64,000 nucleotides of DNA from Flavobacteriales bacterium (lineage in GTDB: Bacteria > Bacteroidota > Bacteroidia > Flavobacteriales_F > PHOS-HE28), in NCBI GenBank assembly GCA_019638085.1, contig JAHBUL010000003.1, forward strand, positions 1-64,000, in the 5' to 3' direction. Every line of letters starts with the position of its first letter. The first letter of the stretch is position 1. This document shows, piece after piece, positions 1 through 64,000 of this stretch. The notes below the pieces were generated by a model. It was given only the letters and a program-made list of their open reading frames with translations. It did no database searches and was not told the origin of the DNA. A program made the position numbers and the translations under genes.

Positions 1-210
1 GTTTACCTATGTACTTGCGGCATTTACCTATGTACTTACGACGTTTACCTATGTACTTGCCGCGTTTACCTATGTACTTGCGGCGTTTACCTATGTACTT
101 GCGGCATTTACCTATGTACTTACGACGTTTACCTATGTACTTGCGGCATTGTCCTAGGTACTTGCCGCGTTGTTAGAGGTACTTGCGGCGATGTTAGAGG
201 TAATTGCCGC
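1..210. repeat. 21-bp tandem repeat array (10 units)
   Basis: Ten head-to-tail units of exactly 21 bp begin at base 1, so the array may continue to the left. The conserved core is TTACCTATGTACTT, flanked by GC-rich ends such as GCGGC. The first seven units are nearly identical. The last three (148-210) keep the spacing but drift to versions with CCTAGGTACTT or TTAGAGGTA. There are no spacers, so this is not a CRISPR. Two helical turns per unit would put each core on the same DNA face, as in iterons or partition sites, but no replication or partition gene is visible next to it. Confidence 0.9.
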
Positions 211-454
211 ACGGACCGACGCACACGGGGTCACCCACCCACACGAGGCGCATGGCACCCGGAGCGTGAGGCCCCCTGCGTAGGGAGGCTGCCGCACGGT
301 CCGGCCACCTTTCCGGCACCCCTCAGGCAAGCTGCATTTATACCTTATATATAGGGGCATTCAAGGGGAGGGGTGCCCCCCCCTCCGGTAAGGGCACCCC
401 CAAGGGGCCGCTGAAGCGCGTGCAGCAGGCCCTCAACCGGGAAAATCCTTACAA
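211..454. other. intergenic region with GC hairpin
   Basis: No gene is recognised here. An AT-rich stretch near 333-352 (TTTATACCTTATATATA) could be a promoter for the gene starting at 455. It is followed by a strong inverted repeat at about 364-387 (GGGGAGGGG pairing with CCCCCCCTCC). Neither function is proven. Confidence 0.4.
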
Positions 455-1063
455 GTGGGTATTGTAAAGCTTCGGGCAGCTCGGGATCTTCGGCCCATGT
501 GCCTCAAGGAGCTCGGGGCTGAACTGCCGATGATGCTCGGCACCCGCCCATTGGTCTTCGCTTGGATACTGTACGACGGGGTGCGCCTCTTCCGCTTGGC
601 CCTGCACCGCAACCACCTCCCGCTGCGCGTACCGATGACCCCCGAAATGAAAGCCCTGCTGGAGCAGGACCGTCGCCAGCGGGGCGAGCGCCGACCCAAG
701 CGCCTGCACCTGGGCCCCTTCATCCGCGAGCCCTACCACTTCTTCAGTGCCAAATTGCCCAACGGCGGCCTCCACCTGCCCCACGGCAACCTGTGCGGCC
801 ACCTCGGCGTGGAGCTTTATGTGGATTCCCCCCAGCCGCTCTATCCCTATCCCGTGCTGCTGCACTTCAAAGGCAGCGAACCCCGCCACCATCCCTTCGG
901 CAACCACCTCCGCTGGGTGGCCCATCCGAACTGGACCCTCGCGGAGCAGTGGGCACGGCTGGTCCGCTGGCGCGATGAAAGCCCCTGCGGCTGCTGCCTC
1001 CGCGAGCGCTTCAGCTTCGAGGCCTATACCGAGCAGCCGCAAGGCCCGCTCTGGTCGGGTTAG
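455..1063 (+). CDS. uncharacterised 202-aa protein
   Basis: I do not recognise this family. The reading frame begins with GTG at 455 and encodes a soluble protein with no signal peptide or membrane segment. Its second half is rich in aromatic residues, His and Pro, with phrases such as NLCGHLGVELYVDS and HHPFGNHLRW, and it has a Cys cluster (CGCC) near the end. The opposite strand carries an equally long open frame, but its product is Ala/Val/Gly/Gln-rich in the way typical of shadow frames, so the plus strand is preferred. The start could lie upstream. No operon partner is evident. Confidence 0.45.
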   Translation: MGIVKLRAARDLRPMCLKELGAELPMMLGTRPLVFAWILYDGVRLFRLALHRNHLPLRVPMTPEMKALLEQDRRQRGERRPKRLHLGPFIREPYHFFSAKLPNGGLHLPHGNLCGHLGVELYVDSPQPLYPYPVLLHFKGSEPRHHPFGNHLRWVAHPNWTLAEQWARLVRWRDESPCGCCLRERFSFEAYTEQPQGPLWSG

Positions 1064-1065
1064 CG

Positions 1066-1340
1066 TGGGGCGCATTGGCTGTTGGCTTTTGGCTGCATTC
1101 AGGCCTCTCGGTGCATTCGGTCAAGCTTGCGGCTGTTGGCTTCTGGCTTACGGCTGCATTCAGGCTTCTCGGTGCATCCGGTCAAACTTGTGGCCCCGGG
1201 CGCCGACCGGGGGAGGCTGCATTCAGGCCTCCAAGTGCATTTGGGGTTCAGGCCAGGCCAGCCTGACAACAGACAACGGCTAGCTGACAACTGGACCACG
1301 GCCTCCGGCACACCCGGCATTTAGGCCGTTTGGTGCATTC
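1066..1340. repeat. composite degenerate repeat, copy 1
   Basis: The spacer has at least four degenerate units built on the words GCATTCAGGC and GGTGCATTCGGT, followed by CTGACAACAGACAAC and GCTGACAACTGG. The same two word families occur in inverse orientation at about 14150-14440. This marks a dispersed composite intergenic repeat rather than coding sequence. Confidence 0.7.
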
Positions 1341-1467
1341 GGTATTCAGGCGCATTCACGCAATTGGTACTTTGTGCGGAAGATGCCCGACAACTGGTCA
1401 GGCCACCGGTCCCTTTCGGGCACGCGCCAAGATCCAGTTTCGGGACATCCGGTGCGAAGGTAGGGCG

Positions 1468-2256
1468 ATGGATGCACCGAGATGGAAGTCGAACCGACCT
1501 TTTCGTTTTGGTATTGATTTCCATTGCGATGGTGGTCCGAGTGAAATAGCCTGCTTCAACAGTCTTGTGGGAACGTATGATCCTTGTTACTTTCAACGTC
1601 GCATGCCGTTCGCAACAGGTCCATGGCACAGTCCTCCGCAGTTGCCCGATGATCCGGAAGAGCTGTGCTTGGTGCTGCTCTTTCATAGGGGCGAGCATCA
1701 CCGCTACGTGGCCATGCGCTATGCCGATGGATGGACCTATCAGGATGGCCAGGTGATGGAAGCGGGCACATGGGTTTCCCGCTGGGCGTATATCACCAGC
1801 AGCGTGGAGCGCCTTAGCGAATTGCCGCCGGTGCAAGAGCTGCCGCCTGAGAGCCGCTTGTTCGTGCACGATGCTTTGACAGCGCCAGAGCAACTGCGCT
1901 TCCTATGCACCTACGTGGCCATGCTGAAAAAGGACATTGCCGACCTGCATGCGGAATTGGAAAGCACGAAACATGGATCAGCCATAAGGACATTGCAAGG
2001 AGAGCTAAAGTCCCTGGAGAACATGCGGCACTCTCAAGTGGCCAGCAAAGAACGGCGTATCGAGGAGCAACGTGCTGCCCTGGTGGAGATGCACGAACAG
2101 ATCCAGAAGCTCAAAAGTCAGTTGGCCAAAGCTGAACTTCGCACGCAGGACCTCATCCAGCGGGAAGCGAAGCAACGCAGATCGGCACATACGGAACTGG
2201 GCAAGCTGAAGCAGGAGTTGAACCGCTTGCGGATGAAACTGGAGAAGGCTCGTTGA
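1468..2256 (+). CDS. uncharacterised protein with C-terminal coiled coil
   Basis: This gives a 262-aa protein of unknown function. The ATG at 1468 is preferred over the upstream start at 1330 because AAGGTAGGG lies just before it and the extra 46 codons run into repeat sequence. Residues 1-145 form a globular part with many aromatic residues. Residues about 150-262 are highly charged with heptad-like spacing (Leu, Lys, Glu, Arg, Gln), indicating a long coiled coil that ends at the C-terminus. There is no signal peptide or membrane segment. It stands alone between repeat regions, so context gives no role. Confidence 0.65.
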   Translation: MDAPRWKSNRPFRFGIDFHCDGGPSEIACFNSLVGTYDPCYFQRRMPFATGPWHSPPQLPDDPEELCLVLLFHRGEHHRYVAMRYADGWTYQDGQVMEAGTWVSRWAYITSSVERLSELPPVQELPPESRLFVHDALTAPEQLRFLCTYVAMLKKDIADLHAELESTKHGSAIRTLQGELKSLENMRHSQVASKERRIEEQRAALVEMHEQIQKLKSQLAKAELRTQDLIQREAKQRRSAHTELGKLKQELNRLRMKLEKAR

Positions 2257-2294
2257 GATCCCGGGGCCCGGAGCTGTGCGTGTGGTGTATGCCT

Positions 2295-2580
2295 CACAGG
2301 CACGAGCGTGACGCTCGCGCCAGAGCGGGGCCAAAAGCCTGAGCCCAAAGCCGAACCGCCGAGGACCAGCCATCGGGATCGGAACGGGCTTGGCCCTGTT
2401 ATAGAGTGTACCACCTGTTGTTGATAGTCGGTTCCATAAGCGCAGATCCCTTTCGCACCCGATCATAGGTAGCAACGCAGGCAGGCGTGCTTAGGGGGCG
2501 GGCCGGAGGCCTAGCAGGCTCGCTCACTCGGCAAAAAGCCGAGCGAGTGCCCGTGTGGGGAGACACGCGAGCGAGTGCAG
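2295..2580. repeat. palindromic intergenic repeats
   Basis: A palindromic unit at about 2299-2330 (GCACGAGCGTGACGCTCGCGCC) belongs to the same family as units at 12325-12455. A second perfect hairpin at about 2527-2545 (CTCGGC, AAAAA, GCCGAG) lies near GGCCGGAGGCC. The same pair of motifs reappears in reverse orientation at 29690-29757. No gene is seen in the stretch. Confidence 0.6.
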
Positions 2581-2861
2581 GGGGGGTCAAGCCCGCCATG
2601 ACGGAGAACCGGGATGGCGGGGCAAGCCCGCCATGACGGACAATCGCCATGACGGACGGCCCGATGCTCACACGTCGTCACTGCGGGCCCCGACCCGCAG
2701 TCCCGGTTACCCAGCAGCACATGCGAGGCCGCGCTCAGGCGATCGGCCTTAATGAGCCGGGATGGCGGGTCAAGCCCGCCATGACGGACAACCGCCATGA
2801 CGGACGGCACGATGCGCACACGTCGTCACTGCGGGCCCCGACCCGCAGTCCCGGTTCCTCT
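2580..2861. repeat. ~148-bp repeat units, left block
   Basis: The unit contains an inverted repeat (GGCGGGTCAAGCCCGCC), GACGGACGGCACGATG, and a second inverted repeat around GCGGGCCCCGACCCGC. The phrase CGTCACTGCGGG recurs at 2676 and 2824, giving a 148-bp period. The same unit resumes at 3181 on the far side of the GIY-YIG gene. Confidence 0.8.
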
Positions 2862-3152
2862 TCAGTACCAATCCTCACTCAAGTCCTTCCACTCCGGGTT
2901 GTGCTCCACCACCAACGCATCCTTCCATGCGCGCTTCCAATTCTTCAATTGCTTTTCGCGGGCAATAGCGACGTCAATGTCGTTGTGCTCTTCGTACCAA
3001 ACCAGCTTTTCGCAATTGTACCGCGCGGTGAAAGAGGTAGGATACTTGTGCTGCTTGTGTTCCAATACGCGCTTGGGCAGTTCGCTAGTGACACCTGTAT
3101 ACAGCACGCTGTTCCACCGGTTGGCCATCATGTATACCCAGGACTGTTGCAT
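2862..3152 (-). CDS. GIY-YIG domain nuclease-like protein
   Basis: This is a 96-aa single-domain protein of the GIY-YIG (UhpC/UPF0213-type) family. The N-terminal WVYMMANR and YTGVTSELPKRV match the GIY and YIG strands in degenerate form. EHKQHKYPTSF and the REKQLKNWKR helix are typical of the short bacterial members. These proteins are presumed metal-dependent DNA nucleases, but most have no known substrate. The gene is framed on both sides by units of the same ~148-bp repeat. That arrangement is unusual and could mean it moves with, or acts on, the repeat. Family assignment is firm, while activity is inferred. Confidence 0.85.
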   Translation of the reverse strand: MQQSWVYMMANRWNSVLYTGVTSELPKRVLEHKQHKYPTSFTARYNCEKLVWYEEHNDIDVAIAREKQLKNWKRAWKDALVVEHNPEWKDLSEDWY

Positions 3153-3179
3153 GTAGCGAATGTAAGTTGAGGATGCGTT

Positions 3180-3522
3180 TCGTCACTGCGGGCCCGACCC
3201 GCAGTCCCGGTTACCCCAGCAACACATGCAAGGCCACGCTCAGGCGATCGTCCCTAATGAGCCGGGATGGCGGGTCAAGCCCGCCATGACGGACAATCGC
3301 CATGACGGACGGCACGATGCGCACACGCCGTCACTGCGGGCCCCGACCCGCAGTCCCGGTTACCCAGCAACACATGCAAGGCCACGCTCAGTCGATCGGC
3401 CTTAATGAGCCGGGATGGCGGGTCAAGCCCGCCATGACGGAGAACCGGGATGGCGGGGCAAGCCCGCCGTGACGGACAACCGCCATGACGGACGGCACGA
3501 TGCTCACACGTCGTCACTGCGG
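3180..3522. repeat. ~148-bp repeat units, right block
   Basis: CGTCACTGCGGG recurs at 3181, 3329 and 3512, so periods are 148 and 183 bp. The longer unit has an extra ~35-bp copy of the GGCGGGGCAAGCCCGCC palindrome. The last unit breaks off at about 3522, inside the 3' end of the gene on the minus strand. Confidence 0.8.
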
Positions 3523-4508
3523 GACCCATCCGCCACGGACTTCACCATGGGGTCGGAACTCCCGTAGCTCACTATCCGCACGTCCAGCGGAACATTCTTG
3601 AACTTCCCAAAAGCTTGTGTGATCGCATCGATGATCCATGCGGGTGGATTGCCGAAGGCACCGCCACCCACCAAGGTGAGGTATACGATGTTCGAGCCGC
3701 GCATCTCCATGTTGATCAGCGCCGCGTAGAGCGTGGCTTCATAGGTCGCCTCCAGGATCAAGCGTGCAAATGGCTCCCAGAGGTTGGTTTCCACATGCGA
3801 ATAGGCCACCGGCAATGCCGAGCAGTAGGCCTGTGAAACGCGTTGCCCGTTGCCCATCAAGGTCACTTCCGTGTCCCATTGCAAACCGATCTTCAGTTTT
3901 CCTTTCACCTGTTCCCTGCCGTGCGGGCCCATTGCGTTGAGCCGCTTGCCGATGTGCTGCAATCCCGCTGCATTGGACATCACGTAGCCATTGCTCATTT
4001 TCCACAACCCAAGCTCCTTGTTGCCCAGCGCCGCGCCGATCAGGTCCAGGCAATCGATCTGCTCGTCCTTGGTCTGCCCTAGTTGGCCATTCACGGGCAC
4101 GAAATAGTTCCGGTATGCCGTACCCGCCCCACAGGCGATGGCACACGCAGGCCCTTGCGTCCGGTCGTACATGTAGCGGCCTATGCCTTGCTCCGGAGTC
4201 ACCTGCGGACTGACCATTTCCAGCAGGTTGAACTGGGAGGCCGCTTGGAACAAGGCATGGCGGCTTCCTTTGATGCAGTGCAGGTCCTGCACATCGCCCA
4301 CGAATTCACGGATGTGGATGGCATCGGTGAAATCTCCCGGTCGTGGTGCCTTGGCTCGTAATTCTTCCAAGGTCGCTATCTCCAAGGTGCCACATTGGAA
4401 GCTGCGCCCGTTCACGTTGGAATGCAGCACTTCACCTTGCAGCACCAAGTTCTCGCGGACCTGTTCGGGTGTTTCTTCCTCGAAGCCGAAGAGTTCTTGG
4501 AACCACAT
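3504..4508 (-). CDS. macrodomain-like protein, 334 aa
   Basis: The family is not named with certainty. The C-terminal part has the sequence LTLVGGGAFGN, which resembles the glycine-rich ligand loop of macrodomains (ADP-ribose binding), preceded by a long helix rich in Ala and Glu. The central part has GPACAIACGAGTAYRNYF. There is no signal peptide. It lies three bases downstream of a uracil-DNA-glycosylase-like gene and is surely cotranscribed with it, which hints at nucleic-acid repair or defence. The last residues (GSRSDDV) and the stop codon are encoded by the adjoining 148-bp repeat, so the natural C-terminus may have been replaced. Confidence 0.6.
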   Translation of the reverse strand: MWFQELFGFEEETPEQVRENLVLQGEVLHSNVNGRSFQCGTLEIATLEELRAKAPRPGDFTDAIHIREFVGDVQDLHCIKGSRHALFQAASQFNLLEMVSPQVTPEQGIGRYMYDRTQGPACAIACGAGTAYRNYFVPVNGQLGQTKDEQIDCLDLIGAALGNKELGLWKMSNGYVMSNAAGLQHIGKRLNAMGPHGREQVKGKLKIGLQWDTEVTLMGNGQRVSQAYCSALPVAYSHVETNLWEPFARLILEATYEATLYAALINMEMRGSNIVYLTLVGGGAFGNPPAWIIDAITQAFGKFKNVPLDVRIVSYGSSDPMVKSVADGSRSDDV

Positions 4509-4511
4509 GGG

Positions 4512-5288
4512 TTAGCAGATAGGTTGGACTCCAGTTCTCCGTGACTGCTCCAACGCCGCCCGCAACCGCTGCCAATCCTCCTGCATCAATTCCCACCCGC
4601 TACCGTTGTTGGGTTCGGCGCGTTGCCGCCCAACTTGCCCTAACCGCCCCGGATGGTACATGGGAAAAAGCAGGGGACCCTTGGGCTCAAGCGCTATGGG
4701 ACCTTGCTTGAATAACTCACCGAACGGGAGTTTTAGTAGCGCTACTAATGCGGGGTTGTTGACCAGATAAGCTTTCAACACCGAGCGCGCAGGCACCACA
4801 CCTAATGTGACGATCACTTCGGGTTCCACAATGTCCACCAGTGGCTTCAAGAACCGCGTTCCACAGTTCGTGATCACCGGGGCCGGGTTGGCCGCATTCA
4901 TGGCCCCCGGCTTTAAGCAGAGCACGGCGTTGGTAATGAAAATGCCTCTACCGGTGTTCCCGGTGGGTAGGCCAATATCTCGGCCGATCAGCTTGGTGAG
5001 CTCTCGCAGGTAAAAGTTGGTGGCGGTAGAATAATCATTGGCCTTGGCCGCATCGGTCAAAGGCTTTGGTTCGATCCGGCCCTTGTCGCGCGCATAGATC
5101 TCGTGGTTGCTGAAATCTTGCGCCACGATCATCAGATCGGCATTCAGGTCATTGGCCCAGGTGCTATAGTTACCGATCTGGGCGGTATCAAAACCCAGCT
5201 TGGCTTGATTCAAATAACCTGTTTCGGAACAGGCAACGCATTTCTTGCGCTCTACTACGAGGTCTTGATAGTCTGTTTGCTTGGTCAT
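4512..5288 (-). CDS. uracil-DNA glycosylase superfamily protein
   Basis: This 258-aa cytosolic protein resembles the family 4/5 uracil-DNA glycosylases. It has an N-terminal Cys-containing segment (KKCVACSETG) of the kind that can ligate a cluster, DLMIVAQDFSN at the position of motif A, FITNAVLCLKPG at the central strand, PEVIVTLGVVPARSV, and MYHPGR at the position of the HPS motif. The usual GEAPG motif A is replaced, so substrate or activity may differ from canonical UDG. It is the first gene of a tight two-gene unit with the macrodomain-like gene. Confidence 0.75.
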   Translation of the reverse strand: MTKQTDYQDLVVERKKCVACSETGYLNQAKLGFDTAQIGNYSTWANDLNADLMIVAQDFSNHEIYARDKGRIEPKPLTDAAKANDYSTATNFYLRELTKLIGRDIGLPTGNTGRGIFITNAVLCLKPGAMNAANPAPVITNCGTRFLKPLVDIVEPEVIVTLGVVPARSVLKAYLVNNPALVALLKLPFGELFKQGPIALEPKGPLLFPMYHPGRLGQVGRQRAEPNNGSGWELMQEDWQRLRAALEQSRRTGVQPIC

Positions 5289-5471
5289 GACCGTGCTTGT
5301 ATGTGCTTTAGAACACTGGTATTAATGGTTGCGCAAGGTGAAGAGAATATGACTCAGCCGAGTTGAGAGGCCATTCATGCGCACGAAATGCCCCTTCATC
5401 TATTTTCAACTCTTTGGGATGTAACCCAGAGCACCTATATCCCGCTTTAAGAGTACCCAAACTCAAATTCA

Positions 5472-5786
5472 ATGACTAAGCGAAAGAAACGAAAGGTACC
5501 ACGAGAACAGCTTTGCTTACCGTTCAATTCAAGTGAAGGTTCGCTTGATCCTTCGAGCCGTGCGGGTGGCAGACTACAGCCTGAAATTGATGCGCCTTAT
5601 GTGCTTCCGATCATTCAGGAGCATTCTGAGCCGCCTGTCGTGCATAACCGATTTGGGCAAGAATGGATCTTGGCTCATAGCCAGTGGAATGTGCTTGTGA
5701 GATGGGCCTTTGTACGCGTTGTTAAGTGCTTTACACCCACGTTCGCACTGTATCAGATACTTACGATGTTTAAGGGGAACTCTTGA
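5472..5786 (+). CDS. small hypothetical protein
   Basis: This would encode 104 residues with a basic N-terminus (KRKKRKVPREQLCLPF) and a hydrophobic, Trp-containing C-terminal half. No family is recognised. It could be the stub of a longer gene, because the frame ends just before a tandem duplication. The base composition is lower in GC than the flanks. The call rests only on the open frame and plausible composition. Confidence 0.35.
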   Translation: MTKRKKRKVPREQLCLPFNSSEGSLDPSSRAGGRLQPEIDAPYVLPIIQEHSEPPVVHNRFGQEWILAHSQWNVLVRWAFVRVVKCFTPTFALYQILTMFKGNS

Positions 5787-5813
5787 AGCGGCGGACCACC
5801 TCAACGAGCCAGT

Positions 5814-5987
5814 ATGACGATAGGACTGCCATGACGGCCGCATGCTGGTTGTCCGGCGTTATGCCGCAGGGTCCCGAGGCGGAGACCCTGCGGGAGTGTG
5901 ATGACGATAGGACTGCCATGACGGCCGCATGCTGGTTGTCCGGCGTTATGCCGCAGGATCCCGAGGCGGAGACCCTGCGGGAGTGTG
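5814..5987. repeat. 87-bp direct tandem duplication with palindrome
   Basis: Two copies of an 87-bp unit lie back to back (5814-5900 and 5901-5987) with only a base or two of difference. Each holds an inverted repeat with 10-bp arms, CCGCAGGGTC and GACCCTGCGG, around a 10-base loop. The second copy has one mismatch in the arm. The near-identity implies recent duplication. Confidence 0.85.
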
Positions 5988-6039
5988 AATCTTTTCAGAT
6001 GGGCTAGAAATGGTCTGAGCTTTGGATCGATTTCTTCTT

Positions 6040-9000
6040 TCATAACACCCCCACTTCATCCACCTCCTCCATCACCTTCCCCGTTTCCGTCAGCGCCACG
6101 ATCATCCGCTGGTAGTGCCGGATATCATCGAAAGTAAGTGTGCGACCGTGGCGGTCCTTCAGCCACTTCTGGGCGGGTTGGTAGCCACCGATGTAGAAGT
6201 TCCAGGCGACTTCGGGCACGCCATCCAAGTACTGTTCGTCGTTGATCCATACGCGGCCCTTGCCGCCTTTGGTGGCTTCCCAACCAATGCTCTTCTTGCT
6301 CATCTTCCGGGTGACCTCGTTGCTGCCTGCGATGGGATAGGTGGTGATGTATTTATCAATGCCCTCCCATTCCAACAGGTGCAGTTGCCGCAGCTTGGCA
6401 CCGAGTTGCACCAAGGCGCGGAACTTCTTTGCATCGGTGGGGAATGGAATGCGCGGAAAGTCGCTCTTCAGAAATTCCTTGTACTTGTCCCGGTAGGTGG
6501 GGCTGTGCAGCACGGCGTAGCAATAGTCCAGTACATCCAGCGGCGTTAGCTCCCTGCCGCTGCCGTGTGCGAAGAGTGCTTCGGGCTTGAAGGTGTAGGT
6601 GAGGCCCACGCCTGTGGCCAATTGCTCCACCAGTTTTGCATCCAAGTTGGGCTGTACGCCTTGGGCTACGGCGCTGGTCTGCTTTGTGGTGGCGGGATAG
6701 AAGTACAGGGGTGCAATACTCTCTCCACCCTTATTGTCTGACCGAATGTAGCCATCCGCAATCATTTCTTTCGCGATGAAGTAGTACGTCTGTCGAACAT
6801 CCAGTTGTTGCCTGCGGAATGCCATCCCGATGTTGGGGCCATCCAGAAAATGACGCATAGCTTTTTCCCGTCCCCAATCCACCATGTTGTCGTGGTAGTA
6901 TATCGATCGCTGATCGAATGGGCGATAGGAGATCGGACGGACAATAGAATGATGGTCGAACTCCGCGATGTTTCGCCGAGCTTCTGGCAGCTTCCAACCG
7001 CGGCTATCACCGCGTGCATACTTCCCCTTCATTCCTTCGCCGAAGTACTTCGATCGGATCTCAGTATCTGATTGCCTAGGATCTGAAAAGTCACGGATCC
7101 TTGCCTCAAGTGTTTTCGGTTCTATGTCGATTACGAGACCGTCTCGTGCGGTCGTTACTCCATTCGTAAGGACTTGGAAGAGCTCATTCAGCGCCAACCC
7201 TTTAGAGTACTCTTCGCGCCCGGATTCATCTTTCGGTTGGAAAAAGAAGTACGGTGCGACACTCGTAATCTGCTTGAACCCGATCCCCGTTCTATTGCTA
7301 TCAGTGAGGGCCTCATATTTAGTATCTCGCCTGCCGAAGAGGTCTGCATGGTAGACTTTTCCTAGCTGCCCCTTTTTTTTCTGACCAGTGCGCACGAATA
7401 GGTTGATGCTCACGCCTGCTTGAATGTCGAACACATTCTCATCCGCTGTTCCATCCGGTGCAACTTCCTTTTTGAGGGAGTTTCCGTGCAAGTCGATCAC
7501 ATAGATCTTGTCGAACGTGTTGAGCAAGTGCCAGCGCATGCCCCGAAAGGTGGGGTTGTCCAGAAAGCTGTGGTTGTTGATATAGGCCAGCACGCCTTCG
7601 CCGGTCTTCTCAATGAAATGCTCACCGAAACGGATGAACTTCACGTAGTCGTCTTGTAGCCAGTGCTTCCGCTCACCGAAGTGCTCACCGTCCACATACT
7701 TGTAGTCCTCGATCAAGCCGCTGATCCATTCGCCCTTGTTCGTGCTGATGCCGCTGTACGGCGGATTCCCCAGCACCACCATCACGGGCGTATCGCGCTT
7801 TACGGCGTTGGCCTCGTTGGCTTCTTGACTCAGCCAACTGGCGAAGAGGGTACCGGTATCGGGGTGCGCTTCCTCCAAGCTGTTGGTGAGGAACACACGC
7901 AAGCGCTGCTGTTCGGCACTCAGGTTCTTGGCATTGGGCGTGCCGTGCGGTTGGCCCATGTCGTAGCCGGTATCGCGCAGCACGAGGTCCAGCTTCAAGT
8001 GGGCCATGGCATAGCTGGCCATCAGCAGCTCGAAACCATTGAGGCGGGGGATGAGGTGCTGCTCCACGTATTGCGGCCATACGCCTTGCTGCCCTTCGAA
8101 TTCGCTGTATACCTGCCGCACCACCTCCGCGAGGAAGGTGCCCGTGCCGGTGGCGGGGTCCAACACCTGCACGCGATGCACCGTGCGCTTCTCCTTGCGC
8201 TTGCCGGTGCTGGTCCGGTTATCCGTCATTTGCGTATCCACCTCTATCTGGGTGGTGCTGGCATCGGCCAAACCCATCGGCAGGCCGAACTCGGTCTTCA
8301 GGATATCGTCCACGGCGCGCACGATGAAGCGCACTACGGCATCGGGCGTGTACCATACGCCGCGGCTCTTGCGCAGCTTCGGGTCGTACTGCGCGAGGAA
8401 GTCCTCATAGAAGTGCATGAAGGCATCCTCGCGGCCGCTGCCCTTGCCGAAGCTGCTGAGGAGCTTGTCGATGTTGGTGGCGCGGAAGATGTCCGCCAGC
8501 GCATCCACGATCCATTCGATGCGCGTGTCGAGGTCGTTGCCGCTGATGCTGTTGAAGAGCTTACGCAGGAACGGATTGCTCTTGGGGATCAGCTTGGCAG
8601 CCTCTTCGCGGCTGAAGCTGTCCGGGCTGGGGTCGTGCAAGCGCGCGGCGAACATTCCGTAGGCGATGGTCTGCGCGTAGAGGTCGGCAAAGGCCTTCGG
8701 CGTGATGTCGTGGATCAGGATCACCTTGAAGGCCTCCAACTGCTGGCGCAGGTCGGTGTTCGCTTGGCTTTGTTCATCGCTGCTCACCGCCTGCTCGATC
8801 ACATCGGCCAGCAGGCGCGCCTTGCCGGCCATCATGCTGGCGAGCTTCTTCGCGCTCGTGATGGTCTGTCCCTGCCACGCCGCGAAGTCCGTGATGAACG
8901 CAATGAACTTCTCGAAGTTCGCAGGGATGGGCTTCACCTTGCCGCCGACCACTTCCGCAATGGAAATGCTGGTGGTAGGCTCGCTGTTGCGATAGAAGCG

Positions 9001-9318
9001 GAACTCCAGGTAGTCCGTGATGATCAAGTTCTCCAACGCACTGCGATAGCGCATGAGCTGCTCCTTCAGGCTCTTGGCATCGAGGTCCACGCCAACGTCC
9101 TTCGCTTCGATATAGCCGACGGGGATCTGCCGCTTGGTGAGGATGTAGTCCGGTGCGCCGCATTCGATGCGCACCGGTTCATTGGTAACGGACACTCCCT
9201 TGCACAGGTCCGTGAGCAAGCGTTGCAGGTCGCCGCGATAGCTATGCTCGGTGGCGCGGCCGCTGCGGTAGAGCTTATCGACGGCGGCGAGGTATTCGGG
9301 GATGGACATGGCTTGCAA
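6040..9318 (-). CDS. restriction nuclease-adenine methyltransferase fusion (type IIG/ISP-like)
   Basis: This 1092-aa protein should both cut and methylate DNA. Residues 50-75 carry a PD-(D/E)xK nuclease signature (PD at 56-57, then E71-A-K73). Residues 310-540 form an N6-adenine methyltransferase with motif I DPATGTGT at 387-394 and the catalytic NPPY at 518-521. The C-terminal 500 residues look like the target-recognition part of type ISP enzymes. The helicase of true ISP enzymes is absent, so it is closer to a single-chain type IIG design. It is divergent from the DUF4365-like gene across 132 bp. The start is the ATG at 9318; the upstream spacer is unremarkable. A pure modification role is less likely given the nuclease motif. 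Confidence 0.85.
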   Translation of the reverse strand: MQAMSIPEYLAAVDKLYRSGRATEHSYRGDLQRLLTDLCKGVSVTNEPVRIECGAPDYILTKRQIPVGYIEAKDVGVDLDAKSLKEQLMRYRSALENLIITDYLEFRFYRNSEPTTSISIAEVVGGKVKPIPANFEKFIAFITDFAAWQGQTITSAKKLASMMAGKARLLADVIEQAVSSDEQSQANTDLRQQLEAFKVILIHDITPKAFADLYAQTIAYGMFAARLHDPSPDSFSREEAAKLIPKSNPFLRKLFNSISGNDLDTRIEWIVDALADIFRATNIDKLLSSFGKGSGREDAFMHFYEDFLAQYDPKLRKSRGVWYTPDAVVRFIVRAVDDILKTEFGLPMGLADASTTQIEVDTQMTDNRTSTGKRKEKRTVHRVQVLDPATGTGTFLAEVVRQVYSEFEGQQGVWPQYVEQHLIPRLNGFELLMASYAMAHLKLDLVLRDTGYDMGQPHGTPNAKNLSAEQQRLRVFLTNSLEEAHPDTGTLFASWLSQEANEANAVKRDTPVMVVLGNPPYSGISTNKGEWISGLIEDYKYVDGEHFGERKHWLQDDYVKFIRFGEHFIEKTGEGVLAYINNHSFLDNPTFRGMRWHLLNTFDKIYVIDLHGNSLKKEVAPDGTADENVFDIQAGVSINLFVRTGQKKKGQLGKVYHADLFGRRDTKYEALTDSNRTGIGFKQITSVAPYFFFQPKDESGREEYSKGLALNELFQVLTNGVTTARDGLVIDIEPKTLEARIRDFSDPRQSDTEIRSKYFGEGMKGKYARGDSRGWKLPEARRNIAEFDHHSIVRPISYRPFDQRSIYYHDNMVDWGREKAMRHFLDGPNIGMAFRRQQLDVRQTYYFIAKEMIADGYIRSDNKGGESIAPLYFYPATTKQTSAVAQGVQPNLDAKLVEQLATGVGLTYTFKPEALFAHGSGRELTPLDVLDYCYAVLHSPTYRDKYKEFLKSDFPRIPFPTDAKKFRALVQLGAKLRQLHLLEWEGIDKYITTYPIAGSNEVTRKMSKKSIGWEATKGGKGRVWINDEQYLDGVPEVAWNFYIGGYQPAQKWLKDRHGRTLTFDDIRHYQRMIVALTETGKVMEEVDEVGVL

Positions 9319-9450
9319 GATGCGGAAGAAAAAAAGACGGTAAGGTAACGGGGTAGTGGCGCATGCAAGCGATCGTGGATAAACGCGCGGCGTTGTTGAA
9401 AAACGCCCCTAAAGACCACGCGATGCACGGACTAAATTGCATGCTCCGGA

Positions 9451-12279
9451 ATGACGACTAAGCCGTCAGACCAACAAACCATGGTACAGCAACGCAGCAA
9501 CCTGCGCAAGAGATCTACACAAGAAATTGAGAGAGCGGCCAACATTCTAATGGTGTCGGTGCTTGACGCGCATTTCAGACTAACGAAGAGCGAGCTTCGC
9601 CCAAATGAACATCATAACGAACGGGGCATAGACTTCTCGATTGAGGTCCAGCGCACAACTGTGCAGACCACAGAAGGTCTTCCAGACCCTGCCTCAAAAC
9701 GCACCCTATTCATCCAGAATAAGGGAACAGACAATAAGCTCTATGTTCGAGTACAAGGTCCGAATAAAGGGTTCATTGCATACCCAATTGACAAGCCGGA
9801 TACGCTGTCATACTTAGCAGAAGATCATGACAACGTTTGCCTGATCACCGTGTGCGACCTAACTAACAAATCTGTCTATTGGTGTCCGATTCAAATTGAC
9901 TACAACCGGTACGTTGAAGAAATTAATGCTATCAAGAATGGGAGCCGAACCAAGGGGAAGAATGACGGGAGCATACAAATACGCATCGACCCCAAGCGAT
10001 GCTTATGGAAGAATGGGAAAGCTAAAACTGGTGGCTTGGGGCTTCTTCTGAAAGATGTTGAAGTAAGTGCTCAACTGATTTTCACACGACAACTTCAGGA
10101 ACGCAACAGATCCCAAATTGGTGAGGATGCTGTAGCGATCGTTGTGGATCATAGTAAGCCACTGCTGGAACAACTCTACCATTACATGATGGAACGCTTT
10201 GGTGAACTGCATCACATGCCAAGCGAGTTTTTCACAAGGAGCTATCCGTTCCGACTAAGTGACTCCTTTCATCCATGGCATGATCAGTTCACATTGACGA
10301 TCGACAATGAAAATCTGGTTGAACTGTTCCAGGCAGTAAAGATTAACGAACTAGGGAAATTGGAGTGCACCGACTCCTCTTGGATAATTGGTGTTACAAA
10401 GCCACTGGAAAAGATTCGATACATACTCAGATGTCTGTCGGCCAGCCACGTTTTCTATATCGTTGGACACAAGTCCCGGAAATGGGCGAGAGTGTACTAT
10501 AACGTTGGCAAGCAGTGTGCCTGTGTTAGATGCCAAATAGAGCGAATGGATTTTCGGGGAGCATTCGATGCGATGTCAGCCGGAGTTGGTAAAACGAACA
10601 ACCTCCAGCTCATGGCATACTCCCATTACAAGGTGGGGAATTTCATCGAGTCCGCAGAGCTGCTTGAAGTAGCCAATGTGGAGCATGGAAGCAACCATGA
10701 ATGGTCACAGCATGTTCTCGCTTCATACAGCCTGTCTAAGCTGAGAACACACCTACGTACCAACTACTGGGGTAAGCAGTCGCCTACTGCGCTCATAGAA
10801 AGGCTCGCCATGAATGACGTGACTACGATTCGCATGTCCTTGCCAAAGGATAAGAACAGTCGTTTTCATGAGTGGGTGGATAAGGGGCGTTTTCATTCGG
10901 AAACGATGTATGAATTATACAAAACCGTATCCAAGATTCGTGACCACTACCACAGCCAGCTTCAAGGCGGTTGGAGCTCGAATGGTGACATTAGCGACCT
11001 CATCAAAGAATTCGCCGACTTGGACGAATTCCTGAGCAAGGACTTCGTGTACTTCGATCGCTTTGATGAATACCGTCAAATTGTTGACGTCTTCAGTGAG
11101 GGACTTTTCGCGTCCCACGCAATTGGAGGTGAACAGAAGAGTCGATTAGGTCATTTTGATGATTGGCTTATCAAAAAGCTCGCATGGAACAGCGACCCTG
11201 GCCGACTCCTGAAACACTTCCATCGCCACCATCTACATGAGATTCAGTATAAGTCATCGGTCTCATCTGGAGAACCATTTGTGGTCGTGTTACTACGAAT
11301 TCTCGCTGATGCTAAACCAGTGGCCAAAGCATTTAAGAAATTGTTTGGCAAGACCAATACGACTTTTATTCAGCAGTACAACAATTTGGCCAGCAACCTC
11401 ATCGTATTTGCGGCCATCTCAAATATAAGCCCCGAGGATGTGAATTTAATCGCATCCAAACTACCTGAAACCCTACGATCTAATACGCTGCTCAATCACG
11501 GCTTTGTAGAGCAAATTTGGCATTTCATTCAAAGGAAGGGGATGCTCATTGATAAGGAGACACTGAAGGCCTTGTTACTTATCGTTCCCAAGTCCGAAAA
11601 GTTGCATCATGGTGACTTGCTCAGTGCTCTATCGAAAGCACTGAGTCCTCATGCCGAAGTAAACCTCTCAAAAATTGAGGTCCAACGCTTCATTGACCTG
11701 ACCGCCGGAAAATGTCCCCTTTGTATGCATGAGCACCCGATTGAATGGTTAATTCCAATTCACCGCGTTTCTAATGGTGAAGGGAGAAAGCTTCTTGAAC
11801 AGAGCATTACATCTCGACTAAGAACGAATTTCCGACCAGAACTTTACTATGCAGCTGTTATGCATGATGTCTTGGACCTGGAGAATGACTTCTTCGATTG
11901 GTTACTCATAGATGCGCAGCCTGTAGCCGACCAACCTAGTTTTAGAGAGGCAATGTCCGGGGAGAAGGATAAGCGACGGCCCATGTTGGATATGTTCATC
12001 AATCTGTGCTTTAAGGAAGGAATCGACTTACGGCACGAGAAATTCTCTGTTTTGCGGGGCTTTGATAGCTATTACGACTGGCTGTTGGATATGAGCGGTT
12101 TCAATTATTCCCAATTCAATGTGAAGTGGGTAGCTGCGCATCAGACCGTGCACTATCTTAATGAAATCCGCAAACACGGTATTATCAAAGACATGCTCTC
12201 CGAGTACCTAAAGAACCGGCGCGACCCTCAAATGGAAAGAGCCTTTTTTAATTTGTACAGGTCCCAGACAGAGGAGTAG
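9451..12279 (+). CDS. large DUF4365-like nuclease-domain protein, 942 aa
   Basis: Residues about 22-200 resemble DUF4365, a PD-(D/E)xK-type domain found in defence loci: D61 in GID, E65, then FIQNKGT with Q89 and K91 standing for the catalytic (E/Q)xK. The remaining 700 residues are mostly helical, without recognised motifs except a CPLC pair near residue 755 that may bind metal. There is no signal peptide. The gene is clearly AT-richer than the genome average. It is divergent from the restriction fusion gene and followed after a 217-bp spacer by a SEC-C gene. A role in phage or plasmid defence is inference from domain and neighbours. Confidence 0.65.
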   Translation: MTTKPSDQQTMVQQRSNLRKRSTQEIERAANILMVSVLDAHFRLTKSELRPNEHHNERGIDFSIEVQRTTVQTTEGLPDPASKRTLFIQNKGTDNKLYVRVQGPNKGFIAYPIDKPDTLSYLAEDHDNVCLITVCDLTNKSVYWCPIQIDYNRYVEEINAIKNGSRTKGKNDGSIQIRIDPKRCLWKNGKAKTGGLGLLLKDVEVSAQLIFTRQLQERNRSQIGEDAVAIVVDHSKPLLEQLYHYMMERFGELHHMPSEFFTRSYPFRLSDSFHPWHDQFTLTIDNENLVELFQAVKINELGKLECTDSSWIIGVTKPLEKIRYILRCLSASHVFYIVGHKSRKWARVYYNVGKQCACVRCQIERMDFRGAFDAMSAGVGKTNNLQLMAYSHYKVGNFIESAELLEVANVEHGSNHEWSQHVLASYSLSKLRTHLRTNYWGKQSPTALIERLAMNDVTTIRMSLPKDKNSRFHEWVDKGRFHSETMYELYKTVSKIRDHYHSQLQGGWSSNGDISDLIKEFADLDEFLSKDFVYFDRFDEYRQIVDVFSEGLFASHAIGGEQKSRLGHFDDWLIKKLAWNSDPGRLLKHFHRHHLHEIQYKSSVSSGEPFVVVLLRILADAKPVAKAFKKLFGKTNTTFIQQYNNLASNLIVFAAISNISPEDVNLIASKLPETLRSNTLLNHGFVEQIWHFIQRKGMLIDKETLKALLLIVPKSEKLHHGDLLSALSKALSPHAEVNLSKIEVQRFIDLTAGKCPLCMHEHPIEWLIPIHRVSNGEGRKLLEQSITSRLRTNFRPELYYAAVMHDVLDLENDFFDWLLIDAQPVADQPSFREAMSGEKDKRRPMLDMFINLCFKEGIDLRHEKFSVLRGFDSYYDWLLDMSGFNYSQFNVKWVAAHQTVHYLNEIRKHGIIKDMLSEYLKNRRDPQMERAFFNLYRSQTEE

Positions 12280-12324
12280 ACTTGAACCGGCACCATGGCC
12301 CAAAGACTACGCCCAATCCCCAAC

Positions 12325-12455
12325 TCTGGCGCGAGCTTCACCGCTCGTGCACTTCCAGTATCGTTCATCACAAACTTAGGTTGGCTCCGCAAGACACAAA
12401 GATGAGTTTCGGTGAAGCTGGCACGAGCACAGGCGCTCGCGCCAGCCAGAGGGCT
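12325..12455. repeat. paired palindromic repeats
   Basis: Two palindromic units (CTGGCGCGAGC with CGCTCGTGC, and CTGGCACGAGC with GCTCGCGCCAG) are also inverted relative to each other, with GAGCTTCACC facing GGTGAAGCT. They belong to the family at 2299. They fill the spacer between two AT-rich genes and could act as a terminator or boundary element. Confidence 0.65.
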
Positions 12456-12496
12456 CGGACATCCTATCTTGTAGCCTCTGAAATAATTCCACTGCA

Positions 12497-13153
12497 ATGA
12501 TTGATTCGTTCATCCGTACGCCCAAGCCCGACGATTCATATGTCCAACAATTGCTTGACCTACTTGATGCTGAATTTGAACCTATTCTAATTCCTTTACG
12601 TGTTGACAGAAGGGCTGTGATGGATGACTGCATTTTGAACGTGCAAAGAATGCAGAAAGAGAAAGGTGGTGCTGTTCAACTTGGATGGCACTTAGCGAAG
12701 ACGGATCTACTCTATGAAGCGATCTTTCATGCCGTTTGGATAGATAAATCGGGGCAAGCAAGAGACATCACACCTAAGCCTTCGGTATTCAAAAATTCGC
12801 ACATCATGTTCGTCCCTGATGATCGGATCGTATACGAAGACAAGGTAATCCCATCAAGGCAAGTCAACTATAAAAACAATGGAGTGATAGATGACTTCAT
12901 TGCGTTCAAATATGCTAAAGAATGTATCGAGTCGACTGGGAAGTATGAAGGGAATTTTCTCCGGATGACTGCTGAGAAGATGTTCCTAGTAAAGAAAACT
13001 GAGGGTCATTTGGCTATTCTCAGTGACTATCTCGGGAAGGGGAACAATGAAAATTCGCCATGCCTTTGCAGAAGTGGGCAACTTTATCGTGATTGCCACG
13101 GTGCAAAGCGCGATGAAATGCTCGATGACCTAATACAGGCAGGACGACAGTGA
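12497..13153 (+). CDS. SEC-C motif protein, 218 aa
   Basis: The C-terminus carries a SEC-C zinc motif, PCLCRSGQLYRDCHG, with the C-x-C-x8-C-H spacing seen in SecA and many small proteins. The first 190 residues are not recognised and contain no signal peptide or membrane segment. The AT-rich composition matches the preceding 942-aa gene. The two are on the same strand, 217 bp apart, and may form one acquired unit. SEC-C proteins are common in defence loci as zinc-dependent accessory factors, but no specific role can be assigned. Confidence 0.75.
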   Translation: MIDSFIRTPKPDDSYVQQLLDLLDAEFEPILIPLRVDRRAVMDDCILNVQRMQKEKGGAVQLGWHLAKTDLLYEAIFHAVWIDKSGQARDITPKPSVFKNSHIMFVPDDRIVYEDKVIPSRQVNYKNNGVIDDFIAFKYAKECIESTGKYEGNFLRMTAEKMFLVKKTEGHLAILSDYLGKGNNENSPCLCRSGQLYRDCHGAKRDEMLDDLIQAGRQ

Positions 13154-13246
13154 TGTTTTCCCATTCCCCCGTTGTCGCAAGTGTTCCTCGCGCTCCCAGA
13201 GCTTCATCCGGGATGCCGTGGGTCACTTGTGGCCACTATAACCCCC

Positions 13247-14125
13247 TCAATGCACCGCCCCCGCATCCACCCCCGCCTCCAATGAAGCCTGCAACGCCAC
13301 GGGCAAGCCATTGAAAAAGTCCAAGCCCGTAACCGCTTCGATCTCGTCCACGCTGGTGCGGTAATCATACCACGGCTGGCTGTTGGCGTACTGGGTATTG
13401 GGCATATCCACGGCGATCACGCGGGTATCGCTTGTCACGCGCTGTAGATCGTTATCGCCCACGGGGAGGATGAGCATCACCTTCCACCAGCGCTCCGGCA
13501 CGGTGATGTTGCCGTTGGCGATGGTATAGGTGGTGCCGCCCTGCGAGCCAGAGCCGCCGCTGCCATATACGCCGGCGTAGATGTAGAGCTCGTAGCCATC
13601 ATAGGCGAGGTCCCGCGAAAAGCTTTCCATATAGGCCCACGTCTGCTGGTTCAGCACGGGGGCCTGCGGCGCGATGTTGGTCATATAGAAGGTGTGCATA
13701 TTGTCCCAGTCGGTGGCGGTGCGGTCGCCGCTGGGGCAGAGGTGCCCGCGATCGAAACCGGTATTGGTATAGTTCCACGTGTAGGCCGTGAAGTAGCCGT
13801 TGGGCAGCAAGGGGTCCGGCGAGAAGCAATCGCAGCGCGGCACCGGGCCGAGCCACTCACTGCTCAGATGCCAGGCTACCCAGCTGGCGGTGCCCCGGCT
13901 GTTGTCATAGGCCAAGCTGAACTGCGGCCTTTCGATGAGGTAGTTGTTGGCGAGCACCACCGAGGCGATGGCCCCGCTAGGGTTGCCCATCGTGAGCGGA
14001 TCGTTGGGGGCGGGCACCGGCGGCGGCGTGGTGGCAGCGGGCGCGGCAGGCGGTTCGGGTTCTTCTTTCTTGCACCCGGCGCTGAGGAGGGCGAAGGCAA
14101 CTACGAGGTAGGCTATGCGGGACAT
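13247..14125 (-). CDS. DNA/RNA non-specific endonuclease, lipoprotein
   Basis: This 292-aa nuclease of the NucA/EndoG (beta-beta-alpha-metal) family probably degrades DNA and RNA outside the cytoplasm. The N-terminus is a lipoprotein signal ending LLSAGC (Cys18), followed by a Pro-rich linker. The catalytic DRGH is at 125-128 and the metal-binding Asn is in MTNIAPQ at about 150. The ATG at 14125 is chosen because it begins the signal peptide. The longer frame to 14314 only translates intergenic repeats. It probably sits at the cell surface and may serve nutrient scavenging. Confidence 0.9.
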   Translation of the reverse strand: MSRIAYLVVAFALLSAGCKKEEPEPPAAPAATTPPPVPAPNDPLTMGNPSGAIASVVLANNYLIERPQFSLAYDNSRGTASWVAWHLSSEWLGPVPRCDCFSPDPLLPNGYFTAYTWNYTNTGFDRGHLCPSGDRTATDWDNMHTFYMTNIAPQAPVLNQQTWAYMESFSRDLAYDGYELYIYAGVYGSGGSGSQGGTTYTIANGNITVPERWWKVMLILPVGDNDLQRVTSDTRVIAVDMPNTQYANSQPWYDYRTSVDEIEAVTGLDFFNGLPVALQASLEAGVDAGAVH

Positions 14126-14149
14126 GGGGGGCAAGATAGCAGCGTGCCT

Positions 14150-14440
14150 GCTGCTGAAGGGCCAAGAGACCTTTGCCCCTGGCCTGAAGAGCCTGAATGC
14201 CGAAAAACCTGCAATGCCAAATACGGCCACAGACCAAGAGAACCGAAGAGCCTGAAATGCCGAACGACCTGTAGAACCAAATGCACCAAAGAACCTGAAG
14301 AGGCCTGTAGCCACCTGCCCCGCTCAACCGAATGCCTGAAGAGCCTGAACAGACCAAGAGGCCTGGAACCGCCTGTGTCAGTTGTCAGTTGTCAGTTGTC
14401 AGTTGTCAGTTGTCAGGCTGACCGCGCCTGAATAGCGTTG
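14150..14440. repeat. composite degenerate repeat, copy 2, with heptamer tandem
   Basis: About 220 bp of degenerate units built on GCCTGAA, GAATGCCGAA and ACCAAGAG are followed by five heptamer units of TTGTCAG at about 14379-14416. In reverse complement these match the word families of 1066-1340. Translation of the stretch gives low-complexity peptide, so no gene is called. Confidence 0.75.
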
Positions 14441-14487
14441 ATCTAAGAGCCTGAAAGCTGAAGAACCGGAGCGCAACGCATCCAACC

Positions 14488-15408
14488 TCACCCCACCTCC
14501 CACGCCACGATCCCCTTGTCATCCCCGGCGGTGATCAACCGGTCGTTCCTCATCCACAGCAGCGCGTTCACCGAGTAGCCATGGCCGCCGGTGTTGCGGT
14601 CCATGCGGCGCAGCGGCGCAAAGGTGGCGGCATCCCAGAGCTTCGCAGTTTTGTCGCGACTGGCCGTGGCGCATTGTGTTCCATCGGGACTGAAGGCCAC
14701 GCGGTAGATGGTGTCCTTGTGCGCCGGGAAGGCTTGCAGGGCCTTGAAGTCGGCATCGGTCCGCCAAAGGCGGAGGTGTCCGTCCTTGCCGCCGCTCACC
14801 AGCACGGGCTTGCCCGGGTGCCAGGCCACACAGTTCGCGCCGATAGCATGGCCGGGCAGGGTGAAGCGTTCGTTGAGGTCGGTGGGGTCGAGGATGCGGA
14901 TGCTGCCATCGCCGCAGGCCACGGCCAGCAGATTGCCGTCGGCATTGAGGGCGAGGCCACGCACCTTATCATCCGTTAGGGGGATCTTGCGCTGGAGCGC
15001 GATGCGGTGCTCGCCTTCGCCGCTGGTGGTCCAGATGGAGATGGAGCCATCGCCGCCGGCCACCACCAACCTGCCATCGGGCAGTTGCTGGATGTCGAAG
15101 ATGCCCTTTACATGTGCGCGTTCCAGCTGCACTTCCTCCCGTTCCACCAGGTCCACCACGTGCAGGCCACCATCTTCATCCCCGATGTAAAGCAGCTCTT
15201 CACTGGGGCGGTGGAGGGCGAAAATGGCGCGGTTCACGCGGGCCTCCACAAGGCCTTGGTCGGGGTCGCTCATGTTCCAGCGGACCACGGATCCATCGCC
15301 GCTGGCGCTGTGGAAAAGACCGGCCACGGGATCGGGGCAGAGTGCATAGATGGGGCCTTTGTGGCCGATGAAGCGGGTGGTGCCGGGGAAGGTTTTGGAA
15401 AGGGGCAT
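14488..15408 (-). CDS. WD40 repeat protein
   Basis: This 306-aa cytosolic beta-propeller has about seven WD-type repeats. Several end in recognisable GH...W spacing, for example SASGDGSVVRW, VVAGGDGSISIW, VSGGKDGHLRLW and TASRDKTAKLWD. No catalytic domain or signal peptide is present, so it is a scaffold for protein binding with unknown partners. It is a single gene flanked by low-complexity repeats on both sides and divergent from the ABC transporter genes. The ATG at 15408 begins MPLSKTF. No obvious Shine-Dalgarno sequence is present, as for many genes here. Confidence 0.9.
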   Translation of the reverse strand: MPLSKTFPGTTRFIGHKGPIYALCPDPVAGLFHSASGDGSVVRWNMSDPDQGLVEARVNRAIFALHRPSEELLYIGDEDGGLHVVDLVEREEVQLERAHVKGIFDIQQLPDGRLVVAGGDGSISIWTTSGEGEHRIALQRKIPLTDDKVRGLALNADGNLLAVACGDGSIRILDPTDLNERFTLPGHAIGANCVAWHPGKPVLVSGGKDGHLRLWRTDADFKALQAFPAHKDTIYRVAFSPDGTQCATASRDKTAKLWDAATFAPLRRMDRNTGGHGYSVNALLWMRNDRLITAGDDKGIVAWEVG

Positions 15409-15418
15409 GGTGCCAAGG

Positions 15419-15540
15419 TACTGAGTCGGTGAGTCGGGAGTCTGGAGTCGTGAGTCCGGGGTCTGGAGTCGGTGAGTCTTGAGTCGGTGAGTCTTGAGTC
15501 GGGAGTCTGGAGTCGTGGGTCGGGAGTCCGTGCACGGGTC
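15419..15540. repeat. GAGTC-based low-complexity repeat
   Basis: A run of degenerate units built on GAGTCGGTGAGTC, GGAGTCTGGAGTC and TTGAGTC fills the spacer between the divergent WD40 and ABC genes. It resembles in style, though not in sequence, the TTGTCAG run at 14379 and the CACCAATCAC run at 25040. It may lie within promoter space of both flanking genes. Confidence 0.8.
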
Positions 15541-15667
15541 GTTCCCTCAGGGTGTAACCAAAGCCATTCTTGGCCGTCCCACCACAAGGCCGCTGATCGG
15601 ACCGCTCATGTGATCCTCACCAGCGACTGCGCATCCTTTCGCATCTTGCCACCGAAAACCCATCCCC

Positions 15668-16558
15668 ATGGACCTGATCATCAAAGGACTCAGCAAGACC
15701 TACGGCAACGGCGTGAAGGCGCTGGACAACGTGAGCCTCCACATTCCCAAAGGCATGTTCGGCCTGCTTGGCCCCAACGGCGCTGGCAAGAGCACGCTGA
15801 TGCGCATCCTCGCCACCTTGCAGGAGGCGGATGCCGGCAGCGTGATGCTGGGCGATATCGACGTGCTGAAGCAAAAGGATGAAGTGCGGCGCACGCTGGG
15901 CTACTTGCCACAAGAGTTCGGTGTGTACCCCAAGGTGAGCGCCTATGAGATGCTGGATCACATCGCCCTGCTGAAGGGCGTTACCGTGAAGAGCGAGCGC
16001 AAGGACCTGGTGGAGGCACTGCTGCAGCGGGTGAACCTGTGGGACCAGAAGAAGCGGCGCCTGAGTGGCTTCAGCGGTGGCATGAAGCAGCGCTTCGGCA
16101 TTGCACAAAGCCTGATCGGCGAGCCGAAGTTGATCATCGTGGACGAGCCCACTGCCGGCCTCGACCCCGGTGAGCGCAACCGCTTCTACAACCTGCTCAC
16201 CGAGATCGGCGAGAACGTGGTGGTGATCCTCAGCACGCACATCGTGCAGGACGTGAAGGAGCTGTGCAGCAACATGGCGATCATCCATAAAGGCAAGCTG
16301 CTTTTTGCCGGTTCGCCGGATGAATCGCTGCGTGGGATCGATGGAAAGGTGTGGGAGAAGAGCATTGCCAAGAGTGAGCTGGAGGGCTATGCGGCGGGCG
16401 GTCAGCTGATCAGCAATCGCTTGGTGGCCGGGCAACCGGTGATCCACCTGTTGAGCGACGTTCCGCCCGGTGCGGGCTTCGTGCTGGTGGAGCCGAGCCT
16501 GGAGGACGTCTTCTTCGGAGCCATCAACCGCAGCAACGTTGAAACCGTAACGGCATGA
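15668..16558 (+). CDS. ABC transporter ATP-binding protein
   Basis: This is a 296-aa ATPase subunit. Walker A GPNGAGKST is at 35-43, the Q-loop is in YLPQEFG, the signature FSGGMKQR follows, and Walker B LIIVDEP comes with the D-loop TAGLD and a switch His in STHIVQD. It resembles the ATPases of the YxlF/CcmA export type with a ~70-residue C-terminal extension. Its stop overlaps the start of the next gene (ATGA at 16555-16558). It therefore powers the permease-peptidase fusion encoded there. The substrate is unknown. Confidence 0.95.
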   Translation: MDLIIKGLSKTYGNGVKALDNVSLHIPKGMFGLLGPNGAGKSTLMRILATLQEADAGSVMLGDIDVLKQKDEVRRTLGYLPQEFGVYPKVSAYEMLDHIALLKGVTVKSERKDLVEALLQRVNLWDQKKRRLSGFSGGMKQRFGIAQSLIGEPKLIIVDEPTAGLDPGERNRFYNLLTEIGENVVVILSTHIVQDVKELCSNMAIIHKGKLLFAGSPDESLRGIDGKVWEKSIAKSELEGYAAGGQLISNRLVAGQPVIHLLSDVPPGAGFVLVEPSLEDVFFGAINRSNVETVTA

Positions 16559-19500
16559 CCCGGCAGTTCTTCTTCTTCGAAGTGCGCTATTGGCTGCGGC
16601 AGCCCATGGTGTACATCTTCCTGGTGATCCTCGGCCTGCTGCCCTTCTTCGCTATCATTTCAGAGAACGTGCAGATCGGTGGGGGCATCGGCAACGTGTA
16701 CAAGAACGCTCCGTACGTGGCCTACCAGTTCTACGGGGCCATGTCCTTCCTCGCCATCCTGATGGTCACCGCGTTCGTGAACGGTACGGCGATCCGGGAT
16801 TTCACCAGCGATACCGCGCAGATCGTCTTCTCCACACCGGTCTCCAAGCGGAGCTACCTGGTGGGCAAATTCCTCGGCAGCACCTTCATCGCTTCGTTGC
16901 CGCTCTTGGGCGTCAGCCTCGGTATGGTGCTCGGTAGCTGGTGGCCTTCGGTGGATCCGTTGCGGCTGGGGCCGAACCTGGTGCTTCCGCATCTGGAGGC
17001 CTTCATTGTGATCGGCCTGCCGAACATCCTCTTCTCGGCGGCCATCATTTTCGCGGTGGCGGTGCTGGTGCGTTCCACCATGGCCTCCTTCATCACGGCC
17101 ATTGCGCTCTTCGTGGGCTATTCCGTGGCCGCCAGCTTCATGAGCGACCTGGACAACCAGACACTTGGTGCCATGCTGGATCCCTTCGGTGGCGCCGCTA
17201 CGGACCTGATCACCAAGTACTGGTCCGTGGAGGACAAGAACACGCGCCTGTTGCCCTTGGATGGCGTGCTGCTTTGGAACCGCTTGCTCTGGATCGGCGT
17301 GTCGGTGGTGGTCTTCCTCTTCGGCTACTTCCGCTTCCGCTTCACGGAACGGGCACAAAAGGCCAAACCGCTGGATACCGATGAGCATCTCCCGATTGCG
17401 ATCACCAGCGTAGCGCTTCCCGCAGTGCAGATCAAGCACGATCGCCGGGCACACAGGCTCCAGTTCCGGACGCTCTTCAAGAACGACTTCCTCGGTATGT
17501 TGAAGAGCACGCCCTTCATCATCATCATGACGCTCGGGCTGATCCAGCTCTTCTTCTCCTTGGCTTTCGTCACCAGCATGTACGGCAACACCACCTACCC
17601 GGTGACCTACAGCGTGGTGGACATGATGGATGGCTCGCTCACGATCTACCTCTTGATCATCGTGGCGTTCTATGCGGGCCAGCTGATCTGGAAGGAGCGT
17701 GATCCGAAGATGGACGGCATCGTGAACGCGCTGCCGATGGCTACACGCACCGGTCTGCTCGCCAAGCTGGCAGCGCTGATCAGCATCGTATTCGTGGTAC
17801 ACCTCTTTGCCACCATGGCGGGCATGGTCACGCAGCTGATCAATGGCTACAGCCGATTACAGCCGGGGGTCTACCTCACGTACTTCATCCTCCCGGGCAC
17901 GATCAACTTCGCCATCTGGGCGGCCTTGGCCATGTTGGTACACGTGCTGGTGAACAACAAGTACCTCGGCTACTTCGTCTTCATCCTCCTTTTCATCCTG
18001 AACATCTTCGGCTGGCAGGCGCTGGACGTGGGTTCCAACCTGGTGCGTTTCAATTCCACCTCGGGCCTCACCTATTCGGACATGAACGGCTTCGGTCCTT
18101 TCCTGAAGGGCTGGCTCTTCTTCAAGGGCTACTGGCTGTTGTTCGCTGCACTGCTGATCTACAAATCCTATCTGTTCGTGGTACGCGGGAACGACACCGC
18201 TTGGAAGTGGCGGATCCGCAACGCGATGGGGCGGCTGAAGGGCTCGTGGCCGGTGGCCGCGCTCATCGGCGGCGCATGGCTGGTGATGGCGGGTTTCGGC
18301 TATTACAACACCAAGGTGCTGAACACCTACACCACCAGCGACGAGCAGGAAGAGCTGCAGGTGCGCTACGAGAAGGATTACAAGAGGTACGAGCACATGC
18401 TTCAGCCGCACTACACGGATGTCTCCTACCACATCGACCTCGACCCCGCAGCGCGCGCGATCTCCTACACCGCGGAGATCACCCTTCAGAACAAGGACCG
18501 TGTGGCCATGGACACGCTCTACTTCAACGTGCCGCACCGCATGGATGTGCAGATGGACATCCCGGGTGCGGAGCTGGTACTGAACGATACTGCCCTGGAC
18601 CAACGGATGTACCGCCTTGCCACATCACTGCAGCCGGGCGATAGCATCCATATCACCGTTAAGGGCGGCTGGCGCGCCAAGGGCATACCGAATCGGGTGG
18701 AGTTCACCGGCCTGGTGAACAACGGCAGCTTCTTCAACAACATGGACCTGATCCCTTCGATCGGCTACGACCCCGGCGGCGAGATCAACGACCGGGAGAA
18801 GCGGCGCAAGCATGGGCTACCGCCCAACGAGCGCATGGCCAAGCTGAGCGATGACCCGGCCCTGCGGATGAACAACTACCTGATGCGGAACAGCGATTGG
18901 GTACACGTGCGCACCACCATCGGCACCGCGCCGGACCAGATCGCCGTGGCACCGGGCTCCCTGAAGAAGGAGTGGACGGAGAATGGCAAACGCTGGTTCA
19001 CCTATGAGCTTGATCATAAGGCATTGAACTTCTATTCGTTCCTGAGCGCCCGCTATGAAGTGGCCCGGGAGATCTGGAAGGATCCCTTGGGCAAGGCACC
19101 CGATGTGGAACTGGAGGTCTATTACCAGCAGGAACACGGTGTGAACGTGCCACGGATGCTCAATTCCATGCACAAGTCGCTGGATTACTACACGGCCCAC
19201 TTCGGTCCATATCAGCAGAAGCAGGCACGGATCGTGGAGTTCCCACGCTACTTCTCCTTTGCGCAAGCATTCCCAGGCACCATGCCGTACAGTGAAAGCA
19301 TCGGCTTCATCACGGACCTTACGGCGAAGGAGGACATCGACATGGTGTTCTATGTGGTGGCCCACGAAATGGCACACCAGTGGTGGGCGCACCAGGTGAT
19401 CGGGGCGGTGATGCAGGGCAGCACGCTGCTGAGCGAGAGCATGGCACAATACTCCGCACTGATGGTGATGGAGAAGGAATACGGCAAGGCCCACATGCGG

Positions 19501-20166
19501 AAGTTCCTGAAGTACGAAGGGGACAAGTACCAGAACGCACGCGGGGCGGAAGCCTTGGGCGAAATGCCGCTGCTGACCGTGGAGAACCAGGGCTACATCC
19601 ATTACAACAAGGCCAGCGTGGTGCTCTACGGATTGCGCGATTTCCTGGGTGAGGATACCTTGAACACCGCCTTCAGGTCGCTGGTGGATTCATTCGGCTA
19701 TGCCGATCCGCCCTGGCCCACCTCGCTCGATTGGTACCGCGCCGTGATGCAGGTGACACCGGACAGCCTGAACTACCTGCTGGAGGATGGGATCAAGTAC
19801 ATCACGCTGTATGACAACAAGGTGATCGAAGCGAAGGGGAAGATGAACCCCGACAGCACATGGACCGTGACGATGAAGTTGACAGCCGAGAAGGAGCACG
19901 CGGACTCGCTTGGCAAAGGCACACCCATACCCATGGATGATTGGATGGATATCGCCGTGGAACGCTGGCCCAGCTATGGGAAGAACAAGGAGCTGAACGA
20001 TGTGCCGCTGGTGCAGGAGCGCGTGAAGCTCCACTCCGGCGAGAACAAGCTCACCTTCACTGTTTCAGGTAAGCCTTCGGCGGTGGTGATCGATCCGGAC
20101 CATCTCTTCTTCGATCGGCATCCGGATGATGACCGCATGCGGGTGGAGTTGGAGGAGAAGGAGTGA
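16555..20166 (+). CDS. ABC permease fused to M1-family aminopeptidase
   Basis: This 1203-aa protein starts with a permease of at least twelve membrane spans in two blocks (residues about 15-270 and 320-590), then carries an extracytoplasmic M1 zinc peptidase. The zinc motif HEMAHQWWAH begins at residue 937, with the third ligand Glu961 in LLSES. The spacing is one longer than in classical M1 enzymes but usual for this fused family. A catalytic Tyr is probably in the C-terminal region. The fusion is known in Bacteroidota, and its substrate is not established. It is translationally coupled to the ATPase gene. Processing of peptides as they are exported or sensed is an inference. Confidence 0.92.
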   Translation: MTRQFFFFEVRYWLRQPMVYIFLVILGLLPFFAIISENVQIGGGIGNVYKNAPYVAYQFYGAMSFLAILMVTAFVNGTAIRDFTSDTAQIVFSTPVSKRSYLVGKFLGSTFIASLPLLGVSLGMVLGSWWPSVDPLRLGPNLVLPHLEAFIVIGLPNILFSAAIIFAVAVLVRSTMASFITAIALFVGYSVAASFMSDLDNQTLGAMLDPFGGAATDLITKYWSVEDKNTRLLPLDGVLLWNRLLWIGVSVVVFLFGYFRFRFTERAQKAKPLDTDEHLPIAITSVALPAVQIKHDRRAHRLQFRTLFKNDFLGMLKSTPFIIIMTLGLIQLFFSLAFVTSMYGNTTYPVTYSVVDMMDGSLTIYLLIIVAFYAGQLIWKERDPKMDGIVNALPMATRTGLLAKLAALISIVFVVHLFATMAGMVTQLINGYSRLQPGVYLTYFILPGTINFAIWAALAMLVHVLVNNKYLGYFVFILLFILNIFGWQALDVGSNLVRFNSTSGLTYSDMNGFGPFLKGWLFFKGYWLLFAALLIYKSYLFVVRGNDTAWKWRIRNAMGRLKGSWPVAALIGGAWLVMAGFGYYNTKVLNTYTTSDEQEELQVRYEKDYKRYEHMLQPHYTDVSYHIDLDPAARAISYTAEITLQNKDRVAMDTLYFNVPHRMDVQMDIPGAELVLNDTALDQRMYRLATSLQPGDSIHITVKGGWRAKGIPNRVEFTGLVNNGSFFNNMDLIPSIGYDPGGEINDREKRRKHGLPPNERMAKLSDDPALRMNNYLMRNSDWVHVRTTIGTAPDQIAVAPGSLKKEWTENGKRWFTYELDHKALNFYSFLSARYEVAREIWKDPLGKAPDVELEVYYQQEHGVNVPRMLNSMHKSLDYYTAHFGPYQQKQARIVEFPRYFSFAQAFPGTMPYSESIGFITDLTAKEDIDMVFYVVAHEMAHQWWAHQVIGAVMQGSTLLSESMAQYSALMVMEKEYGKAHMRKFLKYEGDKYQNARGAEALGEMPLLTVENQGYIHYNKASVVLYGLRDFLGEDTLNTAFRSLVDSFGYADPPWPTSLDWYRAVMQVTPDSLNYLLEDGIKYITLYDNKVIEAKGKMNPDSTWTVTMKLTAEKEHADSLGKGTPIPMDDWMDIAVERWPSYGKNKELNDVPLVQERVKLHSGENKLTFTVSGKPSAVVIDPDHLFFDRHPDDDRMRVELEEKE

Positions 20167-20361
20167 GGGGCAGTGATACCTCCTTCACCTTCCTCTTTCG
20201 TCATCGCGAGGCTCTGCGACGCGATCCCGTAAAAGAGGGCGTCAGTGTACGCGCCCTCTGGACCATGATCACTAGGCTCCGCAAGATGATCCCGTTACGC
20301 TTTGCCCCGGAGCGGGCCCGCGATGACGTGCGGGAATGGCGGCAGGCCTTATCTGCGTCCA

Positions 20362-20470
20362 TCTCCGCCGGCGCTCGCGTGTCGCGAGTGCCTGCGGATC
20401 GATCATCTCATCCACAGATCAGCCGATCAGCATCCGTTCGCAGGCGCTTGCGTGTCGCGAGTGCCAGCGA
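20362..20470. repeat. palindromic repeat pair
   Basis: Two near-identical palindromes, GGCGCTCGCGTGTCGCGAGTGCC at about 20371 and GGCGCTTGCGTGTCGCGAGTGCC at about 20440, lie between the ABC/M1 gene and the riboswitch. They could terminate the upstream transcript. The rest of 20170-20520 holds no gene I can support. Confidence 0.6.
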
Positions 20471-20524
20471 ACGCAACGCACATCCGCGGTTTCAACTACC
20501 TTCGCCGCGCTGATGATCCCCGTC

Positions 20525-20680
20525 TTAACAACCGGGGTTAAAAGGGAACCAGGTGCAATTCCTGGGCTTTTCCTGAAGCTGTAAGCCTGAGTACCGAACC
20601 GGCACAAAGCCACTGTCAACCGCAAGGAAGATGGGAAGGCGTCGGGGAGGGAGGCGAGCCAGAAGACCTGTCACCGGCAT
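20525..20680 (+). promoter_or_regulatory. cobalamin (B12) riboswitch
   Basis: The leader has the conserved cobalamin aptamer blocks in order: AAAGGGAACCAGGTGCAATTCC (20540-20562), GCCACTGTCAA with CCGCAAGGAAG (20609-20630), and the B12 box GAGCCAGAAGACCTG (20656-20670). Closing CCGG sequences sit at both ends. Downstream, CTTCCAGGAA (20693-20702) can pair with TTCCTGGAGG (20751-20760), and GAGGT/ACCTC at 20758-20778 makes a short stem before AAGGA and the ATG at 20793. These are candidates for the switching platform. When B12 is abundant the operon should be off. Confidence 0.93.
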
Positions 20681-20792
20681 AGTGGATGATCGCTTCCAGG
20701 AAAGAAGCGTGCTCCTGTGCCACCGTCCCCTCGGCACAAAAGCACCGGTATTCCTGGAGGTCCTGTAACAAGAAACCTCAACAAGGAATACC

Positions 20793-21908
20793 ATGAAAAC
20801 AACCGGACACCTTTTCGCTCTTCTCGCTATCGCCGTCGGCACCCCGGCACACGCGCAGTTCAACATCTCTGACGTGCAATACTGGATCGGCGCAGGCGCG
20901 GACAGTTCCGTGCTCGTGATCGATTTCCAGGACGGCACCGATGATGCCAGCTACGCCTGGGGCTGGTTGCACAACGGCGGCACCGGCGAGGATATGGTGA
21001 ACGCGATCGCGGCAGCGGACCCGAACCTCAACGTGGAGATCACCAGCGGATTCCTCAACAGCATCACCTACGGTAGCCATGCAGGGATCGGCGGGTCACC
21101 GGATTATTGGTCCACGTGGGATGGCCCGAGCTTGGCTGGATTGGAGACGAGCATGGGCCTCTCAGGAGAGCTCGGCAACGGCGATTGGTTCGGTTGTTCC
21201 TACACCGATTTCAATCCCGCATTGAATCCCACGGAACCCATCGCTGCGTTCGATCCCTTCGGCTTCACTGCTGCGGACGTCACATTCTGGGTGGGCACCG
21301 GAACGGATACCACCGTGCTGGTGGTGGATTTCCAGGACGGCACGGGTGCCTCCTCCTTTGCATGGGGCTACCTGTACTCGGGCGTGGTAACGGCGGAAAC
21401 AATGCTGAACGACATCGCTGCTGCCGATCCGGAATTCGCAGTGGTCACCACGGGCGGCTTCCTCGGTGACGTGACCTATGGCGCACATGCGGGCATCGGC
21501 GGAAGCCCGAACTACTGGTCCACCTGGAGCGGCACGGACCTGAGCAACTGGAGCATGAACCTGGGCATCGGCACCGAGCTGAGCAACGGCCACCTCTTCG
21601 GTTGCTCCTACACCGACTTCAGCCCTGCGCTTCGCCCCGGTACGCCCGTGGCCGCATCCATCACCACCGGCATGCATGAAGCCACTGCTGCGCACGTGCA
21701 GGTATGGCCACAGCCCGCCACGGACGCAGTGAACGTGAGCACCACCGCACCGGGCCAACAGCCAGTGGCGATCCATGACCTCACCGGAGCACGCGTGTAC
21801 CAAGGGCAGACCAGCGGCCTGGTCACCTCCATCGATGTGCGTGGCTTGGCACCGGGCCTTTATGTGTTGCATACCGGCGAGGTGAAGCGCACCATCATAA
21901 TTCAATAA
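20793..21908 (+). CDS. secreted two-repeat T9SS protein in B12 operon
   Basis: This 371-aa protein has a signal peptide ending PAHAQ (residue 22). Two copies of a ~130-residue domain follow, each with a Y/F-W-I/V-G-x-G-x-D start, V-L-V-x-D-F-Q-D-G, S-Y/F-A-W-G, and GIGGSP(D/N)YWSTW. A T9SS type A sorting domain (from about residue 305) ends GLYVLHTGEVKRTIIIQ. It is the first gene after the cobalamin riboswitch and precedes the receptor genes, so it is likely a cell-surface or released protein for corrinoid capture. The domain resembles secreted proteins seen elsewhere in B12 regulons, but binding has not been shown from this sequence. AAGGA lies 5 bases before the ATG. Confidence 0.85.
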   Translation: MKTTGHLFALLAIAVGTPAHAQFNISDVQYWIGAGADSSVLVIDFQDGTDDASYAWGWLHNGGTGEDMVNAIAAADPNLNVEITSGFLNSITYGSHAGIGGSPDYWSTWDGPSLAGLETSMGLSGELGNGDWFGCSYTDFNPALNPTEPIAAFDPFGFTAADVTFWVGTGTDTTVLVVDFQDGTGASSFAWGYLYSGVVTAETMLNDIAAADPEFAVVTTGGFLGDVTYGAHAGIGGSPNYWSTWSGTDLSNWSMNLGIGTELSNGHLFGCSYTDFSPALRPGTPVAASITTGMHEATAAHVQVWPQPATDAVNVSTTAPGQQPVAIHDLTGARVYQGQTSGLVTSIDVRGLAPGLYVLHTGEVKRTIIIQ

Positions 21909-21919
21909 TTGAAAGGGTG

Positions 21920-21945
21920 GGGAGCGCGCGATGCGGCGTGCTCCC
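21920..21945 (+). promoter_or_regulatory. intercistronic hairpin
   Basis: GGGAGCGC pairs with GTGCTCCC across a 10-base loop, 11 bases after the stop of the secreted-protein gene. There is no T-run, so it is more likely a processing or stability element that sets different levels for the abundant secreted protein and the receptor than a full terminator. Confidence 0.5.
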
Positions 21946-21976
21946 AACGCCCAGCTGAATACCTCATCACCCTCCG

Positions 21977-23911
21977 ATGCGTTCCTGCCTACTGTTCCCG
22001 CTGTTCGTCCTGCTTGCCGGGACGCAGGTGCGTGGCCAGCAGACATTGGATACCATCGCGCTACACAATGTGGTGATCGTGGCTCCTCGACTGTCCGACT
22101 TCGCATCCGGCCTCAAGACGCAGGCGATCGATAGCGCCACCATGGCCCGCTACCGCTCGGCGGACCTCGGCAACTTGCTGGAGATGGAAAGCCCGATCTT
22201 CATCAAGTCCTACGGGCTGGGCAGCTTGGCCACCACTTCCTTTCGCGGCGGCAGCGCCAACCACACGGCGGTGCTATGGAACGGCTTCAACATCGGCAGC
22301 CCGATGAACGGGCAGATCGATCTTTCGCTGGTACCCGTGGGCATCGCGGACGAGGTGAGCATCCAATACGGCGGTGCCAGCGCGCTCTGGGGCAGCGGTG
22401 CGGTCGGTGGATCGGTGCTATTGAACAGCACGCCCGTTTTCGACAGCGGCCTCACCGTGGATGCCGGTGCTTCGTTCGGCAGCTTCGGCGACCGGCGGCA
22501 GCACCTTCACTTTGTGCGCAGCACGCCGAAATGGATCTCGTCCATCAGTCTCTTCAACACGGCTGCACGGAATGATTTTCTCTACTCCAACCCGGAGCTG
22601 CTTGGTGCGCCCGAGCAACGGCAGCGCAACGCCGAACTGGCACAATATGGCCTGCTCGCGGAGAACCATTTCCGCATCAACCAATGGCAGCGGTTGAGCC
22701 TGCGCTTCTGGTACCAGAACAGCGATCGCAACATTCCCGCCATGCTGGTGCAGGCCAACAGCAGTGCCAAGCAACTGGACCAGAGCTACCGCGCCACCGC
22801 GGAATGGCAACGGCTCGGCACCAAGGTGAACAGCTACGTGCGCGCCGCTTACTTCGACGAACGGTTGCAGTGGTACGGCACCAGCACGGACAGCGTGGCA
22901 AACAGCCGGTCGCGCACCCTGATCGCCGAAGCGGAAATGCGCATCCGGATCGCCAGCGGGCAACGCATCAACATCGGGCTCAACAACACCTTCGCGGAGG
23001 CGCGCTCCGATGGCTTTCCTGAGCGACAGCAACAGAACCGCACGGCACTCATCGCTTCGTACCGGATCAACACCGCCAACGAGCGCTCCAACACCACGCT
23101 CTCGCTCCGGCAGGAAATGGTGGCGCAGGAACTCGTACCGTTCACATGGTCATTGGGCGGCGAATACGAGCTGCGGAAATGGCTCACCGCGAAAGCGAAC
23201 GTGGCGCGTGTGTATCGCATCCCGACCTTCAACGACCTGTACTGGACGCCCGGCGGAAACCCGGACCTGCTGCCGGAAAGCGGCTACAGCGGCGAGGCAG
23301 GGCTGGTCGCGAAAGGGCAACTGCGGCCGGGCGTAAAGGCCACCGCCGAGGGCACCTTCTTCCAGCGCACCATGGACAACTGGATCATCTGGCTACCTGC
23401 CGGAGCGTACTGGAGTCCGCAGAACATCATGAACGTATGGAGCCGGGGCGTGGAGTTGCGCGGCGAACTGGCATGGCGCATAGGCGGAGCCACCATGAAG
23501 CTGGCCGCCATGACCAACTACGTGGTCTCCACCAACCAAACAGCGAAGACGGTGAACGATGCTTCCGTGGACAAGCAGTTGATCTACGTGCCGATCTACA
23601 GTGGGCACGGCAAGCTCTCGGTGCGCTACAAGGGCCTGCTCGCCACTTCGGGTGTGAACTATACCGGCTATCGGTACACCAGCACGGACAACCGTGAATA
23701 CCTCGATCCCTACGTGCTGGTGAACGCATCCGTCTCGTACCGCATGTCTGCAGGCAAGAAGTACGTCGCCGACCTGATGCTGCAGGGCTTCAACCTCTTC
23801 GATGCGGACTACCAAGTAATGCTGGGCCGGCCCATGCCACTGCGGAATTTCCAGATCGGCCTCAGCGTGCGATTCAACCAAGCCAATTCAACTCCGGAAG
23901 AACAGCCATGA
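21977..23911 (+). CDS. btuB: TonB-dependent receptor, BtuB-like
   Basis: This 644-aa outer-membrane protein has a signal peptide (to about residue 22, VRGQQ), a TonB-box-like LDTIALHNVVIVAPR, a plug domain with GSLATTSFRGG and GAGALWG-type sequence (SALWGSGAVGGSVLLN), and a barrel of about 22 strands. The size and plug match BtuB-type receptors, and the riboswitch upstream supports corrinoids as the ligand. It lies 68 bases after the secreted T9SS protein and overlaps the BtuG-like gene by 4 bases. Assignment to B12 rests on regulation and neighbours more than on receptor sequence. Confidence 0.88.
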   Translation: MRSCLLFPLFVLLAGTQVRGQQTLDTIALHNVVIVAPRLSDFASGLKTQAIDSATMARYRSADLGNLLEMESPIFIKSYGLGSLATTSFRGGSANHTAVLWNGFNIGSPMNGQIDLSLVPVGIADEVSIQYGGASALWGSGAVGGSVLLNSTPVFDSGLTVDAGASFGSFGDRRQHLHFVRSTPKWISSISLFNTAARNDFLYSNPELLGAPEQRQRNAELAQYGLLAENHFRINQWQRLSLRFWYQNSDRNIPAMLVQANSSAKQLDQSYRATAEWQRLGTKVNSYVRAAYFDERLQWYGTSTDSVANSRSRTLIAEAEMRIRIASGQRINIGLNNTFAEARSDGFPERQQQNRTALIASYRINTANERSNTTLSLRQEMVAQELVPFTWSLGGEYELRKWLTAKANVARVYRIPTFNDLYWTPGGNPDLLPESGYSGEAGLVAKGQLRPGVKATAEGTFFQRTMDNWIIWLPAGAYWSPQNIMNVWSRGVELRGELAWRIGGATMKLAAMTNYVVSTNQTAKTVNDASVDKQLIYVPIYSGHGKLSVRYKGLLATSGVNYTGYRYTSTDNREYLDPYVLVNASVSYRMSAGKKYVADLMLQGFNLFDADYQVMLGRPMPLRNFQIGLSVRFNQANSTPEEQP

Positions 23912-24963
23912 TCCGAAACCACTTCCTGGGCAAGGCCTTTCCGCTCGCGCTTTTTCTGTTCGTGCTCGCGACGCTTTCCGCCTGCCGGAAGGACAAGCCG
24001 GAGCAACCGGAGGAAACGCCGATCACCATCGGCAACGATCACGGCGTGTACATCACCAACGAAGGCAACTTCCAGTGGGGCAATGCCAAGGTGAGCTACT
24101 ATGACATCGCCACGGACAACGCGACCGAGGACCTGTACCAGCCCGCCAACGGCGTTGCCCTCGGCGACGTGTGCCAATCGATGGTCCTTTTCAACAACAG
24201 GGGGTACGTGGTGGTGAACAACTCGGGCAAAGTGGTAGTGGTGGATCCGAACACCTTCGTTGCCACGGCCACCATCACCGGCTTTACCTCGCCGCGCTAC
24301 TTCCTGCCGGTGAGCAACGGCAAGGCCTACGCCACCGAGCTGTCCGGTAACGCCGTGCGCGTGGTGGACCTGAACACCCATACCATCACCGGCAGCATCC
24401 CTTGCGCGGGCATGACGCAGGAGCTGGTGTTGGCCTACGGCAAGGCGTTCGTCACCAATGAAAGCAAGGCCTACGTGTATGTGATCGATACCGCCACCGA
24501 TGCGATCACCGACAGTGTGCCGGTGAGCCGAGGCGGAAACTCCATTGTAGAAGATGCCAACGGAAAGCTCTGGGTGGCCTGCACCGGTGGGAGCGGCACG
24601 CCCCCGGCACTCTATCGCATCGATCCACAAACGGCGCAAGTGGAGGCCTCGTTTACTTTCTCCAATTCAGCGACGAACCCGTGGCGCTTGCGGATCAACG
24701 GCAGCAACGACACGCTGTACTTCCTTCGAGGTGGTGTGTACCGCATGGCCATCACCGATGCTGCGGCGCCCGTGTCGGCGTTCATCCCCACCGACGGCCG
24801 CAACCTCTACGGCTTGGGCATCGATCCGAACACCGGCACCCTCTACCTCGCCGATGCCGTGGACTACGTGCAGCGCGGCGTGATCTACCGCTACCGGCCC
24901 GATGGCACGTTGCTGGGCACCTTCCACGCGGGCATCATTCCGGGGAGCTTTTGCTTTCGGTGA
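23908..24963 (+). CDS. BtuG-like surface beta-propeller lipoprotein
   Basis: This 351-aa lipoprotein (ATLSAC, Cys26) is followed by a YVTN/DUF5074-type seven-bladed propeller with repeats such as GKVVVVDPNTFVATATI and GNAVRVVDLNTHTITGSI. In Bacteroides, BtuG lipoproteins of this fold sit on BtuB and bind B12 very tightly. Here the gene overlaps the receptor stop (ATGA) and is under the same cobalamin riboswitch. A role as surface lid and B12-capturing partner of the receptor follows from that knowledge. The binding residues cannot be checked by eye. Confidence 0.85.
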   Translation: MIRNHFLGKAFPLALFLFVLATLSACRKDKPEQPEETPITIGNDHGVYITNEGNFQWGNAKVSYYDIATDNATEDLYQPANGVALGDVCQSMVLFNNRGYVVVNNSGKVVVVDPNTFVATATITGFTSPRYFLPVSNGKAYATELSGNAVRVVDLNTHTITGSIPCAGMTQELVLAYGKAFVTNESKAYVYVIDTATDAITDSVPVSRGGNSIVEDANGKLWVACTGGSGTPPALYRIDPQTAQVEASFTFSNSATNPWRLRINGSNDTLYFLRGGVYRMAITDAAAPVSAFIPTDGRNLYGLGIDPNTGTLYLADAVDYVQRGVIYRYRPDGTLLGTFHAGIIPGSFCFR

Positions 24964-25105
24964 GGTGACGGGTGAATGGTCGTTGGTGAATAGTGAATGG
25001 ATGAGAACCGCAGGTTCCGGTGTACGTCGGACCCAATTACGAGCCACCAATCACGAGCCACCAATCACCAGCCACCAGCCACCAATCACCAATCTTTCAC
25101 TCGTT
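24964..25105. repeat. low-complexity repeat after B12 operon
   Basis: Degenerate units on GTGAATGG/GTGAATAG (24968-25005) are followed by units on CACCAATCAC and GAGCCACC (25036-25102). The two blocks are roughly complementary in word content (GGTGAATGG against CCAATCACC), so the stretch can fold. No gene is present in 24964-25205. Confidence 0.75.
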
Positions 25106-25205
25106 CCTTCATTTCGACCGTCCATAGCTTTGCACTCCCTCCTGCGCATCACTTCCATGGATAGCCTAATGCGGCAACATTGATGCTGACGGAGATTCGA
25201 CTTCC

Positions 25206-26213
25206 ATGGCCAACAAGCCTTACGCCTCCTCCCCGAACTTCGAGAACGGCAAGTTCCAGAACCTGCTGCCCACCAGCATGTCGATGTCCGCCAAGGACAT
25301 GATGAAGACGATCGCGGGGTTCATTGCCGGAGGCGAGGGGCGCGCACCGAAGGAGAAGATCCACGTGCGGCATCCGGACCCGAAGGTGATCGCTTCGCCC
25401 AATGGGAGCACCCGCTTGGTCTGGTTCGGGCACTCGGCATTCCTGTTCCAGATCGACGGCTTGAACCTGCTGATCGATCCCATGTTCGGCTCCACACCGG
25501 CGCCCTATCCGTGGATGGGCCGGTCGCGCTTTACTGACGGATTGCCCATCGCCATCGCCGACCTGCCGCAGATCGATGCCATCCTGCTCTCGCACGATCA
25601 TTACGACCACTTGGACTATCGCTCAATCTTGGCGCTGAAGGCGAAGACAAAGGAATTCTTCGTGCCCTTGGGGGTGGGCATGCATCTGCGTTCATGGGGG
25701 ATCGAGCCTTCGCGCATCCACGAGCTGGACTGGTGGGATGAGACCGGACTTGCGCACTTGCATCTCGCGTTGACACCGGCACGCCACTTCTCCGGCCGCG
25801 GGCTTACGGACCGCTTCTCCACGCTCTGGGGCGGCTGGGTGATCCAAGGGAAAAGGGACAACATCTACTTCAGCGCGGACAGCGGCTACGGTCCGCACTT
25901 CGCACAGATCGGTGCCAAGTACGGACCGTTCGACTTTGCGATGATCGAGTGCGGCCAGTACAACGAGAAGTGGGCCGACATCCACATGATGCCGGAGCAA
26001 TCCGCTCAAGCCGCACTGGACGTGCGAGCGAGAGTGATGATGCCGATCCACTGGGGCAGCTTCGTACTGGCCATGCACACGTGGACCGATCCGGTGGAGC
26101 GCGTGACGAAAAGTGCGGATCAGCTGCAGGTGCCGATCATCACACCGCGCATTGGCGACGTGATCGCGCTGGATTCCTTAGGAGCTTTCCACGAGCGGTG
26201 GTGGCGGGAGTAG
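25206..26213 (+). CDS. MBL-fold metallo-hydrolase (NAPE-PLD/UlaG-like)
   Basis: This 335-aa cytosolic protein of the metallo-beta-lactamase fold has a zinc motif HDHYDHLD near residue 125. WFGHSAFLFQIDGLNLLIDP lies at the start of the core, ARHFSGRG and FSADSGYG follow, and a late metal His is in MPIHWGSF. The layout matches N-acyl-phosphatidylethanolamine-phospholipase-D-like and UlaG-like lactonase enzymes. The N-terminal ~70 residues are an extra helical segment. The substrate is unknown, and no operon partner is visible. Confidence 0.9.
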   Translation: MANKPYASSPNFENGKFQNLLPTSMSMSAKDMMKTIAGFIAGGEGRAPKEKIHVRHPDPKVIASPNGSTRLVWFGHSAFLFQIDGLNLLIDPMFGSTPAPYPWMGRSRFTDGLPIAIADLPQIDAILLSHDHYDHLDYRSILALKAKTKEFFVPLGVGMHLRSWGIEPSRIHELDWWDETGLAHLHLALTPARHFSGRGLTDRFSTLWGGWVIQGKRDNIYFSADSGYGPHFAQIGAKYGPFDFAMIECGQYNEKWADIHMMPEQSAQAALDVRARVMMPIHWGSFVLAMHTWTDPVERVTKSADQLQVPIITPRIGDVIALDSLGAFHERWWRE

Positions 26214-26352
26214 TGCGCAGTTAGCATTCAAAGAAGGAGCGAAGTTGTTCGGGTGGATCGAAAGCGCCCGGAGCTATTCTCCATCATTCGCAATACCTTG
26301 CGATGGCCTCGATGGCTCCTGCCGAGCTCCGCCACCCAAACCCCTCGTGCCG

Positions 26353-28959
26353 ATGACCCCTTTTTTACGCAGTGTCCTTCTGATCGTTCTGGTTGCCATC
26401 ACCAGCGCATTCACCTTCGCGCAGAACGGCGAAAGCGCCGTACGGTACTGGATGCAGGAGCATTATGCCGAACATGGCCTCACGAAAAAGGATGCGGCGG
26501 ATTGGCGCATCACCGACCAGTCCACGGATAAGCGCGGCATCACCTACCTGTACATCCGCCAGGAAGCGAACGGGTTACCGGTACACGGAGCCGTGGCCAA
26601 CTTCGCGCTGAAGAACGGCGCGGTGATCAGCTTCGGGAACCGGCTCCAAGCCGATGTTTCCGGCAGGGTGGGTTCTTCATCGCCCGGCATGCATGTGGCG
26701 GATGCGGTGCGCTCGGCAGCACGCCAGCTGGGTCTTACCGCGACAGATGTGCGTGTGACGGAACGAATTTCGCACACTGAACTAGTGCTTGGCCCCAGCG
26801 GTATTTCCCGCGATCCCATTCCTGCGGAACTGGTCTATCAAGTAGTGGATGAAGGAGCGATCCCCTTGGCGTGGGACCTGGTGATCCGTGAGCTCGGCGG
26901 CGAACATTGGTGGCATGTAGCGGTGGATGCACAAAGCGGCAAGATCCTCCGTCAGATCGATTGGATCGTAAGCTGCACCGTACCCGCGGGCTTGGGCCGG
27001 CCGGGATACAATGCGGCGGTGGACCTGGTGCAGGCCGCGCCGCCGGTGCCCGCTGCGGCAGCCATGCCCCCGCCCGATGGTTCCGGCTATCGCGTGTTCC
27101 CGTTCCCTACGGAAAGTCCCGGCCATGGCCCGCACATTCTGGTGAATGATCCCGCGGACCCGGTGGCTTCGCCCTATGGCTGGCACGATACCGACGGCAT
27201 GCCCGGCGCGGAATACACCATCACCCGAGGTAACAACGTGTACGCTGGTGAAGACTGGGCCGACACGGACGTGATCGGCTACAGTCCGGATGGTGGCAAC
27301 GGCCTGAACTTCGATTTCCCGTACACACCTCCGCAGGATCCGGATGATTACATCGATGCGGCCATCACCAACTTGTTCTACACCTGCAACGTGCTGCACG
27401 ACGTGTGGTACCACTACGGCTTCGATGAGGAGAGCGGGAACTTCCAGCAGACCAACTACACGGGTACCGGTCTCGGCGGGGATGCGGTCTATGCACAGGC
27501 ACAGGATGGCAGCGGTACCAACAACGCCAACTTCGGCACGCCGGAGGACGGATCTCCCGGGGCGATGCAGATGTACCTGTGGCGTACCACGGAGGCCGAT
27601 TCCTTCATCGTGAACAGCCCCATGGCGATCGCGGGTGATTATACCATCGAGGTGGGAGGTTTCGGGCCTACGCTAACGTCCGCCGGCATTACGGCCGACC
27701 TGATGCTGGTGCAGGATGATACCGCCCCGGCAACTGATGGCTGCGAGACCATCGTGAATGCGGCGGCCTTGTCCGGCAAGATCGCCGTGGTGGATCGCGG
27801 GACTTGCACCTTCGTCAGCAAAGTACTGGCGTTGGAAGCTGCTGGCGCCATCGCCGTGATCGTGGTGAACAATGTGGGCGGAGCACCGATCACCATGGGC
27901 GGCACCGATCCCGGCGGCATCACCATTCCGTCCGTCATGGTATCCATGGCCAACGGGCAGACCATCAAGAACGCCATGGTGAACGGGGCGGTGAACGGCA
28001 CGCTGAAAGGAGCCGGCCTGGAGAGCTTGCGCGATAGCGACTTCGACAATGGCATCATTGCGCACGAGTATGGCCATGGGGTCTCCAACCGCCTGACCGG
28101 TGGCCCGAACAATGTGGACTGCCTCGGGAACGATGAACAGATGGGTGAGGGCTGGAGCGATTGGATGGGTATGGTGCTCACCATGCAAGCAGGCGACCTT
28201 TCGCAAACAGGCCGCGGCGTGGGCACCTTCGTGAAGGCTGAGGGGCCCGACGGCCCGGGCATCCGGCCGGCGCCCTATTCCACTGACATGGCGGTGAACC
28301 CGTACACCTACGGCATCACCAACACCAGTGGATTCCAAGGCGTGCATGCACGTGGCTTTGTATGGGCAACCATGCTCTGGGACCTCACATGGGACCTGGT
28401 GGACGAGGAAGGCTTCGACCCGAACATGTACACCGGTACCGGCGGCAACAACACCGCCATGCGCTTGGTGATGGATGGCCTGAAGCTGCAACCCTGCGAA
28501 CCGGGCTTCGTGGATGGACGCGATGCGATCCTGCTGGCCGATGAACTGAACTACGGTGGTGTACACGGCTGCCTCATCTGGAAAGCCTTCGCCCGCCGCG
28601 GCCTCGGGTACAGTTCAAGCCAAGGCAATTCCCTCTCCTCGAACGATCAGGTGGAGGCCTTTGACATTCCGGCGGCCTGCCTCTCGGTGGGCGTTCAGGA
28701 GGTCACGCAACGCCCTAACGGTTTCATCGTTGCGCCCGGTCCGGGTTCCGCGCAGATGCAGCTGATGTTGGGTTCCGAGCTGGGCACGGATGCCACGGTC
28801 AGGTTGATCGGCATGGACGGCCGTTTGCTGCGCGAAGTGCGGATGCCGCGCGGGAGCACAACACTAACGCTCGACATGAGCAGCTTGGCACATGCGGCCT
28901 ACATCGTGGAACTGGCTGCGGAGAATGCACGCCCGGAACGCAAGCGCTTCGTGTACTGA
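26353..28959 (+). CDS. secreted M36 (fungalysin-like) metallopeptidase with PA and T9SS domains
   Basis: The 868-aa product from the ATG at 26353 starts with a signal peptide (LVAITSAFTFAQ). An FTP/PepSY-type propeptide (about 30-215) comes next, then an M36 zinc peptidase with HEYGHG from residue 571 and the third ligand Glu in EQMGEGWSDW. A PA domain (about 455-560) is inserted ahead of the active site, and a T9SS sorting domain ends the chain. The upstream start at 26245 adds residues unlike a signal and is rejected. It should be exported by the type IX system to degrade protein outside the cell. Confidence 0.92.
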   Translation: MTPFLRSVLLIVLVAITSAFTFAQNGESAVRYWMQEHYAEHGLTKKDAADWRITDQSTDKRGITYLYIRQEANGLPVHGAVANFALKNGAVISFGNRLQADVSGRVGSSSPGMHVADAVRSAARQLGLTATDVRVTERISHTELVLGPSGISRDPIPAELVYQVVDEGAIPLAWDLVIRELGGEHWWHVAVDAQSGKILRQIDWIVSCTVPAGLGRPGYNAAVDLVQAAPPVPAAAAMPPPDGSGYRVFPFPTESPGHGPHILVNDPADPVASPYGWHDTDGMPGAEYTITRGNNVYAGEDWADTDVIGYSPDGGNGLNFDFPYTPPQDPDDYIDAAITNLFYTCNVLHDVWYHYGFDEESGNFQQTNYTGTGLGGDAVYAQAQDGSGTNNANFGTPEDGSPGAMQMYLWRTTEADSFIVNSPMAIAGDYTIEVGGFGPTLTSAGITADLMLVQDDTAPATDGCETIVNAAALSGKIAVVDRGTCTFVSKVLALEAAGAIAVIVVNNVGGAPITMGGTDPGGITIPSVMVSMANGQTIKNAMVNGAVNGTLKGAGLESLRDSDFDNGIIAHEYGHGVSNRLTGGPNNVDCLGNDEQMGEGWSDWMGMVLTMQAGDLSQTGRGVGTFVKAEGPDGPGIRPAPYSTDMAVNPYTYGITNTSGFQGVHARGFVWATMLWDLTWDLVDEEGFDPNMYTGTGGNNTAMRLVMDGLKLQPCEPGFVDGRDAILLADELNYGGVHGCLIWKAFARRGLGYSSSQGNSLSSNDQVEAFDIPAACLSVGVQEVTQRPNGFIVAPGPGSAQMQLMLGSELGTDATVRLIGMDGRLLREVRMPRGSTTLTLDMSSLAHAAYIVELAAENARPERKRFVY

Positions 28960-28983
28960 ATCACCGGATGGTGGTCCGGATGC

Positions 28984-29238
28984 TCAGGTCTTGAAGCGCA
29001 CAAAGAGCCGCCCGAAGTTCGTGCTGTCCTTATCGATGCGGTGGAAGAGCTTCTTCACCTCCGGTTGCTGCAGGTAGCGGATCACCTTCTTCTTCAGCTG
29101 GCCACTGCCCTTGCCGGGGATGATCTCCAAGAGCGGGATCCGGCGATCCACGCAATGCTGCATGGCCTCATCCAGAGCCCGGTCTATCTGGATGCCCTTG
29201 TTGAAGATCTCGTGCAGGTCCAGCTTGTGCTTGGCCAT
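28984..29238 (-). CDS. small Smr-domain protein
   Basis: This 84-aa protein consists of a single Smr domain. LDLHEI matches the DLHG motif, IIPGKGSGQLKKKV matches the H-G-x-G-x-G-x-L nucleic-acid-binding loop with Pro in place of His, and the chain ends FGRLFVRFKT. Smr domains nick branched DNA or cleave stalled-ribosome mRNA. The loss of the His in the HGxG position may reduce nuclease activity. It is convergent with the M36 peptidase gene. The chain is short but complete for a stand-alone Smr protein. Confidence 0.85.
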   Translation of the reverse strand: MAKHKLDLHEIFNKGIQIDRALDEAMQHCVDRRIPLLEIIPGKGSGQLKKKVIRYLQQPEVKKLFHRIDKDSTNFGRLFVRFKT

Positions 29239-29361
29239 GTGGGGCGGGGTTGATCGGGCACAAGATGCGGATGCTTTTCAACAGCATCTGCGGGACGAGC
29301 GCTACGTTCAAGGGACTATGGAAATACGTTCGGTCGGGCCTTTTCAATACAGGCCGATCAA

Positions 29362-29562
29362 CTACTTCCGGCTGCTCTTCACCCGTATCGGCTGCAGCTT
29401 GCCTGTGCCAATGGCCAAAAGCGTGATGAAGAGGAGGTAGAGGCCCACGAAGCCGGCATGCACGCTTTGGATGCCGATCACCAGTGCCATAAAGATGTGC
29501 AACAACGCTGTAACGACCAGTCCGACCGAACCGATCACGTAGAAGGGTGGGAGCTTGTTCAT
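29362..29562 (-). CDS. small two-span membrane protein
   Basis: The 66-aa product from the ATG at 29562 has two predicted membrane segments (YVIGSVGLVVTALLHIFMAL and GLYLLFITLLAIGTG) and a short basic tail. The longer frame to 29613 adds an implausible N-terminus. No family is recognised. It stands upstream of the Smr gene on the same strand, with a 123-bp gap. Confidence 0.6.
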   Translation of the reverse strand: MNKLPPFYVIGSVGLVVTALLHIFMALVIGIQSVHAGFVGLYLLFITLLAIGTGKLQPIRVKSSRK

Positions 29563-29664
29563 GGAACACAAGGTACGACAATTCCACGTGAGGGAGGATT
29601 TCGTGTACTCCAAATGCCGGGGTGATTGCTGGCCGGCAGGACCGGGATAATGGGGTCACTGCAT

Positions 29665-29785
29665 TCGATCGCGTATCTCAATGTGGGCTCTCGCTCGGCT
29701 TTTTGCCGAGCCTGCATGCCGTAGGGATGTGAGCGCATTCTAAGGCCTCCGGCCTGTCGCAGAACGGTTATTGTTCTGCGTTCAA
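29665..29785. repeat. hairpin repeats
   Basis: A perfect hairpin (GCTCGGC, TTTTT, GCCGAGC) at 29693-29711 is followed by AGGCCTCCGGCCT at about 29741-29754 and a second hairpin (GCAGAAC...GTTCTGC) at 29759-29780. The first two elements also occur together, in reverse, at 2500-2545. Confidence 0.65.
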
Positions 29786-29798
29786 AACACATGTGTGA

Positions 29799-30524
29799 TC
29801 AAGCGTCTTCGGATGGTGTTGAAAAATTCATCCATGCTTCATCAGGAACCCTTGTTCCCCTGGGGGAGAAAATGGTGCAGTGCCAGTTTGCCTTGTTCTG
29901 GCTCTCGTCCAATTGCCCAATGATCAGCAGGTATTCCGTTTCCTCAAACTCCGGGCATTTGTGCCAAGCGGCTTCCAACATGTCCTTGAGTTGCTTGCGG
30001 GTTTCGTCGATGTGATTCTGGCTTACTCCGTTGGAATCGGCATCCGAGGTGTAAGTAATGAGCACCTTCAGCCTGCTTCGCAGCAGGATCAGTTTCTCCA
30101 TTTCCTGCCAACTTATTCCACAGCTACTTTCCTGTTCGATCAAAATCTCGGGTATTATCGGATGGAAGCGGCTATCCCATTCAACTTGGTCGTTTGCCTG
30201 CCAAGAATAGGGCCTCCGGATATTCTCTTTTCTGGCGATCACGAGATCGACGTGCTTGAACTCTTTCTGGCAGCGCCAGCCGGGGCCTAGTTCAGCCAAT
30301 AGGAATTTGCCTAACGGGCTATTGCCTTCGTTTTTACTTTCATTTTCACTTTCAATTTCTGTTGGTGTTGGGGGGCGATAAGGCACAGCACATGCGTAAC
30401 CGATGGTCCTGCCCGTCCATTCCTTGTTCTTGTACCATGCCTGCTGCCAGATTTCTTTCCCCACAAGGAACTTCTCCTGTCCGACGAACTCCTTCCACAC
30501 CTCAATGAATTTCTCCGCTTTCAT
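29799..30524 (-). CDS. possible nuclease-like partner protein, 241 aa
   Basis: No family is recognised. The central strand pattern HVDLVIAR (D93), then PEILIEQESS (E130, E132), then a helix with KLILLRSRLKVLITY, is reminiscent of restriction-endonuclease-like folds, where acidic residues sit on consecutive strands. That reading is tentative. There is no signal peptide or membrane segment. Its start overlaps the last codons of the AAA+/M41 protease gene by four bases (30521-30524), so the two are coupled and probably work together as effector and ATP-driven protease. Confidence 0.6.
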   Translation of the reverse strand: MKAEKFIEVWKEFVGQEKFLVGKEIWQQAWYKNKEWTGRTIGYACAVPYRPPTPTEIESENESKNEGNSPLGKFLLAELGPGWRCQKEFKHVDLVIARKENIRRPYSWQANDQVEWDSRFHPIIPEILIEQESSCGISWQEMEKLILLRSRLKVLITYTSDADSNGVSQNHIDETRKQLKDMLEAAWHKCPEFEETEYLLIIGQLDESQNKANWHCTIFSPRGTRVPDEAWMNFSTPSEDA

Positions 30525-32476
30525 GCTTCAGTCAAATTGAGGGTTCCAATGTATTGAGTTTCTTCAGCAGGGTTCAGCAGTTCCTCCAGCTCGCGCATGT
30601 TCAGCGAACCTTTTGCTCGCAGGCGCTCCACGCAACGGTCGAAGAGTTCTTGCTGCCCTTCCAAGGTGGCGATCGCCATGTCTTCGGCAGCTTCCATCCA
30701 TTCGCGGGCTTGCCTATCCACCGCCGCCTGTGCCGTGCGAATACCTCCGATAGAATCTGCCGAGGGATGCTCCGCGAAATACAGCGGCATGCCGCCCATG
30801 CCGTGGTTCTTTACCATGTTCAGTGCGAAATCCGTGGCCTGTTGGATGTCCCTTGTGCTACCGGTAGACACGCCATCAGCCCCGAAGTGAATCCGCTCGG
30901 CGACCCATCCGCCCAACAGGCTCGCCAGTTCCGGAATGATCTCCGAACGCAGGCGTGGCATCTTGGGGCGACGGTCCCAAGCCACGAAGCCGACCACCTG
31001 CGGGTCCCGTGTGCGGGCGCAGACCTGCAAGGGTTTTTTGCCGCAGAGCAGCACACCGCAGAGGAGGTGGCCCACCTCATGCACAGCGGTCCGCGTGATC
31101 TGGTTTTCTCCCGTGTCGTGCGGTTCGTGGCGGATCACGGGTAATGGAAGTACGGCATCGTGTTCCTTGCCATCCACGGTAAGGCGGGCCACGTAGCGGC
31201 CATCGGTAATGCCGAACGCAATGCTTGATGCAGCTTCCGCACTAGGCAGGTCCATGGTTTGGGAAAGCAGCAGAGGCACGGTGTTCTGGACGGCTTGCAC
31301 TACGGGCCGCGCTCCCAGCACGGCGATGGCGGAAGTGCTGCGCAGATGGTCTACCAGCGCGGCATCCACGGTGATGGTGCGATCACAATGTGCCGAGAGC
31401 TTGTCGGTGAGTTCGGTCACTGTGGACTGAACTATCGCATCAACCGTGGCTTTTCCGATCGGCGGAAATACAACGTGCGATGCGCCTAATCTTCCTACCT
31501 GTTCGATGCGGAATAGCTCCGTCAATGCATTCTGCACACCGGCCAGACCGATGTCGCGGTGGCGGTGCAGAAGCACATCGGGATCCAACTCTGCCAGTGC
31601 TTCCTTTTCGGAAGTGTAGAGTTCGTCCAGGTTGCCGGATAAGATCACGAGCATCCTACTGGCATCCACCACCCGTGCGGTCAAAGCTTTGCGGAGCAGC
31701 TCATCTATCCAAAGAAGGATCCCGTCCCCGGACAAGATGGACAGCCGCTGTTCGAGTTCAATGAGCGATGGCTGTGGTTGATGGTGCAAGTGCCGGAACT
31801 GTTCCAACGTATTTGGGGATACGGCGTAACCTGCACTCCCTGGGCGAGATGATCCGGCTTCCATCACTTCGTTGTATTTCTCCTGTCCTTCTACAACACG
31901 GCCATTACGGATCCGCACGCCTGCCGCCAACGCACGAATGAGCCGATCTTTGAAATAGACCAGCTCCATTTCATTGCCGAAGTGCGGCCAAGTGACGATG
32001 CGACCTGAATCCAAGAGTTCCCATAATTCGCGAAGCGCGGTTGGTTCCTCGGTCTCAACACCATTTTTCTTTGTGCGGGCATGTTGAAATTCATCTACAA
32101 CAAGTATGAACGGGGTGCCTGTCTGGAGCTTCTCGATACGGTCTTTGAAACAGCTAAGCCAGTAGCTGTCTCGGCATTCCCCGGCATCGAGCCAGTAGGT
32201 GCGGTCCTCCAATCCTGCAGCGCGTACCATGGAACGGATCAAGCTGCTTTTTCCTGTGCCGGTCATGCCCCAGAGGCCGATGACTTGCGGGCGGGACTGG
32301 GTTTCGGCGAAGCGGTACCATGGCGCGAAGGCATCGAGCAAGCGCTGGATCTCCGCATCGATGCCGAAGTGATCGGTGCGTAGCCGATCGAACAGTCCGT
32401 TGAGGTTGGCGGTGCGATCGGCGAGGCTGGCGGGTATGGGTGAAGTGTGCATACCGCAAGATTCAGACACCACCAT
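30521..32476 (-). CDS. AAA+ ATPase fused to FtsH-type M41 zinc protease
   Basis: The 651-aa chain has an ATPase module at residues 60-400 with Walker A GMTGTGKS (70-77) and Walker B ILVVDEFQ (124-131). The sensor region has MLVILSGNLDELY, and the lid has residues around GARPVVQAVQNTV. The C-terminal M41 protease has HEVGH at 466-470 and the third zinc ligand in GSTRDIQQAT. GGWVAERIHFGADG and FALNMVKNHGMG match FtsH closely. The two N-terminal membrane spans of FtsH are missing, so it is soluble. Between WYL regulator and nuclease-like genes, it resembles a defence module rather than housekeeping FtsH. The start may be 32476 or the Met at 32452. Confidence 0.85.
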   Translation of the reverse strand: MVVSESCGMHTSPIPASLADRTANLNGLFDRLRTDHFGIDAEIQRLLDAFAPWYRFAETQSRPQVIGLWGMTGTGKSSLIRSMVRAAGLEDRTYWLDAGECRDSYWLSCFKDRIEKLQTGTPFILVVDEFQHARTKKNGVETEEPTALRELWELLDSGRIVTWPHFGNEMELVYFKDRLIRALAAGVRIRNGRVVEGQEKYNEVMEAGSSRPGSAGYAVSPNTLEQFRHLHHQPQPSLIELEQRLSILSGDGILLWIDELLRKALTARVVDASRMLVILSGNLDELYTSEKEALAELDPDVLLHRHRDIGLAGVQNALTELFRIEQVGRLGASHVVFPPIGKATVDAIVQSTVTELTDKLSAHCDRTITVDAALVDHLRSTSAIAVLGARPVVQAVQNTVPLLLSQTMDLPSAEAASSIAFGITDGRYVARLTVDGKEHDAVLPLPVIRHEPHDTGENQITRTAVHEVGHLLCGVLLCGKKPLQVCARTRDPQVVGFVAWDRRPKMPRLRSEIIPELASLLGGWVAERIHFGADGVSTGSTRDIQQATDFALNMVKNHGMGGMPLYFAEHPSADSIGGIRTAQAAVDRQAREWMEAAEDMAIATLEGQQELFDRCVERLRAKGSLNMRELEELLNPAEETQYIGTLNLTEA

Positions 32477-32509
32477 GACAAAACATGTCGTGGTATGGAA
32501 ATGCGGTCA

Positions 32510-33400
32510 CTATCCGTACTGCTGGGCGGCTTCCAAGTGCGCCAGCTTGATCGCCTTGGCCAAGTATTTCGGCTCCATTACGCGCACTGCATTGCCCAAG
32601 GCGAGGATGATCTGACGCAGCTCGAAGTTGGCCATGACGAACAGCGAGATAGTGGCTCCGTCCTCGTCCTCTTGTTCCACCTGTTGGGAAGGATGCAGCG
32701 GCAGCGCCTTCGCGTATGGCGCCTGCATCGCATTGAAGCGCAGCACGATCCGCTCGGGCACTTCTGGGCTGGTGTCCACGCCGATCGTTTGGTCGTACAG
32801 TTCGGCGATCTTCCCATCGTGCCGTTTGAAGCGCTTGGCCAGCACGGTGATCTCTTTGATGCGGTCCAGGCCAAGTGCGATGGGGCGCACATGCTCCGCG
32901 CTCGGCCCAAGCACATACCAACGGCCACGGTATTCTTTGAGCAAATGCGGCTGGATCCGGAAAGCCTTGGCGGCATCCGCATAGAATTTCTGGTACAGCA
33001 CCTTCACCTCCCTCCGTTCGCGGATAGCGCGCAGCAGTGGCGCGATGTGCTTGATGCCGCGCAAGCGCCCCAGCTCCTCGAAGTGGATGCAACGTCGCAA
33101 CTCACCGAGCCCTTGGCCACCATCGCGCACCAGTTCCAGCAGTTGGGCGCGCTCCAGCAGTTGCATCAGACCCGGCAGGTCCTCTTCATCTCCGGTGATG
33201 CGGTAGGTGTTGCGGCTTCGGTCGTACACGGTATCCACACCGAATTCGTCGCGCAGTTCGGCGAGGTCGCGTTGTATGGTGCGTTTGTTCAGCTCGAAGC
33301 CTTGGTCCGTCAAGTGCTCGCTCAACTCCGCGAGCGTTGGGGCGTGCTGGAGCCGCTCCAGGATGAGCAGGTAGCGTTTGAGCTTTCCTTGTTGGGACAT
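32510..33400 (-). CDS. WYL-domain transcriptional regulator
   Basis: This 296-aa regulator has an N-terminal winged helix (residues about 5-60, with LNKRTIQRDLAELRDEFG as recognition helix), a WYL domain (about 125-205, with GRWYVLGPS) and a C-terminal WCX-type extension. WYL proteins sense nucleic acid or nucleotides and often repress phage-defence operons. The gene is the first of the block, 33 bases upstream of the AAA+/M41 gene on the same strand. It probably controls that operon, and autoregulation is likely but not shown. Confidence 0.9.
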   Translation of the reverse strand: MSQQGKLKRYLLILERLQHAPTLAELSEHLTDQGFELNKRTIQRDLAELRDEFGVDTVYDRSRNTYRITGDEEDLPGLMQLLERAQLLELVRDGGQGLGELRRCIHFEELGRLRGIKHIAPLLRAIRERREVKVLYQKFYADAAKAFRIQPHLLKEYRGRWYVLGPSAEHVRPIALGLDRIKEITVLAKRFKRHDGKIAELYDQTIGVDTSPEVPERIVLRFNAMQAPYAKALPLHPSQQVEQEDEDGATISLFVMANFELRQIILALGNAVRVMEPKYLAKAIKLAHLEAAQQYG

Positions 33401-33495
33401 GGGGGGCGATCAGACGATCAGATGATCAGATTTTCGGGACTATCATCGTCGGTTCAGCCAGCAAGAACACATTGTAGAATGACCACTGGATCACA

Positions 33496-33750
33496 TCACC
33501 CGGCCTCATCCGCCGTAGTTTGGGTCCGCTCCTTCACTACCAGCTCGTTGATGTCGGGTTCATATTCGCTGTATGCGGTAGTGCCGAAAAGGTTGGCTGC
33601 GGCCAGCAGTTCTTCGTCACGTTCCGCCAAAGTGCCTTCCGGTCCGGAACGCAAAACGTCCAACAATCGCTTCAACTTCGTCAACACCTTAGCATCGTCT
33701 GTGCCAACCAATTGCTGGTCCAGTGTGAGCTTGAGGGCTTGGATGTTCAT
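33496..33750 (-). CDS. small acidic protein, possible antitoxin
   Basis: The 84-aa acidic protein has an N-terminal helical part (ALKLTLDQQLVGTDD, KVLTKLKRLLDVL) and a flexible acidic tail ending TTADEAG. The size and layout resemble antitoxins, but no toxin gene follows on the same strand. It lies 95 bases upstream of the WYL regulator gene and may share its transcript. No family is recognised. Confidence 0.5.
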   Translation of the reverse strand: MNIQALKLTLDQQLVGTDDAKVLTKLKRLLDVLRSGPEGTLAERDEELLAAANLFGTTAYSEYEPDINELVVKERTQTTADEAG

Positions 33751-33818
33751 GGCAGGATGGCTTTTGCGAAGTTAAGGGTTCGCCGACAGAAGTAGTAAGC
33801 GGTGGTTATCCGGTTGTA

Positions 33819-33870
33819 ACCGCGATCTCCGCCCGGATTGCAAGCGGCAGCCCGGCGCAGGAGCTTGGCA
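33819..33870. repeat. dispersed repeat family 'GATCTCCGCCCG', copy 1
   Basis: GATCTCCGCCCGGATTGCAA, then GCGGCAGCCCGGCGCAGG. Related copies are at 35003-35045, 35895-36010 and 50345-50460, all in intergenic positions. The rest of 33776-33928 shows no gene. Confidence 0.6.
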
Positions 33871-33928
33871 TCAGTACCGTACCGCAGGCATAGTTTCGAA
33901 CACGGCCCCCATTCCTTATCTTTATGCC

Positions 33929-34156
33929 ATGGCTACGAAGAGCACTTCCGCAGGATCACCGCGCAAGGCAGCCAAGGCTCCACTTACGAGCAAGACCTTG
34001 CGCCGAGTTTCCGAATCTGCCACCAAGGCTGCAAGCCGATCGGCCTTTGATGAGGTTGATGAATTGCTGGTTGTAAAGGAGGGTTGGTTGGTGAAGGTGG
34101 ACAAGAAGGGGAAAGTCATTAGCCGGGTGAAGCGGATCAAACTCCCCGCAGCATAA
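33929..34156 (+). CDS. putative antitoxin of zeta-type toxin
   Basis: This 75-aa basic protein has a Lys/Ser/Ala-rich N-terminal half and a folded C-terminal part (ELLVVKEGWLVKVDKKG then VISRVKRIKLP). It lies 6 bases upstream of the zeta-toxin-like kinase gene on the same strand. Many zeta-like kinases in Bacteroidota have a short upstream gene of this shape as cognate antitoxin. The role rests on that pairing. The sequence itself has no recognised domain. The ATG at 33929 is the only sensible start. Confidence 0.65.
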   Translation: MATKSTSAGSPRKAAKAPLTSKTLRRVSESATKAASRSAFDEVDELLVVKEGWLVKVDKKGKVISRVKRIKLPAA

Positions 34157-34162
34157 CCCGAC

Positions 34163-34996
34163 ATGGCGGGGCCGTTGCGCTTGAGGGTCTTCGCTGGGCC
34201 GAACGGGTCCGGCAAGACAACCATTATCGACGCAGTGCGAAAGGCGCGCGTGAACGGCAAACCGGTGGATTTTGGCGTTTACATCAATGCGGATGAGATC
34301 GCAAAAGCATTGACGAAGGGATATGATCTCTCTCCCTTTGAACTGGATACGGGTAAGGTGGTGTTCTTGGTCTTTGCGGAAGGCTCGGGCTTGGTGAACA
34401 AGCACCTGTCCTTGGAAATGCTAAGCTCGGGTTTGATATGGAAGAATGATAAGGTCCGTTCCAAGCCGGGATTGCCCAAGGATCGAGTAGCGCAACTGAT
34501 CGCGCAATTCTTGTACGATGAATTGCTAAAAGCCAAACGCAAGTTCTCATTCGAAACGGTGTTCAGTCACCCTGGAAAGTTGGAATTGATGAAGCGTGCG
34601 AAGGCGCTTGGCTACAAAGTCTATTTGTATTTTATTTCAACCGAGGACGCTACGATCAATGTGCAACGCGTAAAGGAGATCCGTGTGAAGCAAGGTGGAC
34701 ACGATGTGCCTACGGATAAGATCATTAGCCGCTACGATCGGACCATGGCTCACCTGAATGAGGCGATGGCCATCGCGTATCACGCGTACGTCTGGGACAA
34801 TTCGAAACAAGGTGCGAGTACCTTGTTCTGCGAAATGAAACGGCCGGAATCCGGAATCGTCTGGAGCATACAAGCTGAACAGGTGCCTATCTGGTTCATG
34901 GAGCATTTCCTGTCGAAACATCCGGATGATTCTTATTTGGCAGATGTTTACGTGGACGCTATGAACCATTACATGGGGTTGTACGATCAGCAATGA
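34163..34996 (+). CDS. zeta toxin-like kinase
   Basis: This 277-aa P-loop kinase has Walker A FAGPNGSGKTT at about 10-20, then INADEIAKAL (about 45-54), which matches the zeta-toxin acidic catalytic motif. FSFETVFSHPGKLELMK and VYLYFISTED are also typical of the family. R-rich RVKEIRVKQGGHDVP resembles the nucleotide-sugar-binding region of zeta toxins, which phosphorylate UDP-N-acetylglucosamine. It is paired with the 75-aa gene six bases upstream. The substrate is inferred from the family. Confidence 0.85.
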   Translation: MAGPLRLRVFAGPNGSGKTTIIDAVRKARVNGKPVDFGVYINADEIAKALTKGYDLSPFELDTGKVVFLVFAEGSGLVNKHLSLEMLSSGLIWKNDKVRSKPGLPKDRVAQLIAQFLYDELLKAKRKFSFETVFSHPGKLELMKRAKALGYKVYLYFISTEDATINVQRVKEIRVKQGGHDVPTDKIISRYDRTMAHLNEAMAIAYHAYVWDNSKQGASTLFCEMKRPESGIVWSIQAEQVPIWFMEHFLSKHPDDSYLADVYVDAMNHYMGLYDQQ

Positions 34997-35002
34997 CCCA
35001 GC

Positions 35003-35045
35003 GGTGATCTCCGCCCGGGATGGGAGCGGCGGCTCGACGCAGACA
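35003..35045. repeat. dispersed repeat family 'GATCTCCGCCCG', copy 2
   Basis: GTGATCTCCGCCCGGGATGG followed by AGCGGCGGCTCGACGCAG lies directly downstream of the zeta gene. It matches the start of the copies at 33819 and 35895. Confidence 0.6.
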
Positions 35046-35092
35046 TCCTCACTTTCCTCCTCCCTTTATCTTGCGAACCAAAGATCTAGCGC

Positions 35093-35848
35093 ATGCATAT
35101 CGGTAAGATCCTTCTTGCCATTCTTGTTTTGCTAACCGGCGGAAGCGAGGCGGCGAACATGTGGAGGGAAACGAGGGATCCACTGTCGCTTGCCATTGCG
35201 GTCTTACTGATCACTTTGCTTTGCGGGCTCTTGTTGAGGAGCGCTTTTAGACGACGTGATCCATCGTTCTCACTTTCCAAAGGGTCAAAGGTGGTCTGGA
35301 CGGTGATCGGAGTCGTGGCTGCCATGAGCATCCTCGGGCAACTGATCGAGTTCGTCACTTCGATACCGAGGTCCACCGAGTATGTGGTTGAGGTGAATGG
35401 CCTGCGGATCCCCATTGATGATTGCGTAAACGGGTCTGCCAATATGTTCTCAACGAAGGAGGAACAAATCTCCTTCTGCACATGCATGGCAACGAAGTTG
35501 GCTAGTTCCAACGTATTGACAGAGTACGAGAGGACCAGTCTCACGGCAGGACGGATGACTCAGTTAGTTCAGAAGTTGAAGAACGATCCCTCTTTCGATA
35601 TGGTCTCACTTTCCGAATGCATGGCGGAAAGCGAAGGGGCTAAATGGACGGAGGGCATGGTGGAACAGGTTAAGAAGGACTGCATCACTAAAATGGGGAA
35701 GGAAGGCTCCGACAAGGAGTACGATCCGGAGCAGTTCTGCGATTGTTTGGTGAATAAGGTGGCTCAATATCCTCCCTCGATCATTGCATCCGGTGATTCC
35801 GTGCTCGTGAAGTTTCAAGAAGAATGCGGCGTGTTGAGCAAAAGGTGA
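35093..35848 (+). CDS. membrane protein with duplicated Cys-rich domain
   Basis: The 251-aa protein has an N-terminal membrane region of about three spans (residues 1-20, 32-50, 65-85) and then a soluble domain outside or inside the membrane. That domain contains two related halves. Each has a lone Cys followed by an FCxC pair (DDCVNG...FCTCMATKL and KDCITK...FCDCLVNKV), with a further ECMAESE between them. The Cys pattern suggests disulfides or metal binding. The family is uncharacterised but typical of Bacteroidota. No operon partner. Confidence 0.7.
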   Translation: MHIGKILLAILVLLTGGSEAANMWRETRDPLSLAIAVLLITLLCGLLLRSAFRRRDPSFSLSKGSKVVWTVIGVVAAMSILGQLIEFVTSIPRSTEYVVEVNGLRIPIDDCVNGSANMFSTKEEQISFCTCMATKLASSNVLTEYERTSLTAGRMTQLVQKLKNDPSFDMVSLSECMAESEGAKWTEGMVEQVKKDCITKMGKEGSDKEYDPEQFCDCLVNKVAQYPPSIIASGDSVLVKFQEECGVLSKR

Positions 35849-35894
35849 TGCGACCTTTCCGCCATAGTTTTCATCATTCTGTGCAAGGTGCTTG

Positions 35895-36010
35895 ACCCTG
35901 ATCTCCGCCCGTGATGGTAGCGGCGGCTGGCCGAAAGCCGGGCCGTGCGGCACCATGGAGCGAGGAGGCCCGACGATAGGAGGGACCCCGGAGCCCCGGT
36001 GACGCGAGCC
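35895..36010. repeat. dispersed repeat family 'GATCTCCGCCCG', copy 3 (long form)
   Basis: The unit starts CTGATCTCCGCCCGTGATGG and continues with GCGAGGAGGCCCGACGATAG and GGACCCCGGAGC. The second part matches GCAACGAGGAGGCACGACGA and GACCCCGGAGTGCC in the copy at 50345-50460. It lies upstream of icmF. Confidence 0.6.
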
Positions 36011-36142
36011 CGGACGAGGACACCACAGCGGACAGCCCATTCGGCGGCCCCATTCACCAGCAACTGATCACCAGTCACCGGCATTCGCTCCCGGACCGGT
36101 ATTTTCGCGCCTCACCTACGCACCCGCTTCGGCGAGCAAAGC

Positions 36143-39100
36143 ATGTCCCATCCCGTTATCAAGCCCTACGTCCCTAAGCACAAGATCCGCATCGTCACCG
36201 CAGCTTCGCTGTTCGATGGCCACGATGTCTCCATCAACATCATGCGGCGCATCCTCCAGAGTTCTGGCGCGGAGGTGATCCATTTGGGGCACGACCGCAG
36301 CGTGGAGGAGGTGGTGAACACCGCGATCCAAGAGGATGCGCAGGCGATCGCGATGACCAGCTACCAGGGCGGGCACATGGAGTACTTCAAGTACATGTTC
36401 GACCTGCTGAAGGAGAAGGGCGCGGGGCACATCAAGATCTTCGGTGGGGGCGGAGGGACCATCCTGCCGGAGGAGATCGAGGAGCTGGAGGCCTACGGCA
36501 TCACGCGTTTGTACCATCCCGATGATGGCCGTGCGATGGGGCTGCAGGGCATGATCAACGATATGCTGGAGCGCTGCGACGTGGACCACAGCGATGCGTT
36601 GCATGGGGAGGTGAAGGAGCTTTCCACTACCAACTGGCCGGCCATTGCGCGCTTGATCAGTTCGGCGGAGAACCATCCGGAGGTGTTTGAGAAGGTGGCC
36701 GATGCGGTGCATAAGAAGGCCGCCGCGAGCACCGCGCCGATCCTGGGCATCACCGGCACGGGCGGGGCGGGCAAGAGCAGCATGGTGGATGAATTGATCC
36801 GCCGTTTTCTGCTGGACCAGAAGGACAAGACCATCGCCATCGTGAGCGTGGACCCGAGCAAGCGCAAGACCGGCGGGGCGTTGCTCGGCGACCGCATCCG
36901 GATGAACAGCATTCGCGGCGAGCGCGTGTACATGCGCAGTATGGCCACGCGCCAGAGCAACCTCGCGCTGAGCAAGCAGGTGAGGGAGGCCATCCTGGTG
37001 CTGAAGGCGGCGGGCTTCGACCTCATCATCATCGAGACCAGCGGCATCGGCCAGAGTGATACCGAGATCCTCGACCACAGCGACGTATCGCTCTACATCA
37101 TGACGCCCGAGTTCGGCGCGGCCACGCAGTTGGAAAAGATCGACATGCTCGACTTCGCTGATGTGGTAGCGATCAACAAGTTCGACAAGCGGGGCGCGCT
37201 GGATGCCTTGCGTGACGTGAAGAAGCAGTACAAGCGCAACCACCAGCTCTGGGACGCGAAGGACGAGGACCTGCCCGTGGTGGGCACCATCGCCAGCCAG
37301 TTCAACGACCCCGGCACCAACACGCTGTACGAGCGGCTGATGCGCAAGATCAAGGAGAAGACCGGCACGGACTTCCACAGCACCTTCCACGGTCACGACG
37401 AGATGAGCGAGAAGGTGTGGATCATTCCGCCGGCGAAGAGCCGCTACCTCAGCGAGATCTCTGAGAGCAACCGGAGGTATGATGCGAAGGCGGATGCCCA
37501 AGCGGAGATCGCGGATCAGCTGTATGGCTTGTACAGTGCGGTGCTGACGTTCGGTGGACCGGACCTGCTTTCCGCTGAAGGAGTTGACGAGTTACGAGTT
37601 AGCGGGTTACGTGTTGCGGACGTCGGGCAACCCGCAACCCGTCAACCCGTCAACTCGCAACGGGGCTCCGAGATCGCTTCACTGACCAAGAAATTCGAAG
37701 AACTCAAGAAAGATCTCGACCCGCACCTCTGGGAGATGCTCACCGGCTGGAAGTCCGAGGAAGCGCGCTACAGCGGCGAGTTCTACACCTACACCGTGCG
37801 CGGCAAGGAGATCAAGGTGCCCAACCATTCAGAGAGCCTCGCGCATTTGAAGATCCCGAAAGTGGCACTGCCGAAATTCCGCAGCTGGGGAGACAAGGTG
37901 CGTTGGGCGATGCAGGAGAACACGCCCGGCTTTTTCCCTTACACCGCAGGCATCTATCCCTTCAAGCGCACCGGCGAAGATCCCGCGCGGATGTTCGCCG
38001 GCGAGGGCGGACCGGAGCGCACCAACAAACGCTTCCACTACGTGAGCCATGGCCTGCCCGCCAAGCGCCTCAGCACCGCCTTCGATAGCGTAACGCTCTA
38101 CGGCCACGATCCCGGTCGTCGCCCCGACATCTACGGCAAGGTGGGCAACAGCGGCGTGAGCATCTGCTGCCTGGACGATGCCAAGAAACTTTACAGCGGC
38201 TTCGACCTCAGCGACCCGAAGACCTCGGTGAGCATGACCATCAACGGGCCCGCGCCGATGCTGCTCGGCTTCTTCATGAACGCCGCCATCGATCAGAACT
38301 GCGAGAAGTACATCCGGGAACACAAGCTGGAGAAGGAGGTGGAGAAGAAGATCGCGGAACGCTGGTCAGGTGCGAACGCGGAACCCGCAACCCGCAACTC
38401 GTCAACCCGTAACGAATTGCGACCCATGTACCACGGCGATATCCCCGAAGGCAACAACGGTCTAGGCTTGCTCCTGCTCGGCATCACCGGCGACCAAGTC
38501 CTTCCCGCCGACGTCTACGCCAAGATCAAGGCCGATACCCTCGCGCAGGTCCGTGGCACCGTGCAGGCCGACATCCTGAAGGAAGATCAGGCGCAGAACA
38601 CCTGCATCTTCAGCACCGAGTTCGCGTTGCGCCTCATGGGCGATGTGCAGCAATACTTCATCGAGCAGAAGGTCCGCAATTTCTACAGCGTCAGCATCAG
38701 CGGCTACCACATCGCGGAGGCCGGCGCGAACCCCATCTCGCAGCTCGCCTTCACGCTGGCCAACGGCTTCACCTACGTGGAGTACTACCTCAGCCGGGGC
38801 ATGGACATCAACGCCTTCGCGCCCAACCTGAGCTTCTTCTTCAGCAACGGCATGGACCCAGAGTACGCCGTGATGGGCCGCGTGGCGCGCCGCCTCTGGG
38901 CCAAGGCGCTCAAGCATCGCTATGGTGCCGACGAGCGCAGCCAGATGCTGAAGTACCACATCCAGACCAGCGGTCGCAGCCTCCACGCGCAGGAGATCGA
39001 CTTCAACGACATCCGCACCACGTTGCAGGCGCTGTATGCCATTTACGACAACTGCAACAGCCTGCACACCAACGCCTACGACGAGGCCATCACCACGCCC

Positions 39101-39652
39101 ACCGAGGAAAGCGTGCGCCGCGCCATGGCCATCCAGCTCATCATCAACAAGGAGCTCGGCCTGGCCAAGAATGAGAACCCGCTCCAAGGCTCCTTCATCA
39201 TCGAAGAGCTCACCGACCTGGTGGAAGAAGCCGTGCTCACCGAGTTCGACCGGATCACGGAGCGCGGTGGTGTCTTGGGAGCGATGGAAACGATGTACCA
39301 ACGCAGCAGGATCCAAGAAGAGAGCTTGTACTACGAGACCCTCAAGCACACGGGCGAATACCCGATCATCGGCGTGAACACCTTCCTCAGCAGCAAGGGC
39401 TCACCGACGGTATTGCCCAAGGAGGTGATCCGCGCCACCGAGGAAGAGAAGGAAGCGCAGATTGCGACGGTGGAGAACCTACGCGCGGCCTACAGCGCGG
39501 AAGCGGCGAAGGCGATCAAGGACCTGCAGCAAGCGGCCATCCGGAACGAGAACATGTTCGCCGTGCTGATGGAGGCGACGAAGTATTGCTCGCTCGGGCA
39601 GTTGACTGCGGCGATGTTCGAGGTGGGGGGGCAGTATCGGCGGAATATGTGA
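36143..39652 (+). CDS. icmF: fused isobutyryl-CoA mutase (IcmF)
   Basis: This 1169-aa fusion interconverts isobutyryl-CoA and n-butyryl-CoA (or related acyl-CoAs) with adenosylcobalamin. The order is B12-binding domain (residues 14-140, with DGHD at 25-28 carrying the axial His), then a MeaB-like G-protein chaperone (about 195-450, P-loop GTGGAGKSS near 206), a linker, and the TIM-barrel mutase (about 510-1169, with [11 protein letters not shown]). The length is slightly above the family norm because of two low-complexity insertions at residues about 480-507 and 744-760. It stands alone. Its B12 supply may come from the riboswitch operon of the same window. A second, broken copy of its 3' third is at 50549-51797. 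Confidence 0.92.
37581..37665 (+). repeat. in-frame palindromic insertion in icmF (linker)
   Basis: GTTGACGAGTTACGAGTT and AGCGGGTTACGTGTTGC on the left are answered by GCAACCCGCAACCCGTC and AACCCGTCAACTCGC on the right, making an imperfect long inverted repeat. It is built of short words like the intergenic low-complexity repeats. It adds about 28 codons without breaking the frame, between the G-domain and the mutase. Confidence 0.8.
38372..38421 (+). repeat. second in-frame low-complexity insertion in icmF
   Basis: GAACCCGCAACCCGCAACTC and GTCAACCCGTAACG repeat the same words as the right arm of the insertion at 37581-37665. It encodes [15 protein letters not shown] inside the mutase domain, just before the conserved [13 protein letters not shown] stretch, again preserving the frame. 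Confidence 0.75.
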
Positions 39653-39707
39653 CCCGCGAAGGGCCCGATACTCCATTCACTCTCGGACACGGTGATCGCA
39701 CTATCGA

Positions 39708-40088
39708 TCACACGGCAAAGGTGTCATTGAGTATCGCTGCTAGGTCGTCTGGTAACGCCAGCGGCTTCAGCGCCGGCACATTCGCTCCGCCCGTATTCCC
39801 GATCGGCACCGTGCCTACGAAGCTCTTCACCCCGCCAAGGATCAGACGCGGCAACTGCCCGATGATCTCTCGCGTGTTCTTGGTCCGGAAACCGAACACG
39901 AGCATGCGCCAATGCACGGCATTGTGTTCACGGGGCCAGCGCTGCCCCAGGATATGAGCACGCTCCAAATGATGCCATTCGTGTTGCAGGTCGCCGCGCA
40001 AGCGAGCCTCTTCGCTATTGCGCAACTCCGCTTCGTAGTACGGTCTGACCGGTGTCGGCATTGTCCAATGGATCTTCATGTCGTGCAA
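39708..40088 (-). CDS. DUF3703 family protein
   Basis: This 126-aa protein has the DUF3703 signature RGDLQHEWHHLERAHILGQ followed by H-x-x-H-W-R-M and a helical tail. The family occurs next to heavy-metal resistance genes and has several conserved His, but its biochemical role is unknown. It is the last gene of the metal island on this strand, 15 bases after the P-type ATPase stop. The start may be the Met at 40088 or the Met at 40079. Confidence 0.8.
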   Translation of the reverse strand: MHDMKIHWTMPTPVRPYYEAELRNSEEARLRGDLQHEWHHLERAHILGQRWPREHNAVHWRMLVFGFRTKNTREIIGQLPRLILGGVKSFVGTVPIGNTGGANVPALKPLALPDDLAAILNDTFAV

Positions 40089-40103
40089 TTATCTACGGGG
40101 CGT

Positions 40104-42005
40104 TCATCGCATCCGGCTCGCATTCAGTATGGCCAGCAACGCCACACCCACATCGGCGAACACCGCTTCCCAGAGCGTGGCCAAACCACCGGCGCCAAGC
40201 ACGAGTACAATGGCTTTCACGCCAAAGGCGAGTATGATGTTCTGGGTGACCACACGCTTGGTGGCTTTGCCGATGCGGATCGCTTCGACGATGCTGCTGG
40301 GCCGATCATTCTGTAATACTACATCGGCGGTCTCTATGGCGGCATCACTTCCCAGACCGCCCATGGCGATGCCCACATCGCTAAGGGCCAGCACCGGAGC
40401 ATCGTTGATACCATCGCCCACAAAGGCCACCACGGCCGTGGGGTCCTTCTTCGCTTCCTGCATCCGGGTCACCTTGTCCTCGGGCAGCAGATCCCCGAAG
40501 GCTTTGGTGATACCGAGCGTGGCTGCCACGCGCTGCGTAATGGCTGTCTTGTCGCCGCTGAGCATGACGATCTCGCGGATGCCTTGAGCCTTCAGCAGGC
40601 TGATGGTCTCCTTCGCATCGTCCTTGATCTTGTCGGCCACGGTGAGGTAGCCCGCGTACGCACCGCCGATAGCGCACACCACGATGGTGTCCTCTACGGC
40701 ATCCACTTCCGCCGGGTAGGGCACGTTGAACTTGCGCAACAACCGGGCGTTGCCGACCAACACTTCCTCACCATTCACAGTGCCGCGCATGCCGTGTGCA
40801 CTGATCTCTTCCACGTTCGTCGCCTCGCCCACGGCATCGCCCTGCGGATGTTTCATGACCGCTTGCGCGATGGGGTGCGTGCTGTGCGTTTCCATCGCCT
40901 TGATCACACCGAGTAGCCGGGATTCAGAAATGCCAGCGGCGGGCTTCATCTCTTGCACGGCGAACACGCCCTCGGTGAGCGTGCCGGTCTTGTCCATCAC
41001 AATGGTGTTCACCTTCGTGAGCACGTCGAGGTAGTTGCCGCCCTTCAGCAGGATACCCTTACGGCTTGCCGCGCCGATGCCGCCGAAGTAGCCCAACGGA
41101 ATACTGATCACCAAGGCGCACGGGCACGAGATCACGAGGAAGATCAGCGCGCGGTACAGCCAGGTGTTGAACACGTACGGTTCTACGATGAGCAAGGGCA
41201 CCAAAACGATGCCCACGGCCAACGCCACCACGATAGGTGTGTAGATCCGCGCGAAGCGGCGGATGAAGAGTTCCGTTGGCGATTTGCTCTTCGCGGCGTT
41301 CTGCACAAGATCGAGGATGCGCGCGAGGCTGCTTTCACCGAAGGGCTTGGTCACTTCCATGTCCACCACCTTGTCCGTGGCGATCATGCCGGCGAGCACC
41401 GGAGCTTCCTTCACGATGGTGCGCGGCACGCTCTCGCCGGTGAGGGCAGCAGTATCGAAGGAGGCCTGGTCGCTAAGGAGTTTGCCGTCCAGGGGCACAC
41501 GATCGCCCACGCGGATGCGGATGATGTCACCGACTTTCACCTCGGCGGCGGGCGTTTCCACCGGGACACCATCACGCATCACGTTCGCGGTATCGGGCCG
41601 TACATCGAGCAGCGCTTGAATGTTGCGCTTGGCGCGGTCCACAGCGGCGTCCTGGAACAATTCGCCCACGGCGTAGAAGAGCATCACGGCCACGCCTTCG
41701 GGATATTCCTGGATGAAGAACGCGCCGATGGTGGCGAGGCTCATGAGGAAGAATTCGCTGAAGACATCACGCTTTGCGATCGCCTTGATCGCTTTCACCA
41801 GCACGGGAAGGCCCACGGGCAGGTACGCCGCGAGGTACCAGGCGAGCCGCTTCCATTCCGGTTGGAAGAACTTCGGTGCAAGCTGGTCGATGGCAATGCC
41901 GCCAAGGAGCAGGACGAAGGAGGCGATGGCGGGCAGGTAGGCGCGCCATGCACTGATGCTTGGTTCCTGGGCGGGTGTGCCAGCGTGATCGTGGTCGGAG
42001 CTCAT
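40104..42005 (-). CDS. heavy-metal P1B-type ATPase (Zn/Cd/Pb-like)
   Basis: The 633-aa inner-membrane pump has the CPC metal-site helix (SCPCALVIS, near residue 293), the phosphorylation motif DKTGTLT at 338-344, the TGES actuator loop (LTGESVP), and the hinge GDGINDAP. This is the ZntA/CadA-like P1B type. It lacks an N-terminal HMA domain and starts instead with a His-containing tail (SSDHDHAG). The ATG at 42005 is chosen, since the longer frame adds no homologous sequence. It exports divalent metal to the periplasm, where the CzcCBA-type system in the same island can take over. Confidence 0.93.
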   Translation of the reverse strand: MSSDHDHAGTPAQEPSISAWRAYLPAIASFVLLLGGIAIDQLAPKFFQPEWKRLAWYLAAYLPVGLPVLVKAIKAIAKRDVFSEFFLMSLATIGAFFIQEYPEGVAVMLFYAVGELFQDAAVDRAKRNIQALLDVRPDTANVMRDGVPVETPAAEVKVGDIIRIRVGDRVPLDGKLLSDQASFDTAALTGESVPRTIVKEAPVLAGMIATDKVVDMEVTKPFGESSLARILDLVQNAAKSKSPTELFIRRFARIYTPIVVALAVGIVLVPLLIVEPYVFNTWLYRALIFLVISCPCALVISIPLGYFGGIGAASRKGILLKGGNYLDVLTKVNTIVMDKTGTLTEGVFAVQEMKPAAGISESRLLGVIKAMETHSTHPIAQAVMKHPQGDAVGEATNVEEISAHGMRGTVNGEEVLVGNARLLRKFNVPYPAEVDAVEDTIVVCAIGGAYAGYLTVADKIKDDAKETISLLKAQGIREIVMLSGDKTAITQRVAATLGITKAFGDLLPEDKVTRMQEAKKDPTAVVAFVGDGINDAPVLALSDVGIAMGGLGSDAAIETADVVLQNDRPSSIVEAIRIGKATKRVVTQNIILAFGVKAIVLVLGAGGLATLWEAVFADVGVALLAILNASRMR

Positions 42006-42015
42006 GGTGTTTGGA

Positions 42016-42573
42016 TCAGAAGGTTGGACCGTTACTGCGGGAAAGCCGGTACATGCCCCACCAGGCGCAGGGCGCAAGAACCACTACACTGGCCATGCCG
42101 GGGAAGTAGTCGTACGGCTGATCCTCGAACAAGGGCAGTGCGAAGTGCGCGAGTTCCGTGATGCCCATGGCAGCGAAGAAGGTCCAGGCCAGGTAGTAGC
42201 CGAAGGCGTACCCACGCTTCACCAGAGCGGGAACGGCGAGCCAAGCACCAACGGATAGCAGGATCAGCAGGATGACAGGGACGGAATCGATCTCCGGCAC
42301 TGGTGTGCCCGTAATGGACGCCAGTCGATCGAAGAAACCGTACACCTTCTCTTCGACGCGGTGGAGCAGGAAGAGCGCGAAGGCGATCCAGAAGGGGACA
42401 CGAATGGCCTCAAAGGGTACGGTCGTGTGTACAAGCATCCAGAGCAGGAAACCACCCATGAAGCCAGAGGTGAAGACCAAGGCGGTCCAGATGCCGAACG
42501 CGGCATAGCCCAAGGCCAGGATCGCCACGGTGAAAAGGAACGCTGCCGGGACCGAGGACCTTCTATAGTTCAT
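42016..42573 (-). CDS. HXXEE-type membrane protein
   Basis: This 185-aa integral membrane protein has about five spans. The HXXEE motif reads HRVEE at residues 71-75, and the later conserved His is in ELAHF. The region YFPGMASVVVLAPCAWWGMY is typical of the family. The role is unknown; it may bind or channel metal because the conserved His and Glu lie at membrane borders. It is 10 bases upstream of the P-type ATPase gene and belongs to the metal operon. Confidence 0.7.
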   Translation of the reverse strand: MNYRRSSVPAAFLFTVAILALGYAAFGIWTALVFTSGFMGGFLLWMLVHTTVPFEAIRVPFWIAFALFLLHRVEEKVYGFFDRLASITGTPVPEIDSVPVILLILLSVGAWLAVPALVKRGYAFGYYLAWTFFAAMGITELAHFALPLFEDQPYDYFPGMASVVVLAPCAWWGMYRLSRSNGPTF

Positions 42574-42583
42574 GGGTCTGTTG

Positions 42584-43243
42584 TTAAAGCTCTCCTTCGT
42601 GATGCCCTTCCAACTTCTCGTGATCGAGCAGTTCGGCTTTGTTCATGATCAGCGCCTGCATGATGAGCTTCCATTGGTCCTTGTGCTCTGCCAATTCGCT
42701 GATGGGCCGATCGCCAGCTTGCCTGCCCTCCTCAGCAAGGTCGGCGTGGATCCGTTCCAGCATGGCCGCACCCTGGCCCGCTTGGATCGCGGACCTGGTG
42801 GCTTCGGCAAGCAACACGAACTCTTCGTGGTGCGCGCTCTGATGGCCGCTGGTGTCCAACATGGTCTTGACCGCCTCATACTTCGCACGCCATTCGCTTG
42901 CCGAGGCTTGTTGCCTCGCATCCGTACCCGCCCCATCGTGGTGACCAAGATGATCGAACAGCAGCCACCCGGCCACACCCAAGCCGAGCACGGTTGGCAC
43001 GAGCACCATCCAGCGCTTCTTGATCCAGTCCAGTGCGCCCGGACCTGTCTTTGCGCTGGCAGGCTTCGGAACGTCCACCGCCTTGCGACCCAACACGAAC
43101 GCCGACCAAGCCTTCTCCAAACGCTGCCGCTCCGGCGATCCCGCTTTCAGCGAGAGCATCTTCCACTGGTACTGGCCGTCCGGGTCCTTCCCGTTCACGT
43201 CGATGCCGAATTCGGCGAGTACGGCTTTGGGGTCGATGGTCAT
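42584..43243 (-). CDS. single-span membrane protein in metal island
   Basis: The 219-aa protein has a cytoplasmic N-terminal part of about 75 residues, one membrane span (VLVPTVLGLGVAGWLLF), and a helical external part with scattered His (HHDGAG, HQSAHHEEF, EGHHEGEL at the end). No family is recognised. The His content and the 10-base gap to the HXXEE gene suggest a metal-binding or stress role in the same operon. Confidence 0.65.
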   Translation of the reverse strand: MTIDPKAVLAEFGIDVNGKDPDGQYQWKMLSLKAGSPERQRLEKAWSAFVLGRKAVDVPKPASAKTGPGALDWIKKRWMVLVPTVLGLGVAGWLLFDHLGHHDGAGTDARQQASASEWRAKYEAVKTMLDTSGHQSAHHEEFVLLAEATRSAIQAGQGAAMLERIHADLAEEGRQAGDRPISELAEHKDQWKLIMQALIMNKAELLDHEKLEGHHEGEL

Positions 43244-43276
43244 GAGTGCGAGCGGGGATGAACCAACCGAGGGTCT

Positions 43277-43723
43277 TCAGTGCTGGTGTCCGTCCGTTGG
43301 ACTGTGCTGCTCCACCGGCTGCGGAACTTCCCGCGGGCCGGAGGTGAACTGCACGCTTACGAAGCCGCTGGGCAGCTTGATGCTGGCAACAACGGTAAAG
43401 CCATACGGGCTGTTGAGCGCGGCACGCAGATAGCCTTTCTTGTCCGGTACCATTTCGGGGTTGGCCGTAGTGCGGTTGTTGAACTGGATGTAGGCCGTGC
43501 CGGTCAAGCCGTCCACTGGTAGCGTGTTGCCCAGTGTATCCAGCAGGTAGAAGCGTGCTTCGTCCCCGGCCGCGACCATTTCTATGTAGTGCGTACCTGC
43601 ATCACCAAGGATGCCTCCGTGAGGAGCTTTAGGCATTTGGTCCTGGGCGGAAACCAAAGCGCTGAATGTAAGTGCGGTGCCCGCCAAAGCGATACGGAAC
43701 TTGGTATGTATGCGCATGTTCAT
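43277..43723 (-). CDS. periplasmic protein of metal island
   Basis: The 148-aa product from the ATG at 43723 has a signal peptide (ALTFSALVSAQ) and a small beta-rich domain (PHGGILGDAGTHYIEMV, RFYLLDTLGNTLPVDG, FTVVASIKLPSGFVSVQF), ending in a His-containing tail DGHQH. The PHGG start occurs in periplasmic proteins near heavy-metal RND systems. The upstream frame is a shadow of the His-rich gene. A metal-binding chaperone role is inference. Confidence 0.7.
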   Translation of the reverse strand: MNMRIHTKFRIALAGTALTFSALVSAQDQMPKAPHGGILGDAGTHYIEMVAAGDEARFYLLDTLGNTLPVDGLTGTAYIQFNNRTTANPEMVPDKKGYLRAALNSPYGFTVVASIKLPSGFVSVQFTSGPREVPQPVEQHSPTDGHQH

Positions 43724-43781
43724 GGGGAGTTTCGCACTACTGCTCGGCAGAACAAGACCCGCCGGGCAGTGTGCGGGTTCA

Positions 43782-44021
43782 TCAATGCTGATGTCCGTCT
43801 TCGTGGCTGTGACCGGCGGTGGTGTCGTGCGCGGCTTCATCATGCGCATGGCCATCGTCGTGGTTGTGGCCGTCCTTCTCATCGTGGGCTTTGGTAGCAT
43901 CACGAACATCGCCATCGGTATGGGGGGTTCCGTCCTCATGTTTGGGCGTATCGGTACCGGCGGGTTGGCCGCAAGCGAAGAGCAAGGTGGCGAGGGCAAG
44001 AGGTGCGAGCAGGCGTTTCAT
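43782..44021 (-). CDS. His/Asp-rich small lipoprotein
   Basis: The 79-aa product has a lipoprotein signal (ATLLFACG, Cys17) and a mature part made almost only of His, Asp, Glu, Gly and Ala, ending HSHEDGHQH. It probably buffers divalent metal in the periplasm. It is 45 bases downstream of the CzcB-like gene and 58 bases upstream of the next gene, all on one strand. No structured domain is expected. Confidence 0.8.
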   Translation of the reverse strand: MKRLLAPLALATLLFACGQPAGTDTPKHEDGTPHTDGDVRDATKAHDEKDGHNHDDGHAHDEAAHDTTAGHSHEDGHQH

Positions 44022-44066
44022 TGGATCTTGGGGTTTGAGGTTTCAGTTTCGTTTGGATCAAGCGGA

Positions 44067-45521
44067 TCAATGTTCGTGTCCACTGCTGGTGTTCATCATC
44101 GCGATCAGGTAGTAGGCGCCGCCAACCGCCACTTCGGCGTTGGGTGGTACGGCCTGCAGAAAGGTCACCGCCGTGTAGGGGCCGTCTGTGGTTCCACGCT
44201 TCACCTCGATGCGTTGGAAGGTCATGCTGCCCGCGGCCGCATCATGGTCGTGGCCTTCGCCTTCGGTGTGGCCCGTGCCCTTCTCCTTGCCATGGTCGTG
44301 GCCATCTCCTTCCTTGTGTTCGCCCTCTGCCTCTTCGCCGTGATCGTGGCCATGGTCCTCACCTTTGGCATGCGCGGCCTTGTTCTCCTTCGCGTGGTCG
44401 TGCGCTTCGCCTTCGGTGTGCTTGTGCGCCGGTTCTTCCTTATGCGCGGGCTCTTCCTCATGCCCGTGCTCTTCCTCACCTTCCGTCCTTATGAACACGA
44501 AGTCCTTGCCTTCCATGCTCACAATGGCCTCGGTGAGCACGGCCGTTGTAGTTGCGTTGCCGACATCGATGCGTGCGGTTACCCCCATGCCGTGGATGAG
44601 ACCCATCTTTTCGCCCGTGATCTCGGCGTGCACAGGGATGGTCTTCGTTTCGCTCTCGAAGGAACTGCCGATCGCGAATACCTCGGCCGTGTAATTCTTG
44701 CCGGGCAGGTTGGTGAGGCTGATGTCGATCTGCTGACCGGCCTTCACTTTGGCGATATCCTGTTCGTACAGGAAGAGGTCCACATGGAGCTTGCTGTTGT
44801 TCACCACGCGGAACATGGTGGCATCACCACTCACCTTGCTGCCCACGTTCACGGCAATGTGCGCCACGGTACCATCGATGGGGCTCACGATGTTACCGGT
44901 GGAGCGTATGCCGTCGGCGTTGAGTTTCTCCGGGTCGATATTGATCAGGCGCAACTGTTCTGCATTGGCATTCATACTGGCACGTAGTGAGGCATGCTCG
45001 GCGGTGGCCTGTTGCAGGGTCTTTTGCGCGCTCACATTGGCACCGGCCAGTTCAGTCTGGCGGTCCAGGTCGTTCTTGGCAAAGACCAGTCGCGCCTTGG
45101 CATCAAGGTAATCGCGTTGGAGGTCGATGATCGATGGGTCCGTGATCGAAGCAAGGGCCTGCCCTTTCTTCACATGGTCTCCTTCTTGTACCAACACTTC
45201 GCGTACCGTACCGCCAAGTGCAGCCGTTACATCGGCGATGTTCTGCGGGGGCACTTTCAAAAAGCCGGTCGCTTTCAATGCGGTGGTAAGGTCCTTCATT
45301 TCCACCACGCCAAGCTTGCCTTCTATGGCGGCGAACTGTTGCGGTGTTACGGTAACGGTGCTGCCACCGCCATGCCCTTCCTCTTCTGCGTGGCCTTGAC
45401 CTTCTTCTTCGGTGGCCGCGCCGCCACCACAGGCGACGAACAAAAGTGTGATAAGAAGGAGGCCCAAACTGTGGGTCAGATGTGCAATGGCACGATCGAT
45501 CTGCTGTGATCTCATGTTCAT
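44067..45521 (-). CDS. CzcB/CusB-like RND periplasmic adaptor with His-rich insert
   Basis: This 484-aa lipoprotein (LLFVACGGG) is the membrane-fusion subunit of a heavy-metal RND pump. A barrel-sandwich hybrid (GGTVREVLVQEGDHVKKGQ and SPIDGTVAHIAVNVG), a helical hairpin and a beta-barrel domain are present. Between residues about 355 and 440 there is an insert dominated by His, Glu, Gly and Asp, unusual in length, which probably binds metal. It lies 6 bases downstream of the pump gene and must form the complex with it. Confidence 0.92.
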   Translation of the reverse strand: MNMRSQQIDRAIAHLTHSLGLLLITLLFVACGGGAATEEEGQGHAEEEGHGGGSTVTVTPQQFAAIEGKLGVVEMKDLTTALKATGFLKVPPQNIADVTAALGGTVREVLVQEGDHVKKGQALASITDPSIIDLQRDYLDAKARLVFAKNDLDRQTELAGANVSAQKTLQQATAEHASLRASMNANAEQLRLINIDPEKLNADGIRSTGNIVSPIDGTVAHIAVNVGSKVSGDATMFRVVNNSKLHVDLFLYEQDIAKVKAGQQIDISLTNLPGKNYTAEVFAIGSSFESETKTIPVHAEITGEKMGLIHGMGVTARIDVGNATTTAVLTEAIVSMEGKDFVFIRTEGEEEHGHEEEPAHKEEPAHKHTEGEAHDHAKENKAAHAKGEDHGHDHGEEAEGEHKEGDGHDHGKEKGTGHTEGEGHDHDAAAGSMTFQRIEVKRGTTDGPYTAVTFLQAVPPNAEVAVGGAYYLIAMMNTSSGHEH

Positions 45522-45527
45522 GGAAGG

Positions 45528-49850
<4,323 letters not shown>

Positions 49851-49954
49851 GAGGAATTGACTTCGATGTGGAACGAAATGGAAAACGCCCGCGAAAGCGG
49901 ACAGGCCCGTGCCGATGGCACAGGCGGATGTCGTCCACCTAAAGGCGGACTAGA

Positions 49955-50302
49955 TCAAGCCTTAGGAGGGTTCCACTTGGAACCGGAGAAAGCGGCAAGT
50001 GCGCCTTCGTCAACGACGATCGCTGCGGGGCGATCGATCATAGGTACGCTCAAGACCACCGGGTGTGGATCCATTGCGAAGCCAATGAATGCGAAGGCCG
50101 TGCAGGTGCCATGCTCATCGCAGCCGAAGGGGTCGTGGTCGCCGTGTTCGTCGTGGTGGTGGCCGGTCTCTTCGTCGTGGTGGCCCAGATCGGTGTGGTG
50201 CTCCACCCAATGCACCACGGTGGCTGGCACATGCGCCCACTCGTGCAGGTCCAATACGCTGAAGGCGTAGAGGGCGAGGGTGAGGGCGAATAGGGGTCGC
50301 AT
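49955..50302 (-). CDS. small His-rich exported protein
   Basis: The 115-aa product from the ATG at 50302 begins with a hydrophobic signal (LFALTLALYAFSVLD) and has a His/Asp/Glu-rich middle (HHDEETGHHHDEHGDHDPFG) with two Cys (CDEHGTC). It heads the metal operon, 104 bases upstream of the RND pump gene, and probably binds metal outside the cytoplasm. The longer frame to 50461 only translates a dispersed repeat. Similar proteins commonly head czc-type operons in Bacteroidota. Confidence 0.75.
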   Translation of the reverse strand: MRPLFALTLALYAFSVLDLHEWAHVPATVVHWVEHHTDLGHHDEETGHHHDEHGDHDPFGCDEHGTCTAFAFIGFAMDPHPVVLSVPMIDRPAAIVVDEGALAAFSGSKWNPPKA

Positions 50303-50344
50303 CGGGACAAAAGTAGGCTTTAAACGTTGTACGATAGCGCTTGG

Positions 50345-50460
50345 GTTATGCGTGAGCGGGCGAAGCGGCAGCCCGGCGCAGGCATGGCCTTGCGGATGCG
50401 AGCAACGAGGAGGCACGACGAAGGAGTGACCCCGGAGTGCCGCAACCGCTGGCCCTGACA
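50345..50460. repeat. dispersed repeat family 'GATCTCCGCCCG', copy 4
   Basis: GCGGGCGAAGCGGCAGCCCGGCGCAGG is followed by GCAACGAGGAGGCACGACGA and GTGACCCCGGAGTGCCGC. The parts match the copies at 33819 (first part) and 35895 (second part). It separates the metal island from the truncated icmF copy. Confidence 0.6.
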
Positions 50461-50548
50461 AGTCCGGCTACAGCGCAGCACGCGACCCGGCTGCATTTGA
50501 GCCGGGGCACGCCCAACCCTTCGACAAGCTCAGGGCGGGCATACCCAC

Positions 50549-51797
50549 CAGGCGCAGAACAACGATCTTCAGCACCGAGTTCGCGCTGCGGTTGATGGGC
50601 GACGTGCAGCAGTACTTCATCGACAAAAAGGTCCGCAACTTCTACAGCGTCAGCATCAGCGGCTACCACATCGCAGAGGCCGGTGCCAACCCCATCTCGC
50701 AGCTCGCCTTCACGCTGGCCAACGGCTTCACCTACGTGGAGTACTACCTCAGCCGGGGCATGGACATCAACGCCTTCGCGCCCAACCTGAGCTTCTTCTT
50801 CAGCAACGGCATGGACCCAGAGTACGCCGTGATGGGCCGCGTGGCGCGCCGCCTCTGGGCCAAGGCGCTCAAGCATCGCTACGGCGCCGACGAGCGCAGC
50901 CAGATGCCAGGGTGCCTCTGTGGGCCTCGAACGGCAGGCACGAGAAATGATCCTTGTGCCAGACAAGGCGCGACGAGGGAGGCCACCGCCACCGGTAGCT
51001 GACCGAGGAAGCAACGACGTATGGCGCAAGGAGCGTGCTCGCCCGAAGGGCCGCCGAAGGCGGTGATGCCGGAGCGAGGCCCACAGTGGCACCCACGGTA
51101 CCACATCCAGACCAGCGGCCGCAGCCTCCACGCGCAGGAGATCGACTTCAACGACATCCGCACCACGTTGCAGGCGCTCTACGCCATCTACGACAACTGC
51201 AACAGCCTGCACACCAACGCCTACGACGAGGCCATCACCACGCCCACGGAGGAGAGCGTGCGCCGCGCCATGGCCATCCAGCTCATCATCAACAAGGAGC
51301 TCGGCCTGGCCAAGAACGAGAACCCGCTGCAAGGCAGCTTCATCATCGAAGAGCTCACCGACCTGGTGGAGGAGGCGGTATTGGCGGAGTTCGATCGGAT
51401 CACGGAAAGGGGCGGTGTCCTTGGAGCGATGGAAACGATGTACCAACGCTCCAGGATCCAGGAAGAGAGCTTGTACTACGAGACCCTCAAGCACACGGGC
51501 GAGTATCCCATCATTGGCGTGAACACGTTCCTGAGCTCGAAAGGATCACCGACCATTCTTCCGAAGGAGGTGATCCGGGCCACCGAGGAGGAGAAGGAGG
51601 CGCAGATCGCCACGGTGGAGAACCTGCGCGCGGCGTACAGCGCGGAAGCGGCGAAGGCGATCAAGGACCTGCAGCAGGCGGCCATACGGAACGAGAACAT
51701 GTTCGAGGTGCTGATGGAGGCGACGAAGTATTGCAGCCTGGGGCAGCTGACGGCGGCGATGTTCGAGGTGGGGGGGCAGTATCGGAGGAATATGTAA
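50549..51797 (+). pseudogene. truncated second icmF copy (3' third)
   Basis: From about 50549 the sequence is homologous to icmF from 38590 to its stop at 39652. The proteins are almost identical, while nucleotides differ mainly at third positions (roughly nine in ten identical by eye, with a ~200-bp block near 50690-50880 that is almost unchanged). The B12-binding and G-protein domains are missing. At 50907-51098 a 192-bp segment replaces six bases and brings an in-frame TGA (51000-51002). It cannot make a mutase. The pattern implies a fragment of a once functional relative's gene. Confidence 0.88.
50907..51098. mobile_element. 192-bp MITE-like insertion with terminal inverted repeats
   Basis: The segment begins CAGGGTGCCTCTGTGGGCCTCG and ends CGAGGCCCACAGTGGCACCC, which are inverse complements with about two mismatches in 20. 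It interrupts the icmF fragment between CAGATG and TACCACATCC. The interior has more short inverted words (GGCACGAGAAATGATCCTTGTGCC). No target-site duplication is clear, and six bases of icmF are lost. Confidence 0.7.
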
Positions 51798-51827
51798 GGC
51801 CCGGCGGGGCGTGTTACCTTTGGTTCA

Positions 51828-52133
51828 ATGCCCAAGCTGTACGAATACTTCGGCCTCATCTTTCTATTCTACAGCGACGACCATGACCCCATGCACCTGC
51901 ATGTACAACATGGCGATCGCGAAGGCATCGTCATGCTCATCATCGTGGAAGGCAAGCTGGTGGAACTGCGCTGGCGGGCCAAGCGGGGCGCCGACATGCT
52001 GAACGAGAAGGAGCAGCGTGAGGCTGAGACCTTCGTCCGGGCCATGAAGGACGACATCGTGGCCAAGTGGACCGCCTTCTATGTCGAACACAAGCGCATC
52101 AAGCCCGAGCGCATCACCCGCCGCATCAAATGA
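51828..52133 (+). CDS. DUF4160 domain protein
   Basis: This 101-aa protein matches DUF4160: LIFLFYSDDHDPMHLHVQHG near the N-terminus, then GKLVELRWR and the helical tail EAETFVRAMKDDIVAKW. These proteins occur with DUF2442 partners and resemble toxin-antitoxin or defence-linked pairs, though function is unproven. Its stop overlaps the start of the DUF2442 gene (ATGA at 52130-52133), so the two are translationally coupled. It begins 30 bases after the icmF fragment stop. Confidence 0.85.
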   Translation: MPKLYEYFGLIFLFYSDDHDPMHLHVQHGDREGIVMLIIVEGKLVELRWRAKRGADMLNEKEQREAETFVRAMKDDIVAKWTAFYVEHKRIKPERITRRIK

Positions 52134-52474
52134 CCATCCCCGAGGACATCCGCATCAAGAAAGCCACCTACGTGGGTGACTATACCATCCGCTTCACCTT
52201 CACCGATGGGCACGTGAGCGAGATCGACTTCCATCCCTTCCTGAGCGCAGCAGGCCAGAATCCCATGAACAGCCAGTACCTGGATGTGCTGCGCTTCCGG
52301 CAGTTCAAGCTGCACCGCAACGTGGATGTGTACTGGGACGACTGGGAGATGTGTTTCCGCTTCGAGACGCTCTACACGGGGAAGCTCCCCAAGATGCCCA
52401 AGCCATTGCGGATACGAGCGAAAGGATCGGCAACCCGCGTGGTCGCCCATGCGAAACCGGGAGCTCGGAAATGA
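52130..52474 (+). CDS. DUF2442 domain protein
   Basis: This 114-aa protein of the DUF2442 family has IRFTFTDGHVSEIDFHPFL in the first strands, then FKLHRNVDVYWDDWEMCF. The basic tail is RAKGSATRVVAHAKPGARK. DUF2442 members are small, antitoxin-like proteins encoded next to DUF4160 proteins. The ATG at 52130 is chosen because it overlaps the preceding stop. The longer frame from 52067 has no support. Confidence 0.85.
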   Translation: MTIPEDIRIKKATYVGDYTIRFTFTDGHVSEIDFHPFLSAAGQNPMNSQYLDVLRFRQFKLHRNVDVYWDDWEMCFRFETLYTGKLPKMPKPLRIRAKGSATRVVAHAKPGARK

Positions 52475-52702
52475 ACAGGTGCGCGGTGCTGATGGAGGCG
52501 ACGGAGTAAACTTGAGTGAGCAACACCCGTCCAACTTCGCCATCCAGTTGAAAGTGTGATCCGAGCTCAACAGGCCTCCATCACACACCACCCCGCCACT
52601 ATCTTTTCCGAACGTGGTTGACGAAAAGTGCGTCGGTCGCGGGGAGCAGGAGCAAAGTTGAAGTGTTGATCGACCAAGGCAAGGAGGACCACACGTACGC
52701 CC

Positions 52703-53035
52703 TCACCCCAGCCCCTCCATTCCCTTCAGCAAAGGCACCAACTGCAGCGCGAGCGGCGTGAGCGTGTACTCCACGTGCAACGGCTTCAGGCGGATCACCA
52801 CGCGATCCAGCAGGCCATCTTCCTCCAGCTCGCGCAGGGCCGTGGTGATGGACTGCTTGTTGCTGCCTTCCAGCTTGCGCAGCAGCTGGCTGAAACGCAC
52901 GGGGCCCTGCGAGGCGAGCAGGATGATGCCCGGTTTCCACTTGCCCGAAACGCTTTGCAGCAGGGCTTCCGCCGGGCAGTCCGCGGTGCGTAGGGGAGTG
53001 GTCAGCTTTTTCTGACTTATTGATATGCCGGACAT
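52703..53035 (-). CDS. HxlR-family transcriptional regulator
   Basis: The 110-aa winged-helix protein has Cys20 in TADCPAEALLQSVSGKWKP, the N-terminal Cys and WK motif typical of HxlR regulators that sense thiol or electrophile stress. KQSITTALRELEEDGLLDR is the recognition helix. It is transcribed divergently from a DsbA-like lipoprotein gene, with only 31 bases between the two starts. It likely controls that gene in response to redox change. The longer frame upstream runs into the opposite gene and is rejected. Confidence 0.88.
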   Translation of the reverse strand: MSGISISQKKLTTPLRTADCPAEALLQSVSGKWKPGIILLASQGPVRFSQLLRKLEGSNKQSITTALRELEEDGLLDRVVIRLKPLHVEYTLTPLALQLVPLLKGMEGLG

Positions 53036-53066
53036 GGAGGGCGACCTTTGTGGGCAAGTTAACGAA

Positions 53067-54065
53067 ATGGCACGCCATATCCCCTTTCTTCTTCTGCTCA
53101 CCACGTTCGGCGCATGCGCCCAAACACCTGATAAGACCATGAAAAGCGAGAATCCCCTGATCTGTGATATCGAGACCGGAACCTGTGATGTCGCCGGTGC
53201 CGCCACGCAAGAGGCGGTGAACGAGGCCCCCGTGCAGCCCACCGCCGGCAGCACCGTCACCATCCAATACTTCACCGATCCCATCTGCTCCAGCTGCTGG
53301 GGCATCGAGCCGCAACTGCGCCGCCTGGCGGTGGAGTACGGTGCGGCCGTGGATATGCAATACCACATGGGCGGCCTGCTGCCCGGCTGGGATGGCTTCA
53401 ACGGCGGCGGCATCAGCAAGCCCGGCGACGTGGCCACCCATTGGGATGAAATGAGCCAGCACTACAAGATGCCCATCATCGGCGATGTGTGGCTGGAGGA
53501 TCCCCTGTCCAGCAGCTACCCGCCCAGCATCGCCTTCAAGGCCGCGGAACTGCAGGACAAGGACCTGGCCCATGCCTTCATGCGCCGCATGCGCGAGATG
53601 GTCTTCATGGAGAAGCGCAACATCGCGCGGCAGGAGGTGATCAATGAGGCAGCGGCCCAAGTGGGGCTGGACCCCGTGCGCCTGGAAAGCGACATGAAGG
53701 GCGCGGGCGATGCCCTCTTCAAGGCCGACCTCGCCTTGGCACGGGCCTCCGGCGTGCGCGGCTTCCCGACCATGCTCTTCAGCAACGCGGAAGGCCAGCG
53801 GCAGGTGGTTTACGGTGCCCGCTCCTACGAGCAGATGGAGCAGGCCCTGAAGCAACTAGCGCCGGGCGTTCAAGCCGCCGCGCTGCCCACCACGGTGGAT
53901 GCGCTCTTCGCCCTGCACCCCAGCTGGTGCGCGCAGGAGGCCGCCCTGATGTTGGCCACCACGCCGGAAGCGGTAACGGCCCAGCTCAACGGCCAAGTGA
54001 AGGAAGGTAAGCTGGAGCGCCTCGATACGCGCAACGGCTCCATCTGGCGCAAGGCCCGCGCCTAA
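53067..54065 (+). CDS. DsbA/FrnE-like thiol oxidoreductase lipoprotein
   Basis: This 332-aa protein has a lipoprotein signal (LLTTFGAC, Cys17), then a DsbA/FrnE-type thioredoxin fold with active site CSSC (Cys74, Cys77) in FTDPICSSCWGI and a cis-Pro loop GVRGFPTML. The C-terminal ~60 residues form a small helical domain with QLNGQVKEGKLERL. It is divergent from an HxlR regulator. A role in periplasmic disulfide chemistry is likely. A 40-bp piece of its 3' end is repeated at 54991-55030. Confidence 0.88.
   Translation: MARHIPFLLLLTTFGACAQTPDKTMKSENPLICDIETGTCDVAGAATQEAVNEAPVQPTAGSTVTIQYFTDPICSSCWGIEPQLRRLAVEYGAAVDMQYHMGGLLPGWDGFNGGGISKPGDVATHWDEMSQHYKMPIIGDVWLEDPLSSSYPPSIAFKAAELQDKDLAHAFMRRMREMVFMEKRNIARQEVINEAAAQVGLDPVRLESDMKGAGDALFKADLALARASGVRGFPTMLFSNAEGQRQVVYGARSYEQMEQALKQLAPGVQAAALPTTVDALFALHPSWCAQEAALMLATTPEAVTAQLNGQVKEGKLERLDTRNGSIWRKARA
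53981..54020 (+). repeat. 40-bp direct repeat, copy 1 (within DsbA-like gene)
   Basis: CCAGCTCAACGGCCAAGTGA plus AGGAAGGTAAGCTGGAGCGC. A copy with two mismatches in 40 is at 54991-55030, with the outer-membrane protein gene between them. Confidence 0.85.
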
Positions 54066-54214
54066 GCGGTGGCCGTGGGCCTACAACTACCGAACACGGA
54101 TCCCGTCTACAGGCTGCAGGCGGGATCCGTGGGTTGAGGGAGCGCTATCCATCGGGCGCTCGCACCAGACCGAGGAAGGCCAACTGAGGTGGAACGAGAT
54201 GGCCGCTGCCCCGG

Positions 54215-54814
54215 CTAGAAGGTATACCGCACGCCCAACCCGCCTTGCAGGCTGAAGAGGAAGGGCTGGTCGTACAGTTCCATGAAGAGGGTGCCATCGA
54301 GGAACATGGCCAACGGGGCATTCTTGAATTTGTATTCCAAGCCGAGCACGCCGTCCAAGCCCAAGTTCGTTTCCTGCACGGACGCATCGTTCACCACCAC
54401 CCAGTCCGGACCATTCTTCACCTTGTACCGGTAGGCGTAGGAGACCCGCTGCGTGCGGACCTGCCCACCAAATCCCCAGTACCATTGAAGGCCCTCGGCA
54501 TTCTTCACCGGCTTCTGGAAGAGGTAATGCACCTGCAGGCCCAAGGGTACGGAGGCACTATAGCCGATGAATTCATGCTCCTTATGATCGAAGTGTTGAT
54601 GGTCATACCAATAGGCATAGCGGTTGTTGAAGTAGCGATGCCCATTGAAGAGGTGGGTTCGACCCAAGTTGAATTCCCAAGCATGGCCCTCGCCGTATTT
54701 CTTCACGGAAATGCCGCTGGGGTCGCCCAAGCGGACGCCCAGGCCCCACTTCTGTGCGGTGGCGCTGGTGGCGATAAGGGAAAGGAGGAGCAGTGCGAGA
54801 TGGTGATGGCGCAT
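54215..54814 (-). CDS. outer-membrane beta-barrel protein
   Basis: The 199-aa product starts with a signal peptide (MRHHHLALLLLSLIATSATAQ) and continues as alternating amphipathic strands rich in Tyr, Phe and Gly, ending GLGVRYTF with the terminal Phe of barrel proteins. The Met at 54814 is preferred, with 54826 as an alternative. No specific function is recognised. It is convergent with the DsbA-like gene, and the segment around it is bounded by the 40-bp direct repeats. Confidence 0.75.
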   Translation of the reverse strand: MRHHHLALLLLSLIATSATAQKWGLGVRLGDPSGISVKKYGEGHAWEFNLGRTHLFNGHRYFNNRYAYWYDHQHFDHKEHEFIGYSASVPLGLQVHYLFQKPVKNAEGLQWYWGFGGQVRTQRVSYAYRYKVKNGPDWVVVNDASVQETNLGLDGVLGLEYKFKNAPLAMFLDGTLFMELYDQPFLFSLQGGLGVRYTF

Positions 54815-54990
54815 GTGTTCGGTCATTTGATGGTCGGTCCCATCGCAAGGGCGGGGCCATGGCACCAACCCCTTGCTCCTCAACCAGGTGACCGGGCCAA
54901 AATGGTGGGGCTGTGGGGCGATCGTGCCCCCGATCGGGGCCGAATGCCAGCAGCGCGGTGCCGGTTGCAGGGGGCGCATGAAGCCACGCG

Positions 54991-55030
54991 CCAGCTCAAC
55001 GGCCAAGTGAAGGAAGGCAAGCAGGAGCGC
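54991..55030 (+). repeat. 40-bp direct repeat, copy 2
   Basis: CCAGCTCAACGGCCAAGTGA plus AGGAAGGCAAGCAGGAGCGC, equal to 53981-54020 except at two positions. It ends 25 bases before the AI-2E permease start and so may have brought or replaced its leader. Confidence 0.85.
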
Positions 55031-55055
55031 ATCCCGCCGCCCCTACCTTCGCCGC

Positions 55056-56096
55056 ATGGGTCTCACACGTCTTGCCCTGGGGTTGTTCGTCATCATCGCC
55101 ACGGTGCTGATCCTCAGTTACACCCAGGCGGTCCTCCTGCCCTTCGTGATGGCCTTGATCGTCTGGTACATGATCCGCTTGGTGCAGGTGCGGATCAAGC
55201 GCATCACCATCAACGGCAGGGTGCTCCCCCGCTGGCTGCGCGGCACCTTGGCGTTCGCCTCCATTGCGGGGGTGCTCTCCCTCTTCCTCAGCCTGCTCAT
55301 CTCCAACATCAACAACGTGGCGGGCGTGTTGCCGCACTACGAGCAGAACCTCTCGGCCATGCGCGCCCAAGTGGAGCAACTAACGGGTTTCGACCTGGGC
55401 CGCAAACTGGACATCTACCTGCGCGGCATGGACGTGGGCAAGGTGCTCACCCTCATGCTCAACGCCCTCACCTCCCTGCTGGGCAACGGCACCCTGGTGC
55501 TCATCTATGTGGCCTTCATCATGCTGGAGGAGCGGCACGCCCGGGAAAAGCTCCTGGCCATGCACAACGGGGCGGGCATCGAACGCACGCGGGAAATGCT
55601 GGAGCGCGTGGACGCCTCGCTCAGCCACTACGTCACCCTGAAGACCGGCATGAGCCTGCTGACGGGTGTGGTGAGCTACATCGCTTTGCTCATCATCGGC
55701 GTGGACTTCGCCTTCTTCTGGGCCATGCTCATCTTCCTGCTCAACTACATCCCCACCGTGGGTTCCTTGGTGGCCACGGTGTTCCCGGCCCTGGTGGCGG
55801 CCGTGCAGTTCGGCTCCTTCGGGCCCGCCCTCTGGGTGCTCGGCAGCGTGGGCACCGTGCAGCTGCTGGTGGGCAACATGCTGGAACCGCGCCTGATGGG
55901 CAATTCCCTCAACGTAAGCCCGCTGGTGGTGCTCTTGGCGCTCGCCTTCTGGGGCTGGCTCTGGGGCATCGTGGGCATGTTCCTCTCCGTGCCCATCACC
56001 GTGGTGCTGGTGCTGGTGATGGCCCAGATCCCCAGCACGCGCTGGGTGGCCGTGCTGCTCAGCGAGAAAGGACGGCTCAACGGGGGCGCATCCTGA
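55056..56096 (+). CDS. AI-2E family (PerM/TqsA-like) permease
   Basis: This 346-aa inner-membrane protein of the AI-2E exporter-like family has about eight spans. Typical are the N-terminal pair (LFVIIATVLILSYTQAVLL), the long periplasmic or cytoplasmic helical loop at about 95-150, then FAFFWAMLIFLLNYIPTVGS, and GNMLEPRLMGNSLNVSPLVVLLAL in the C-terminal half. Family members include transporters of autoinducer-2 and Na+/H+ antiporters, so the substrate is open. The overlapping longer frame in another phase is a shadow. Confidence 0.92.
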   Translation: MGLTRLALGLFVIIATVLILSYTQAVLLPFVMALIVWYMIRLVQVRIKRITINGRVLPRWLRGTLAFASIAGVLSLFLSLLISNINNVAGVLPHYEQNLSAMRAQVEQLTGFDLGRKLDIYLRGMDVGKVLTLMLNALTSLLGNGTLVLIYVAFIMLEERHAREKLLAMHNGAGIERTREMLERVDASLSHYVTLKTGMSLLTGVVSYIALLIIGVDFAFFWAMLIFLLNYIPTVGSLVATVFPALVAAVQFGSFGPALWVLGSVGTVQLLVGNMLEPRLMGNSLNVSPLVVLLALAFWGWLWGIVGMFLSVPITVVLVLVMAQIPSTRWVAVLLSEKGRLNGGAS

Positions 56097-56215
56097 GCCG
56101 CCGCCGGGTGTTCCTCCCTCGCACCTGCCGTCATTGCGAGGCACGAAGCGATCCCGAAGCGTAGGCACGCTCAGGGTCTCGCGCAGCTGACCCTGTGCTT
56201 GTGAGCGGAACGGTC

Positions 56216-57412
56216 CTACTCGATCACCAGCGTGCCCTGCGCTGCCGCGCCTTCCGATGAAACGCAGCGCCAGCTGTAATGTCCCGCCTGCAGTCCGGAG
56301 ACATCGATCGGCGCCTGCCTGCGCACGGGCGACCGCTGCACCACCCGGCCCAATGCATCCAGCAGTTCCAATGTGGCGGCCTGCGGCAACGCCGCGGTAC
56401 CCTGCAGTTCGATGAAGTCCGTGGCCGGGTTCGGCCGCAGCGTGATGGAACGGGCATCAACCGCCACGGGCGGGATACCGGTACCATCGGACGCCCAGCG
56501 CAACACCAGGCCGCTCTCGCCCACCGCCACCGCCACGCCATCGCTGGCGTAGGTGACGCCGTAGAGCACCGCCGTGCCGTCGCCCCAGGTCTCATCGGTC
56601 CAGTCCGTGCCGTTCGTCAGGTGGCGGATGGAGCCTTGCCAACCCACGGCGATGCCTTGCGCAGGGGAGCGCAGCGCAATGCTGTTCACGTTGAATTGCG
56701 GGTCCACCTCGCTCCACGTGGCACCTCCGTCCGTGGTGCGGATGAAGGTGGGCAGATACCATCCGCCCGCATAGCCCGTGTCCGCATCCTGGAAGTACAC
56801 GCCCTCCATGTTGGTGAGGCCGCTCAACGGCTGGATGGGCAGCGTGTTCCAGTTCACCCCGCCGTCCGTGGTCTTCAGCACCGACCATTCGTAGCCATAG
56901 AAGGTGCCATAGCCCACCTCCGTGTTCGCGAAGAACACCTTGCTCAGCGGGTTCACTTGGCCGAGGTCCACGGCCGCCCATGTGGTGCCGCCGTCATCGG
57001 TGCGCAGCAAGCTCCCGGCGGCGAAATCGCCCCCGGCGCAGAAGCCCGTCAACGGCGTAGTGAAGGTGACGCAGCGCCACGGCCCGGGGACCGGGGTGGC
57101 CACCGTGCTCCAGCTATCCCCGCCATCCACGGTGCGGTACAGGCCACTGTCGCCGGCCACGAAGCCGTGGAGCGCATCGTGGAAATACACGCTGCGCAGA
57201 TCACCGGGGTTCGGAAAGGGCAGCACCGTCCACGAAAGCCCCGCATCTTCCGAGCGGATCACCGTACCGTAATACCCCACCGCAAAGCCGGTGCTGGGTT
57301 CCGGGAACTGCACGGCCCACAACGCCTCCGTGGTACCGCTGGTGCGTTGCGTCCATTGGGCGGGCACCGCCGAAACAGCGAGCAGGGAAAAAAGCGTCAG
57401 GAGTTGTTTCAT
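56216..57412 (-). CDS. secreted YCF48/BNR-type beta-propeller with T9SS domain
   Basis: The 398-aa product from the ATG at 57412 has a signal peptide (LFSLLAVSAVPAQ). Repeats of the photosystem-stability (YCF48/HCF136-like) type follow, each with DGG-x-[ST]W (RTVDGGDSWSTV, RTDDGGTTWAAV, RTTDGGATWSEV). A T9SS type A sorting domain from about residue 320 (RPNPATDFIELQGT) ends the chain. It is exported to the surface by the type IX system. In Bacteroidota such propellers are common adhesion or enzyme scaffolds with no known photosynthetic link. The ligand is unknown. Confidence 0.88.
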   Translation of the reverse strand: MKQLLTLFSLLAVSAVPAQWTQRTSGTTEALWAVQFPEPSTGFAVGYYGTVIRSEDAGLSWTVLPFPNPGDLRSVYFHDALHGFVAGDSGLYRTVDGGDSWSTVATPVPGPWRCVTFTTPLTGFCAGGDFAAGSLLRTDDGGTTWAAVDLGQVNPLSKVFFANTEVGYGTFYGYEWSVLKTTDGGVNWNTLPIQPLSGLTNMEGVYFQDADTGYAGGWYLPTFIRTTDGGATWSEVDPQFNVNSIALRSPAQGIAVGWQGSIRHLTNGTDWTDETWGDGTAVLYGVTYASDGVAVAVGESGLVLRWASDGTGIPPVAVDARSITLRPNPATDFIELQGTAALPQAATLELLDALGRVVQRSPVRRQAPIDVSGLQAGHYSWRCVSSEGAAAQGTLVIE

Positions 57413-57643
57413 GGTGACAAGGTAGAACTGTGGTACATGAACCATGGACGCGGCAGCAGGGAATTATGCTGCCCGGGGTGCCGGGATAATGAAGTCCGAA
57501 GACTTCTTGCGGACCGCTGGGGTGAGTGATCAGGAGTCCTACCCACAAGTGACCCAGCCGGGATGGGTCGGAGATCAGTGGGTGGCTGGAACACTTGCGG
57601 GAGCGTGGGGCTGCCGCTACTGTCTATTCCGTTGAGCGTGTAT

Positions 57644-59461
57644 TCAAGGCAAGCAGTGAACGTGCAGCTCAGCTCCCAACTCGCGGCAATTGGCGGCCAG
57701 GGAAGAAACGAACCACAAAATCTGAATCGTCTCAGCCTTTCTACCGAAGGATGCTCCTGCTTTGAGTTGCGCAAGGGCGCTTACGAGTTGACTCCTAGAG
57801 ATAGACGTGATGACAAGATGAACCTTCTTCTTCACATTGGGTCGGCCGAGGCTGGTAGAATAGAACGCAGCCAAGCTTGGATGCCCCCCAGGAGGCGGAA
57901 TGACCAGTCGGGGTATTGCGGTCTTCACACCATCATTTGAATACACCTCACCCCACTTCGACATTCTCTTGCTCAGTACAGCATCGTCCGGTTCAAGAAA
58001 GCCTATGTTCTTGTGGGCTTGCCCGATGACCTCATGAAGCTTAGATGCTGAAAGACCTGGGTCACTCACATACTTGGCGTGATAGAAGGAGAGATTGTCC
58101 TTATCAATTCCAATGAAGTCTGCCCACTCCGTCGCTTGGTCATCACAGATCAGCACCTGAGATTTCGCAGCGAGCTTCTCTACAATAAACCCAAACGTCG
58201 AGTTGGAATCGAAGGTCTTTTGCCCCATCGAGAACAGGCCCTTCTCACTCTTCATACCCGCCAATTCAGCATGACCGGAGAAAACAGACATGAAGCCATC
58301 CAGATCCTCTAGTAGTCGATGGTCCTTCCAGAGTTTGCGCATTGTATAGACAAACTCCACGTTGAAGAAGTTCACGATGAAGTCATGCCTGTGGTTCAGA
58401 TACCCCAATAGGTCCTGCTCGTCTCCATCGAAATCCAAACGAATCGCTTTCAACTTCGCCGATCGAATCCCCATGGACTTCTCATACAACTTCAACTCCA
58501 AGTCATCGTAAATCCCATGCTGGATTTTCCATTTGATGCCATCGGGCACAACTTCGAAGGCGCCCTCAACAGTTTCGATCAGGTCAGAAAGCGATAAGTT
58601 CTTGTCAAAGGCACCTGAATCGTCAACCCGGTAGATGTGACTGATGCGCTGTCTCTCGACATCATCCTTCAGCTTATCAAGCTTAATCAGGATCGATGAT
58701 GGATGGAGGCTGGTTCGATGAGCTGAATAGCTAACCGGTGTGGAGAAATTGTCTAGGTACGTTGCCCTCGGCTTGAACCCATCAATTAAGCTAAACGTGC
58801 TGACTACCCAAGAGAAGAAAGCGTTGAGATCGTTCTTCTCGCTCAAGTTGTTGATACGAGAAGTGTTGCAGGAGATTGATCGCCGATCACTACCGTTTAG
58901 GACTCGCAGATTCTGTACAATCTTCTTCGGCGCTCCAAGCCGTGGTATCACACCAGCCAGATTGTTCGCCTCCATTGACTGGTTGCGAATGGCATGCTCT
59001 GCGGTGCTCAGCTGGCTTACATAGAACTTCTCAAACTGCGTCCCGCCGTCTACGAACAGACGCGAGATTGTGACATAGTCCAACGGTTCGATGTATGCGT
59101 CCAGCTCACCCATGTTGGACGCGTTCCTCTTGTAAACTGCAACGTTGTCATCGACCTCTACGATTAGAAGGAACGCGTACTTCGTTTCATGCCAACCAGT
59201 GAGTGGCTTTCTCAGAAAGCTCGGCTGGTCGGGGTATCTGAGGACGCATATTGAATAGCGGATGGTCTTGCTGCCTACAACGTGTGTGTTGCGCACAACT
59301 CGAACGAGTGGCTTCGATCCCTTCTTATCGGCGGCCACGTCCCTGAACACCTTTTCGATGGCTTGATTCGGAATTTTCTGCATGCGCTTGTAGAAGTACC
59401 CGTTCCCACTGACCAGCAGGTCGGTCAGAAGCTCGCTGTCTCCAATATGGTTGATGGACAT
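57644..59461 (-). CDS. uncharacterised 605-aa protein of putative defence operon
   Basis: No family is assigned with confidence. The C-terminal half has LICDDQATEWADFIGID, FYHAKYVSD, then SASKLHEVIGQAHKNIGFL, a pattern I associate with sporadically distributed restriction-linked proteins (TIGR04141/DUF6119 type). The N-terminal half has RSISCNTSRINNLSEKNDLNAFF. There is no signal peptide or membrane segment. The gene is AT-richer than its left neighbours. It is the last of a three-gene run, 36 bases after the membrane coiled-coil gene, with a type II restriction system upstream. A defence function is inference from context. Confidence 0.65.
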   Translation of the reverse strand: MSINHIGDSELLTDLLVSGNGYFYKRMQKIPNQAIEKVFRDVAADKKGSKPLVRVVRNTHVVGSKTIRYSICVLRYPDQPSFLRKPLTGWHETKYAFLLIVEVDDNVAVYKRNASNMGELDAYIEPLDYVTISRLFVDGGTQFEKFYVSQLSTAEHAIRNQSMEANNLAGVIPRLGAPKKIVQNLRVLNGSDRRSISCNTSRINNLSEKNDLNAFFSWVVSTFSLIDGFKPRATYLDNFSTPVSYSAHRTSLHPSSILIKLDKLKDDVERQRISHIYRVDDSGAFDKNLSLSDLIETVEGAFEVVPDGIKWKIQHGIYDDLELKLYEKSMGIRSAKLKAIRLDFDGDEQDLLGYLNHRHDFIVNFFNVEFVYTMRKLWKDHRLLEDLDGFMSVFSGHAELAGMKSEKGLFSMGQKTFDSNSTFGFIVEKLAAKSQVLICDDQATEWADFIGIDKDNLSFYHAKYVSDPGLSASKLHEVIGQAHKNIGFLEPDDAVLSKRMSKWGEVYSNDGVKTAIPRLVIPPPGGHPSLAAFYSTSLGRPNVKKKVHLVITSISRSQLVSALAQLKAGASFGRKAETIQILWFVSSLAANCRELGAELHVHCLP

Positions 59462-59497
59462 GTGCGATGTGATTGAGAAGGATACTTCGAGCGTCTC

Positions 59498-60592
59498 TTA
59501 CTTCTTGTTTGTCGGGAGAACATCGGCGAGCTTGTCCAACACTGGTGGGCGCTCATCATGTCCTGCACCATCGAGGGTGGTGCTTGGGTTGTAGCTGCTG
59601 GAGGCGATCGCGCTGTTGAGCAATTCTTCGCGCATGGCCTTGCTGCCTTCGGTCTCAGGCAGCTTCTCCACTTCACGGATGAACCCTACATAGGTGTTGG
59701 CTAAGGTCTCCTTATGCGCATACTCCTGCTCTAGACGGGTGAACTGGTTCAACTTGCGTAATGCGATGATCACCAGCCAGATCCCCGGGCCGTAAATGTG
59801 AATGTGGGAGATGAGGTGAAGCAGTGCTCCGGACCAATTGATGACTGGTTCCGCGGTGGCGATCCCGTAAATCACCAACGTCAGAAGTATCCCCACGGCA
59901 ACTCCCGCAGATATCAAGATGGGGAGCCGGTAGGCACGCTTTTGTTCTTTGGAAGCATAGGCCAGACCCGCTGATGTCGCACCTGGAAGGAGCCCTTCAA
60001 TTCTGTTGGTCAAGGCCTCGAAAGCCACCTGTTGCTTTTTCAGATCGGCCTGATATTGCTCCCGGATTTCTTCGAACTCCTTACGCGCACCCTTCAGCTT
60101 CTGTTCTTCGTTTCCCATGACCAAGTCATGGAAGTCGGAGAGATCCTTGCGATGGGCTGCGAACGAATCCGCTGATTCCTTCATCTGCTTGTTGGCACCC
60201 TCCATCGCACCTAACCAACCTTCCTTGCCATCGGTCCCATTTACCTGTTCCACGAAGGAGGTAGCCTTGGTCTCGAGCTCCTTCAGCTTCTCTTCCAGTG
60301 CCTGGCTTTTCGATGTCGTTTTTTCGACCTGACCAGTGACTGTCTTCACTTGATCCAGTGCTTCCCGGAGAGACTTCAGGAGCTCATCCGCTTGCTTGTG
60401 GCTCTCGCCGACCTCCCCAAGCTGGGCTTCCGTCTTCTTGGCCAGTGAGCCAAGTCGGTTTTTTTCCTCCAACAAGTCTCGGCGCAGGGCCTGAAGATCG
60501 TTGGGCACAGTCTCAGGGCTACTGCCGCCGTCTGGTGCGTTTGACGCGGTGTCAGTGTCTTCGGTTGCTGTTGCTTGTGTAATGTCTGCCAT
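59498..60592 (-). CDS. membrane-anchored coiled-coil protein
   Basis: This 364-aa protein has an acidic, low-complexity start (residues 1-30) and a long coiled coil (about 32-210) with regular Leu/Glu/Lys spacing. Two membrane spans follow (ISAGVAVGILLTLVIYGIA near 227-246 and GPGIWLVIIAL near 270), then a short helical tail with a conserved-looking YVGFIREVEKLPE. No domain is recognised. It lies between the J-domain gene and the 605-aa gene with gaps of about 40 bases. In a defence context it could be a membrane sensor or effector. That is inference. Confidence 0.7.
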   Translation of the reverse strand: MADITQATATEDTDTASNAPDGGSSPETVPNDLQALRRDLLEEKNRLGSLAKKTEAQLGEVGESHKQADELLKSLREALDQVKTVTGQVEKTTSKSQALEEKLKELETKATSFVEQVNGTDGKEGWLGAMEGANKQMKESADSFAAHRKDLSDFHDLVMGNEEQKLKGARKEFEEIREQYQADLKKQQVAFEALTNRIEGLLPGATSAGLAYASKEQKRAYRLPILISAGVAVGILLTLVIYGIATAEPVINWSGALLHLISHIHIYGPGIWLVIIALRKLNQFTRLEQEYAHKETLANTYVGFIREVEKLPETEGSKAMREELLNSAIASSSYNPSTTLDGAGHDERPPVLDKLADVLPTNKK

Positions 60593-60635
60593 GGTTGTTC
60601 GGTATTACTGGATAGAGTTTAATTTGGTATTGAGG

Positions 60636-61031
60636 TTATGCAGTTGCTGATGGATGGGAAGTGCGCTCATCGCTCCCGAACAACGCCGCGAGGAAAACGA
60701 TAAGGGCAATGACTATAAGTCCGATTGCCTGCAGGCTAATGCCTGCCGTATTTGACGTGGACTGAGCGCTGGCCCATTGTCCTGCTTGGCGCTCGGCTTT
60801 CTTAGCCGCTTTGGCCTGTTCCCTTTGCTTACACTTCAGGTCCTCTGTCTCGCGCTTAATCGGATCGACCAGACAGTCGTAGGCCGCCTTGACCTTTCGG
60901 AACATCTCCGCTGCGTCGAGGTTCCCGTTGTACTTGTCAGGATGCCACTTCTTGGCCAACCGTCGGTAGGCCTTCTTGATCTCTTCTATGGTCGCGGTGT
61001 GCGGTACTTCAAGCGTAGAATATGGGTCCAT
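60636..61031 (-). CDS. J-domain protein with C-terminal membrane anchor
   Basis: This 131-aa protein has a classical N-terminal J domain (residues 1-65, HPD at 30-32 in KKWHPDKYNG), a charged segment rich in Lys, Glu and Ala, and one membrane span near the C-terminus (AIGLIVIALIVFLAALFG). The J domain recruits and stimulates Hsp70 (DnaK). The anchor would hold this at the membrane, as in a dedicated co-chaperone of the neighbouring coiled-coil protein. It lacks the G/F, zinc and C-terminal domains of DnaJ. It is first of the three-gene run. Confidence 0.85.
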   Translation of the reverse strand: MDPYSTLEVPHTATIEEIKKAYRRLAKKWHPDKYNGNLDAAEMFRKVKAAYDCLVDPIKRETEDLKCKQREQAKAAKKAERQAGQWASAQSTSNTAGISLQAIGLIVIALIVFLAALFGSDERTSHPSATA

Positions 61032-61469
61032 GCGTTTTGCATTTGGTGGAATGCCGCAGGGATCTGAGTGAGCGATGCGGTTTTTTCAGCACTACCAAGT
61101 GGCATGCCGATCAACTCCAGCAAAACTGTGTGTCAGGTTAGATCTATCGTGGATAACTGAATATTTGGGCGAGGCAACCATCCTGAAACTCGCCAGGGAT
61201 GCTATCAATCGGATGACGTGAAAACTTGCGGAGCACTTGATCTGGGTCGCAGATGTTAGTGAATGCCTTAATATGTCTGCCAGAACGACTCGTCACAGAA
61301 CTGTCATAATGGCGAATTCTCGCGTTGTGCCCGGCGTGCCTCCGATATCGCAATGTTCAAGTCGCTCCTCAGTAAGAATTTAATCGATCATCACTATGTG
61401 TGCAAGTCACTCACACGCTCAGCTGTGTGCTCAATCCAATTCTTGACTCTGTACTCTCCCTAAAATCTT
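61032..61469. other. spacer without a supported gene
   Basis: The 438 bases between the J-domain gene and the HNH nuclease gene contain only short open frames with unconvincing products and no RNA gene that I recognise. The composition is AT-richer than the genome average. It probably holds the promoter of the three-gene run (minus strand). Confidence 0.4.
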
Positions 61470-62459
61470 TCAACCGGCGCGGTTGAACTTCACATCTCGG
61501 TGATATTCCATATATGTCTTTCGTCCTTCCAAGGGCAGGTGTGTGATAACGCGCTTGTCCACGAGGCTCAGCTTTGAGCAGGTCATTCGAGAAAGAAACG
61601 GAGACACAAGCATGCGCTTGTCATTGTCAAACGTGATAAGCCCTAAATCAAATAGCTTATCGTAGGTGGGGGTGAGCAAGAGCCCATTTTTCGAGTCGAT
61701 ACGTTCGACGTCGGAGGAGTCTTTCCAAGGCTTGATGTGACTCGCAATTAGCAACCGATCATCTGATACCATAGTAATAGGGCAGAATGGACACTCGTGT
61801 AATAAACCATCTCGGTATTTTCCTTGGCCTATACGAGCTTTAGAAAGTTGCTCTTTTTCTGTCGCAGGTATGTTCTCGTTGGCAATTTTAGCGGCTGCAT
61901 CAGCAACTTCGGAAGGGTGCTCTTGATTACCGAAGTAGTCAACAAACAATCGCAAGTAGTAGCTGATTGAGCCGACTGAATCACGAAGCTTGATTGCGGC
62001 TATATACGTGATGTTCGGCAACGACACTTCACGAATGAGCGAATAGTATTGATTCCCTATCGAGTTTATGTAAATCCTTGGACCGCTGATTTGGATTTGC
62101 TCTTGCGCAGGAAAAGAGATAATCTCGGGGAGTCTGCGAATCTTTTCCACACGTTCTTGCCACAAACGAGGGAGATTTTCAGCTCGACGGTATGGCTGTT
62201 CTGGTTTTCGATACTCTGGTTCTGTTGCCTCGAGGTATTTAAGTAGGTCATCGCGCAACATGAAACAGTTAATCGAAAAGCCGTGAGGTCCGAAAAAGTC
62301 ACGAACCTCAGTCCCTTCATTACCGACGTAAAACTTGGCTTCACCGTTACCACTGCCAAGTTTGTTGCTGGGCATAACGAAAGAATCCGCAATGGTCATC
62401 TTCTCCTTCGCGTCTATAACCGCGAAGCGCTTCCCCTCAATCAGTATTTCATCGGCCAT
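61470..62459 (-). CDS. HNH restriction endonuclease
   Basis: The 329-aa protein is the likely cutting partner of the adjacent cytosine methyltransferase. The C-terminal HNH domain has a CPFC zinc knuckle half (223-226), the catalytic His241 in LLIASHIKPW, Asn258 in KNGLLL and Asp267 in YDKLFD. The N-terminal ~200 residues are not recognised and probably recognise DNA. It begins 10 bases after the methyltransferase stop on the same strand, the usual arrangement of a type II restriction-modification operon. Recognition sequence unknown. Confidence 0.88.
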   Translation of the reverse strand: MADEILIEGKRFAVIDAKEKMTIADSFVMPSNKLGSGNGEAKFYVGNEGTEVRDFFGPHGFSINCFMLRDDLLKYLEATEPEYRKPEQPYRRAENLPRLWQERVEKIRRLPEIISFPAQEQIQISGPRIYINSIGNQYYSLIREVSLPNITYIAAIKLRDSVGSISYYLRLFVDYFGNQEHPSEVADAAAKIANENIPATEKEQLSKARIGQGKYRDGLLHECPFCPITMVSDDRLLIASHIKPWKDSSDVERIDSKNGLLLTPTYDKLFDLGLITFDNDKRMLVSPFLSRMTCSKLSLVDKRVITHLPLEGRKTYMEYHRDVKFNRAG

Positions 62460-62469
62460 GAATAGCTGC

Positions 62470-63705
62470 TTATCGCCCGAACTTCGTGATGTCCATCTGC
62501 TTCAAAATCGCAATCAATACATCAACAACAATACTGTTGCCCGCTTGACGATACATCTGTGTGTCACTAACATCGATTTTGAAGGTGTCCCTGAATCCCA
62601 TAAGTCGTAGGCACTCGCGTGGGGTGAGTTTCCGAATGCGACCATATCGATGAGTTACGTAATTATCTACTCCTGCGCGGTGCATCTTATGCATCGATTG
62701 CAACAATGGTCGAGCTACAGCAAGATCTGTTTCTGTGCTTGTCTTGAAGTTCTTAGTGCCACCGGCGAGCACATATTTGCTGACCTTAGGCGAGAGGTAG
62801 TACTTCTCCTCCACTTCAGATACGTCAAAAACGAATTCGTCGAAGTCCGTTTTGAGCTCTCGATCATCGAACACAAAGTCACCATGCCAGTTGAATTGCT
62901 GATTCGCTTTTTGACAAAGGGCAACAGCGCCATTGATTTGGGTATAGCGCTTAAGTCTATTCTTCGTGCTAGTGACGAACTTGATTCCCTTCTCCCGCAG
63001 GTAGTACTTCGATTCAGTATAGTCCTCGAGGAAGTCCTGCATCGTCCTTTCCAACTCCACTGGTTGTGGAAAGTTGAATGAAACGTCATGGTCAAGAAAG
63101 CCGACCACGAAAATTCGCTCGCGATGTTGCGGAATACCGTAATCCTTACTGTTGAGCAAGTCGAAATGAATTTTATAGCCAAGGTCGTGGAATACATCCT
63201 TTACAACCTGCCATGTCCGACCTCCATCATGGTTAGTCAGGCCTCGAACGTTCTCATAAATAAAAACCTTGGGTTTTGATTCGTTGACGAGCCGTGCAAA
63301 CTCATAAAACAATGTGCCCCGAGTGTCCTCTAAGCCAAGCCGCTTGCCAACCATGGAAAATGCTTGGCAAGGACTTCCGCCGACCAGGAGGTCAATTTTT
63401 TGGTTGAATTTCTTAGCGGATAGGTCGTGAATATCTGAGTGCCAATGCCTATGCCCTATCTCATAGTTGGCAAAATAGCTCTGCTTGACAAATTTGTCGA
63501 TGTCGCCTGCAAATAGAATCTCGTGATTCAAATTGAGCCTTTGAAAGGCATGCTCAATAGCTCCTATTCCGCTGAAAGAAGTGCCAACATTAATTGTGGC
63601 TTTCGGGTTTTCGAACGTACTCGTTCTCCAATCATCTATTCCGTGAAACAAGGAACTACCGTCTTCTACAGTAGTTACGCCGATTGTTGAATCGCGATAG
63701 GTCAT
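62470..63705 (-). CDS. DNA (cytosine-5-)-methyltransferase
   Basis: The 411-aa product from the ATG at 63705 is a C5-cytosine methyltransferase. Motif I GTSFSGIGA is near residue 41-49, the catalytic Pro-Cys loop GGSPCQAFSMVG has Cys113, and motif VI YENVRGL follows. The last motifs (RKLTPRECLRLMGF, RQAGNSIVV) are at the C-terminus. The target-recognition region lies at about 230-340. It protects host DNA from the HNH nuclease encoded just downstream. The frame upstream to 63771 lacks homology and is not used. Confidence 0.93.
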   Translation of the reverse strand: MTYRDSTIGVTTVEDGSSLFHGIDDWRTSTFENPKATINVGTSFSGIGAIEHAFQRLNLNHEILFAGDIDKFVKQSYFANYEIGHRHWHSDIHDLSAKKFNQKIDLLVGGSPCQAFSMVGKRLGLEDTRGTLFYEFARLVNESKPKVFIYENVRGLTNHDGGRTWQVVKDVFHDLGYKIHFDLLNSKDYGIPQHRERIFVVGFLDHDVSFNFPQPVELERTMQDFLEDYTESKYYLREKGIKFVTSTKNRLKRYTQINGAVALCQKANQQFNWHGDFVFDDRELKTDFDEFVFDVSEVEEKYYLSPKVSKYVLAGGTKNFKTSTETDLAVARPLLQSMHKMHRAGVDNYVTHRYGRIRKLTPRECLRLMGFRDTFKIDVSDTQMYRQAGNSIVVDVLIAILKQMDITKFGR

Positions 63706-63818
63706 GTGCGGCTGAGTTCTTGGAATGGATGACCTGAGTGGTCGTTGCGAACATAGAACCATAGGGGGCATCTGCCGATACTCTGTCGCTTCATTTTGTA
63801 CACATCATTGTGGTCGTA

Positions 63819-64000
63819 TCACCTAGGAATAAGGATGCGCTTCAGAAGTCCGTGTTGGAGTGCCTCATAGCAGTAAAGCTCATCATCCTCCAGTAGGCCA
63901 TCTTCATAGCGTGCCCATGCTTCGTCCGCAAGCGGAGCAAGCACCACCGGCCAACCACTCTGTACATAGAACGGTGCGATCAAACGAGGCTCGATCAAGC
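63819..64000 (-). CDS. partial gene at window edge (C-terminus, 59 aa visible)
   Basis: A reading frame enters from the right edge and ends with TGA at 63819-63821. The visible 59 residues run LIEPRLIAPFYVQSGWPVVL, then APLADEAWARYEDGLLEDDE, ending QHGLLKRILIPR. The sequence is well-formed protein with no stop. No domain is recognised. It is upstream of the methyltransferase gene on the same strand, with about 114 bases between, and could belong to the same restriction operon or be its neighbour. Confidence 0.6.
   Translation of the reverse strand, partial: LIEPRLIAPFYVQSGWPVVLAPLADEAWARYEDGLLEDDELYCYEALQHGLLKRILIPR

Follow-up and report, generated by a model that had tools for sequence, protein, structure and literature searches.

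Putative transcobalamin-like domains in a riboswitch-linked, T9SS-exported protein that probably captures corrinoids in Flavobacteriales

A cobalamin riboswitch in the genome of a Flavobacteriales bacterium (GenBank assembly GCA_019638085.1) is followed by genes for a 371-amino-acid (aa) exported protein, a BtuB-type receptor and a BtuG-type lipoprotein, and the first of these proteins is probably (at a probability of about 0.8) a surface or secreted corrinoid-capture protein that carries a divergent transcobalamin-like beta-grasp domain and hands B12 over to BtuG and BtuB. The genes lie in a stretch of 64,000 nucleotides (contig JAHBUL010000003.1, positions 1 to 64,000), referred to here as "the window", and their coordinates are collected in Table 1. 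The first-pass annotation of this DNA had proposed that the 371-aa protein binds corrinoids and might act as a released or tethered carrier; the binding part of that proposal has gained strong but indirect support from the linkage of the domain to riboswitches, from its fusions to BtuG, from its transcobalamin-like predicted fold and from a profile match. The proteins known to capture B12 in the Bacteroidota, i.e., BtuG, BtuH, BtuJ and BtuK, have been studied mostly in gut Bacteroides.

Table 1. Features of the riboswitch-led operon (positions in the window)
Feature	Positions	Strand	Remarks
Cobalamin riboswitch aptamer, RF00174	20497..20689	+	105.6 bits, E 2.1e-25
Predicted hairpin ggtattcct...aggaatacc	20747..20792	+	MFE and centroid folds agree
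371-aa secreted protein	20793..21908	+	signal peptide, two putative transcobalamin-like beta-grasp domains, T9SS type A tail
Signal peptide without lipobox, residues 1-22	20793..20858	+	MKTTGHLFALLAIAVGTPAHAQ
Domain copy 1, residues 23-157	20859..21263	+	
Domain copy 2, residues 158-292	21264..21668	+	
T9SS type A C-terminal sorting domain, residues 304-371	21702..21905	+	PF18962, TIGR04183
BtuB-type TonB-dependent corrinoid receptor, 644 aa	21977..23911	+	best PDB match 8bmx_C, 7.5e-62; Plug and barrel
BtuG surface lipoprotein, 351 aa	23908..24963	+	8bmx_D, 1.4e-75; DUF5074, 1.6e-33; lipobox LSAC

The aptamer covers the full length of the RF00174 covariance model (positions 1-189), scores far above the gathering threshold of 31.5 bits and is the sole cobalamin riboswitch in this genome (3.99 Mb, 99% complete). 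It is canonical, as had been claimed, and begins 28 bases ahead of the start at 20525 that had been assigned to it. Downstream of it the leader is predicted to fold into a hairpin that abuts the ATG of the 371-aa reading frame, and such a hairpin at the start codon could possibly serve as an expression platform acting on translation initiation. The best PDB matches of the two distal genes bear out the receptor and BtuG-like lipoprotein that had been placed behind the first gene. The ATGA coupling described for the operon applies to this distal pair, in which the start of btuG overlaps the stop of btuB (23908-23911), and does not extend to the first gene, which stops 68 bp ahead of btuB. The host encodes three proteins with B12-binding domains, one of them a fusion of a mutase and a MeaB-type GTPase inside the window (36143-39652), and its genome contains no CbiC, one marker of corrin synthesis; the organism appears to be dependent on vitamin B12.

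The description of the first gene product as a T9SS-exported protein with two copies of an unnamed domain has held up on all counts. Its repeats, of ~135 aa each, are identical at 75 of 136 positions and align with a score of 405, compared to a maximum of 30 for shuffled sequences. Its C-terminus matches Por_Secre_tail (PF18962; 4.1e-07, 30.6 bits, cut-off 27) as well as TIGR04183, and the host genome encodes the T9SS translocon SprA (2550 bits), which together with the signal peptide gives the protein the properties of a T9SS type A cargo. Four congeneric comparisons yielded dN/dS values of 0.17-0.33 for the gene, indicative of purifying selection. Profile searches of Pfam and NCBIfam returned no match to the repeat, and neither the single protein nor the domain profiles found a real sequence match in the PDB. 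Two known B12-binding families were considered and set aside for the repeat: DUF4465/BtuJ, since PF14717 has no match in the 371-aa protein or in the whole genome, and BtuH, since the domain profiles match neither BtuH2 (7biz) nor the H-domain of 8blw in a PDB sequence search.

An association of the domain with B12-regulated loci elsewhere was one of the points on which the original proposal could have failed; the outcome was positive, and such a linkage was found at several taxonomic depths. Within the genus, where genomes of ~3.7 Mb typically have one cobalamin riboswitch and rarely two or three, the domain is encoded by 17 of 45 genomes and absent from the other 28. A riboswitch lies immediately upstream in 15/18 of the relatives' loci from our first scan. 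Among the exceptions, a divergent copy of the domain (L016) has neither a riboswitch nor btuB alongside, L018 is at a contig edge, and the short locus L019 missed the riboswitch of its operon, which is contained in a wider stretch (L032). In a phylum-wide sample of 393 genomes the domain also turned up in three families besides that of the genus, with seven genomes among them, and here seven of eight loci are riboswitch-led and the eighth (L037) ends at a contig end. A scan of named species brought to light 80 domain loci in Flavobacterium, Chryseobacterium, Epilithonimonas and Soonwooa; 77 of these have a riboswitch, as called with a profile trained on Rfam-verified copies that gave 0 matches in a reversed-sequence control, and of the three loci without one, two are truncated where the contig stops. 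The order of genes in the loci of the Flavobacterium/Chryseobacterium group is constant, i.e., riboswitch, btuB, btuG, btuH (so assigned by a match to 7biz, 3e-43) and a gene for a ~755-aa protein. In another order, that of genome G075, the domain was detected in 40 of 393 genomes, and 30 of 32 regions contain a riboswitch (by Rfam, and for L234 by the riboswitch profile); in 25 of the 32 no other gene intervenes between the riboswitch and the domain gene, which lies 53-249 bp downstream of it. The common arrangement there is riboswitch, domain protein, ~327-aa T9SS protein, btuB and btuG. This gene order is close to that of the window.

Counts from within one genus are not independent of one another, so the weight of this evidence lies with the number of families and with the different architectures in which the linkage recurs. 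The regions from the order of G075 carry about 20 family labels, which implies that the linkage does not stem from a single inherited locus. This breadth, with several architectures, also makes it scarcely credible that the 371-aa protein is a common T9SS-exported adhesin of the cell surface, or a protein of structural repeats, with no more than a chance place in the operon, a reading that draws on the want of a named Pfam or NCBIfam domain.

The architectures themselves are varied. The domain occurs singly in T9SS-tailed proteins of about 240 aa, in tandem, in three copies (L231) and in a lipoprotein (L032), and the genes that encode it in relatives adjoin those for BtuB, BtuG and BtuH. In several lineages it is joined to a DUF5074/BtuG propeller, as in L034 (E 1.6e-120), which also bears a T9SS tail, and in L212 (8.3e-18), a protein of 1315 aa. 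One independent locus, L033, consists of a monocistronic, riboswitch-led gene whose product is a T9SS-tailed tandem protein built like the one in the window, with no receptor gene adjoining.

In the scheme that we propose, a scarcity of corrinoids would permit expression of the operon through the riboswitch, and the 371-aa protein would be exported via the T9SS and then reside on the cell surface or be shed. Each of its beta-grasp domains would capture a corrinoid, to be passed to the BtuG lid and the BtuB receptor encoded on the same transcript and imported through BtuB by a TonB-driven step. In this scheme we infer corrinoid binding, hand-over to BtuG, and display on the surface in preference to release. 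The T9SS type A tail by itself fits either anchoring or release, and a diffusible carrier is possible, although we do not favor it over a tethered one. In a true "cobalophore", which would be a variant of the capture reading, the released protein would bind a corrinoid away from the cell and return with it to BtuG and BtuB. The tail of the 371-aa protein and the lack of a lipobox would suit such a role, as would the stand-alone gene of L033 and the situation in congeneric genomes without the domain, where the gene under riboswitch control encodes a BtuG-like protein with a T9SS tail and no btuB was detected alongside it. Type A cargo, however, is often anchored to surface lipopolysaccharide, and the lipoprotein of L032 points to tethering in at least one lineage, so that we regard a freely returning carrier as rather unlikely.

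In its predicted structure the domain most resembles the B12 carriers of animals. AlphaFold predicted the tandem form with a pLDDT of 90.3 and a pTM of 0.82, although three of its five models were of low confidence (60-63), and the longer fused form with values of 91.6 and 0.89. For the long form, all PDB matches found by Foldseek with a probability >0.5 are to transcobalamin or intrinsic factor. The tandem form matched transcobalamin, intrinsic factor and haptocorrin at probabilities of 0.87-1.00, including 5np4, the isolated beta-domain of human transcobalamin in complex with cyanocobalamin (TM-score of 0.64, relative to target length), as well as a Ruminococcus gnavus protein (3u7z, probability 0.87); the Foldseek E-values are modest, ranging from about 0.01 to 0.9. 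Other beta-grasp proteins appeared at lower probability, as is expected of the fold. The predicted strand order of each copy, b-b-H-b-b-b-b-b, agrees with the hairpin inserted after the helix in the beta-grasp core of the transcobalamin-like SLBB clade. Residues G35 and G64 are invariant or nearly so in the domain and are candidates for the two glycines conserved across the SLBB superfamily.

Sequence comparisons gave a graded picture. An enlarged profile of the domain, made from 70 diverse sequences, aligned with one that combines transcobalamin, intrinsic factor, haptocorrin and a bacterial DUF4430 protein at an hhalign E-value of 0.0014 and a score of 24.4, a score that none of 150 column shuffles reached (maximum 17.0), and the HMMER score of the enlarged profile to the bacterial DUF4430 protein was reached by one of 2000 shuffles. 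With a smaller profile the hhalign match to the transcobalamin family was colinear in register and not significant (E 0.07). The match of the domain profile to the single sequence of human transcobalamin was likewise not significant by hhalign, and individual human, rat and bovine sequences of the three carriers had HMMER scores not above those of shuffles; the human transcobalamin and intrinsic-factor beta-domain queries had been checked against PDB entries 5no0 and 3kq4, and for the comparison with the smaller profile a single letter of intrinsic factor was set to that of the PDB entry. PF14478 (DUF4430) matched none of 15 members of the domain, and DUF4430 itself was found in one of 248 Bacteroidota genomes. 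Searches found no DUF4430 relatives in plasmids and no match in viral contigs. The best reading of these predicted structures, with sequence support from the enlarged profile, is that the domain is a divergent transcobalamin-like beta-grasp domain.

The transcobalamin-like clade belongs to the SLBB superfamily of beta-grasp proteins, is represented by DUF4430 in bacteria, and was described from low-GC Gram-positives, planctomycetes and some euryarchaea, with the Bacteroidota unnamed in that survey (PMC1796856). Ligands in this superfamily are varied (PMC1796856), and crystals of the transcobalamin beta-domain have shown cobinamide, too, bound to it (PMC5599065); the ligand could be cobinamide (an incomplete corrinoid), a free lower-ligand base or the B12-carrying protein of another organism. 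We consider this unlikely, as control by a cobalamin riboswitch and the pairing with BtuG favor complete corrinoids. Nor is membership of a B12 operon in itself proof of binding, because BtuL, a B12-operon lipoprotein of Bacteroides thetaiotaomicron, does not bind B12 (PMC12751083). By that precedent the 371-aa protein could be an accessory subunit without B12 affinity that stabilizes or opens the BtuB-BtuG lid or takes part in vesicle release as does BtuL, a role made very unlikely by the likeness, in predicted fold and in profile, to a domain known for binding cobalamin and by the riboswitch-controlled copy that stands away from btuB in L033. Corrinoid capture by the transcobalamin-like domains remains the reading that we prefer.

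Extracellular B12 binders that carry a T9SS tail are not a new idea, having already been put forward for DUF4465/BtuJ (PMC12751083). Within the freely accessible literature, novelty lies in the domain itself, in its fold and in the tie to B12 control that it shows across the phylum. What is added is an unnamed, riboswitch-tied domain in genomes of both the Flavobacteriia and the Bacteroidales type that resembles human B12 carriers and is often exported by the T9SS, and the secretion of a protein carrier of B12 by bacteria thereby becomes a testable question. More tentatively, these T9SS-exported, multi-copy or BtuG-fused proteins might be the Bacteroidota counterparts of animal intrinsic factor, clamping B12 between a pair of domains, either two copies or a single copy and the BtuG propeller, as a diffusible or surface carrier. 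We hold this to be doubtful as it stands; were it true, it would amount to a major, previously unnamed family of B12-capture proteins across the phylum. The likeness also bears on the origin of the intrinsic-factor beta-domain of animals.

Comparison with known systems places the operon among several that are better characterized. Its BtuB and BtuG are close homologues of those in the Bacteroides BtuB2-BtuG2 complex (8bmx), from which the operon differs by the additional T9SS protein encoded ahead of them. BtuJ/DUF4465 is likewise an extracellular B12-capture protein of B12 operons, and 229 of its 824 members have a T9SS tail (PMC12751083); it is, however, a beta-jelly-roll with an MNTPSY-type motif, distinct in family from the 371-aa protein. 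BtuK (BT_1486/BT_1487), compared here by description only, also comprises B12-operon proteins without an assigned family, which in this case are lipoproteins, and BtuK1 binds B12 (PMC12751083). A second B12 domain on a BtuG propeller is known from the BtuGH protein (BtuG1) of B. thetaiotaomicron (PMC10404256), where that domain is BtuH and is C-terminal, whereas the fusions in the Flavobacterium/Chryseobacterium group have an N-terminal transcobalamin-like domain and BtuH is a separate gene. With the beta-domain of transcobalamin, intrinsic factor and haptocorrin, finally, the new domain shares a predicted beta-grasp in which strand 2 leads into the helix and additional strands follow the helix directly, and the profiles are colinear, with conservation of a YW strand and of a G-x-x-x-x-L-x-N/D-G connector. 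Like these carriers, it is extracellular and belongs to an organism without the tested marker of corrin synthesis, but in place of their alpha/alpha-toroid partner it has tandem or triple copies of itself, a T9SS tail or a BtuG propeller.

It appears that two alternative exported proteins are used under riboswitch control within the genus. Where a congeneric genome lacks the tandem domain, its only cobalamin riboswitch controls the gene for a BtuG-like, T9SS-tailed protein of ~425 aa, and no btuB was detected beside this gene in the congeneric loci, several of which are short. One genome, G022, has both the tandem-domain protein and the BtuG-like T9SS protein. Genome G032 carries a second riboswitch-led domain copy (L152:1-7001, G032:C233) that is interrupted after ~97 residues and followed by unrelated sequence, the product of either recombination or an assembly chimera. 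In the window itself, the gene for a 1169-aa, IcmF-like protein, probably an adenosylcobalamin-dependent mutase, lies ~11 kb downstream of the B12 operon.

Features of the window and of loci from other genomes (L numbers)
Feature	Location	Strand
Riboswitch-controlled ~425-aa BtuG-like T9SS-tailed protein	L157:727-2013	
Same	L160:735-2000	
Same	L164:671-1957	
Same	L171:691-1971	
Same	L161, L162, L166, L168-L170, L172	
Fluoride riboswitch near homologous locus, genome G041	L011:3444-3509	+
1169-aa protein: B12-binding domain, MeaB GTPase, methylmalonyl-CoA mutase domain	window 36143-39652	+
1203-aa protein: ABC-2 membrane domains joined to M1 peptidase domain	window 16555-20166	+
~327-aa T9SS protein (example)	L208 8185-9180	reverse complement
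~327-aa T9SS protein (example)	L210 3811-4812	reverse complement

Many of the loci from Bacteroidales-order genomes (L204-L235) encode a T9SS protein of ~327 aa, its gene flanked by the transcobalamin-like gene on one side and btuB on the other; the tail was the sole Pfam domain found in this protein. It may be a further B12-capture protein and could be distantly related to BtuH.
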